Shown piece after piece: positions 1 through 40,778 of a stretch of 40,778 nucleotides of DNA. Below the pieces are notes generated by a model. It did not search any database. It was not told where the DNA came from and saw only the letters and a program-made list of their open reading frames with translations. Numbering within the stretch: position 1 is the first letter of the stretch; every line of letters begins with the position of its first letter. Origin of the DNA: Oscillospiraceae bacterium (GTDB lineage Bacteria > Bacillota > Clostridia > Oscillospirales > Oscillospiraceae); the NCBI GenBank assembly GCA_902778665.1, contig CACYYN010000020.1, positions 1 through 40,778 on the forward strand, written 5' to 3'. A program made the position numbers and the translations under genes.

Positions 1-39
1 ATGCGGTAATCCCTGTTACCTTTGATTTTTCCAATCTAC

Positions 40-68
40 AGTATACAGGTAAATCCACGTTGCTGCAA
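40..68 (-). promoter_or_regulatory. Putative sigma-70 promoter facing out of the window
   Basis: On the minus strand a TTGCAG -35 box (63-68) and a TATACT -10 box (40-45) are separated by exactly 17 bp. It lies just past the stop of the VanZ-like gene and points toward the left edge, so it would serve a gene outside the window. The rest of 1-90 holds no coding region that I can support. This is a pattern match only. Confidence 0.45.
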
Positions 69-90
69 ATCGGAGGTCATTACATATTAT

Positions 91-597
91 CTAATAACTG
101 CCAACTATCCGTCTCGCCAGCCTGTATATCCCGTAACCGAGCACGATCCCCAGAGAGTTGTGGATCAGGTCATTCACTTCAAAGTAGCCTCTCCCCGTGA
201 TGAGCTGAAATACCTCAATGCACACGCTAACCAGAATCCCGTACAGCACTGCATGCCTCTTTACAAGTACCGGCAGCAGGAACCCTACCGGCACCAGCAT
301 CAGGATATTCAGTACAATTTCCGTCGCCAGCGAATATGTTTCCGGGCTTCCCCGCAAAATCTCTATATAAGACCAGAAAGGTACCAGATAAACTGTTTCC
401 TCCTTCACGTGTCCTCTGGACAATACCGTCACCGACATCACCAGAAATACATACGCCACCAACAGCCCCGCTGCAGCACTCTTCTTTCTGCCGACCTGCA
501 GCTGTGTCAGCACCAGATAGCTTCCTATGCCCATCATCATCGCCGTCAGATAGTAAGCAATATCCAGCGACCGAACCAGATAAAACAAATACCACAT
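91..597 (-). CDS. VanZ-like family membrane protein
   Basis: A 168-residue integral membrane protein with about four hydrophobic segments (roughly residues 12-32, 42-62, 92-112 and 115-160). The C-terminal half carries the VanZ-like signature: NILMLVPVGFLLP, then a conserved E..Q..TGRG, then FEVNDLIHNSLG near the end. The family is named for the teicoplanin-resistance accessory protein VanZ, but most members are housekeeping or of unknown function; nothing here indicates a glycopeptide resistance cluster. The gene follows lplA by 38 bp in the same direction and may be co-transcribed. The ATG at 597 has only a distant AGGGAG upstream, so translation may be weak. Confidence 0.85.
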   Translation of the reverse strand: MWYLFYLVRSLDIAYYLTAMMMGIGSYLVLTQLQVGRKKSAAAGLLVAYVFLVMSVTVLSRGHVKEETVYLVPFWSYIEILRGSPETYSLATEIVLNILMLVPVGFLLPVLVKRHAVLYGILVSVCIEVFQLITGRGYFEVNDLIHNSLGIVLGYGIYRLARRIVGSY

Positions 598-635
598 ACT
601 TTTTCTCTTACTCCCTGCTAAATTGTTCTGTTTCT

Positions 636-1628
636 TTACTCTGCCAACAGTGTGAGCAGGCTTTCGGTCGTAAGGCCGGTAAAGTAATCTCCTGCATTTA
701 TGCCCTGCAGAGCATCGCGGAAGCCTTCGACATCAGGTCTTTTGCCAATAAAGCAAGGGACCAGTTCCTCCGGATCATGGGCGGAAAAATAATCTCCCCG
801 GAAAGCAATACCGATGATCACTCCGTACTCAAGCGTGATATATGCCTCGATTTTTCCACAGCCTTCAATCCGTCCGCTTCGGGAAAGGGTACACACAGGG
901 GATCTGCCGTAGTTCCATTCCCAGGTATCGTAGCGTTCTTTCTGAATGGCCCGAATCGCCCGCTGATCTTCCTCTGTCAGGAGATAGGCACAGCTCTCCC
1001 TGTCGGCACACATTTCACTCTTCAACCGCTCCCAAAAAGCTGATATCGGGATATCCTCTCTCAGATATGGCCGAATATTGGTGACGCGGCTTCGAACGGA
1101 ATGGATCCCCTTTGCGCTGATTTTCTGTGGATCCACCCGAAGTGCTTCTCCTACAACAGACAAGTCAGAGTCGAAAAGGAGCGTTCCGTGATGCATTACC
1201 CGTCCGTTTCGAAGATATTGGGCGTTTCCGGAGATCTTTTTTTCCTCCACGGTGATGTCATTTCTGCCGTTAATCTCCGCCGGCACTCCCAGAGATCGCA
1301 GCGCTTGCACAACAGGCTCACAGAAAGACCGCAAATTCACCCCTTCGTTCTCGCGTGCGTCGGTAATAAATGTATAGTTGAGGTTGCCCAGGTCGTGATA
1401 AACGGCTCCCCCGCCGGAGAGACGTCTGATCACCTGAATGTGGTGTTCCTCGATATATGTAGTGTTAATCTCTGCCAAAGTATTCTGGTATTTGCCGATG
1501 ATGACGGCGTTGGCATTCTGCCAGAGCATCAGGTAATCCCTGTCGCGAGGCAGATTTTCAAACACGTGCTGCTCGGCAGCCAGATTGAAGGCTGCATCTG
1601 TAGTATAGAGATTGATCACTGTGAGCAT
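636..1628 (-). CDS. lplA: Lipoate-protein ligase A
   Basis: A 330-residue cytoplasmic enzyme that activates lipoate with ATP and attaches it to lysines of lipoyl domains (E2 subunits, glycine cleavage H protein). The N-terminal catalytic domain has the lipoate/lipoyl-AMP loop RRLSGGGAVYHDLGNLNYTF, then ISGNAQ, HHGTLL and the SAKGIHSVRSRVTNI stretch containing the expected catalytic-site lysine. The last ~85 residues match the LplA C-terminal accessory domain, so this is the full bacterial form rather than a LipM or LipL paralogue. I chose the ATG at 1628 because GGAGGA sits 7 nt upstream; the open frame extends 19 codons further without a better signal. The usual family length is about 330 residues, which supports this start. 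Confidence 0.93.
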   Translation of the reverse strand: MLTVINLYTTDAAFNLAAEQHVFENLPRDRDYLMLWQNANAVIIGKYQNTLAEINTTYIEEHHIQVIRRLSGGGAVYHDLGNLNYTFITDARENEGVNLRSFCEPVVQALRSLGVPAEINGRNDITVEEKKISGNAQYLRNGRVMHHGTLLFDSDLSVVGEALRVDPQKISAKGIHSVRSRVTNIRPYLREDIPISAFWERLKSEMCADRESCAYLLTEEDQRAIRAIQKERYDTWEWNYGRSPVCTLSRSGRIEGCGKIEAYITLEYGVIIGIAFRGDYFSAHDPEELVPCFIGKRPDVEGFRDALQGINAGDYFTGLTTESLLTLLAE

Positions 1629-1673
1629 ACAGCAGTCCTCCGGTGGAAACCTTTTCCGGGTGATTCTATCAGG

Positions 1674-1702
1674 ATCGTACCGCAATCCGGCAGAAAAATC
1701 AA
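1674..1702 (-). promoter_or_regulatory. Putative promoter of lplA
   Basis: On the minus strand TTGATT (1697-1702) and TACGAT (1674-1679) are spaced by 17 bp, about 45 bp ahead of the lplA start and just after the terminator of the preceding operon. The -10 box is imperfect. Confidence 0.4.
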
Positions 1703-1741
1703 GTTCAGGTTTGTTGCTGCAGAAGAACCGATATCGTAATG

Positions 1742-1770
1742 AAAAACAGGGCGTGGAAAACCACGCCCTG
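1742..1770 (-). terminator. Intrinsic terminator of the sugar ABC operon
   Basis: A perfect 10-bp stem (1747-1756 paired with 1761-1770; arm CAGGGCGTGG) with a 4-nt loop is followed on the minus strand by five T residues. It lies 20 bp after the stop of the substrate-binding protein gene, and it separates that operon from lplA. Confidence 0.9.
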
Positions 1771-1790
1771 CTTTATGCTTTTTGAGAGTA

Positions 1791-2816
1791 TTACAGAATG
1801 CCGATCCAGCCGTCAACAGTCTCGTCGTTGAACTCGTTGAGCTTGTTGAGGAAGAGGATCAGACCGCCGTCATCGGAAACCGTGACCTGCAGGCCTTCAA
1901 AGCCCGGAACCTCGATGGTTGCGCCCTCTGCAGCTTCAAACTCGCCGTTGACCATTGCAACACCGACATAGCTGGAGACGTAGCCGAGCTCGATGGGGTT
2001 CCAGAGGAAGGTTGCATCTGCAATGCCTTCGTGGATGTACTCTGCCATATCCGTTGCGAGGGTAAGGCCGGTAACCTTAACCTGACCGGTGAGACCTTCA
2101 TCCTTGATGCACTTGGAAACAGCCGGGCCGCCGACAGTAGTAGGAACGATCAGGCCCTTGAGATCCGGGTTGGCATCGAGCAGAGCCTTTGTGACATCAT
2201 AGGACTTGGTGTAGTCGTCATCGCCGTAGACCGGGTCGAGAAGTGTCATATTGGCATACTTCTCGTTGTTTGCAAACTCTTCCTGGATAAAGGAGATCCA
2301 GAGGTTCTGGTTCGGAGCGGTAGCACCGGCGGAAACAATGCCGATTTTGCCTTCATAGCCGCAGGACTCTGCAAGGCTCTCCAGCTGGGTGATGCCGATA
2401 ACCTTTGCGGATGCGGGCTCAATGTCGAGGTCACGTCCCTCGGGATCAACTTTTGCGTCCCAGGAGAGAACCACTATGCCCTTTTCCTTGGCTTCCTTGC
2501 AGACGTCTACAAGACCGGCTGCATCGTTTGCGGAGATGGCAAGCACATCAACGCCCTGGTCAATGTAGTTGCGGATGATACGCTCCTGGCCGTCGTTGGA
2601 GCTGTCTTCCGGACCGTCATGCATGAACTCGAAGCCGAGCTCATCGGCAGCTTTCTGGAAGCCTTCAACACCGGCCTGGAAGTATGCGTTGCCGCTCTGT
2701 TTGTAGACAACACCGATGGTGATGCCTTCACCGGGTTTTGCGTCATCTGCAAATGCAACGACGCTCAGTGCCAAAACCATGGCAAGTGCGAGGGTGATTG
2801 CTAGGAACTTTTTCAT
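1791..2816 (-). CDS. Sugar ABC transporter substrate-binding protein (RhaS/LsrB-like)
   Basis: A 341-residue secreted binding protein of the Peripla_BP_4 fold. It starts with a classical signal peptide (MKKFLAITLALAMVLAL...) ending in an AFA cleavage site before DD at about residue 24. The mature part begins with ITIGVVYKQSGNAYFQAG and contains the IDQGVDVLAISANDA and LKGLIVPTTVGGPA stretches seen in binding proteins for pentoses, rhamnose or autoinducer-2. It has no lipobox cysteine, which is unusual for a Gram-positive binding protein. It is the last gene of the operon, separated from the permease by a small hairpin. The exact sugar cannot be told from sequence. A good Shine-Dalgarno (GGAGG) precedes the ATG. 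Confidence 0.88.
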   Translation of the reverse strand: MKKFLAITLALAMVLALSVVAFADDAKPGEGITIGVVYKQSGNAYFQAGVEGFQKAADELGFEFMHDGPEDSSNDGQERIIRNYIDQGVDVLAISANDAAGLVDVCKEAKEKGIVVLSWDAKVDPEGRDLDIEPASAKVIGITQLESLAESCGYEGKIGIVSAGATAPNQNLWISFIQEEFANNEKYANMTLLDPVYGDDDYTKSYDVTKALLDANPDLKGLIVPTTVGGPAVSKCIKDEGLTGQVKVTGLTLATDMAEYIHEGIADATFLWNPIELGYVSSYVGVAMVNGEFEAAEGATIEVPGFEGLQVTVSDDGGLILFLNKLNEFNDETVDGWIGIL

Positions 2817-2846
2817 TGGGATTTGCCTCCTTCAAAAATTTATTTC

Positions 2847-2864
2847 AAACAGGTTCTCCTGTTT
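2847..2864 (-). other. Intercistronic hairpin before the binding-protein gene
   Basis: A 7-bp perfect stem (AAACAGG / CCTGTTT) with a 4-nt loop lies in the 60-nt gap between the second permease and the binding-protein gene. It could partly terminate transcription or stabilise the 3' mRNA so that the binding protein is made in excess of the membrane subunits. This role is inferred. Confidence 0.45.
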
Positions 2865-2876
2865 AAAATTCTGTTT

Positions 2877-3965
2877 TCAGTCCGAAGCCTTGATGGTTAC
2901 ATGCTGGCGTTTAATACGGATTCGGTTGGAGATATCCTCCATAATATTCGGGAGCAGAGACGCCACAATCAGCACCAGGCCGACGGCCAGGTTGACGGTG
3001 CTGTCGGCAAAGCCGAAGAGCGTACCCAGGCCCTTTTTCATCACGCCGAAGATAATAACCGAAAGGATGACACCGATGATGTTGCCCTTGCCGCCGTCAG
3101 TCGAGAAGCCTCCCAGCACCACCACGGCAATGGCATACATCTCATATCCGGTCATGGCGTCGGCACGTACGGTAGCAGATGCGCTGCCCACATAGAACAG
3201 CGAGGATACCGCCGCCATCATACCGCAAATGACAAACATCAGCAGTTCAAACCGGTCAACCCGAACACCGCTGTACAGGGCGGCTGTACGGTTTTCGCCG
3301 ATAGCGAAGAGTTTTCGGCCTCCGGTGGTCAGGTGCAGAAAGACGAAAAACACAAGTGCAAAGCCCAGAAACCAGAAGATTATCGTGGGAACCTTGACAC
3401 CTCCAACGGTGAATGCACCGTTGTAGAGGGTCTTCAGCTGTCCCCAGGTGGCGTCGCCGTCAAACTTCAGGGTTTCACCGCCCAGGAAGAGATAGCAGAA
3501 GCCACGGAAAAACAGCTGTGTACCCAATGTGATGATCATCGGGAAGAGCTCACGGAATCTGGTTACCAGCAGACCGTTGAGCAGCCCGCAAAGGCAACCC
3601 GTGAGCAGACACGCCAGAATTGCAATGGCAAATGCGGTGCCGTTAGCCGTTCCGCCGTTGATCAGGGCGCGATAACTGATGCCCATGACGGAGGCTGACA
3701 GAGTTGCGGAAGCACCGACTGAGATGTCGATGTCTCCCATACCGAGAATCAACGCCATGCCCAGCGCCATGAAGCTGTAGAGCATATATACGCCCATTCC
3801 GTTGAGCATTTTCGTGAAGTTGAACACGTCCTTCGCTTTGCGTCCCTTCGCCAGAAGAGCAGCATCCAGACTGTTATCACGGGCTTCAAACACTACCCAA
3901 AGCACAATCAGGAGGACAACCAGCATCGTCTCCCAGCGGAGAAGCTTGGAAAGTTTTTTCTTCAT
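2877..3965 (-). CDS. Sugar ABC transporter permease (second)
   Basis: A 362-residue polytopic inner-membrane permease of the RbsC/RhaQ/LsrD family (BPD_transp_2). Visible signatures are the MGDIDISVGA loop after the second membrane region and the ALYSGVRVDR / MTGYEMYAIAVVVLGG stretch that contacts the ATPase. A long stretch of about 30 polar residues separates TM1 and TM2. Its ATG overlaps the stop of the preceding permease by 1 nt (TGATG), a sign of translational coupling, and a GGGGAGG site sits just upstream. It would form a heterodimeric channel with its neighbour. Confidence 0.9.
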   Translation of the reverse strand: MKKKLSKLLRWETMLVVLLIVLWVVFEARDNSLDAALLAKGRKAKDVFNFTKMLNGMGVYMLYSFMALGMALILGMGDIDISVGASATLSASVMGISYRALINGGTANGTAFAIAILACLLTGCLCGLLNGLLVTRFRELFPMIITLGTQLFFRGFCYLFLGGETLKFDGDATWGQLKTLYNGAFTVGGVKVPTIIFWFLGFALVFFVFLHLTTGGRKLFAIGENRTAALYSGVRVDRFELLMFVICGMMAAVSSLFYVGSASATVRADAMTGYEMYAIAVVVLGGFSTDGGKGNIIGVILSVIIFGVMKKGLGTLFGFADSTVNLAVGLVLIVASLLPNIMEDISNRIRIKRQHVTIKASD

Positions 3966-4972
3966 CAGATATTCCTCCCCTTCAGATTGCGCTTTTCAGC
4001 GGAGCGCTGTAGCAACACATTGAGCAGGATAGCCGCAAGAATCAGGATACCCTTGAAAAATTCCTTCATCATGGTGGCACCCATGAAAAGCTGCGGGATA
4101 GCGCTGTCAATCGTGGCAATCAGCAGAGCACCGATGACAACACCCGTCATCTTGCCGTAGCCGCCCATAACAGACACACCACCCAGCACACACGCAGCAA
4201 TAACATACATCTCGCCACCGGTGGCAGCTCCCTTTTCAATGGCGTTGTACTCCGCCAGTCTCATAATGCCGGACATGCCTGCCGTTGCACCGCAGATCAC
4301 ATGAGCAAGCACCTTCACACCCTTGACGTGTACACCACGCATCTCGGCAGCTTCCGCATTGGAGCCCACCGCATAGATGGATCGTCCTGTTCTGGTGTAT
4401 TTTAGAAAGAGTCCGATAACCAGCACAACCCCTGCCGTGATATACACAATGAGGGGAATACCAAGGTAACGCTCCAGAATAAAATCTTTAAAATGGTCGG
4501 TGAGGTTGATACGGGCAATTTTGTTCATGCCCAGGATGAAATCCATGGGGATAAGGGCTCTGGCCATGTAGGTCATACCCAGCGTCACAATAATCGGGAG
4601 AACTCTGCCGTAACTCATCAGCACACCGTTAATCAGTCCGATGGCAGCACCCACTGCCACGCCGACAACAAACATCATTACGGTGGAAGAAATATATCCG
4701 TCACGCATCAGCACTCCTGCAATGGCAGCGGAGAGCTCCAGCACGGCTGCAACCGAGATATCGATGGAGCCGATCAGCAGCACACAGAGCATTCCGGCAG
4801 CCATCACCAGGTTCAGTGTGCAGTTTTTCAGAATGTTCATGTAGTTGGAGCCGAAATAGCCGGGGATTTTCAGGTTGACGCCGATGATCAGCAGAATCAG
4901 AACTGCAATCAGCGCTACCTCCCGGTGCTCCATCAGGAATGAGCCGAGAGAGAATTTTTTCTTTTCATTCAT
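3965..4972 (-). CDS. Sugar ABC transporter permease (first)
   Basis: A 335-residue membrane permease of the same BPD_transp_2 family (RhaP/LsrC-like). It shows LLIGSIDISVAA, the MSYGRVLPIIVTLGMTYMAR stretch and the VGSNAEAAEMRGVHVKGVK cytoplasmic coupling loop, with about nine hydrophobic helices. It begins 5 nt after the ATPase stop. The Shine-Dalgarno (GGGAGGG) lies within the end of the ATPase gene, so the three membrane-complex genes are tightly coupled. Confidence 0.9.
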   Translation of the reverse strand: MNEKKKFSLGSFLMEHREVALIAVLILLIIGVNLKIPGYFGSNYMNILKNCTLNLVMAAGMLCVLLIGSIDISVAAVLELSAAIAGVLMRDGYISSTVMMFVVGVAVGAAIGLINGVLMSYGRVLPIIVTLGMTYMARALIPMDFILGMNKIARINLTDHFKDFILERYLGIPLIVYITAGVVLVIGLFLKYTRTGRSIYAVGSNAEAAEMRGVHVKGVKVLAHVICGATAGMSGIMRLAEYNAIEKGAATGGEMYVIAACVLGGVSVMGGYGKMTGVVIGALLIATIDSAIPQLFMGATMMKEFFKGILILAAILLNVLLQRSAEKRNLKGRNI

Positions 4973-4977
4973 TTCTT

Positions 4978-6477
4978 TCAGCCCTCCCTTTCAGCGGGCA
5001 TGGCAGCCGTCAGGATTTCCTCCTGTGTCAGCCCCTCTGCCTTGAATTCTTTTGTGATATGTCCTTCGCTCATGACATAGATGCGGTCAGACATGTTCAT
5101 GACCTCCGGCATCTCTGATGAGATCATCAGAATGCCCATCCCCTGGGATGCAAGATCACTCATCAGCTGATAGATCTGAGCTTTGGAGCCCACATCCACA
5201 CCCTTGGTAGGTTCATCCAAAACGATTATTCTGGTGTTGGCAGCCAGCTGCTTACCTACCACCACTTTCTGCTGGTTACCGCCGGAGAGAGCACCTGAAT
5301 GCGTCTCCACACTGGGAGCCTTGATGGCCAGCAGCTCCTTCATTTTGTTGGACAGGTCATATTCCTTCTTGCCGGAGAGGAAGATGCCGTTGGTGCATTC
5401 ATCAATCACCGGGAGGGATGTGTTGTGGTTGATAGACCAGCGCAGATGCAGCCCCTGCTTCTGCCTGTCTTCCGGCAGAAGGCCAAAGTTCATATCCATC
5501 ATCATACGGGGAGAGCGTTTGTGCGGTACCTGCTTCCCGTTAACATATACTTCGCCGGAATCTGCTTTGGTGATGCCGAAAACAGCCTCCACCACTTCCG
5601 TACGGCCGGCACCGACCAGGCCCGTCAGGCCCACGATTTCTCCGGCATGCAGATTAAAGCTCACATCGCGGAAGTAGCCCGTGCGGGAGAGATTTTCCAC
5701 CCGCAGCAGCTCCTCGCCGATCTGCGTTTTCTTTTTGGGGAAGAAATCTCCGATCTCGTGGCCGACCATGTGCTTCACCAGCATCTTCTCATCGCATTCA
5801 TCAATATTCCATGTGCCGATATAATGCGCGTCCCGGAAGACCGTCGCCCGGTCTGCCAGTCCGAAAATGTCCTCAAACCGGTGAGAAATCAGGATGATAG
5901 CAACTCCCTCATCTCGCAGCTTTCTGGCAATACTGTAAAGCTCCTCGCTTTCACGCTTGGAGAGAGCGGCGGTAGGTTCATCCATAATCAGGATGCGGGC
6001 ATTCTGTGAGAGTGCCTTGGCAATCTCCACCAGCTGCTGCTGGGCAACCGACAGCGACCCGACAGATGCCGTCGCCGGAAAGTTGGCTCCCACACTGTCC
6101 AGCAGCTTCTGGGCCTCGCGGTTGGCTTTGGTCCAGCTGACAAAAGGTCCTACCATAAACTCATGCCCGATGAAAATGTTCTCTGCAGCTGAGAGGTCCG
6201 GATAGGATGCCGCATGCTGATAAATTGCCGCAATGCCGTGCTTCTGGGCCACCAGAGGATCCGACATGATGATTCTTTCCCCGTCCAGGATAATCTCACC
6301 GCCATCCGGCTGGTGAACTCCTGTCAGTGTCTTAATAAAAGTGGATTTTCCCGCTCCGTTTTCCCCGACGATTGCATGAATTTCGCCCTTTTTCAGGTTG
6401 AAGCTCACATCGTCCAGTGCCTTCACACCCGGGAAGATCTTTGTAATATGGTTCATCTCCAGCAGGTATTCCGCCAT
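4978..6477 (-). CDS. Sugar ABC transporter ATP-binding protein (RhaT/RbsA/LsrA-like)
   Basis: A 499-residue tandem ABC ATPase energising the sugar importer. The first domain has Walker A GENGAGKST, signature LSVAQQQ and Walker B ILIMDEPTAAL. The second has the degenerate Walker A GLVGAGRTE typical of RbsA/MglA-type proteins, signature LSGGNQQ and Walker B IIVLDEPTKGVD. Three in-frame starts are close together (GTG 6486, ATG 6483, ATG 6477). AGGGAG lies 8 nt from the last, so I chose 6477. It is the promoter-proximal gene. No sugar kinase, isomerase or regulator is adjacent, so the substrate remains open (rhamnose, ribose-like sugars or AI-2 are all possible). Confidence 0.9.
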   Translation of the reverse strand: MAEYLLEMNHITKIFPGVKALDDVSFNLKKGEIHAIVGENGAGKSTFIKTLTGVHQPDGGEIILDGERIIMSDPLVAQKHGIAAIYQHAASYPDLSAAENIFIGHEFMVGPFVSWTKANREAQKLLDSVGANFPATASVGSLSVAQQQLVEIAKALSQNARILIMDEPTAALSKRESEELYSIARKLRDEGVAIILISHRFEDIFGLADRATVFRDAHYIGTWNIDECDEKMLVKHMVGHEIGDFFPKKKTQIGEELLRVENLSRTGYFRDVSFNLHAGEIVGLTGLVGAGRTEVVEAVFGITKADSGEVYVNGKQVPHKRSPRMMMDMNFGLLPEDRQKQGLHLRWSINHNTSLPVIDECTNGIFLSGKKEYDLSNKMKELLAIKAPSVETHSGALSGGNQQKVVVGKQLAANTRIIVLDEPTKGVDVGSKAQIYQLMSDLASQGMGILMISSEMPEVMNMSDRIYVMSEGHITKEFKAEGLTQEEILTAAMPAEREG

Positions 6478-6510
6478 TTGCATCACTCCCTGATTGTATC
6501 TCTGTCATGC

Positions 6511-6528
6511 ATATCCGACGTTGGATAT
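6511..6528. promoter_or_regulatory. 18-bp palindrome, candidate operator of the sugar operon
   Basis: ATATCCGACGTTGGATAT is palindromic with one mismatched pair and a central ACGT. It lies 13 bp downstream of the -10 box, between promoter and first gene, where a repressor would block transcription. The centred CG is reminiscent of LacI-type operators, but no LacI-type gene is in the window. Confidence 0.55.
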
Positions 6529-6541
6529 TATTCTGATTTAA

Positions 6542-6570
6542 ATAATAATGCAATTTGTCGTTCTTGTCAA
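6542..6570 (-). promoter_or_regulatory. Promoter of the sugar ABC operon
   Basis: On the minus strand a perfect TTGACA -35 (6565-6570) and TATTAT -10 (6542-6547) with a 17-bp spacer, in an AT-rich stretch 65 bp upstream of the ATPase start. Confidence 0.8.
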
Positions 6571-6650
6571 TAACGCAAAGTTATTTGTGCTTTTTCAACA
6601 AATTCATTTACTTGTTTTTGTTCATAATATACAATCCATACATGGTGCTG

Positions 6651-6719
6651 TGTAAAATAACAGCCGGATTGCTCCGGCTGTTAGTCTTCTCCGGGACAGT
6701 GTTTTTCACTGTTCTCCGG
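6651..6719 (-). terminator. Tandem hairpins ending the ABC-F cluster
   Basis: A perfect 10-bp stem (6659-6668 with 6673-6682, arm AACAGCCGGA) with a 4-nt loop is followed on the minus strand by a T-rich run (TTATTTTA). This is a good intrinsic terminator for the ABC-F gene. A second imperfect hairpin (6691-6719; CCGG and ACAGTG arms) lies between it and the gene. Confidence 0.75.
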
Positions 6720-6746
6720 AAATAACGGTATGCTTTTTCCGCTTTA

Positions 6747-8357
6747 TCACTTTTCGCTTCCGTCAGAGGTTTCATCCGCAATGTGCATATACTCATCGTA
6801 GGTGCATCGCTTGTCAATGATGCCGTCATCGGTGATTTCAATGATGCGGTTGGCTACGGTCTGGGTCAACTGGTGGTCATGGCAGGCAAAGATGATGTTG
6901 TGTTTAAAGGCCTCCATACCGTTATTCAGTGCGGCAATGCTTTCCAGGTCCAGATGGTTGGTGGGCTGGTCGAACACCAGGAAGTTGGCCCCCGAGAGCA
7001 TCATGCGGCTGATCATGCACCGTACTCTCTCCCCGCCGGAAAGAACTCTGACAGGCTTGTACACATCATCTCCGGAAAAGAGCATCCTGCCGAGGAAGGT
7101 GCGCAGATAACTCTCCCTCTTGTCGGCGGAAAACTGCCTCATCCAGTCAATCAGGTCATATTCACTGCCGTCAAAGAAGGCACTGTTATCCTTCGGAAAG
7201 TAAGAATTTTCAATGGAAGCACCCCATTTCACCGTGCCGGTGTCCGGTTCCTCTTCCCCCATAAGTATTTTAAAAAGCATGGTGACTGCCAGCTCATTCT
7301 TTCCGACAATAGCGATCTTGTCCTCCTTGCCCACGATAAAGCTGACACCGCTGAGCAGCTTTACGCCGTCCACTGTCTTCGAGACATCTGTGACGAATAG
7401 CCTGTCCTTGCCGGGCTCCCGGTCTGCCTTGAAGCCCACCCACGGATAGCGCCTGCTTGAGGCAGGCAGCTCCTCCACGGTGATCTTGTCCAGCAGCTTC
7501 CTGCGGGAGGTGGCCTGCCTGGATTTGGAGCGGTTGGCAGAAAAGCGGGCGATAAAGGTCTGCAGCTCGGCAATCTTCTGCTCAGCCTTCTTGTTCTGAT
7601 CCTTCACCAGCTTCTGGATCAGCTGGCTGGATTCGTACCAGAAGTCGTAGTTTCCCACATAGAGCTTGATTTTTCCGTAGTCGATGTCTACGATGTGGGT
7701 GCAGATATTGTTGAGGAAGTACCGGTCATGGCTCACCACCAGCACGGTGCCCTCATAGTCCATGAGGAAGTTCTCCAGCCACACCACACTGTTCAGATCC
7801 AGGTTGTTGGTGGGCTCGTCCAGCAGGATAATGTCCGGATGGCCGAACAGGGCCTGGGCCAGCAGAACCTTCACCTTCAGTCTGGGATCAATCTCAGACA
7901 TCAGCATTTCATGCAATTCCACATCCACGCCCAAGCCTTTGAGGATGCGTGCTGCGTCACTCTCAGCCTCCCAGCCTCCAAGCTCGGCGTATTCCTCTTC
8001 CAGCTCAGCTGCCCGTACCCCGTCTTCATCACTGAAGTCCGGCTTTTCATAAATGGCGTCCTTCTCGATGCCGCATTGCCATAGTCTTTCATTGCCCATA
8101 ATCACCGTGTCGATAACCCGGCAGTCGTCATACAGGTTCTGGTTCTGCTTCAGCACTGACATGCGACATTTCGGGTCAATGGTCACGCTGCCGGAAGTGG
8201 GCTCCAGCTCTCCGGAGAGGATCTTCACAAAGGTTGACTTCCCCGCTCCGTTGGCACCTATAATTCCGTAACAATTTCCTGCTGTGAACTGCAGATCCAC
8301 CTTTGAAAACAGCACTGAAGTGCCGAACTGCATAGACAGGTCGTTTACGCTAAGCAT
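6747..8357 (-). CDS. ABC-F family ATP-binding protein, YbiT/YkpA type
   Basis: A 536-residue soluble tandem ABC protein without membrane domains, of the ABC-F class that acts on the ribosome. The start MLSVNDLSMQFGTSVLF and the Walker A GANGAGKST are very close in style to E. coli YbiT. NBD1 has a degenerate signature and LLDEPTNNLD; the linker between the domains contains the charged, basic KSRQATSRRKLLDKI arm typical of ABC-F proteins. NBD2 has LSGGERVRC and FDQPTNHLDLESI, where glutamine replaces the usual catalytic glutamate, and a Walker A-like GKNELAVT that lacks the canonical GKS/T. It may therefore hydrolyse ATP at only one site. The start overlaps the end of the DUF3990 gene by 8 nt, and GGAGGAG lies 6 nt upstream. 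Confidence 0.9.
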   Translation of the reverse strand: MLSVNDLSMQFGTSVLFSKVDLQFTAGNCYGIIGANGAGKSTFVKILSGELEPTSGSVTIDPKCRMSVLKQNQNLYDDCRVIDTVIMGNERLWQCGIEKDAIYEKPDFSDEDGVRAAELEEEYAELGGWEAESDAARILKGLGVDVELHEMLMSEIDPRLKVKVLLAQALFGHPDIILLDEPTNNLDLNSVVWLENFLMDYEGTVLVVSHDRYFLNNICTHIVDIDYGKIKLYVGNYDFWYESSQLIQKLVKDQNKKAEQKIAELQTFIARFSANRSKSRQATSRRKLLDKITVEELPASSRRYPWVGFKADREPGKDRLFVTDVSKTVDGVKLLSGVSFIVGKEDKIAIVGKNELAVTMLFKILMGEEEPDTGTVKWGASIENSYFPKDNSAFFDGSEYDLIDWMRQFSADKRESYLRTFLGRMLFSGDDVYKPVRVLSGGERVRCMISRMMLSGANFLVFDQPTNHLDLESIAALNNGMEAFKHNIIFACHDHQLTQTVANRIIEITDDGIIDKRCTYDEYMHIADETSDGSEK

Positions 8358-8910
8358 TCTCTTCTCCTCCCAGTATTCTCTCCATCGTCTCGCCGAATTC
8401 TCTCTGGTATGCCTCCTCTTCCCTTCCGGTGGTCTCCCGTGACCTGGCGATCTCCTCTTCCGTCAGAATACGGGAGGCAAGCCACGTCAGGTGCTCCGCA
8501 GCAAGGTCCGTCTTGATGACCACCTGTTCATATTTCGGGCCGATCATCAGCAGAGGCATCGCTTCCTCTGCGCTCAGATACCCGCTTGTCAAGATGCCAA
8601 GAGTGTCAAACAATGTGTCGTTGGCAATGGGCCCGATGATCACATCTGCATCCGGCATGGAGTCCGGTTTTCCGGCACGATTTGCCGAGAGATAGCGGAA
8701 CCATTCCTCATCCCGCTCAAAGCGATGTACACGCAGTCCTTCTGTGTTTAACTCATAGGTGTTCAGGCAGGCGCTTCCGGTCTTCACCCACTTCTCGGCA
8801 AACTCTATGTTGGGCGTCATATAAAAGCCCTGTCCGAAGTCGGCATTCTTTCTTCCGTAACGGATATCCGGCCGCCGGATCTCCACCGGTCCGGTATGAT
8901 ATAACAGCAT
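8350..8910 (-). CDS. DUF3990 domain protein
   Basis: A 186-residue protein. The N-terminus (LLYHTGPVEIRRPDI, NADFGQGFYMTPN, NTYELNTEGL) matches DUF3990, a family whose H..S/T plus DFG.GFY.T pattern resembles the core of ADP-ribosyltransferase-like folds; enzymatic activity is not established. The C-terminus is helical and highly charged. I chose the ATG at 8910 because AGAGGGGGAG stands 7 nt upstream, although the frame opens 15 codons earlier. It lies between a cyclophilin and the ABC-F gene and its last 8 nt overlap the latter, so it is co-transcribed. The function is unknown. Confidence 0.8.
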   Translation of the reverse strand: MLLYHTGPVEIRRPDIRYGRKNADFGQGFYMTPNIEFAEKWVKTGSACLNTYELNTEGLRVHRFERDEEWFRYLSANRAGKPDSMPDADVIIGPIANDTLFDTLGILTSGYLSAEEAMPLLMIGPKYEQVVIKTDLAAEHLTWLASRILTEEEIARSRETTGREEEAYQREFGETMERILGGEENA

Positions 8911-8951
8911 AGCAGTTCTCCCCCTCTGTCTTATTATGCTCTCATCTATTC

Positions 8952-9479
8952 TCAAGGCAACCGATGGAGAGCAGGGATCCTGTCACCCTCATCCATTTTG
9001 AGAGTAATCGTTTCAATCACGGGCGGATCCACCGGATAGTACCAGCTTTCCTTCCCGCCGTTTTCCCTGCAGGCAATCTGATCCAGAACATCAAATCCGT
9101 ACAGCATCATGCCGAAAACGCAGTATCGTCCGTCAAGGTGCGGCAGGTCCTGATGACAGATATAAAATTGCGTCCCCGCTGTGTTCGGATCATCGTCTCT
9201 TCCAAACCCGACAGCACCGCGGATATTGTTCAGAGGATTCTCAACCCCGTTCTCCCGGAATTCTCCTCTGAGGTGAAAATCGCTGTCTGTATAGATGTTA
9301 TTATCCGGGCTTCCGGTCTGAATCACATACCCGGCCTGGCAGCGAAACCAGAGCAGACCGTCATAAAATCCCTCTTTTATACTTTCGCAAAAGCTTGCAA
9401 CAGAGTCCGGTGCATATTCCGGATAAAGTCTGATCCCGATTTCTCCGATATCTCTTGTTTTGATTATTGCTTTAATCAA
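8952..9479 (-). CDS. Cyclophilin-type peptidyl-prolyl cis-trans isomerase
   Basis: A 175-residue single-domain cyclophilin that catalyses cis-trans isomerisation of prolyl bonds, probably cytoplasmic since no signal peptide or lipobox is present. The family landmarks are in order: FR.QAGYVIQTGSP (catalytic arginine and FMIQGG-like strand), GAVGFGRDDDPNTAGTQFYI and HLDGRYCVFG. The tryptophan that binds cyclosporin in eukaryotic enzymes is histidine here, as in many bacterial forms. The start is a TTG at 9479 with GGAG 8 nt upstream; the frame is closed by TAA at 9504-9506, so no upstream ATG is possible. Confidence 0.88.
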   Translation of the reverse strand: MIKAIIKTRDIGEIGIRLYPEYAPDSVASFCESIKEGFYDGLLWFRCQAGYVIQTGSPDNNIYTDSDFHLRGEFRENGVENPLNNIRGAVGFGRDDDPNTAGTQFYICHQDLPHLDGRYCVFGMMLYGFDVLDQIACRENGGKESWYYPVDPPVIETITLKMDEGDRIPALHRLP

Positions 9480-9613
9480 ATTGTATTCTCCTGATCTAAA
9501 TTCTTATACTGACCTTGCTTATCATGAAAACTCATTTCATTATCACCAGAAAGAAGATACTCCTCGTAGCCTTTACTTGTTAATTCTCCTGTAATACTGT
9601 TCAAGCTTCTCAT
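9476..9613 (-). CDS. Small ORF or gene remnant between ATPase and cyclophilin
   Basis: A 45-codon frame whose ATG overlaps the ATPase stop (ATGA) and whose TGA overlaps the TTG start of the cyclophilin gene. The peptide (MRSLNSITGELTSKGYEEYL...) is polar and protein-like, with no recognisable domain. In the neighbouring frame the first bases read EKLEQYYRR, so this could equally be a frameshifted 3' remnant of a lost gene. No Shine-Dalgarno is seen; expression would rely on coupling. Confidence 0.25.
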   Translation of the reverse strand: MRSLNSITGELTSKGYEEYLLSGDNEMSFHDKQGQYKNLDQENTI

Positions 9614-10923
9614 TCGATGCTGTTTTCATCCAACAGGAACGGGATGATGCCCACATACTGGATACCGTTGTCATCCATGTGCGGCTTTGCGCTGCCGGAG
9701 GTGACGACGATTTTTTTGAAGAAATCCCCGCTCTTTAATAGCGGCAGGATCTCTTGGCGGCGTTTTTCTTTGTCGTTGATCTGGAAGGCGGACTGGATAT
9801 ACACCTTCTTCGTGCCTAAGTTCACCACAAAGTCGATCTCATGCTGCTTTTCGGTTTTCTTCCCGTCCTTAGTCTCGGCATATCGCACCGTGCCCACATC
9901 CACGGCATAACCGCGGCGGATCAACTCATTATAGAGGATGTTTTCCATCAGGTGTGTCTCCTCGATCTGACGAAAGCCCAGCCGCGCATTGCGCAGGCCG
10001 ACATCCGTAGCATAGTACTTGACGGGAGAATCCAGATAGGCCTTGCCTTTGACGTCGTAGCGGCGTGCCTTCTCGAAGATGAAAGCGTCCTCCAGTGCGT
10101 CCAGATACTTTTTCACGGTCTTGTCCGTTGTTCCGGCGTGGTTGACCGAGTTGAGCGTGTTGGCTAGCTTTGAGGGATTGGTCAGGGAGCCGACCGCCGA
10201 GGCTACCACGTCGATCAGACTTTCCAGATAGCCGTCCTCCACTCCGTAGCGCTCCACCACGTCAGCCACATAAACCTTTTCAAACAGGCCGGACATATAC
10301 CGCGCACGCTCGGCTTCGTCCTTTTCCAGTACCGCCAGCGGCATTCCGCCCCAGATCACATACTCCGCCCAGGCGTCGGCTTTTTCCAGCCCAGACATAG
10401 CGTAATACTCCGCAAAGCTCAGCGGAAACATTCGCAGCTCCGTGCCGCGATCCCGGAAATTGGTGGCAATGTCTTTGGACAGCATTCGCGAATTGGAGCC
10501 GGTCACATAGATATCCAGGTTGGGTCGCATCATCAGGTCGTTGAGAACGTCGTAGAAGCTGATATAGGCGAGCTCGCGATCCTCCGGCGCGATCCTGCTC
10601 TCGACCACGCCCTCACGCCGTACCTTATAGGATAGTTGGATCTCATCGATAAAGAGATAAGTTGGCGCTTCATCTGTCAGACGCTCCAGCACCCAGGCGT
10701 AAAGGCAGTTCGGGTCGCGCAGATCGGCGTACTCCCTGCGATCCAGCGCGATCTCCAGAATGTGATTTGCGGGTACGCCCTCAGCCAGCAGACGATCTTT
10801 GAACAGATGGCTGAGCAGATAGCTCTTCCCACAGCGGCGGATGCCCGTGATGATCTTGACCTTGCCGTTCCCGCGTTTGGACAGTAGGCGGTCGACATAC
10901 AGTTCGCGTTTGATTTCTGGCAT
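9610..10923 (-). CDS. AAA ATPase with DUF4143 domain
   Basis: A 437-residue ATP-binding protein of the widespread AAA_14/DUF4143 family. The N-terminal P-loop is GIRRCGKSYLL, followed by Walker B YLFIDEIQ, the sensor-like VTGSNSRML and the DIYVTGSNS stretch. The DUF4143 half ends with a nuclease-fold-like EIDFVVN...KKVYIQSA strand pair. Family members occur in many copies in gut bacteria; their role is unknown. I chose the ATG at 10923 because GGAGG sits 8 nt upstream; the open frame runs 43 codons further, but that part would lie across the promoter and palindromes. Confidence 0.88.
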   Translation of the reverse strand: MPEIKRELYVDRLLSKRGNGKVKIITGIRRCGKSYLLSHLFKDRLLAEGVPANHILEIALDRREYADLRDPNCLYAWVLERLTDEAPTYLFIDEIQLSYKVRREGVVESRIAPEDRELAYISFYDVLNDLMMRPNLDIYVTGSNSRMLSKDIATNFRDRGTELRMFPLSFAEYYAMSGLEKADAWAEYVIWGGMPLAVLEKDEAERARYMSGLFEKVYVADVVERYGVEDGYLESLIDVVASAVGSLTNPSKLANTLNSVNHAGTTDKTVKKYLDALEDAFIFEKARRYDVKGKAYLDSPVKYYATDVGLRNARLGFRQIEETHLMENILYNELIRRGYAVDVGTVRYAETKDGKKTEKQHEIDFVVNLGTKKVYIQSAFQINDKEKRRQEILPLLKSGDFFKKIVVTSGSAKPHMDDNGIQYVGIIPFLLDENSIE

Positions 10924-10935
10924 ATCATTTCCCTC

Positions 10936-10964
10936 CGAATTTTCTCGACTATCTCGTAAATTCG
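10936..10964. promoter_or_regulatory. Downstream operator-like palindrome of the ATPase gene
   Basis: The left arm CGAATTTTCTCGA faces the right arm TCGTAAATTCG around a 5-nt centre, between the -10 box and the ATPase start. It shares the core TTTTCTCGA with the palindrome upstream of the -35 box, and the pair would suit a dimeric repressor binding both sides of the promoter. Confidence 0.5.
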
Positions 10965-10978
10965 TTTTTGATGCCTGT

Positions 10979-11006
10979 AGTATATCACAGATCTGGCGAA
11001 AAACAA
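10979..11006 (-). promoter_or_regulatory. Promoter of the DUF4143 ATPase cluster
   Basis: On the minus strand TTGTTT (11001-11006) and TATACT (10979-10984) with a 16-bp spacer, 56 bp ahead of the ATG. It is bracketed by two related palindromes. Confidence 0.7.
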
Positions 11007-11011
11007 GCCGA

Positions 11012-11034
11012 ATTTTCCCGAGAGTCGAGAAAAT
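11012..11034. promoter_or_regulatory. Upstream operator-like palindrome of the ATPase gene
   Basis: Arms ATTTTCCCGA (11012-11021) and TCGAGAAAAT (11025-11034) match in 9 of 10 pairs around a 3-nt centre. It sits just upstream of the -35 box and ends 9 bp before the 5' end of the intron fragment. Confidence 0.55.
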
Positions 11035-11043
11035 CCGGTGTAT

Positions 11044-11320
11044 GTGCGCCAAACGAGCGTACGTTCTAAAGGGTGAAAGTACCGAGACCGCCCGGCAGCG
11101 GGAAGGTCATAGCCAAAGCCAAGGGTGTCTGTCGTAAGGCGGAATCTGAAGGAAGGCGGCGGCAAAGCTCTTGCCCGACGAACAGAAATCATGTCAGGCC
11201 GCAAGCGAGGATAAGACTGCATAGCAAGCCAAAGCCCCAAAGTCGCACGGAATCGTTTGCGGTAGACATGGCGGGTATAAGAGTGAAAGAATGTGTGAGT
11301 ACCCGGGGAGATCTCACAGT
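11044..11320 (+). mobile_element. Group II intron, 5' fragment only
   Basis: The stretch starts with the canonical 5' splice sequence GUGCG (11044-11048) and continues with strings typical of domain I of LtrA-type bacterial group II introns: GGGTGAAAGTACCGAGACC, GGTCATAGCCAAAGCCAAGG, GGCGGAATCTGAAGGAAGG, CCCGACGAACAGAAATCATG and, near the end, GAGTACCCGGGGAGATCT, which normally precedes the maturase gene. No reverse transcriptase/maturase frame, no domain V (GAGCCGTATGC-like) and no 3' end follow. The element is therefore a truncated relic that cannot splice by itself. The right boundary is approximate. Confidence 0.75.
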
Positions 11321-11328
11321 TGTCTGTG

Positions 11329-11376
11329 TTGCACCAAACGGTGTCCAGAGAAGAGTATTTGCACCAAAAGGTGTCC
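11329..11376 (+). repeat. Two-copy 18-bp repeat with 30-bp period
   Basis: TTGCACCAAACGGTGTCC (11329-11346) and a 17/18 identical copy (11359-11376) lie 30 bp apart, and each contains an inner palindrome CACC-N4-GGTG. The arrangement resembles the multiple transposase-binding repeats at the ends of IS21-type elements, but no transposase is present. It links the intron fragment to the leucine-rich-repeat fragment. Confidence 0.55.
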
Positions 11377-11393
11377 GAATATGTTGCCTCGTT

Positions 11394-12050
11394 TTATTCC
11401 TCCTTCGCGAAGGGGATCTTGTTCTCCTTTGCGAATTGCTCGGCGTAGGACCCGGCTGGAGCGTGGATGGTGAGTTTGGGAGAGTCCTCAAAGCGATCAT
11501 TCATTCTCCTTACGCTTGCCGGGAGGTAAAGATGCTCCAGATTGATGCAGCCATGGAAAGCCAAATCTATCGTTTCAACGCCGTCTGGGACCGTGAATTC
11601 TGTCAGCTTATTGCAATTATCAAAGGAGCCGAAACCAATCGTATTCTTGTGATATGGTTTACCTTTTTCAGCCCCATGTAAATATGAAATGCTGAAAATA
11701 TAATATGCTCCGATATTATTCACATTGGGAGGGAATAAAATTCTTTCCAGCGACGTGCACCTTTCAAAGGCTCCATACATCCCTATACTCGTAACGGTTT
11801 CCGGGATCGTCAGCTCTGATAGGCTACGGCAATCGTTAAAAGCATATTCATCGATTTCTTCCAGCCCATAAGGAAGGGAGACTTTCGACAGGCTCTTGCA
11901 GCCCTCAAACGCACAAAAACCAATGCGCTTCACTCCTTCCGGGATAGTGACAGCTTTAAGGCTTTCACAATACTTGAACGCCTCTTTTGGGATCTCTCTC
12001 AGCTTTAGTCTGGGCCTTAGCCACTGCCTTCGTGCCGAAGGTTTTAGCAT
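11394..12050 (-). CDS. BspA-type leucine-rich repeat (LRR_5) protein, probably 5'-truncated
   Basis: About 218 residues made of LRR_5 units of the form LTIPETVTSIGxxAFxxCxSL: five or so can be seen (for example KAVTIPEGVKRIGFCAF, SKVSLPYGLEEIDEYAF, SELTIPETVTSIG, TEFTVPDGVETID, EHLYLPASVRRM). Such proteins are usually secreted or surface-bound, but here there is no signal peptide, no cell-wall anchor and no Shine-Dalgarno. The earliest in-frame start, a GTG at 12062, lies within the terminator of the ribosomal operon; the ATG at 12050 is the next. I infer that the repeats are the 3' remnant of a larger gene whose front was lost, next to mobile-element debris. Confidence 0.6.
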   Translation of the reverse strand: MLKPSARRQWLRPRLKLREIPKEAFKYCESLKAVTIPEGVKRIGFCAFEGCKSLSKVSLPYGLEEIDEYAFNDCRSLSELTIPETVTSIGMYGAFERCTSLERILFPPNVNNIGAYYIFSISYLHGAEKGKPYHKNTIGFGSFDNCNKLTEFTVPDGVETIDLAFHGCINLEHLYLPASVRRMNDRFEDSPKLTIHAPAGSYAEQFAKENKIPFAKEE

Positions 12051-12053
12051 ATT

Positions 12054-12096
12054 AAAAACCACCGAAGCCGCTTTTTACTCGGCTTCGGTGGTTTTT
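12054..12096 (-). terminator. Terminator of the ribosomal protein operon (bidirectional)
   Basis: A perfect 17-bp stem (12054-12070 with 12080-12096; core ACCACCGAAGCCG) with a 9-nt loop and T-runs on both strands, 11 nt after the rplQ stop. Confidence 0.95.
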
Positions 12097-12107
12097 CTTT
12101 AAACTGA

Positions 12108-12449
12108 TTATACCAGTTCGATCACTGCGACTTCAGCAGCATCCCCACGGCGAGCGCCGACACGGGTGATGCGGGTGTAGCCGCCGTTACGCTCTGCATA
12201 CTTGGGTGCCAGCTCGTCAAAGACTTTCTTTGCAACGTCTTCACGGGTAATGAACTCAAGTGCCTGGCGATATGCAGCCAGTCCCTTGTCTTTGCCAAGG
12301 GTTATCATTTTCTCGGCCAAAGGAGCGATTTCCTTTGCACGGGTCACGGTGGTTTCCATTCTGCCTTTATCCAGGAAATCCGTTACCTGCTGGCGAAGCA
12401 TCGCTTTCCGCTGTGCGGTTGTCTTGCCGAGCTTTCTTGTTCCGGGCAT
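12108..12449 (-). CDS. rplQ: 50S ribosomal protein L17
   Basis: 113 residues, the usual length for bL17. It has the family start [20 protein letters not shown] and the conserved end [20 protein letters not shown]17 sits near the exit tunnel in 23S domains III/VI. It is the last gene of the operon, 17 nt after rpoA and just before the terminator, as in nearly all Firmicutes. Confidence 0.98.
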
Positions 12450-12466
12450 AATTGCATTTCCTCCTG

Positions 12467-13435
12467 TTACTGATTTTCCTCATTGGCCAGGGACAAGTTC
12501 ATCGCCTGAAGCTTCAGTTTCACTTCTTCGAGGGACTTGCGGCCGAGGTTACGGACCTTGATCATCTCATCCTCTGTCTTGGAGACAAGGTCTGCTACGG
12601 TATTGATATTTGCGCGTTTGAGGCAGTTGAAGCTTCTTACGGAGAGATCGAGCTCTTCAATGGTCATGTTGAGCATCGTGTCCGGTTCTTCTTCCTGCTT
12701 CTTCACCACGGTGGAAACCTCGGTTTCCGCTGTCTCGGAGAGATCGGTGAAGATTTTGAAGTGATCACGAAGGATCCTTGCCCCGTAGGAAAGGGCTTCT
12801 TTTGCTGAGATTGTCTTGTCCGTCCACACTTCCAGAGTGAGTTTATCAAAGTCTGTCTGATTGCCTACACGGGTGTTTTCCACCGTATAGTTTACTTTCA
12901 GAACAGGAGTGTAGATAGAGTCTACCGGGATTGTCCCGATGGGCATGGCGGAATTCTTGTTTCTGTCCGCAGAGACGTAGCCTCTGCCCTGGTCAAACAC
13001 AAGTTCCATGCTCAGTGCACCGTCTGGACCCAGTGTTGCAATCGGCTGATCCGGATTGATAATTTCAACTTCCGCATCCGCCTTGATATCTCCTGCCGTT
13101 ACCACGCCTTCGCCGGAAGCTTCCAGATAGAGCGTCTTCGGTCCTTCGCAGTAAAGCTTGGCGATGATGCTCTTTACGTTCAGAACGATTTCTGTAACGT
13201 CTTCCTTCACACCGGGAATCGTTGAAAATTCGTGCTGGACCCCTGCTATCTTAATGCTCGTAGCAGCATAGCCGGGCAGTGAGGAGAGAAGCACTCTGCG
13301 CAGAGAATTGCCGAGAGTCGTTCCGTAACCCCGTTCCAGAGGCTCTACAACGAACTTCCCGTACGAATTGTCAGCCAGCGGATCAAAGCATTCGACATGC
13401 GGCATATCGAAACTGATTTTGTTGGTTTCGACCAT
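12467..13435 (-). CDS. rpoA: DNA-directed RNA polymerase subunit alpha
   Basis: 322 residues. The N-terminal domain, which dimerises and nucleates polymerase assembly, contains [25 protein letters not shown]; the C-terminal domain, which contacts UP elements and activators, contains [20 protein letters not shown] and [17 protein letters not shown]. The two are joined by an acidic linker around residues 235-250. AGGAGGG precedes the ATG at a long spacing (about 12 nt). Confidence 0.98.
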
Positions 13436-13515
13436 TACTGTATTTTACCCTCCTTATAATTTTGCGCACCGATTGTGCGTGCTGTGGATCAATGTTTCCG
13501 GTTTGAGGGTGAAGA

Positions 13516-14115
13516 TTACTTGGAGTACAACTCGACGATGAGGTGCTCTTCGATCGGCAGGTCGACGTCGTCTCTCTGCGGTGCAGCAATCACCTTTGCA
13601 ATGTTGTTGGTCTTGTCATACTCAAGCCATTTCGGTGCCGTACGGAAGGAATTTGCTTCAATGTTCGCTTTGATTTTTTCAATGCTGCGGCTGCTCTCCT
13701 TGAGAGCAATCACCATGCCGGGCTTTACCTGGTAGCTGGGGATGTTGACCTTGCGGCCGTTCACGGTGATGTGGCCGTGGTTCACCAGCTGGCGTGCTTC
13801 ACGACGGGTGGATGCGTAGCCAAGGCGATAGACAACATTGTCAAGGCGGCTTTCGCAGAGGATCAGCAGATTCTCACCGGTCTTGCCGGCCATCTTGGAG
13901 GCCTTCTCATAGTAGCCGCGGAACTGCTTTTCAAGAATGCCGTACACAAACTTGACCTTCTGCTTCTCGTTCAGCTGTGTGGCATACTCGGATTTCTTTT
14001 TTCTGGTCTGTGCGCCGGGATTGCGCGTGGTCTCTTTGGTAAAATAGCCCATTGTTGCCGGGGAAATTCCCAGAGCTTTGCATCTCTTGGCAACCGGCTG
14101 TGTATTCTTAGCCAT
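13516..14115 (-). CDS. rpsD: 30S ribosomal protein S4
   Basis: 199 residues, a primary 16S rRNA-binding protein at the 5' domain and mRNA entry site. It carries the S4 RNA-binding domain (RLDNVVYRLGYASTRREARQLVNHGHITVNG). The N-terminal part has a single cysteine and no CxxC pair, so it is the zinc-free (C-minus) form. It follows the usual alpha-operon order between rpsK and rpoA. Confidence 0.97.
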   Translation of the reverse strand: MAKNTQPVAKRCKALGISPATMGYFTKETTRNPGAQTRKKKSEYATQLNEKQKVKFVYGILEKQFRGYYEKASKMAGKTGENLLILCESRLDNVVYRLGYASTRREARQLVNHGHITVNGRKVNIPSYQVKPGMVIALKESSRSIEKIKANIEANSFRTAPKWLEYDKTNNIAKVIAAPQRDDVDLPIEEHLIVELYSK

Positions 14116-14139
14116 AAATCATTATCCTCCTTGCCAAAA

Positions 14140-14541
14140 TCAGACGCGACGTCTTTTCGGAGGACGGCAGCCATTGTGTGCAATGGGTGTGCAATCCTTG
14201 ATCATCGTCACTTCGAGGCCTGCGGTCTGCAGAGCACGGATAGCAGCCTCACGGCCGGAACCCGGTCCCTTCACAAACACTTCAACGCTCTTCAGGCCAT
14301 GCTCCATTGCTGCACGTGCAGCAGTTTCTGCAGCTTCAGATGCTGCGAACGGAGTGGATTTCTTGCTTCCGCGGAAGCCGAGGCCACCTGCGGACGCCCA
14401 GGAAATTGCATTACCCTGTGTATCAGTGACTGTAACCATGGTGTTGTTGAAGGAAGAGCTGATATGAACCTGGCCCTTTTCAATGTTCTTGCGTTCTCTT
14501 CTGCGTGTTCTGACTTTTTTCTTTGCGTTATTTGCTGCCAT
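14140..14541 (-). CDS. rpsK: 30S ribosomal protein S11
   Basis: 133 residues with [41 protein letters not shown] and the C-terminal [19 protein letters not shown]11 lines the platform and mRNA exit region. AGGAGGG is 10 nt before the ATG. Confidence 0.98.
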
Positions 14542-14557
14542 ACTTCATATCCCTCCT

Positions 14558-14926
14558 TTACTTCTTCTTGTTTGCAATCGTGCGTTTCGGGCCCTTGCGG
14601 GTACGAGCGTTCGTCTTGCTTCTCTGTCCGCGAACGGGAAGTCCGCGGCGATGTCTCATTCCGCGATAGCAGCCGATTTCGGTCAGGCGCTTGATGTCAA
14701 GTGCTGTCTGGCGGCGCAGGTCACCTTCCACGATGTAACCGTGGTCAATGCATTCACGGAGCCTGTTTTCTTCTTCTTCGGTCAGATCTTTTACTCTGGT
14801 ATCGGGGTTAATCCCGGTCTTCTCCAGGATTTTGAGTGCGCTGGTTCTGCCGATACCGTAGACATAGGTGAGACCGATCTCAATTCTCTTGTCCTTGGGC
14901 AGGTCAACGCCGGCTATACGTGCCAT
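14558..14926 (-). CDS. rpsM: 30S ribosomal protein S13
   Basis: 122 residues: [26 protein letters not shown], then [26 protein letters not shown], the tail reaching the P-site tRNA. It is preceded by an unusually long 120-nt spacer after rpmJ and has a modest AGGAAG Shine-Dalgarno. Confidence 0.98.
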
Positions 14927-15046
14927 ACTTTCTTATCTTCCTTTCGATAATGTTTCCCGTTTCGGTCTCCGGGGCTTATTCCCGCCGGAGGGAGCCCTAC
15001 GGATCCATACGGGGTTTTTAATAATGTGGGACAGGAGCTAAAATGT
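14927..15046 (-). promoter_or_regulatory. Structured rpmJ-rpsM spacer
   Basis: This gap in a tightly packed operon can form a GC-rich hairpin on the minus strand (CTCCGG...CCGGAG arms with an inner GGG/CCC around AATAAG; about 14971-14995) shortly before rpsM. It might be a processing or protein-binding site; no clear T-run follows, so it is not an obvious terminator. Confidence 0.35.
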
Positions 15047-15160
15047 TCAGCCCTGACGCTGTTTATGCTTGGGGTTCTCGCAGATGACCATCACTTTGCC
15101 TTTCCGCTTGATGATCTTGCATTTTTCGCACATGGGTTTTACGGAAGGTCTTACTTTCAT
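15047..15160 (-). CDS. rpmJ: 50S ribosomal protein L36
   Basis: A 37-residue protein with sequence features [19 protein letters not shown] and ending [12 protein letters not shown]. Cys11, Cys14, Cys27 and His32 form the zinc site of the C-plus form of L36. It lies between infA and rpsM, its standard place. An RBS with GAGG precedes the ATG. Confidence 0.97.
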
Positions 15161-15178
15161 TTCTGGTACCTCCTATTG

Positions 15179-15397
15179 TTACTTGCTTCTCCAGACAATG
15201 CGGCCGCGGGAGATATCATAGGGTGACATCTGAACCGTAACTTTATCGCCCGGCAGAATACGAATGAAATTCATCCGGAGTTTTCCGGAAATATGCGCCA
15301 AAATAATGTGACCGTTGCCGATATCCACCTGGAACATGGTATTGGGAAGTGACTCTACCACAGTACCTTCCAACTCGATTACATCGTCTTTAGACAA
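15179..15397 (-). CDS. infA: Translation initiation factor IF-1
   Basis: 72 residues, one S1/OB-fold domain: [54 protein letters not shown]-1 occupies the A site during 30S initiation. The gene starts with TTG (15395-15397) behind a good GGAGG at 9 nt, and no in-frame ATG is available; a rare start codon in an initiation-factor gene is notable. Confidence 0.97.
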
Positions 15398-15425
15398 AAT
15401 ATTATTCCTCCATCAGTTCAGAAGC

Positions 15426-16208
15426 TTATATGTCGTCTGCCATTGTCAGTATCTCCGGCTCGCCGTCTGTGATAGCGACAGTGTTTTCATAGTGGCATGT
15501 CAGGGATCTGTCTGCCGAGACCACCGTCCAGTCATTGTCCAGAACCTCGATTTCCCAGCTCGGTCCTGCTATGACCATAGGCTCTATGGCAATCGTCATT
15601 CCCTTCACCAGTCTCGGGTTCCCGCGATGTCCGTTCTTTCGGTCGATTCTGAAGTTCGGCACTTCCGGGGCTTCATGCAGCTCCCGGCCTACGCCGTGTC
15701 CGACGTAGTCGCGCACAACGGAAAAACCGTGTGCCTCCACATATTCCTGAATCGCACTTCCGATATCCGAAATGCGATATCCTTCTCTGGCAAATTTGAT
15801 GCCTTCAAAGAAGCTCTGCCGTGTGACCTCAATGAGTTTTTTTGCTTCCTCACTGACTTCCCCGCAGGGGTAGGTCCCGGCACAGTCTCCCGTAAACCCG
15901 TGGATCATGGCACCAACGTCAATCGAGACGATATCACCGTTCCGGATCACTCTTTTTCCGGGTATACCGTGTATGACCTCTTCGTTCACAGAAACACAGG
16001 CGCTGCCGGGAAATCCTCCGTAACCCAGAAATGTGGGTTTCGCACCGCATTTCACGATATAATCATGCACATATTTGTCTATCTGTTTCGTTGTCACTCC
16101 GTCACGGATCGCTTGTCTCGCAATACTGCGGGCACCGGCTGTAATCCTTCCGGCCTGACGCATGAGCTCAATTTCTCTGGGGGATTTTACGTAGATAGTA
16201 TCTGACAT
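15426..16208 (-). CDS. map: Methionine aminopeptidase, type I
   Basis: 260 residues, removes the initiator methionine. The pita-bread fold metal ligands are recognisable: the two aspartates around DIVSIDVGA...GFTGDCAGTY, the histidine in YVGHGVGRELHE and the C-terminal glutamates. No N-terminal SEC-C zinc finger is present, so it is the short type Ia form. It begins 3 nt after the adk stop with a weak GGGGA signal, suggesting coupling. Confidence 0.96.
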   Translation of the reverse strand: MSDTIYVKSPREIELMRQAGRITAGARSIARQAIRDGVTTKQIDKYVHDYIVKCGAKPTFLGYGGFPGSACVSVNEEVIHGIPGKRVIRNGDIVSIDVGAMIHGFTGDCAGTYPCGEVSEEAKKLIEVTRQSFFEGIKFAREGYRISDIGSAIQEYVEAHGFSVVRDYVGHGVGRELHEAPEVPNFRIDRKNGHRGNPRLVKGMTIAIEPMVIAGPSWEIEVLDNDWTVVSADRSLTCHYENTVAITDGEPEILTMADDI

Positions 16209-16211
16209 AGA

Positions 16212-16844
16212 TCAAATCCCCAGGGCTTTTTTAATCTCTGCTGTGGTGGCTTCAATGGTGGGCTGGTTGTCAACCCTCACAAGTTTCCCTTCCTTCTCAT
16301 AGAAGGCCTTGAGAGGCTCCGTATCTTTATGGTACGTTGCAAGCCTTGCCCGTACGGTTTCTGCCGTGTCATCCTTGCGGATGCCCAGCTCTCCGCCGCA
16401 GAAGTCACATTTTCCCTCCGTTTTGGGAGGATTGCTGATGATATGGAAGGTTCTGCTGCAGTTCTTGCAGGTTCTTCTTCCGGACATACGCTCTACAATC
16501 GTCTCGTCCTCAATCTCGATGGACAGAGCCTTGTCGATCACGATCCCCATCTCTTCCATGGCCTCCGCCTGCGGAATGGTTCTGGGAACGCCGTCGAGGA
16601 TGTAGCCATTGGCGCAATCCTCTTTCGCCAGGCGCTCCCGGATGATGCCGATAATGACATCATCCGGAACCAGCCTTCCGGACTCTACGAATTCCTTCGC
16701 CTTCAGTCCGGTGGGCGTCCCTTCGCTCATTGCTGCGCGAAGGATATTGCCGGTGGAAATTGTCGGGATATGAAGTTCTGCGCTCAGGATATCAGCCTGG
16801 GTGCCCTTTCCTGCGCCCGGGGCGCCTAAAAGAATCAACCTCAT
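16212..16844 (-). CDS. adk: Adenylate kinase
   Basis: 210 residues, interconverts ATP+AMP and 2 ADP. The P-loop is GAPGAGKGTQ, followed by the AMP-binding region (TISTGNILRAA, LDGVPRTIPQAEAM) and a long LID with a four-cysteine zinc site (CKNC ... CDFC), as in Gram-positive enzymes. It sits between secY and map with 15 nt to secY. Confidence 0.97.
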   Translation of the reverse strand: MRLILLGAPGAGKGTQADILSAELHIPTISTGNILRAAMSEGTPTGLKAKEFVESGRLVPDDVIIGIIRERLAKEDCANGYILDGVPRTIPQAEAMEEMGIVIDKALSIEIEDETIVERMSGRRTCKNCSRTFHIISNPPKTEGKCDFCGGELGIRKDDTAETVRARLATYHKDTEPLKAFYEKEGKLVRVDNQPTIEATTAEIKKALGI

Positions 16845-16859
16845 AGCCTGTTACCCTTA

Positions 16860-18137
16860 TTAATCCAGGAAGCCCTTGTAGTTGCGCATGAGCAGCTGTG
16901 CCTCAATAGCACGGATGGTCTCAAGTGCAACACCGACAACGATGATGATGGAGGTTCCGCCGAGAGACAGGCCGGTAAGGCTTGCCGTCTTGCTGAATAC
17001 GGAAATCAGAATCGGCACCGTTGCGAGAATACCAAGGTAAAGTGCTCCGAACAGGGTGATCTTGTTCAGAACCTTCTGAATGAATTCGCTGGTGGGTTTA
17101 CCCGGACGGAAGCCGGGGATGTAACCGCCGTTCTTCTTCAGGTTGTTTGCCACTTCAATCGGGTTGAACTGAATGGTGGAATAGAAGTAGGCAAAGAAGA
17201 TGATCAGTGCAAAGTACAGAATTGCATACCAAACCGTGTTGGTCTGTGCCCAGCCGCTGTTGCTGTGGCCTGTGAAGGCTGCGATGGTGGCAGGCAGGGA
17301 TGCAATGGACTGTGCGAAGATGATCGGCATAACGCCGGACATATTCACCTTCATGGGCAGATGTGTGCTCTGTCCGCCGTACATCTTGCGGCCGACCACT
17401 CTCTTGGCATACTGCACCGGGATTCTGCGCTCGGCATCGTTCACGAAAACAATCAGAACGATGATAGCCAGTGCTCCGATGTACATCAGCACTGCAACCC
17501 ACCACTTCAGGTTGCCACCGATCACGTTGCTGATCGTGCTGACAATGCTTGTGGGGAAGCGGGAGATGATGCCTACAAACAGGATCATGGAGATACCGTT
17601 GCCGATGCCGTATTCGGTGATCTGCTCACCGAGCCACATAATCAGTGCAGAACCGGAGGTAAAGGTCAGTACAATGACGATTGCCGCCCAGACACTGTCT
17701 CTTGCCTCTGCAATGAGAAGGCCGTTGTTCTTGATGAGCATGTAGTAGGCAAAGCCCTGCAGAAGGCCGATGGCTACCGTGGAGTAACGTGTGATGGAGG
17801 CAATCTTTTTCTTGCCTTCCTCGCCCTCATCCTTACTCATGCGCTCGAGTGCGGGGATTGCAATGCACAGCAGCTGGATGATGATGGATGCGTTGATGTA
17901 CGGCTGGACGCTCAGGGCGAAAATCGTTGCCTGAGAAAATGCACCGCCGGACATGACGTTCAGCAGACCCAGAACAGTGTTCTGCAGAGAAGTGAAGTAG
18001 CTCTGCAGAGCAGCCGTGTTGACATACGGTACAGGGATTGCATTACCGATACGGAAAACAAGCAGAATAATCAGTGTGAACAGGATCTTCTTGCGAATCT
18101 CCTCTACACGCCATGCGTTCTTTAAAGTCTGAAGCAC
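16860..18137 (-). CDS. secY: Protein translocase subunit SecY
   Basis: 425 residues, ten membrane helices, the channel of the SecYEG translocon. Signatures include FRIGNAIPVPYV, GGAFSQATIFALSVQPYINASI, LGEQITEYGIGNGISMILF and NNLKKNGGYIPGFRPGKPT. It starts with GTG directly after the rplO stop (TAAGTG); a GAGGTGG lies upstream. The length and order are standard for Firmicutes. Confidence 0.97.
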   Translation of the reverse strand: MLQTLKNAWRVEEIRKKILFTLIILLVFRIGNAIPVPYVNTAALQSYFTSLQNTVLGLLNVMSGGAFSQATIFALSVQPYINASIIIQLLCIAIPALERMSKDEGEEGKKKIASITRYSTVAIGLLQGFAYYMLIKNNGLLIAEARDSVWAAIVIVLTFTSGSALIMWLGEQITEYGIGNGISMILFVGIISRFPTSIVSTISNVIGGNLKWWVAVLMYIGALAIIVLIVFVNDAERRIPVQYAKRVVGRKMYGGQSTHLPMKVNMSGVMPIIFAQSIASLPATIAAFTGHSNSGWAQTNTVWYAILYFALIIFFAYFYSTIQFNPIEVANNLKKNGGYIPGFRPGKPTSEFIQKVLNKITLFGALYLGILATVPILISVFSKTASLTGLSLGGTSIIIVVGVALETIRAIEAQLLMRNYKGFLD

Positions 18138-18578
18138 TTAGACCACCTCTGCCTTTCCGCCAGCCGCTTCAATCTTCTGTTTCGCGGTCTCGGAGAAAGC
18201 AGCAGCCTTTACTGTCAGTTTCTTGGTGATCTCACCGTTGCCAAGAATCTTCACACCGTTTTCGCACTTGGAGAGTACGCCGGCAATAATCATTGCCTGG
18301 GCATCAACCGTTGCGCCGTCCTCAAATTTATCAAGTGCAGAGACATTCACTGCTTCCAGGGGCTTTGCAAAAATGTTGTTGAACCCTCTCTTCGGAATAC
18401 GACGTGCCAGAGGCATCTGGCCGCCTTCAAATCCGATGCGGGTGCCGCCGCCGCTGCGAGCCTTCTGGCCTTTGTGTCCGCGGCCGGCTGTCTTGCCGTT
18501 TCCTGTTGCATGGCCTCTGCCCTTGCGCTTGTCAACGTGGGTAGAGCCGGGTACGGGAGAAAGATCGTTAATATACAT
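18138..18578 (-). CDS. rplO: 50S ribosomal protein L15
   Basis: 146 residues. The basic glycine-rich N-terminal extension (SGHATGNGKTAGRGHKGQ-like, with RSGGGTRIGFEGGQMPLARR) inserts into the 23S core, and the C-terminal globular part follows. The stop abuts the secY GTG. AGGAGGG precedes the ATG. Confidence 0.97.
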   Translation of the reverse strand: MYINDLSPVPGSTHVDKRKGRGHATGNGKTAGRGHKGQKARSGGGTRIGFEGGQMPLARRIPKRGFNNIFAKPLEAVNVSALDKFEDGATVDAQAMIIAGVLSKCENGVKILGNGEITKKLTVKAAAFSETAKQKIEAAGGKAEVV

Positions 18579-18592
18579 TCTCTTTTCCCTCC

Positions 18593-18772
18593 TTATTCTT
18601 CTGTAACCTTCAGGAGATAGCCGATTTTTGCTATCTTACCTCTGGTTGCGGGATTATCGGGCTGGACAGTCTCGTTGCCGATCTTGTGCAGACCGAGTGA
18701 TTTAGCCGTAGCGATGTGGCTGTCAAGTCTGCCGTTCAGGCTCTTGACCAGCTTGATTTTCAGTTTCGCCAT
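18593..18772 (-). CDS. rpmD: 50S ribosomal protein L30
   Basis: 59 residues, too short to stand out as a long frame, read directly: it begins MAKLKIKLVKSLNG, has the family core ATAKSLGLHKIGN and ends GYLLKVTEE. It binds 23S domain II. It lies between rpsE and rplO, 14 nt on each side, with an AGGAGG-type site. Confidence 0.96.
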   Translation of the reverse strand: MAKLKIKLVKSLNGRLDSHIATAKSLGLHKIGNETVQPDNPATRGKIAKIGYLLKVTEE

Positions 18773-18786
18773 TTGTCCTGTCCTCC

Positions 18787-19314
18787 TTAACCCTGAACTT
18801 CTTCAGGAGTCTTGCCTCTGGCTGCTGCAACCTGGGCTGCGTCACGCAGAGACTTGAGGCCTTCCATCGTTGCCGCAACAACGTTGGCCGGGTTGTTGGT
18901 GCGCAGGCACTTGGTACGGATGTCACGGATTCCCGCAGCTTCCACCACTGCACGTACTGCACCGCCGGCGATAACGCCGGTGCCTTCAGGTGCCGGCTTG
19001 AGAAGGACACGGCCTGCGCCGAACTCGCCGATCACCTCGTGGGGAATGCTGGTTCCCTTCAGGGTGACACTGCAGATGTTCTTCTTGGCATCTTCAAGGC
19101 CCTTGCGGATTGCTTCGGAAACTTCATTCGCCTTGCCCATGCCGAAACCGACACGGCCGTTTCCGTCACCTACAACACAGAGTGCGGAGAACTTTGCGAC
19201 ACGACCGCCCTTAACGGTCTTGCTGACACGGTTGAGGGAAACTACTTTCTCGATGAACTCGGAAGGAGCTTCTTCTCTGTTCCTGCGTTCTCTTCTGTCA
19301 TTATTATATGCCAT
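18787..19314 (-). CDS. rpsE: 30S ribosomal protein S5
   Basis: 175 residues. It shows the N-terminal dsRNA-binding-like domain ([17 protein letters not shown]) and the C-terminal domain with [24 protein letters not shown]5 works in decoding fidelity and mRNA unwinding. GGAAGGGGG precedes the ATG. Confidence 0.98.
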
Positions 19315-19331
19315 TTCGTTATCCCCCTTCC

Positions 19332-19691
19332 TTAGAATTTCAGGCCGCCCTCACGGGCGCCTTCTGCCAGAGCCTGTACACGGCCGTGGTAAATATAACC
19401 GCCGCGATCGAACACGACTTCTTCAATGCCCTTTTTCAGAGCACGCTCTGCAACCGTTGCACCGACTTTCTTTGCTGCGTCGCAGTTGCTTCCGAGGCCT
19501 TCAAAGCCTTTTTCAACGGTAGATGCGGAAACCAGGGTATTGCCTGCCACATCATCGATGATCTGGGCATAGATGTGATTTTCGCTGCGGAAAACACAGA
19601 GACGGGGTCTCTCCGGAGTGCCGGAGATCTTTCCGCGAACTCTGTTGTGGCGCTTCATGCGCTGTCCTTTAGTATCAGGTCTTTTAATCAT
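19332..19691 (-). CDS. rplR: 50S ribosomal protein L18
   Basis: 119 residues, a 5S rRNA-binding protein: [28 protein letters not shown] and the end [25 protein letters not shown]. The order rplF-rplR-rpsE is standard. Confidence 0.98.
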
Positions 19692-19707
19692 TCAGGCGAT
19701 CCTCCGT

Positions 19708-20250
19708 TTACTTGGCACCGGTCTTGCCTTCTTTGCGGCGAATGGTCTCGTAGTCATACTTGATACCTTTGCCCTTGTAGGGTTCGGGAGGTCTCTTGCC
19801 ACGGACTTCAGCTGCAAACTGGCCAACCTTCTGCTTGTCGATTCCTTTGATCACAATGTGGTTTGCATCGGGAACTTCAATCTGAATATCGTCCGTCTCG
19901 GGAACAATAACCTGATGGGAGTAACCCAGATTCATCACAAGCTTCTTATCTTCCTTGGAGGCACGGTAACCGACACCGTTGATCTCCAGCTTCTTCTCGA
20001 AGCCATGGGTCACACCGATAACCATATTGTCAATCAGGGTTCTGGTGAGACCGTGATAAGACTTGTTCTCTTTCGTGTCATCAGGACGGGAAACATGGAT
20101 AACGCCGTTATCGATCTCGACCTTCATCTGGGGAATCAGAGTACGCTCAAGCGTGCCCTTCGGCCCTTTGACAACAATGTGATTGCCTTCCTGGATGCTG
20201 ACCTCGACACCTGCCGGGATCGTAATAGCCTTCAGACCAATTCTTGACAT
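19708..20250 (-). CDS. rplF: 50S ribosomal protein L6
   Basis: 180 residues with the two repeated L6 domains; start MSRIGLKAITIPAGVEV, NMVIGVTHGFEKKLEINGVGYRA and the end RGKRPPEPYKGKGIKY. It lies at the factor-binding stalk base. AGGAGG precedes the ATG. Confidence 0.98.
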   Translation of the reverse strand: MSRIGLKAITIPAGVEVSIQEGNHIVVKGPKGTLERTLIPQMKVEIDNGVIHVSRPDDTKENKSYHGLTRTLIDNMVIGVTHGFEKKLEINGVGYRASKEDKKLVMNLGYSHQVIVPETDDIQIEVPDANHIVIKGIDKQKVGQFAAEVRGKRPPEPYKGKGIKYDYETIRRKEGKTGAK

Positions 20251-20262
20251 GTCTCTTCCTCC

Positions 20263-20661
20263 TTACCAAACGAATGCGAGGACTTCACCGCCGACGTTGA
20301 GCTTGCGTGCCTTCTTGTCGGTCATGACGCCCTTTGAGGTGGAGACAATTGCAATGCCGAGGCCTTTCAGAACGCGGGGAAGCTCGTCAGCACCTGCATA
20401 AACACGCAGACCGGGCTTACTTACACGGCGGAGGCCCTGGATTGCCTTTTCTTTGCCGGGGAGATACTTAAGGGTGATGCGGATGATGCCCTGTGTGCCG
20501 TCATCGATGATCTGATAGTTCTTGATGTAGCCTTCCTCGAGAAGGATTTCAGCAATCGCTTTCTTCATCTTTGAAGCGGGGACATCAACGGATTCGTGCT
20601 TTGCGCTGCCGGCATTGCGGATTCTGGTCAGCATGTCGGCAATGGGATCTGTGATTTGCAT
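20263..20661 (-). CDS. rpsH: 30S ribosomal protein S8
   Basis: 132 residues: [18 protein letters not shown], the central [10 protein letters not shown] and the conserved C-terminal [23 protein letters not shown]8 is a primary 16S binder and in E. coli the spc-operon repressor. Here it follows a 183-nt structured spacer after rpsN. Confidence 0.98.
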
Positions 20662-20844
20662 TCTTTCTTTCTCCTTATTTAGAGTTACTGCCCATTTAGG
20701 CAGTTTCAGTGATGAGGTTCCGCGTCAATGCTTGATTGACCGCGGCCTTTCATCAGCGGATATGAATAAAGAACTCCGAATGTTCCGTGATGATAGCCGA
20801 TTATTTTCGGCGTTCATCACTTCCCATTCGTCATTCGTCATTCC
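20662..20844 (-). repeat. Structured 183-nt spacer between rpsN and rpsH
   Basis: No gene. It holds a 7-nt tandem motif CATTCGT repeated about 2.7 times (20825-20843), and three hairpins: 20787-20820 (7-bp outer stem, 5-bp inner stem), 20711-20754 (stems of 5, 2, 5 and 5 bp with bulges) and 20687-20704 (ACTGCC/GGCAGT). Such gaps are normally 10-40 nt here. It may be an inserted miniature repeat element or an RNA control site for S8. Confidence 0.5.
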
Positions 20845-21030
20845 TTAGAAGCTTGCCTTGCGCACGCCGGGGATCTGTCCCTTATAGGCGAGCTCGCGGA
20901 AGCAGATACGGCAGATGCCGTAGTTGCGGAGATAAGCATGAGGACGGCCGCAGATTTTGCAGCGGTTGTATTTGCGGGTGGAGAATTTAGCAGGGGCCTG
21001 CTGTTTCAGAATCATTGATTTCTTAGCCAT
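20845..21030 (-). CDS. rpsN: 30S ribosomal protein S14, zinc type
   Basis: 61 residues. Cys24, Cys27, Cys40 and Cys43 (CKIC...CRIC) make this the short zinc-binding S14 (type Z) common in Firmicutes, ending [13 protein letters not shown]. Good AGGAG upstream of the ATG. Confidence 0.98.
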
Positions 21031-21046
21031 GATATTCTCTCCTTCC

Positions 21047-21586
21047 TCAGCTCATAAACGGAGCACCCATGAGCTTGAGCAGCTCACGTGCTTCTTCATC
21101 AGTCTGTGCCGTGGTGGTAATGGCAATGTTCATGCCGCGAAGCTTTTCTATCTTGTCATACTCGATTTCCGGGAAGATGATCTGCTCTTTGAGACCGAGG
21201 CTGTAGTTGCCGCGTCCGTCAAAAGCGTCTGCGGAAATTCCGCGGAAGTCACGTACACGGGGAAGTGCGATGTTGAACAGACGGTCCAGGAACTCCCACA
21301 TACGATCGCTGCGGAGCGTTACCTTTACTCCGACCTTCATGCCTTCACGAAGTTTGAAGTTTGCAACAGACTTCTTTGCAACCGTTGCAACAGCATGCTG
21401 ACCGGTAATAGCAGAGATGTCTTTAATGACAGCTTCCAGTGCCTTTGCATTGTCCTTGCAGTCACCGCAGCCGACAGACACGACGATCTTGTCGATACGG
21501 GGGATCTGCATGACGGACTTGTACTGGAACTTCTTCATCAGAGCAGGAGCAACTTCCTCAACATACTTTTTCTTCATTGTAGTCAT
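21047..21586 (-). CDS. rplE: 50S ribosomal protein L5
   Basis: 179 residues, 5S rRNA-binding: [41 protein letters not shown] and [19 protein letters not shown] chose the ATG at 21586; the open frame extends 38 codons into rplX, but those residues are not L5-like. GGAG stands 12 nt upstream, a long spacing. Confidence 0.97.
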
Positions 21587-21606
21587 TGTGGCTGTTATCT
21601 CCTTTC

Positions 21607-21912
21607 TCAAACTTCTGCGCCGCACTTTTTGCAGATACGGACTTTCTTGTCGCCTGCAATCTTGTGGCCTACGCGAGTAGCTTTGCCGCACTTGGGGCAT
21701 ACAAGCTGCACTTTGCTGGCATAGATCGGGGTTTCAACTTTGATGATGCCGCCGTCTTCGCCCTGCTTGGTCGGCTTTCTGTGTTTGGTAGCAACGTTAA
21801 CGCCTTCTACCACCACTTTGCCTGCCTTCGGCTCAGCGATCAGGACCTTGCCCTGCTTACCCTTGTCCTTACCGGACAGAACCACGACTTTATCGTCTTT
21901 TTTAATATTCAT
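21607..21912 (-). CDS. rplX: 50S ribosomal protein L24
   Basis: 101 residues. It has the N-terminal KOW motif ([19 protein letters not shown]) and a C-terminal four-cysteine zinc-ribbon-like end (CPKC ... CKKC). L24 initiates 50S assembly. AGGAGG precedes the ATG. Confidence 0.97.
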
Positions 21913-21924
21913 TCCGGTACCTCC

Positions 21925-22296
21925 TCAGATTACTTCCGGAGCAAGGGACAGGATCTTCATGTATTCCTTGTCGCGAAGCTCACGGGCAACCGGCCCGAAA
22001 ATACGTGTTCCGCGGGGATTCTTGTCACCGCTGTTGATGAGCACTGCAGCATTCTCATCAAAACGTACGTAGGTGCCGTCTGCACGTCTTACGGGCTTAA
22101 CCGTACGTACGATAACTGCACGCACAACATCGCCCTTCTTTACCTGACCGCCCGGAGCAGCCTTGCGGACAGAGCAGATCACTACGTCACCAATGCTGCC
22201 GTACTTACGGCCGGAGCCGCCGAGCACACGGATGGTCTTAAGTTCTTTTGCGCCGGTATTGTCTGCAACTTTCAGATAGGTTTCTTCCTGTATCAT
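21925..22296 (-). CDS. rplN: 50S ribosomal protein L14
   Basis: 123 residues: [35 protein letters not shown] and [16 protein letters not shown]. It contacts 16S helix 14 at an intersubunit bridge. Strong AGGAGG upstream. Confidence 0.98.
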
Positions 22297-22309
22297 TTAC
22301 GGCGCCTCC

Positions 22310-22573
22310 TTACTTTGCTTTCTCGACGATTTCAACCACGCGCCATCTCTTATCCTTGGAAAGGGGGCGGGTCTCCATCACACGAACGATATCTCCGATC
22401 CCGCACTCATTGTTTTCATCATGAGCCTTCAGGCGATATGTTCTTCCGATGATCTTTTTATATGTCTTGTGTGCAACATGGTCTTCGACAATCACAACAA
22501 CCGTCTTGTCCATCTTGTCACTGACAACTTTACCCGTGCGAACCTTACGGAAAGTAGTTCTATTTTCTTCCAT
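22310..22573 (-). CDS. rpsQ: 30S ribosomal protein S17
   Basis: 87 residues, OB-fold: [30 protein letters not shown]-like core and [19 protein letters not shown]. Primary 16S rRNA binder. AGGAGG precedes the ATG. Confidence 0.98.
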
Positions 22574-22587
22574 TATACCTTACCTCC

Positions 22588-22776
22588 TCAGTTCTGCTTC
22601 TCGCGCAGAACGGTCTTCACGCGAGCGATATCACGACGGGTAGCGGAAATCTTGGTGGGGTTGTCAAGATGGTTGGTAGCATGCTGCATACGAAGCATGA
22701 ACAGGTCCTTCTTGAGGTCGACGAGCTTGCTTTCAAGCTCTGCAACGGACATGTTGCGGATTTCGTTTGCCTTCAT
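22588..22776 (-). CDS. rpmC: 50S ribosomal protein L29
   Basis: 62 residues, two helices: MKANEIRNMSVAELESKL and LRMQHATNHLDNPTKISATR. It lies at the tunnel exit, next to the SRP and trigger-factor docking site. The ATG at 22776, 1 nt after the rplP stop, fits better than a GTG three codons upstream. Confidence 0.97.
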   Translation of the reverse strand: MKANEIRNMSVAELESKLVDLKKDLFMLRMQHATNHLDNPTKISATRRDIARVKTVLREKQN

Positions 22777-22777
22777 C

Positions 22778-23206
22778 TTATTCACCCTCTCCTTCTACAG
22801 CTTCCTTCGCAACGATCTTGGTCTTGATCGGAAGCTTGTGGCTGGCGAGACGAAGAGCTTCACGGGCTGTCTCTTCAGGCACACCTGCGATCTCAAACAT
22901 CACTCTGCCGGGTTTTACAACGGATACCCAGTACTCCGGGGAGCCTTTACCGGAACCCATACGGGTCTCGGCCGGCTTTGCAGTAACAGGCTTGTCCGGG
23001 AAGATCTTGATCCAGACCTGACCGCCACGCTTGGTGTAACGGGTCATGGCAATACGTGCTGCCTCAATCTGGTTGGAGGTGATCCAGCCCGGCTCGGAAG
23101 CCTGAAGACCGAACTCACCGTAAGTTACCACATTACCGCGTGTTGCTTTGCCCTTCATACGGCCACGCTGTACTCTGCGGTACTTGACTCTTTTCGGCAT
23201 TAACAT
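22778..23206 (-). CDS. rplP: 50S ribosomal protein L16
   Basis: 142 residues: [43 protein letters not shown] and the end. L16 shapes the A-site region of the peptidyl transferase centre. The MLMPKR start at 23206 is the family's common form, overlaps the rpsC stop, and has GGAGG 9 nt upstream. Confidence 0.98.
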
Positions 23207-24084
23207 TAGTTTTTGCCTCCTTCCTCTGCGGGTGCTGCAGGACGGGGTGCACGGCGTTCACTGTTCTGGAATGCCGGTCTGTTGCCGTAGCCGCCCTGAC
23301 CGCGACTGTCGCGGTTGTCACGGTTATAGCCACCCTGACGGTTGTCACGGTTGTAACCGCCCTGACGTCTGTCGCCCTGGCGACGGTCGTCTCTTCTGCG
23401 GCGCTCGCCCTGGGGCTTGCTCAGATCCATGGTTCTCGGAGTGGTGCGGAGTGTCTGAGAAAGAACTTCGCCTTTGTAAATCCAAACCTTGATACCGATA
23501 CGGCCGTAAGTGGTGTCTGCCTCTGCAAAACCGTAGTCAATGTCTGCACGGATTGTCTGAAGAGGAATGGTGCCTTCGTGGTATGTCTCACTGCGGGCGA
23601 TTTCAGCACCGCCGAGACGTCCGCCACATTTAATCTTGATGCCGCGAGCGCCCATTCTCATGGCACGACCCATAGCATTCTTCATGGCACGGCGGAAGCC
23701 GATACGCTTCTCAAGCTGCTGAGCAATGTTCTCGGCAACCAGCTGAGCGTTCATGTCAGGTGTGCGGACTTCCACGATGGAAATCTTCACATCCTTGCCG
23801 ATCATTTTGCTGACCTGAGCTTCGAGCTTGGTGATCTCTTCGCCGCCCTTACCGATTACAACACCGGGTCTGGAGCAGTGGATATAAATCCTGACCTTGG
23901 AGGAATCACGCTCTATCTCAATGGTAGGAACACCGGCGGAATAGAGAGCCTTCTTTAAATAAGTACGAATCTTGTGATCTTCAACAATAAGATCGCCGAC
24001 CTTATCTTCTCTTGCGTACCATCTGGAATCCCAGTCTTTGATAACGCCAACGCGCAACCCATGCGGGTTAACCTTCTGACCCAT
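23206..24084 (-). CDS. rpsC: 30S ribosomal protein S3 with a long repetitive tail
   Basis: 292 residues, longer than the usual 210-240. Residues 1-225 are a normal S3: [20 protein letters not shown], the KH domain with [15 protein letters not shown], and the C-terminal domain ([32 protein letters not shown]). Residues 226-292 are a low-complexity tail rich in R, G, N, D and Q with two QGGYNRDNR units, then an [12 protein letters not shown] end. The units are coded by a 27-nt tandem repeat (23312-23338 and 23339-23365, 24 of 27 identical). S3 lines the mRNA entry channel, so the basic tail could contact mRNA; this is inference. Confidence 0.97.
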
Positions 24085-24102
24085 TAATTCTGCCTCCTTT
24101 CC

Positions 24103-24450
24103 TTATTCTCTCTCAGCAACAGCGACATAGATGTGGCTGGTGCGTTTATTGATGCGGTACATACGGCCCTGTGCACGGGGTCTGCCTCTTTTGAGGATCG
24201 GGCCTGCACCGGCATACGTCGTGCAGACATAGAGCTTTTCCGGATCCATCTCAAAGTTGTTCTCTGCGTTTGCCATAGCACTCTTGAGAACCTTGATCAT
24301 CAGCTCACATCCGGCTTTGGGGGTGTTTTCCATCATAGCAAGTGCAACGTCAGCATTCTTGCCGCGAATCATGTTGCAGATGATTTCAACCTTGCGGGGA
24401 GCTATGCGGGCATAATTATGCTCTGCGTAAGCAATCTTTTTTTCGTCCAT
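24103..24450 (-). CDS. rplV: 50S ribosomal protein L22
   Basis: 115 residues: ARIAPRKVEIICNMIRGKN and, at the tunnel-wall hairpin end, PILKRGRPRAQGRMYRINKRTSHI. I chose the ATG at 24450, 6-7 nt after GAGGAGG; an ATG five codons upstream is itself part of that Shine-Dalgarno. Confidence 0.97.
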   Translation of the reverse strand: MDEKKIAYAEHNYARIAPRKVEIICNMIRGKNADVALAMMENTPKAGCELMIKVLKSAMANAENNFEMDPEKLYVCTTYAGAGPILKRGRPRAQGRMYRINKRTSHIYVAVAERE

Positions 24451-24461
24451 GTGAATCCTCC

Positions 24462-24734
24462 TCATTTCGCGGTCTTGCTACCGGAGTGGCCGCGGAATGT
24501 ACGTGTCGGAGCAAACTCGCCGAGTTTATGGCCAACCATATCTTCCGTGACATACACGGGAACATGACGACGGCCGTCATGAACAGCGATTGTGTGCCCA
24601 ACAAAGGACGGGAAAATGGTAGAGGCACGAGACCAAGTCTTCACGACCTGCTTATTGCCGGTCTTGTTCATTTCATCGACTCTCTTCAGAAGCTCAGGAG
24701 CTGCGAAGGGGCCTTTTTTAATACTTCTGCTCAT
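24462..24734 (-). CDS. rpsS: 30S ribosomal protein S19
   Basis: 90 residues: [41 protein letters not shown] and the end [18 protein letters not shown]19 sits at the 30S head and pairs with S13. Strong AGGAGGG upstream. Confidence 0.98.
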
Positions 24735-24746
24735 TAAATTCCCTCC

Positions 24747-25583
24747 TTACTTCGCATTGCGGCGTTTGACTATGAATTTATCGGTACGATTCTTAGTCTT
24801 GCGGGTCTTGTAACCGAGTGCAGGCTTGCCCCAAGGAGTTACAGGGCCGGGACGGCCGACAGGAGACTTGCCTTCACCACCGCCGTGCGGGTGGTCAACC
24901 GGGTTCATAACAGAGCCACGAACCGTCGGGCGGATGCCCATATGACGTTTACGGCCTGCTTTGCCGAGATGAATGTTTGCGTAATCAATATTACCAACCT
25001 GTCCGATGGTTGCCATGCAGTCCAGACGGACCTTGCGCATCTCACCGGAAGGAAGACGAACTGTGGCCATACCGTTTTCTTTTGCCATGAGCTGTGCAGC
25101 AACACCGGCAGAACGGACGAGCTGAGCACCCTTGCCGGGATAAAGCTCGATGTTGTGAATAACCGTGCCAACGGGGATGTTGTTCAGAGGCAGAGCATTA
25201 CCGGCCTTGATATCGGCGCCTGCACCGGAAACAACCGTGTCACCTGCTGCGAGACCGACAGGAGCAAGGATGTAACGAAGCTCGCCATCTTCATACTCGC
25301 AAAGAGCGATGAATGCGCTGCGGTTGGGGTCATACTCCAGGCGAACAACCTTTGCTGACATATCCAGCTTGTTACGCTTGAAATCGATCACACGATACTT
25401 CCGACGGTTTCCGCCGCCCTTATGGCGAACGGTGATGCGGCCATAGCTGTTACGGCCGGAGTTCTTTTTCAGAACTTCCAAAAGGCTCTTCTCAGGCTTT
25501 ACATGCTTTTCAATGCCGTCAAACCCGGAAACAGTCATTCCTCTTCTGGCAGGAGTAGTCGGTCTGTAAGTTTTAATAGACAT
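24747..25583 (-). CDS. rplB: 50S ribosomal protein L2
   Basis: 278 residues: [19 protein letters not shown], the OB/SH3-like RNA-binding core and [22 protein letters not shown] with the conserved histidine close to the peptidyl transferase centre. Strong AGGAGG upstream. Confidence 0.98.
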
Positions 25584-25596
25584 TCTTCATTCCTCC

Positions 25597-25893
25597 TTAT
25601 GCCATGCCTTCGAACAGTTCAATGCTCTTGGAGTCAGCGCTGAGCTTCACGATTGCCTTTTTCCAGGAAGCCGTTTTGCCGGAGGGATATGCGCCCTGGC
25701 GCTTCTCTTTTCCTCTGACATGCTCGGTGGTGACTTTGATCACTGTAACGCCGAAAATCTCTTCAACAGCCTTTTTGATCTCAATTTTATTCGCATCTTT
25801 TGCAACTTCAAAAGCATACTTTTTGATATCAAGATCTTCCATGGACTGTTCGGTAATGATCGGGCGAATAACTACATCGTATGCTGTCCTCAT
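25597..25893 (-). CDS. rplW: 50S ribosomal protein L23
   Basis: 98 residues: DVVIRPIITEQSMEDLDIKK, the loop RGKEKRQGAYPSGKTASWKKA and the C-terminal strand. It is the trigger-factor and SRP docking protein at the exit. Its ATG overlaps the rplD stop by 1 nt (TGATG). Confidence 0.97.
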   Translation of the reverse strand: MRTAYDVVIRPIITEQSMEDLDIKKYAFEVAKDANKIEIKKAVEEIFGVTVIKVTTEHVRGKEKRQGAYPSGKTASWKKAIVKLSADSKSIELFEGMA

Positions 25894-26516
25894 CAGGCGA
25901 ACACCTCCTCAATCTTGGCAAGTGCAGCCTTGTCAATAACCATGACACCGTTTGTGAGAATCATGTAGGGGCTGAGGATTGTTGCAATCGTTGTTGCCAC
26001 ACCGGCAATGTTGCAGGCGGACTTTACGACTTTTTCATCAACCGTCTCGGTTACTACAAGAGCTTTGCCGTTAATCCCTATGTTGTTCAGGAATTCTTTG
26101 AAGGCCTTGGTCTTGATCTCATCGACTTTCAGACCGTCAACCACAAGGATTTCATTCTCAGCTGCTTTTGCAGACAGAGCAGATTTCATTGCGAGGCGCT
26201 TCACTTTTTTGTTGAGCGTGTAGCTGTAGTCACGGGGCTTGGGAGCAAATGCTACGCCGCCGTGAGTCCATTCGGGAGCACCGGCATAGCCTGCACGTGC
26301 ACGGCCTGTGCCCTTCTGGCGCCAGGGCTTCTTGGTTGTAAAGTCAACCTCGCCCTTGGTAAGAGCACTCTGTGTGCCCTGACGGCAATTTGCCAGGTGG
26401 TTCTTGACGGAATCGTGAAGAACACTTGTGTTCGGCTCAATGCCGAAGATGGCTTCGGAGAGCTCGATCTCACCGATCTCTTTTCCTGCCATGTTAAATA
26501 CTTTTGCTTTAGGCAT
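25893..26516 (-). CDS. rplD: 50S ribosomal protein L4
   Basis: 207 residues. The extended loop (KKPWRQKGTGRARAGYAGAP, EWTHGGVAFAPKPRDYSYTLNKKVK) reaches the tunnel constriction. In E. coli L4 also represses its operon by acting on the S10 leader, relevant to the structured leader upstream of rpsJ here. Confidence 0.98.
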   Translation of the reverse strand: MPKAKVFNMAGKEIGEIELSEAIFGIEPNTSVLHDSVKNHLANCRQGTQSALTKGEVDFTTKKPWRQKGTGRARAGYAGAPEWTHGGVAFAPKPRDYSYTLNKKVKRLAMKSALSAKAAENEILVVDGLKVDEIKTKAFKEFLNNIGINGKALVVTETVDEKVVKSACNIAGVATTIATILSPYMILTNGVMVIDKAALAKIEEVFA

Positions 26517-26535
26517 TTATGCTGCTCTCCTTTCC

Positions 26536-27264
26536 TTACTTTGTACGTGCGGAAGCCTTCTGCGGGTTGACACGTGCGGAAGCCTTCTGCGGGTTGAGGG
26601 AGATACCTGCGGCCTCGCCCTTCTTGACAGGCTGAGTCTTGACGGTATTCTTGATGTAGACGATGCTGCCCTTGGGGCCCGGTACTGCACCGCGAATCGC
26701 AATCAGGTTCAACTCTGCATCGACCTTCACAATGTCCAGATTCTGAACTGTGACCTGGTCAACACCCATGTGGCCGGCCTGCTTCTTTCCCGGGAAAATA
26801 CGGGAAGGATCCGTGCTGGAGCCCATGGAGCCTGCATGACGGTGAACCGGACCGCCGCCGTGGCTGGTAGGAGTACGGCCCTGGCCGAAGCGCTTGATAA
26901 CGCCTGCATAGCCGTGACCTTTGCTTGTGCCGGTAACATCAACTTTCTCGCCCTCAGCGAAAATATCTGCCTTTACAACATCGCCGACTTCAAACTTGTC
27001 GGTCTCTTCCAGGCGGAACTCCTTGAGGTGCTTGAGCATCCCGGTGCCTGCCTTTTTCAGGTGGCCCTGCTCAGGCTTGGAGAGCTTCTTTTCGGCTACT
27101 TCTTCATAGCCGAGCTGGACTGCTTTGTAGCCTTCCTTCTCTTCCGTCATCTTTGCAGTAACCACGCAGGGGCCTGCTTCAATGACAGTGACAGGAATGA
27201 CTTTGCCGGCTTCGTCAAAAATCTGAGTCATGCCGACTTTTTTGCCAATTATGGCTTTCTTCAT
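26536..27264 (-). CDS. rplC: 50S ribosomal protein L3 with duplicated tail
   Basis: 242 residues, over 25 more than typical L3. The body is normal: MKKAIIGKKVGMTQIFDE, GTSKGHGYAGVIKRFGQGR, the SHGGGPVHRHAGSMGSSTDP loop near the peptidyl transferase centre and GRKQAGHMG-like GKKQAGHMGVDQVTVQNL. The tail contains NPQKASAR twice in direct succession, coded by a 27-nt tandem repeat (26545-26571 and 26572-26598, one mismatch). The tail has no counterpart that I know of. Confidence 0.97.
   Translation of the reverse strand: MKKAIIGKKVGMTQIFDEAGKVIPVTVIEAGPCVVTAKMTEEKEGYKAVQLGYEEVAEKKLSKPEQGHLKKAGTGMLKHLKEFRLEETDKFEVGDVVKADIFAEGEKVDVTGTSKGHGYAGVIKRFGQGRTPTSHGGGPVHRHAGSMGSSTDPSRIFPGKKQAGHMGVDQVTVQNLDIVKVDAELNLIAIRGAVPGPKGSIVYIKNTVKTQPVKKGEAAGISLNPQKASARVNPQKASARTK
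26545..26598 (-). repeat. 27-nt tandem duplication in the rplC 3' end
   Basis: Two adjacent 27-bp units, 26 of 27 identical, encode NPQKASARV and NPQKASART at the L3 C-terminus. The near identity suggests a recent in-frame slippage event. Confidence 0.9.
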
Positions 27265-27397
27265 TCTATTTCCTCCTATCGGTTATTGGTTACCTAGCAT
27301 GGCTCGTCATTGGGCAACGGCCGGAGGCTGGCAACTTAACCCTTCCGCATACGCAAGCTGCGGAAAAAGGGTCATAACAAATTACTTCTGTTGAAAA
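27265..27397 (-). promoter_or_regulatory. Structured rpsJ-rplC spacer
   Basis: A 133-nt gap with no gene. On the minus strand it forms a hairpin at 27339-27372: TTCCGCA pairs with TGCGGAA, then ACCC with GGGT across an AAA bulge. A GC-rich stretch (GGCCGGAGGCTGGC) follows before the rplC Shine-Dalgarno. There is no T-run, so processing or translational control is more likely than termination. Confidence 0.4.
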
Positions 27398-27718
27398 TCA
27401 GAGCTTAATCTCGATCTCAACACCAGCGGGAACTTCAAGGCTCATCAGAGCTTCAACCGTCTTCTGGGTGGGGCTCATAATGTCGATGAGGCGCTTGTGA
27501 GTGCGGCGCTCAAACTGCTCACGGCTGTCTTTGTACTTGTGCACTGCACGAAGGATGGTGACGATCTCTGTCTTTGTGGGGAGAGGAATCGGACCGGAAA
27601 CTTTTGCATCGGTGCGCTTCGCAGCTTCTACGATAGTCTCAGCAGCTTTGTCAATCAGCTGATGATCATAAGCCTTGAGGCGAATGCGGATCATGTTTTT
27701 ACCTGTGGTGTTTGCCAT
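27398..27718 (-). CDS. rpsJ: 30S ribosomal protein S10
   Basis: 106 residues: [61 protein letters not shown]10 is also NusE, the antitermination partner of NusB. It is the first gene of the 31-gene operon, which here is not preceded by rpsL-rpsG-fusA-tuf but by its own promoter and leader. Confidence 0.98.
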
Positions 27719-28000
27719 TTTCTTTTTACTCCTTATATTTCGTACGTTTTGTTCTGCGTACGGATGGGATCAAGTTTCATACACACATCCGTGCGTATCA
27801 GACCAGTTCTAAAAAACAAACCGGCTTTTGGCCGGTCATCCTCTGCCCTGCGATATACGCATGCATTCTATGAAAGACCCCAGCCGCCCGATTACATGCC
27901 CTGACCAGCAGGACACCGGACATACTCCACGAAAGTTACCTCGTTTTCACGAGCAATCTCCCGCTTCATCGCATAGCTTGCACGGTTCCGCACAAGCTTG
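27719..28000 (-). promoter_or_regulatory. Long structured leader of the ribosomal operon
   Basis: About 280 nt lie between the expected transcription start and the rpsJ ATG. On the minus-strand RNA: an 11-bp stem right at the 5' end (27975-27998; AGCTTGTGCGG pairs with CCGTGCAAGCT using two G-U pairs, so it is complete only in the transcribed strand), a CTCGT-GAAA-ACGAG tetraloop hairpin (27940-27953), a CCTG/CAGG hairpin, and then an intrinsic terminator (27811-27836). No reading frame of note. It looks like an attenuation leader, perhaps an analogue of the E. coli S10 leader controlled by L4; the regulator is not known from sequence. Confidence 0.6.
27811..27836 (-). terminator. Intrinsic terminator inside the rpsJ leader
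   Basis: Stem ACCGGC (27831-27836 on the complement) with GCCGGT (27820-27825), 5-nt loop, then TTGTTTTTT on the minus strand, about 95 nt upstream of the rpsJ ATG and about 160 nt after the promoter. With no gene between promoter and hairpin, it would control read-through into the operon. Confidence 0.8.
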
Positions 28001-28003
28001 TAT

Positions 28004-28032
28004 ATACTACCAAATTGAGACTCTGAAGTCAA
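28004..28032 (-). promoter_or_regulatory. Promoter of the S10-spc-alpha operon
   Basis: On the minus strand TTGACT (28027-28032) and TAGTAT (28004-28009) with a perfect 17-bp spacer, and an AT-rich stretch (including an A-run, 28041-28056) upstream that could act as an UP element. Confidence 0.85.
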
Positions 28033-28074
28033 GAACTTTTTACAAAAAAACGAAAAAATATTTCAGCTTTTCAC

Positions 28075-28105
28075 CTGACAGTGGAAAAGAGTTTCCGAAT
28101 ATGAT
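28075..28105 (+). promoter_or_regulatory. Weak candidate promoter of the two-gene membrane unit
   Basis: CTGACA (28075-28080) and TATGAT (28100-28105) with a long 19-bp spacer; an inverted repeat GGAAA-AGAG-TTTCC (28083-28096) lies between the boxes. It is divergent from the ribosomal promoter, 48 bp before the ATG. Confidence 0.35.
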
Positions 28106-28152
28106 ATTATTATTTTCATGAATCAGTAAAGACGAATTGGCAGGATAAGCGA

Positions 28153-28998
28153 ATGGATACAAACAGTATAGAAAAACTCCTGATATCTGAGGAGGATGCA
28201 ATCCGCCGTCAATTGCGGGCAGATACGGAAGTGGATCGGGATCGTGCGAAAACCGTTTCCCGTTTAAATGACACTCTATCCCACGCACTTCTGCGTTACA
28301 ACGCAGCCAGCACAGGAGACAGACCTCGGCAGGCTATTGCAGACAGTCTGGCTGCTGCGGTACGGGAAACCTTTGCCTTTCTTCTGGCCGGAACTGCAGA
28401 AAAGGAGATCTCCAGGCGTCCGGTCCGAACCGGAGCCATTGTATCTCTGCTGATCAGCATTATCTGCTGTCTGGGATCCATGCTGGTGATAGATCGATCC
28501 TTTATAGCCGGTGCTGTTCTGGCTGTTCTTGCACTTGTGCTGGGCTTTACGGCGGGAAGGCTTTGGTACGGAGAACGTGAGGTACGCATACAGGCGGGCC
28601 TTGACCCGGACGCTGTATGGAAAACACTGAAAAAAACCGCTTCCACCATGGACCGAAAAATAGACGGTCTCTGTGAGCTGGAGAAAAGCTGGGAACGTGA
28701 GGCTGCGGCAGCTGCCGGAGATAGTCAGAATGCTCCGGTCAGCCAGGAGGAGCTTCTGTTACTCGGCGACCTGCTGGAGGCACTTTATTCCCAGAACGGA
28801 GAATATGCCCTGCGGCAGCTGAAAAAGATCAGGCCCTATCTCCAGCATAAAGGAATTGAATGGAAAGAATATGACAAGGAAAATGCAGAACTTTTCGAAC
28901 TGCTGCCGACAAAAAAGGAGGCTTCAACTCTGCGTCCTGCACTGGTCAGCGGAGATAAACTGCTTCTTCCCGGCAGAGCAGCAGAACATGTCGATTGA
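28153..28998 (+). CDS. Two-TM protein of unknown function, partner of the Hsp70-like protein
   Basis: 281 residues, not a family I can name. Residues 1-90 are helical, charged and probably cytoplasmic; two hydrophobic segments (about 93-113 and 117-138) form a membrane hairpin; the rest returns to the cytoplasm. The C-terminal ~80 residues (RQLKKIRPYLQHKGIEWKEY, ENAELFELLPTKK, then TLRPALVSGDKLLLPGRA) faintly recall the beta domain of GrpE, whose end also has an LRPA.V strand. If true, this would be a membrane-bound nucleotide exchange factor for the Hsp70-like protein coded 42 nt downstream; that is a hypothesis only. A modest AGGAT sits 7 nt before the ATG. No signal peptide. Confidence 0.8.
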   Translation: MDTNSIEKLLISEEDAIRRQLRADTEVDRDRAKTVSRLNDTLSHALLRYNAASTGDRPRQAIADSLAAAVRETFAFLLAGTAEKEISRRPVRTGAIVSLLISIICCLGSMLVIDRSFIAGAVLAVLALVLGFTAGRLWYGEREVRIQAGLDPDAVWKTLKKTASTMDRKIDGLCELEKSWEREAAAAAGDSQNAPVSQEELLLLGDLLEALYSQNGEYALRQLKKIRPYLQHKGIEWKEYDKENAELFELLPTKKEASTLRPALVSGDKLLLPGRAAEHVD

Positions 28999-29039
28999 AC
29001 GGTTCCATCCGGAGCAGATTTGAGAAACGGAGAATAATC

Positions 29040-31151
29040 ATGCAATATTGGGGATTTGATCTCGGAGACGGCGAGAGCGCAGTTGCACGCACTTTCGCAG
29101 AGTCGGGCGAATTTCCGGAAATCATAGAAGTTGACGGGAAGAGAGTTACAATCACCGTCTGGGCTGTTATGAAAAGCGGAGAGGTTCGCATCGGTGAATC
29201 TGCTGCCAGAAGCGCAGCAACAGCCGTACGCAGTGCTGCACGCTTCAAACGACGGTTTCTGGACACCCAGTCGGACAGCGCCGCTCTGATACGGGATTTT
29301 TCCGCAAGAGTATTTGAGAGTCTTAGAAGCAGCGGAGCTCTCACAGGCGGCGAGAAGGGTAATATAGTCTACATCGGGTGCCCTGCAGGATGGGACAAAG
29401 AAGCGAAGGAGCGATACCGGAAGATTTTTGAAACGCTGGGATTTCCATCGCCCCATGTTGTTTCCGAGTCGCGTGCGGTTATGGTGGGAGCCATTCAGTC
29501 CAATTCCGTGCAGGATTATGTGGATCTCAGGACCCGGTCTGTCCTGGTTATAGATATCGGGTCCTCCACGACGGATTTCGCATATATCAATAAAGGTAGA
29601 GAAATGGAGATCCGCACCGGGGGTGAAGTATCGCTCGGAGGCGGAATCATGGACGAGATTCTTCTTCGGACATGCGTGGAAAGATCCCCGAATGCTGAAG
29701 ATCTGAAGAGAATATTCCGCGAAAGCGAAAGCTGGATGGTAGAGTGTGAGCTCCGTGCCAGGAAGCTTAAGGAAAAGTACTATACTCTCCCTCCGGAAAA
29801 ACGCATTCCGGACGAATGCAGTGAGACCATTCTGGTTACGTATGAAGAACCGATGATTCTCGATCTCACTATGGACGAGGAGATGTCACGCCAGCTGACA
29901 GATCTTCCATGCCCGGAGCTGGAGGGAAAATCCTTCCGGGAGGTATTCTGTGCAGGGCTGAAACAGGTAAGAGAAAGCATCGGTGAAGAGCTGCCTGAGC
30001 TGCTGTTTCTGACCGGCGGTGTCTCACGCATGGACAGTATCCGTGACTGGTGCAGAGAAATCTTCCCGGAAGCCGTGGTCTATCTCGATCAGGAACCGGA
30101 ATTCAGCGTCGCAAGAGGGCTTGCCTGGTGCGGAAAAATTGATGATGAGCTCAGTCACTTCCGTACAGATGTGGATGAACTGATCGCCTCAAACAAAGTG
30201 GAGTTCATTGTAGCCCGGCATCTGCCGGATCTTTATAAAGCTGCGCTGGATAATCTGCTTGACCCGTTGCTGGAGAATACGGTGAAGCCTGTACTTCTGG
30301 ACTGGCAGAGCGGAAAAATCCGCCGGCTGAAGGATATGGAAGAGATTCTGCAGGAAAAAATACGCGTCTATCTCTATTCCGAGGATGCTATGAAATGCCT
30401 CTATCAGCCTGTATCTGACTGGCTGTTCCTGATTTCTGATGAGTTGGAAGAGTATACATCGGAAATCTGCAAACGGTATCACGTGCCGGAACGTTCTCTC
30501 GGCATATCCTCCGGATTGAGTGCCAGTGATCTCCATGTGCTGGAAAAAATTGACGCCAGAGACATCCTCTCCGGCGACTCACTGACATGGACCACTGTGT
30601 TTGTTGATTCCGTAATCTCCATTCTGATCGCAATGCTCTGCGGCGGGAGCGGCGTTGTCCTCATCAGCGAGGGGCCGATCGGAATGATGATCGGTTTTAT
30701 CCTGTCATTTCTGGTATTGATTGTCAGCCACACCATGGGGAAAAAGGCTATTGATGAGAAGCTGATCAATGCAGACCTGCCAATTCCCATCCGAAAAATG
30801 ACCCTGTCGAATATTCTGCCCAGGATTGAAATGCCGAGAGCCGGTATCGGAGATGCGCTGAAAAGCACCAGACTCGGCAAGCTCATCACAGGCAGCAAAT
30901 CTTCAGAAGAAGAAAAGAACAACAGTTTCCATCTTCTGCCGCGTATCCGCATGCCTGCGAGCAATCAGATCTCCGAGCACAGAATGCAGGCCATCCGAAA
31001 CAGGGTCATGGCGAATTATGAGCGGATGCTGGACAACCCCGAGAGCCCGGAGATGGCCGCTCTGAATGAAAATATGAGCCGGGATATCTCCAGCCAGATT
31101 GAGAAAAGGCTCAAAGAGCTTGCCGAGCAGGTTGAAATCCCGCTCACATAA
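29040..31151 (+). CDS. Membrane-anchored Hsp70-like (actin-fold) ATPase
   Basis: 703 residues. Residues 1-370 form an Hsp70-type nucleotide-binding domain: phosphate-1 GFDLGDGESAVAR (5-17), connect-1 SESRAVMVGAI (142-152), phosphate-2 VLVIDIGSSTTDFAYI (168-183), adenosine motif LLFLTGGVSRMDSI (321-334) and connect-2 SVARGLAWCG. Instead of a beta-sandwich substrate domain there is a helical region (370-515), two membrane segments (about 521-541 and 545-564) and a charged tail with a repeated LPRIxMP element (593-599 and 633-639) and a final amphipathic helix. I chose the ATG at 29040 with GGAG 8 nt upstream; an earlier TTG at 28995 would overlap the previous gene. The function is unknown; it is likely a cytoplasmic ATPase bound to the membrane. 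Confidence 0.85.
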   Translation: MQYWGFDLGDGESAVARTFAESGEFPEIIEVDGKRVTITVWAVMKSGEVRIGESAARSAATAVRSAARFKRRFLDTQSDSAALIRDFSARVFESLRSSGALTGGEKGNIVYIGCPAGWDKEAKERYRKIFETLGFPSPHVVSESRAVMVGAIQSNSVQDYVDLRTRSVLVIDIGSSTTDFAYINKGREMEIRTGGEVSLGGGIMDEILLRTCVERSPNAEDLKRIFRESESWMVECELRARKLKEKYYTLPPEKRIPDECSETILVTYEEPMILDLTMDEEMSRQLTDLPCPELEGKSFREVFCAGLKQVRESIGEELPELLFLTGGVSRMDSIRDWCREIFPEAVVYLDQEPEFSVARGLAWCGKIDDELSHFRTDVDELIASNKVEFIVARHLPDLYKAALDNLLDPLLENTVKPVLLDWQSGKIRRLKDMEEILQEKIRVYLYSEDAMKCLYQPVSDWLFLISDELEEYTSEICKRYHVPERSLGISSGLSASDLHVLEKIDARDILSGDSLTWTTVFVDSVISILIAMLCGGSGVVLISEGPIGMMIGFILSFLVLIVSHTMGKKAIDEKLINADLPIPIRKMTLSNILPRIEMPRAGIGDALKSTRLGKLITGSKSSEEEKNNSFHLLPRIRMPASNQISEHRMQAIRNRVMANYERMLDNPESPEMAALNENMSRDISSQIEKRLKELAEQVEIPLT

Positions 31152-31193
31152 TTGTTTTGCATCGATTTAACTGCCGCTTTTGGTCTAAAAATC

Positions 31194-31212
31194 CGACAGG
31201 ATATGCCTGTTG
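31194..31212. promoter_or_regulatory. Small inverted repeat before the dehydrogenase gene
   Basis: CGACAGG-ATATG-CCTGTTG (one G-T pair) lies in the 98-nt gap before the dehydrogenase gene. It may be an operator or the base of a weak terminator; no T-run follows, and I see no convincing promoter. Confidence 0.3.
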
Positions 31213-31249
31213 TCAGAAACCACTTTCATATACATTTGGAGGTTAAGGA

Positions 31250-32206
31250 ATGAACACGATTCTTGTAACGCTGCCGGTGAACGGCACGCAGAAAGCAGTT
31301 CTGGAAAATGCCGGAGAAAACTGCCGGTTTCTGTATGAAACAGACTCAAGCAAAACAGAAGAACTGATCCCTGAAGCAGACATCATCATAGGGAATGTGC
31401 CCACCGGTGATATCCATGCCTCACCGAAGCTGAAACTGCTTCAGCTCCAGTCTGCCGGAACAGACGGCTATACCGCTCCGGGTGTATTGTCCGAAAACAC
31501 GATTCTGACGAATGCCACCGGTGCCTACGACAAAACCGTAGCCGAGCACGGGCTTGCTCTTACCCTGATGCTTCAGAAGAATTTTTATCTGTATCGGGAT
31601 CTGCAGAATCAGCACATCTGGAAAGATATGGGTATGGCTGCATCCATTGCTGACTCCACCGTCGTTATCGTAGGCTACGGGTCAATCGGCTCTCTGTACG
31701 CGAAGATGGTCAAGGCTCTTGGGGCAACTGTGATCGGCGTCAAGCGCCGCAAATCCGAGAAACCTGAAATTCTGGATGAACTGGTGACCATGGATGAACT
31801 GGATAACATACTGCCTCGTGCCGATGTGGTATTCTCTGTTCTGCCGAACACACTGGCTACCCGTCACCTCTATACCGCCGAGCGCTTTGCCATGATGAAA
31901 CCCACAGCTGTTTTTATCAACTGTGGGCGTGGGAACGCGGTATCAGCAGAAGTTCTGTATGACGTGCTGCAAAAGAAAATCATCCGAGCGGCGGCATGCG
32001 ATGTCTTTGAGCAGGAGCCCCTGCCTTCTGACAGCCCGCTGTGGAGTCTTGAAAACCTTGTCATCACGCCCCACACAGCAGGCGGATTTCATCTGCCGGA
32101 CACAAAGGATAAAATCATCGCCATTGCCGCACAGAATATCCGTGCAGTCCTGGGCAAGGATGAATACCGTAACATCATCGATTTCAGCACAGGATATAAA
32201 AAGTAA
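31250..32206 (+). CDS. D-2-hydroxyacid dehydrogenase family protein
   Basis: 318 residues, an NAD(P)-dependent oxidoreductase of the 2-hydroxyacid dehydrogenase family (2-oxo acid to D-2-hydroxy acid). The Rossmann motif VVIVGYGSIGSLYAKM is at about 136-152. The catalytic triad can be seen as the arginine in FINCGRGNAVS, the glutamate in CDVFEQEPLP and the histidine in VITPHTAGG. The substrate is not predictable. GGAGG lies 7 nt before the ATG. It faces the CBM9-like gene tail to tail with 26 bp between the stops. Confidence 0.92.
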   Translation: MNTILVTLPVNGTQKAVLENAGENCRFLYETDSSKTEELIPEADIIIGNVPTGDIHASPKLKLLQLQSAGTDGYTAPGVLSENTILTNATGAYDKTVAEHGLALTLMLQKNFYLYRDLQNQHIWKDMGMAASIADSTVVIVGYGSIGSLYAKMVKALGATVIGVKRRKSEKPEILDELVTMDELDNILPRADVVFSVLPNTLATRHLYTAERFAMMKPTAVFINCGRGNAVSAEVLYDVLQKKIIRAAACDVFEQEPLPSDSPLWSLENLVITPHTAGGFHLPDTKDKIIAIAAQNIRAVLGKDEYRNIIDFSTGYKK

Positions 32207-32232
32207 AGCAGATTCCTCTTACTCGAACTGAA

Positions 32233-33288
32233 TCACAGAGCTTCCGTGAAAGTGTAGCCATCGTCGCGGAGATAGACACGACAGCCTTTCTCCTCAGAAT
32301 CACAGGAGAGTAAGAAGGTTCTGGATGTTGCCTCGCAGGTGACGGGATAGACCGGCAGAGGGCACCCCAGTGCCCGGAGATCAGAAGTGAAGGAGCCCGT
32401 TCGTCTCCTGTAGACATACTGGGCATAATAGATTGACCTCAGATCAAGTTTTCGCTTTTCATCCTGCGGAATCGGAAAATTCTCTCCATTTTCCGTGAAA
32501 AAGACGTAGCCCCAGAATTCCGGACAGTGAATATCAATAAGGCCGGTAGGTGCCCAGACCCAGTTATCCTCCGGCCGCCATTTCCCGTTTTCATCCGTGA
32601 CTTTTTTATATGCGGATTTCTTCTCAACCGTCCACTGGACGCGTGAGAAGTTCATTCGCCAGAACTCGCCCGTTTTCGGAGCCTGCCTGCAGGGATAGCA
32701 ACGCTCCAGATCGGGCGGGTTTTCTTCTCTGCTGTAGGTTTCCATCAGGCTGCTGAACGGAATTTTGATCTCCACGGACCAGAACCGGTTATCCGCTGAC
32801 GGATTGTTGACCTCTCCGCTGACATATACTGCCGTCTGTAGGCCTTTCATATCCCAGCCCGTGACAGATCTCCCGCCATCCCGATAAGGATGCGTCAGCA
32901 TGAGATCCCACTGAGTGTTCAGAGCGTTCATCTCCAGCTCCATATAATTGTGAGTAGAGGAACTGGGATCGATAAAAACTTCAAAGTCATTATCATAGTA
33001 CATCACGCTGTCACGTTTCGTGATATTTGCCCAGATTTCATCTCCATCCAGACGCGCACCGATGTAAAGGTTCTCCTCATCCCAGCAGATCTTTGCCCGT
33101 GTGAGAAATCTCGGTGTGGGAAAATCGGGACCGGAGATGTCCACGAAGGGAGAGGTAAAGGGAACGTCTTTCCAAAAATCTTTCTCAAGATTTCCGTCCA
33201 AAACGAGTGACCCGATGGCTTTCGGGGCATAATAAACCGGAGGATTGATAGGAATACGTGGGGTCTGGATATCAGGAGCATGCAGCAT
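32233..33288 (-). CDS. CBM9-like carbohydrate-binding family protein
   Basis: 351 residues with the carbohydrate-binding family 9 (DOMON-like) fold: residues ~25-55 contain GSLVLDGNLEKDFWKDVPFT, then ICWDEENLYIGARLDGDEIW, the acidic NDFEVFIDPS and, later, WSVEIKIPFSSL with WRMNFSRVQW. No signal peptide or anchor is visible, so the protein seems to be cytoplasmic, odd for a sugar-binding module. The ATG at 33288 has GGAGG 8 nt upstream and begins 18 nt after the macro-domain stop, so both are co-transcribed. Confidence 0.85.
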   Translation of the reverse strand: MLHAPDIQTPRIPINPPVYYAPKAIGSLVLDGNLEKDFWKDVPFTSPFVDISGPDFPTPRFLTRAKICWDEENLYIGARLDGDEIWANITKRDSVMYYDNDFEVFIDPSSSTHNYMELEMNALNTQWDLMLTHPYRDGGRSVTGWDMKGLQTAVYVSGEVNNPSADNRFWSVEIKIPFSSLMETYSREENPPDLERCYPCRQAPKTGEFWRMNFSRVQWTVEKKSAYKKVTDENGKWRPEDNWVWAPTGLIDIHCPEFWGYVFFTENGENFPIPQDEKRKLDLRSIYYAQYVYRRRTGSFTSDLRALGCPLPVYPVTCEATSRTFLLSCDSEEKGCRVYLRDDGYTFTEAL

Positions 33289-33306
33289 TTTCTTCACCTC
33301 CTGCAA

Positions 33307-34383
33307 TCAGGCACCAAGCAAATTCTGGTCATAGTAGAACAGGGCTTCATTGATCTCAAACACATTGTAATTGCCTTTTTCTATGAAATATCGGATGATG
33401 ATATCGAACTTGTTGCTGTCGGACAGGGCGTAGCCCGCCTTTTTCAGCATATTCTCTGTCTCAAAAAGATCCAGCTCGAGGGCAATAGCAAATGCAATAG
33501 CTGTCGGTTTGCTGGGCTTATAATATATATCGCTCCGGATTTTGGAAAAGAGCTTTCGGTCAATGTTCGCCTTTCGATAGCATTGAGCGTCTGTCATACC
33601 TGCCTCATCAATTTTTCTCAGAAGCATCTGCTGAAAGCTCTCATCAATCTGGCGGACTCTTTTTTCCAGGTCTGCTTCCTCGGCCGGTGCAGGCTTATGA
33701 AAAATGGAGGAGAACGGTTTATATGAGGCTTTCGCTTTGGGCTCTTCCTGTGCCATGGGCATCGAAAGCGCTTCCGTACGGTCATAGGGAATGGAGAAAG
33801 AAATGGCTTCTTCATCCAGGTCCCGCCGGTTTCTCGGATATTTCTGATGAAAAGCATCCACATATCGATCATCAATGTATTCCCGAAGATCGGCGGAAAG
33901 CTTGTGGCTAAGCTCCACCATCTCCCTGCCAAAGATGACGAGATAAACCGTCATGTCATGGTCAGCCAGGAAAGCTCCGATTTCAGTGACTGCTATATGC
34001 AGCGCCTGATCCTTCGGATAGCGGTAAGCCCCGGCAGAAATCAGAGGGAAGGCAACAGACTCACAGTTTGCTTCTGCAGCGAGCGTGAGAGACCTGCAAT
34101 AGCAGGAGGCAAGGAGCTTGTCCTCTCCCCTGCTGCCGCCGTTCCAGCGTGGGCCGACAGTGTGAATCACATACTTCGCGGGAAGACGGTAAGCCGATGT
34201 GATTTTAGCATCACCGGTTTTGCAGCCACCGAGCGTACGGCACTCCTCCAGAAGCTCCGGCCCTGCAGCCCTGTGAATAGCTCCATCAACACCTCCCCCA
34301 CCCAGGAGAGATGTGTTCGCCGCATTCACAATGGCGTCCACCTGCATTTTTGTTATATCATTCCGTACAATTTGAAATGGCAT
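33307..34383 (-). CDS. Macro-domain protein with C-terminal helical domain
   Basis: 358 residues. Residues 1-165 form a macro domain of the MacroD/YmdB type, which binds or removes ADP-ribose (including O-acetyl-ADP-ribose): [33 protein letters not shown] and [17 protein letters not shown] poorly ordered region (190-240) leads to a helical C-terminal domain ([20 protein letters not shown], then [20 protein letters not shown]) resembling a lambda-repressor-like helix-turn-helix fold. GGAGG is 7 nt before the ATG. It starts 23 nt after livF with no terminator between them, so it may be part of the liv transcript. Confidence 0.88.
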
Positions 34384-34406
34384 CGCTTTGCCTCCGTCCT
34401 ATTTTA

Positions 34407-35120
34407 TCAGCCGCCAAGATACGCTTTTCTGACCTCATCCGACTCCAGAAGTTCCTTTCCTGTACCGCTCAGCTTTATTCTGCCGTTTTCCAGTACATAG
34501 GCATAATCACAAATTGAAAGGGCTTTCTTTGCATTTTGTTCTATCAAAAGGACAGTAATCCCGGAATCCCGGATCTGCCCGATCAGTTTATAGATCTGAT
34601 TGACAATCAGCGGAGCCAGACCCATAGAGGGCTCATCCAGTAGAATGATTTTCGGCTCAGACATCAGCCCTCGCGCAACAGCCAGCATCTGCTGCTCCCC
34701 TCCGGAAAGCGTCCCGGCAAACTGGTGTTTCCGCTCTTTCAGGATCGGAAATAAAGCATACTGTTTTTCAAGATTCGCTGACAGGCGGCTTTTGTCCGCA
34801 AGTGTACCGCCGACGAGGAGATTGTCTTCTATTGTCAAGCCAGAGAAAGTCTTTCTGCCTTCCGGGACGTGGACAATTCCTTCCGCCACGATTTTATGTG
34901 CCTTTTTAGGGAGAGGTTTCCCCTCGAAAAAGATACTTCCGGACACCGGTTTTACAAGGCCGCTGATTGTTTTCAATAAAGTGGATTTTCCTGCACCGTT
35001 TGCCCCGATAATTGAACAGATCTGGCCCTTTTTGACATCAACCGATACATTTTTCAGTGCCTCAATATGCCCATAGTTTACAGAAAGGTTTTCAACCTTT
35101 AACATGGTCTTATCTTCCAT
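34407..35120 (-). CDS. livF: Branched-chain amino-acid-type ABC transporter ATPase LivF
   Basis: 237 residues, one ABC domain: Walker A GANGAGKST, signature LSGGEQQ, Walker B IILLDEPSMGLAP and the LivF-type C-terminus (LENGRIKLSGTGKELL). It pairs with LivG on the LivHM permeases. I chose the ATG at 35120, 8 nt after GGAG; a second in-frame ATG lies at 35105. Confidence 0.93.
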   Translation of the reverse strand: MEDKTMLKVENLSVNYGHIEALKNVSVDVKKGQICSIIGANGAGKSTLLKTISGLVKPVSGSIFFEGKPLPKKAHKIVAEGIVHVPEGRKTFSGLTIEDNLLVGGTLADKSRLSANLEKQYALFPILKERKHQFAGTLSGGEQQMLAVARGLMSEPKIILLDEPSMGLAPLIVNQIYKLIGQIRDSGITVLLIEQNAKKALSICDYAYVLENGRIKLSGTGKELLESDEVRKAYLGG

Positions 35121-35142
35121 ACTATATACTCCATCTTCAAGC

Positions 35143-35907
35143 CTATTCTTCTGCACCGAGATACGCTTCAATCACTGCAGGATCATTCTGGACTTCCTTC
35201 GCCGTACCGGAAGCTATGGTTTTTCCAAAATTCTGAACATGAATGGTGTCGGAGATACTCATAACCAGGTCAAGCCGATGCTCTATCAGCAGAATTGCAA
35301 AACCGAAATCGGCAGAAATCTTTCGGATCAGATCTGTGAGTTCCGAAACTTCCGTCGGAGTAAGACCTGCGGCAGGCTCATCCAGCAGAAGGACCTTAGG
35401 CTTACAGATCAATGCCCTCGCGATCTCCACCTTGCGCTGGTTGCCGTAGGAGAGGTTTTCCGGTTTCTCATCTTTATAGCCAAGCATGCCGACAACATCA
35501 AGATACTGTCTTGTAAGTTCCCTCCCGCGTCTTTCTTCACGAATACGATTCGGAGTTGGGAGGATCCCGCCAATGATAGAATATTTACTCTGGGGATCAA
35601 ATGCGCACATGACATTCTCTTCTACCGTAAGGCCTTTAAAAATACGGATATTCTGGAAGGTCCTGCCAATGCCCATATGGGTGATCTTATACTGCGGGAG
35701 CTTTGTGATATTATTCCCGTCGAGCCAGACTTCCCCCTGATCCGGGTGATAGACTCCAGTTATGGTGTTGAAGATGGTAGTCTTTCCAGCTCCGTTCGGG
35801 CCGATGATTCCATGAATTTCACCGGCATTTGCCTCCAGGGAAAAATCATCAATCGCCCTAAGGCCGCCGAAATTTTTATAGATATGTCTGATTTCCAGCA
35901 AAGCCAT
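35143..35907 (-). CDS. livG: Branched-chain amino-acid-type ABC transporter ATPase LivG
   Basis: 254 residues: Walker A GPNGAGKTT, the LivG-specific ITHMGIGRTFQNIRIF, signature LSYGNQRKVEIARAL and Walker B VLLLDEPAAGL. I chose the ATG at 35907, one base after the livM stop and 9 nt after GGAGG; an ATG at 35916 lies too close to that site. Confidence 0.93.
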   Translation of the reverse strand: MALLEIRHIYKNFGGLRAIDDFSLEANAGEIHGIIGPNGAGKTTIFNTITGVYHPDQGEVWLDGNNITKLPQYKITHMGIGRTFQNIRIFKGLTVEENVMCAFDPQSKYSIIGGILPTPNRIREERRGRELTRQYLDVVGMLGYKDEKPENLSYGNQRKVEIARALICKPKVLLLDEPAAGLTPTEVSELTDLIRKISADFGFAILLIEHRLDLVMSISDTIHVQNFGKTIASGTAKEVQNDPAVIEAYLGAEE

Positions 35908-35908
35908 A

Positions 35909-36778
35909 TTATACATCCTCCCGTCTGTTTTTCTTCGGAGAGAAAAGCCGTTTCAAATTACGAGGCGAGAGTTCCCACTCACCGAACACCCCGTTCGGTT
36001 TGAAATTGAGGATAATCAGCACAAGAACAGCATAAACAATATAACGGTATTTATTCAGTGCCTGCATATACTGCGGCAGGAACGTTAGGAAAGCCCCGCC
36101 GAAAATAGAACCTGTAAGACTGTTCACACCACCAAAAAAGACCATGATAACCCAGTCAGCAGATTTCTTCCATCCGAAATCAGTAGGTCCGACATAACCG
36201 ACATAGAATGCATACAGACATCCGGCAAAGGAAGTTAAAGCACAGCTCATCAGGAAAGCAGTCATTTTTACTCTTGAGGCATTGATTCCCATTGCCTGTG
36301 CTGCCAGCTCATCACTCTTCACAGCAATGCACTGTCGTCCAAACTTGCTCGTCTTAAAAAAAGCTGTAATCGCTATCACAATGACAGCAGAAATCAGAGT
36401 AAACCAGACATTCACTCTTCTCGGAACACCGATAAGACCGAATGCACCACCCGTGAACTGACTCAGGAGCAGAATTAACTGGGCGATAGATTCTCCAAAG
36501 CCTAGTGTAACCAACGAGATATAATCACGCCTGAGACGCACAATCGGGAAGCCGATTACGTACCCAATTCCAACAGAAAAAATGATCGCCGCCGCAAAAG
36601 CCGCGTACATATTCAGCCCTGCCTTCAAAACCAGCAAACCGGAGACATACGCACCTATTGCCATAAAGGCAGCGGATCCCAGGGAAAACATCCCGGTAAG
36701 ACCGGTGAGAATGTAGATACCGCAGACGGAAACCAGCGTAATACAGACCTGCGTCAATACATATAAAAACAGTTTCAT
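35909..36778 (-). CDS. livM: Branched-chain amino-acid-type ABC transporter permease LivM
   Basis: 289 residues, about eight to nine membrane helices. The LivM loop MFSLGSAAFMAIGAYVSGLL is near the start and the ATPase coupling stretch AVKSDELAAQAMGINASRVK is in the middle. AGGAGG precedes the ATG; livH ends 12 nt upstream. Confidence 0.92.
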   Translation of the reverse strand: MKLFLYVLTQVCITLVSVCGIYILTGLTGMFSLGSAAFMAIGAYVSGLLVLKAGLNMYAAFAAAIIFSVGIGYVIGFPIVRLRRDYISLVTLGFGESIAQLILLLSQFTGGAFGLIGVPRRVNVWFTLISAVIVIAITAFFKTSKFGRQCIAVKSDELAAQAMGINASRVKMTAFLMSCALTSFAGCLYAFYVGYVGPTDFGWKKSADWVIMVFFGGVNSLTGSIFGGAFLTFLPQYMQALNKYRYIVYAVLVLIILNFKPNGVFGEWELSPRNLKRLFSPKKNRREDV

Positions 36779-36790
36779 ACCGTCTCCTCC

Positions 36791-37663
36791 TCACGCCTTT
36801 TCCTGCACATTGCTGCCGGCAATTCCCTGCGGTCTTACAAGGAGGAAAACAAGCATCAGTGCAAAAGAGGCAATGGTTGCCCAGCCCGAGCCCCAGAGGC
36901 TGAGGAACAAGGCCTCCATAATGCCAAGCAGCATAGCACCGATCACCGCTCCGGTCAGACTGCCGAGACCGCCGATCACGGAGGCGATAAAACCTTTTAC
37001 GACCAGAGAACCCAAAGTTGAAGTCAGGGTAAACTTAATACCAAGGAAGCATCCCGCCAGGCCGCCGAAGAAACCAGAAATGGCAAAAACCACCTGAATG
37101 ATCAGAGTGGAATTGATGCCCATTAACTTTGCAGTATCCCTATCAAAAGAAACCGCCCGGATCTGCCGGCCGATACTTGTCTTCTGAATAATAAAGGCAA
37201 GAATAATGAGGGCGACGGCAGAGATTGCCAGAATGATTATATTTTCTTTGGAAACAACTGCGTCAAAAATCTTGACGGTTGCAACATCAAAAAAGTTGGG
37301 GTAAACATAGAAGTTAGTGCCTGTTTTCAGCGTAACAAGGCCTTCATAGAGCGTCCCCAGGGTGATCGAGGAGACGAAAAAATAAGTAGGCGCAGAATGA
37401 TTTAAAAGAATTCTTCGAAAGCCGATAAACTCACCGATGAGCCCGATGATTGCTCCGGAAAGTGCTGAGCACAGCAACGTAGGGGCAAGCCCCCAGCCTT
37501 TGGAAGCCACAAGAAAATATGCTATAAAAGCAGACGCCGTCATCGTGGCACCGTGCGAGAAATTGGAGAACTTCAGAATATTAAAGACCAGTGCAAAGCC
37601 GATGGCAATCAGGCTGTACACAGCACCTGTCGAAATCCCGTTCAATAGTATCTGGAGTGACAA
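36791..37663 (-). CDS. livH: Branched-chain amino-acid-type ABC transporter permease LivH
   Basis: 290 residues, about eight membrane helices: LNGISTGAVYSLIAIGFALV, FSNFSHGATMTASAFIAYF and RAVSFDRDTAKLMGINSTLI. It starts with TTG (37661-37663) behind AGGAGG; no in-frame ATG fits. A hairpin separates it from the binding-protein gene. Confidence 0.92.
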   Translation of the reverse strand: MSLQILLNGISTGAVYSLIAIGFALVFNILKFSNFSHGATMTASAFIAYFLVASKGWGLAPTLLCSALSGAIIGLIGEFIGFRRILLNHSAPTYFFVSSITLGTLYEGLVTLKTGTNFYVYPNFFDVATVKIFDAVVSKENIIILAISAVALIILAFIIQKTSIGRQIRAVSFDRDTAKLMGINSTLIIQVVFAISGFFGGLAGCFLGIKFTLTSTLGSLVVKGFIASVIGGLGSLTGAVIGAMLLGIMEALFLSLWGSGWATIASFALMLVFLLVRPQGIAGSNVQEKA

Positions 37664-37696
37664 AACAGAATTCCTCCTTTAGAAAACGTGATGAAA

Positions 37697-37730
37697 ATCG
37701 GATCGCATCACTAAAAGGATACGATCCGAT
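37697..37730 (-). other. Hairpin between the binding-protein gene and livH
   Basis: A perfect 9-bp stem (ATCGGATCG with CGATCCGAT) and a 16-nt loop lie in the 89-nt gap after the binding-protein gene, followed on the minus strand by a weak T-rich stretch. It could let part of the transcripts stop after the binding protein, raising its level over the membrane parts. Confidence 0.5.
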
Positions 37731-37752
37731 CATATTATACCTTCAGTTCAGA

Positions 37753-38889
37753 TTATTCAGCAGGATATTTCTGGAGCATGACCGGTGTAGTATTATCATA
37801 TTTGTACATAAACATCGGTGTGCCGTCAACAGGCATATGAGTCTCCGGGTCAATGGAGATAACACCCGTCATACCCTCATAGGAGTAGGACGAAAGTTTT
37901 TCAGTAATTGCGGCTGCATCTGTTCCGACTTCTTCCATAATCTTTGCTGCCATCTGCATGGAGTCATAGCCCAGGAAGTATTTATTCGGTGCGCCGACTT
38001 CTGCGCAGCGCTCTTCGATCATCTTCTCGGTAGCTTCTTCATAAACATCAATATTGTTGATATAATAGACATTGGAGCAATCTGCACCGACCTGGGTGTT
38101 GAAAGCAGGTGCACCGTCAAGACCGGTAATAATGGCCCCGGTGTATCCAAGCTGATCACAGGTCTTTTTAATCAGCACAAGAGGTGCAGTGTAGTTGGGG
38201 CAGTAGATTGCATCCACGCCTGCGTCAATCAAGGGTTTAATGAGTGTGGAGATATCAGTCTCTGTGCTGTTATAACCGATGATATTTGCCTCTTCCAGTG
38301 CTCCGCCCTTTTCCCGAACGGTATCGATGAACGGGTTCAGAAGAGCAACAGAGTAGGAATTGTCCTTCGTATAGAAGACTCCGAAGTTTTTAAAGCCATT
38401 CTGAAGTGCGAACTCCGCCATAATTGTGCCCTGAACAGTGGTGGAAGGCTGGGCACAGAAGAGAGAGCTGTAGATGTTGCCGTTTTCATCCTTATAGCAG
38501 GCAGGATCTACCGCCAGGGTAATCATCGGGACATCAAAGGAAGCTGTCATCGCCTTAAGACCGTTGACAATGTTGGCAATAGGCGGTGCAATGATGAAGT
38601 CAACTTCATCCACTGTGACTGCTTTGATATAAGCAGCTATTGCCGTGTCAACGTTGGCAGCTGTGTCATATTCAATAAACTGAACTTCTTTACCGCCGAT
38701 TCCACCAGCAGCATTGATATCTGCAATAGCATCCTCAACACCTTTCTGGACCGATTTGCCGAGAGTTGCCGTGCCGCCTGTGGTATCCTGCAGGATGCCG
38801 ATAACAATCGGATCATCTGCAAACGCTGTTACGCCGAAGCATGCGAAAAGGCACACTGCTGCAAGGAACATTGCCAGATACTTTTTCAT
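37753..38889 (-). CDS. livK: Branched-chain amino-acid-type ABC transporter substrate-binding protein
   Basis: 378 residues, Peripla_BP_6 fold: IVIGILQDTTGGTATLGKSV at the mature start, AIADINAAGGIGGKEVQFIEYD, then IIAPPIANIVNGLKAM. The signal peptide ends AFA-DD at about residue 24; a cysteine in LFAC does not make a proper lipobox. The ligand may be leucine/isoleucine/valine, other amino acids, urea or amides; sequence alone does not tell. First gene of the operon, with AAAGGAG before the ATG. Confidence 0.88.
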   Translation of the reverse strand: MKKYLAMFLAAVCLFACFGVTAFADDPIVIGILQDTTGGTATLGKSVQKGVEDAIADINAAGGIGGKEVQFIEYDTAANVDTAIAAYIKAVTVDEVDFIIAPPIANIVNGLKAMTASFDVPMITLAVDPACYKDENGNIYSSLFCAQPSTTVQGTIMAEFALQNGFKNFGVFYTKDNSYSVALLNPFIDTVREKGGALEEANIIGYNSTETDISTLIKPLIDAGVDAIYCPNYTAPLVLIKKTCDQLGYTGAIITGLDGAPAFNTQVGADCSNVYYINNIDVYEEATEKMIEERCAEVGAPNKYFLGYDSMQMAAKIMEEVGTDAAAITEKLSSYSYEGMTGVISIDPETHMPVDGTPMFMYKYDNTTPVMLQKYPAE

Positions 38890-38917
38890 TTCTGTACTCC
38901 TTTATATTTTTTTGTTT

Positions 38918-38939
38918 GTACTGTCAACTTTAACAGTAC
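38918..38939. promoter_or_regulatory. Inverted repeat in the liv 5' leader
   Basis: GTACTGT (38918-38924) and ACAGTAC (38933-38939) flank 8 nt, between the promoter and the binding-protein gene. It could be an operator or a leader hairpin. Confidence 0.45.
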
Positions 38940-38948
38940 TTTGGTAAT

Positions 38949-38977
38949 ATAATAGCATGTGCAACTATGGAAGTCAA
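38949..38977 (-). promoter_or_regulatory. Promoter of the liv operon
   Basis: On the minus strand TTGACT (38972-38977) and TATTAT (38949-38954) with a 17-bp spacer, 60 bp upstream of the ATG. Between here and 39112 nothing else is seen; the stretch is AT-rich. Confidence 0.8.
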
Positions 38978-39112
38978 TCGCTCCCTTATCTTTTCCAGTC
39001 TGCAAAATGATAGTTTCTCAATTATAAGAGTTCTATAAAGCCGAACAAATGAATAGATCCTATTAACCGCTTCACCTTATATCTGTCATTGGTTTGCTAC
39101 ATATTCTGACTG

Positions 39113-39346
39113 CTAAACGAATAAATTCCTATTCTTCTCTTCCAGGGCATGGACCAACGCCACCACAACAGGGAACATCAATACCATGGACTCTCGACCA
39201 TGGACTCTCGCTCTTTTCACCACATACCCACTAATATAGTCTACCTCACTGCGCTGGCCTGTTTTTACATGTGTATAGATAGAGGTATATCCTTCTTTTC
39301 CGTTCGTAATAACCTCTTTTACACTATCAACAATCTTGTTTGCCCC
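39113..39346 (-). pseudogene. Ketopantoate reductase (PanE/ApbA) C-terminal fragment
   Basis: Minus-strand translation gives VKEVITNGKEGYTSIYTHVK, then TGQRSEVDYISGYVV, matching the ApbA C-terminal pattern (YTSM.QD...GR.TEID...G.VV), followed by VHGIDVPC in one frame and VALVHALEEKNRN in another. A perfect 14-bp tandem duplication (39183-39196, 39197-39210) plus at least one more indel breaks the frame, and there is no N-terminal NADPH domain. It is a decayed remnant. The stretch 39347-39457 between it and manA shows no gene. Confidence 0.6.
39183..39210. repeat. 14-bp tandem duplication inside the pseudogene
   Basis: ACCATGGACTCTCG occurs twice in direct succession with no mismatch. Its length is not a multiple of three, so it shifts the frame of the ketopantoate-reductase remnant. 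Confidence 0.85.
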
Positions 39347-39457
39347 ATTGGATAGATTCTACTGTTTTCCCTTCTTCAACTAGACATTATTTATCCATAT
39401 TGCTATTTCTCCTCATTTTCATCAAGTATAATTACTTTCGATACCAAACTATTTTTC

Positions 39458-40546
39458 TTATATTTCTGGCCCATAGCAAAAGAATACTGTGGCTGGATTC
39501 TCTGGCTCAGCTATTATATTGAAAGGAGCCGCATATGCCGGAACGAAAAACTGATCTCCACCTCTGAATTTAAAGTGAGCATTTTTTGATATGACTTCAC
39601 CTTTCCCTTTTAAAAAATACAGTCCACAGAAATGTTCATCTGGAGAATAAGAGAAGGTTTCTGTTATATCACAGCGTAGTAAGCGAAAACATGATGTATT
39701 ATCATAACCCACTACTTGCGACAAATGATAACCACTACCAGACTGCAATACTACAGGTGGAATGCACCATCTTTCTTTTGCGATTTTCTCCTCAATCCCT
39801 GCATAATCAAAAACATCGAACATTTTTTCAAATCCAAGCCCCTGGTGGAGCATGAATTCATCAATATTTAATCCGGCAGGTGTAACACGTTCCGTTCGGA
39901 TTGTATAGTCAGTAGGTTCTTGAATTTCTATCAGGAGGCATCCTGCCCCAATAGCATGAGGAACTCCTCCATGAATAAGGTAAGTTTCCCCAGGATGAAC
40001 GTCAAACCGGTGAAGGCAATCTAGCATGGAGGGAATATCCTGTCTCCTAAAAATATCCTGCCATTTTTCCCGGCTGATTCCTTCTTTAAACCCCATAAAT
40101 ATACAAGGCTTTTCTCCATGAACATCCCGTCCTCCGAGAATGTGCCAACACTCTGTTTTTCCAAAAGGTGATCCAAATAACTCCATTGCCTTTTGCTTTG
40201 TCGGATGGGCTTGTATAGTCAATCTTTCCCCTGCATCTATTATCTTTATAAGTACCCCTGGTACCGCTCCATATTTTCTATAATGCTCATTTCCCAATAA
40301 TTTACAAGGATAAGATTCGATCAAGCTCTTCAAAGAGATATTTGTACCATCTACAAAATTGAGACCTTCATTTGAAAAAGCTTCTCTACCAGAATTCCTC
40401 GCAATAACAGTAGAAATAATCCACTCTTCGGGGAATTGTGAATCCCCTCTTTCTGGAATACCATGAATCTTATCAATCTGGCTACCACCTACATATGTCC
40501 TCCATGCCCGTGCAGAAGAAAGTTTCACCGGATAATCAGTCTTCAT
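39458..40546 (-). CDS. manA: Mannose-6-phosphate isomerase, class I
   Basis: 362 residues, cupin-fold zinc enzyme interconverting mannose-6-phosphate and fructose-6-phosphate. The zinc-site motifs are present: LTIQAHPTKQKAMELFG, the glutamate in KTECWHIL and the histidine in GGVPHAIGAGCLLIEIQEP. The start MKTDYPVKL at 40546 has AAGGTG about 9 nt upstream; the frame runs 37 codons further but without family similarity. The gene is clearly richer in A and T than the rest of the window, hinting at transfer. No sugar transporter or kinase is next to it here. Confidence 0.9.
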   Translation of the reverse strand: MKTDYPVKLSSARAWRTYVGGSQIDKIHGIPERGDSQFPEEWIISTVIARNSGREAFSNEGLNFVDGTNISLKSLIESYPCKLLGNEHYRKYGAVPGVLIKIIDAGERLTIQAHPTKQKAMELFGSPFGKTECWHILGGRDVHGEKPCIFMGFKEGISREKWQDIFRRQDIPSMLDCLHRFDVHPGETYLIHGGVPHAIGAGCLLIEIQEPTDYTIRTERVTPAGLNIDEFMLHQGLGFEKMFDVFDYAGIEEKIAKERWCIPPVVLQSGSGYHLSQVVGYDNTSCFRLLRCDITETFSYSPDEHFCGLYFLKGKGEVISKNAHFKFRGGDQFFVPAYAAPFNIIAEPENPATVFFCYGPEI

Positions 40547-40650
40547 ATAAAAACACCTTTTGAGTTTTAAATCTTGAATCTTTTCTATAAGATATAATAC
40601 TCTATCAACTGATATGTAATGACCGTTGTCAAGAGGAAACTTGGCAAGAA

Positions 40651-40778
40651 TCACCACAAAATCTTTAAACCGTATATATTTTTTCTAACTGAAAGCATCA
40701 TGAAAGAGCTGGGGAACAGATCACCGGCATTGGCCACTCTGATATACGTGGATTCGGATTGCTCCTTACCGACAGGCT
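40651..40778 (-). CDS. 3' end of an unidentified gene cut by the window edge
   Basis: The last 42 codons of an open frame enter from the right edge and end at TGA (40651-40653). The peptide (PVGKEQSESTYIRVANAG, then DLFPSSFMM) recalls the end of the AlbA_4/schlafen-type ATP-binding domain found in some transcriptional regulators (pattern V..G....YIR.GN...), but this is too short to be sure. Its stop is inside the unused 5' extension of manA. Confidence 0.3.
   Translation of the reverse strand, partial: PVGKEQSESTYIRVANAGDLFPSSFMMLSVRKNIYGLKILW

Follow-up and report, generated by a model that had tools for sequence, protein, structure and literature searches.

The window analysed here, 40,778 nucleotides long, is one contig of a 2.73 Mb draft genome (79 contigs) of an Oscillospiraceae bacterium. 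The nearest named relatives at this locus were assembled from ruminant-gut metagenomes, belong to the Oscillospiraceae and have B proteins 75-77% identical to that of the window. Two adjacent genes on the forward strand, here termed A and B, form the unit under study, with the following features:

28153..28998, + strand: gene A, 281 aa, with N-terminal helices, a hydrophobic hairpin, a long helix and a GrpE-like tail
28153..28392, + strand: gene A residues 1-80, predicted N-terminal helices (AlphaFold model)
28417..28572, + strand: gene A residues 89-140, hydrophobic (membrane) hairpin (hydropathy; model helices 93-112 and 117-138)
28606..28722, + strand: gene A residues 152-190, long stalk-like helix (AlphaFold model)
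28732..28995, + strand: gene A residues 194-281, predicted GrpE-like tail of two helices and a small beta domain (model, column conservation)
29029..29033, + strand: GGAGA, which probably serves B as ribosome-binding site (read from the sequence)
29040..31151, + strand: gene B, 703 aa, with an Hsp70-type nucleotide-binding domain, a helical domain, a hydrophobic hairpin and C-terminal helices
29040..30149, + strand: gene B residues 1-370, Hsp70-type nucleotide-binding domain (profile, fold and alignment evidence)
30150..30575, + strand: gene B residues 371-512, predicted helical domain, standing where Hsp70s carry the linker and beta-sandwich
30579..30743, + strand: gene B residues 514-568, hydrophobic (membrane) hairpin that carries a CGGSG motif (hydropathy, conservation)
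30822..30974, + strand: gene B residues ~595-645, insert specific to the long subtype (subtype comparison)
30975..31148, + strand: gene B residues 646-703, C-terminal helices with a conserved AE-x-VE(I/L)PL tail at their end (31122-31145)

The spacing between A and B is 41 bases in the window. With GGAGA just 5' of it, the ATG at 29040 is most likely the start of B, rather than the TTG at 28995 given in the list of open reading frames.

As for gene B, an actin-fold nucleotide-binding domain of the Hsp70 type is present, as an earlier note made from the sequence alone had proposed on the basis of nucleotide motifs. Pfam HSP70 matches it above the cut-off (E 5.2e-7, 28.7 bits; cut-off 20.6), and Foldseek and VIA searches with the predicted model lead to Hsp70 nucleotide-binding domains. 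A profile of the B family has 93 matches to PDB sequences at E <= 1e-3. Among the 60 listed, 59 carry Hsp70-type names and the remaining one (5tky) is titled Ssb Hsp70; the best-matching stretches of these listed matches never extend beyond profile position 364 of 636. Residues D7, G9, K70, E143, D172, G174, T177, D179, G326 and G327 are identical in 27/27 proteins (the window's B and 26 relatives). The D, K, E, D, T and D that we take to be catalytic share columns with the genome's own DnaK in an alignment. NCBIfam returns DnaK models far under their cut-offs (best 26.7 bits), and in PHROGs an unnamed family matches at E 1.8e-9.

Some of the remaining matches bear on another reading, that the pair builds membrane-anchored actin-like filaments, with B polymerising like MreB or ParM and A acting as membrane adaptor or nucleator. 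MreB (PF06723, 16.5 bits; cut-off 27) and FtsA (PF14450, 15.8 bits; cut-off 31.8) match B below their cut-offs, whereas HSP70 lies above its own. PHROGs also holds a phage partition-protein family that matches B at E 2.1e-7, and for a plasmid-borne relative of B from Calothrix (see below) the best Pfam family is ParM, below cut-off, with HSP70 unmatched at E <= 1. On the other hand, residues 5-77 of the window's B match DnaK, the position of the catalytic lysine included, and we regard filaments as very unlikely.

The hydrophobic interdomain linker, VLVDVTPLSLG in the genome's DnaK, is absent from B in the alignment with that DnaK. A beta-sandwich substrate-binding domain was detected neither in the predicted model nor among the listed PDB profile matches. 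In its place, residues 371-703 are predicted to form helices and a hydrophobic hairpin, with two 3-residue strands and several stretches of pLDDT under 50. Hydropathy puts the hairpin at about residues 514-568 and finds at least two hydrophobic windows in all 27 of the B proteins. Profile, model and hydropathy thus uphold the earlier description of B: its ATPase has the Hsp70 fold, it carries a hydrophobic hairpin, and a substrate-binding domain went undetected.

In terms of length, B proteins fall into two subtypes, of 688-708 aa and 635-638 aa. Both coexist in one genus (window 29040-31151 versus L032 and L035), and the insert of the long type is variable.

Gene A agrees with its first description as a two-TM protein with LRPALV near a KLLLPG end: the hydropathy plot has a hydrophobic hairpin at about residues 89-140, and the two motifs lie at residues 260-265 and 269-274. 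Among 20 A proteins, hydropathy gives at least two hydrophobic windows in 16, one long merged stretch in three and a single segment in one (L046).

The claim of a GrpE-like tail stands in part. The predicted model gives the tail a GrpE-like fold, which we hold with moderate confidence, and the order of long helix, helix pair and small beta domain is that of GrpE as described in the available part of PMC4753570. Among the 50 entries listed from a structure search with the A model, seven align at residues 192-281; all seven are GrpE or GrpEL1 and six of them span nearly the whole tail, with moderate structural scores. Columns conserved at 95% or more are concentrated in this region, with 12/89 at residues 193-281 versus 4/192 elsewhere (p 0.0003).

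Sequence comparisons between A and GrpE, on the contrary, are weak or negative. Pfam reports no family for A at E <= 10, so GrpE (PF01025) is unmatched; GrpE is also missing from the 25 families displayed for a set of 20 A members and from the PDB search with the A profile, and NCBIfam gives nothing useful. In the kind of profile comparison that the earlier note had suggested, hhalign of A versus 17 canonical GrpEs reaches P 0.2, and local and global runs with several segments of A are without a clear result. For residues 151-281 in local mode, 11/150 shuffles reach the observed score. The score observed in global mode is reached by 79/100 shuffles. Shorter segments fare better. The best match of residues 194-281 (2/150 shuffles reach its score) pairs residues 222-242 with residues 90-110 of the GrpE fragment, and that of residues 236-281 alone (1/150) matches TLRPALV to the GrpE end motif. 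These two local registers disagree, and the ends of the structural alignment agree with the 222-242 register.

This affects the reason first given for the likeness, LRPALV, which does resemble the terminal LRPAxV motif of GrpE. The alignment of residues 236-281 pairs the two, but the structural alignment, known from its range ends alone, places the C-terminus of A on that of GrpE and would hence shift LRPALV to the preceding hairpin. Since the motif stands at the very end of GrpE, whereas the model aligns the two C-termini, the resemblance is the weaker evidence. The GrpE-like conclusion may hold although this reason is doubtful.

The weak sequence comparisons and moderate structural scores would also suit a membrane scaffold unrelated to GrpE, with a convergent small beta tail that docks B without exchange activity. 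The listed entries at the A tail, GrpE-type without exception and mostly covering it nearly end to end, argue against a scaffold, as does a neighbour that is an Hsp70. We consider this reading distinctly improbable and retain the predicted GrpE-like tail.

The earlier note had asked whether the two genes always occur together, and their adjacency is indeed conserved. A lies directly upstream of B on the same strand in 40/40 loci with readable B and upstream DNA, as judged with an A profile built on 20 sequences that come mostly from those same loci. The gap ranges from -4 to 159 bases and is 2 or 3 bases in 19/40, with start codons chosen by the script. Left out of the 40 were L009 (A upstream, B cut by the contig end), L013 (contig beginning 62 bases before the match), L023 (a fragment) and duplicates of loci already included. 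An extra check in the genus, which also supports the adjacency, took in 10 of 12 loci, the other two having been counted before, and five of these 10 (L087, L088, L092, L094 and L095) appear to come from genomes that had been counted as well. Within the genus, A was looked for at B-positive genomes with a fetched locus. A search of 18 genomes with the A profile found A in 16/16 B-positive and 0/2 B-negative genomes.

The divergence of A is correlated with that of B (r 0.89 over 39 loci; none of 2000 permutations reaches this value, the best being 0.30), partly because of shared ancestry. L031, with a partial A, was dropped from the correlation, the tree and the conservation counts. Gene clusters present in 3 or more of 22 loci include only two that Oscillospiraceae and Erysipelotrichaceae have in common, A and B, and no third gene; the clustering was coarse, as it excluded the window and picked open reading frames by length only, missing A in 6 loci and B in 2. 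We infer that the two proteins would also be in physical contact.

Carriage of B is patchy. It is found in 29/101 genomes of the genus, 13/250 of the family and 1/398 of the phylum (the source genome), and in 8/145 genomes of the family of Erysipelotrichaceae bacterium NK3D112 (G646) and 1/344 of its phylum (G646 itself); these sets overlap, and each includes its own centre genome. A search of the class for remote relatives with the C-terminal half of B gave 2/391 genomes, the source genome and one false match (E 4.9e-4), rejected because the protein hit is by eye an FtsX-like permease. In the tree the two families are not cleanly split, with three label changes each, which suggests transfer or repeated loss of the pair; the starred branches allow a single origin.

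Outside these families, 72,556 plasmid records contain one match to B, which shares 30% identity with it across residues 5-591 (E 5e-65), on a Calothrix plasmid typed as conjugative. Among 17 neighbouring proteins, the A profile scores the product of the gene just upstream highest (E 8.2e-7, 23.1 bits; at most 9.0 bits in 400 shuffled copies), and hhalign follows it along 231 columns at E 9e-4. Plain BLAST of the window's A against this partner finds nothing (E 0.25), so its detection depends on the profile. The window's A has no match on other plasmids, and the Calothrix partner as query retrieves itself only. Judged by these similarities, the pair appears to extend beyond Bacillota. The partner gene (L082:8997-9803, on plasmid2 of Calothrix brevissima NIES-22) stops early, and at ~9750-9890 another frame carries a stretch similar to the conserved tail of the family; the early stop may reflect a broken gene, a sequence error or a frameshift.

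The literature searched, with bioRxiv outside its scope and few subscription papers, did not yield such a gene pair. The nearest printed arrangement is the theme of HSP70, GrpE and HSP70 without the peptide domain in GAP1-N2 GTPase conflict systems, where a subset carries the latter form and firmicutes are included (Kaur et al. 2020, PMC7159879, in the part available). As described there, these systems centre on GTPase (DO-GTPase), GAP1 and FNIII proteins; for the pair, clusters in 3 or more of the 22 loci include no third gene common to the two families.

This precedent bears on the main rival to a role in membrane protein assembly or quality, namely immunity. The pair would then be a membrane-effector anti-phage or conflict system, in which sensing or gating falls to the ATPase and, upon activation, the hairpins perturb the membrane. 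The patchy carriage, the two subtypes in one genus, the copy on a conjugative plasmid and the lack of fixed neighbours in the 22-locus clustering would all fit. However, PADLOC gives no family for A or B at E <= 1, and a scan of 10 flanking proteins gives three weak partial matches (best E 0.0037). There is no match in 50,697 phage records; of two scans of viral contigs, one gave 88 pattern hits, none of them confirmed, and the other, with the Calothrix protein, no pattern hit. The ATPase of B is also evenly conserved, and we judge immunity unlikely.

The same genome keeps an ordinary grpE (C10:48622) with a DnaK gene adjoining, and two J-domain genes, of which one lies downstream on the grpE contig and the other elsewhere; therefore the pair is an addition to the usual chaperone system. 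A perfect CIRCE lies ~1.3 kb upstream of the grpE match, but the window has none even with 3 mismatches allowed, so the pair is probably outside the usual heat-shock control. A promoter scan was near chance (6 found, 3.9 expected).

Compared to DnaK-DnaJ-GrpE, the pair shares the Hsp70 nucleotide-binding domain with conserved site residues, a partner of predicted GrpE-like fold and adjacent genes. It differs in having hairpins in both proteins, no linker, no detected substrate-binding domain, no J-domain gene and no CIRCE of the kind found at grpE. Yeast Snl1 regulates ordinary-type Hsp70s. It is similar in being a membrane-anchored exchange factor for Hsp70, and different in being eukaryotic with a BAG domain (PMC3962485, available part). 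E. coli HscC with the tail-anchored DjlB and DjlC likewise combines a specialised Hsp70 with membrane-anchored partners, but HscC is a full Hsp70, and DjlB and DjlC are J-domain proteins rather than exchange factors (PMC8215388, available part).

Taken as a whole, the pair is probably a membrane-tethered nucleotide switch of the Hsp70 type with its own membrane-tethered, GrpE-like exchange factor. Both proteins would be anchored by their hairpins, with the soluble parts most likely in the cytoplasm, given these hairpins and the need of the ATPase for that compartment; the charges flanking the hairpins give no clear direction. B would bind and hydrolyse ATP, and the movement of its lobes would pass to the helical domain, the membrane hairpin and the conserved C-terminal tail, instead of a peptide-binding domain. 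The beta domain of A would wedge into subdomain IIB of B and release ADP, by analogy with GrpE, whose beta domain rotates subdomain IIB of DnaK and opens the nucleotide cleft (PMC4753570, available part). Our leading guess for the output is control of membrane protein assembly or quality, not bulk folding. The J-domain docking surface of Hsp70 depends on the linker, which B lacks, and so control of B by J-proteins seems unlikely.

Tentatively, and with slightly less than even confidence, the pair could be called a new class of Hsp70 machine: a minimal two-gene unit with a membrane module for the client-binding domain, the first dedicated bacterial exchange factor anchored in the membrane and an ATP switch on the cytoplasmic face, spread over two Bacillota families and a cyanobacterial plasmid. 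Should A prove to be an exchange factor, it would be the second in these genomes, and one located in the membrane. Two statements, as they stand in the available text of their sources, would then need changing: that GrpE is the sole Hsp70 exchange factor encoded by eubacterial genomes (a 2015 review, PMC4753570) and that yeast Snl1 is the only known membrane-associated one (a 2014 paper, PMC3962485). The pair would also be a case of an Hsp70 cycle that runs without a substrate-binding domain, and it offers a small two-protein system to ask what an Hsp70 motor does when its target is a membrane rather than a peptide.

Finally, in terms of genomic surroundings, the divergent ribosomal/secY neighbour had been read as a hint to function. 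An operon that we take by eye to be of the S10 type does adjoin the window's pair; a functional link is unsupported, with a ribosomal operon next to the pair in 3/22 related loci (L003, L009 and L011 only). Window 33307-34383 encodes a Macro domain protein (Pfam E 3.3e-47) whose C-terminal ~220 residues have no Pfam match at E <= 0.001. Between it and a 2-hydroxyacid dehydrogenase gene, 32233-33306 has a match of the carbohydrate family 9 binding domain-like type (E 7.3e-7). Near the pair, window 34407-38889 holds what by eye is an ABC transporter operon of the branched-chain-amino-acid type. Such an operon also lies just downstream in four Erysipelotrichaceae loci (L012, L014, L021 and L022), possibly by coincidence.
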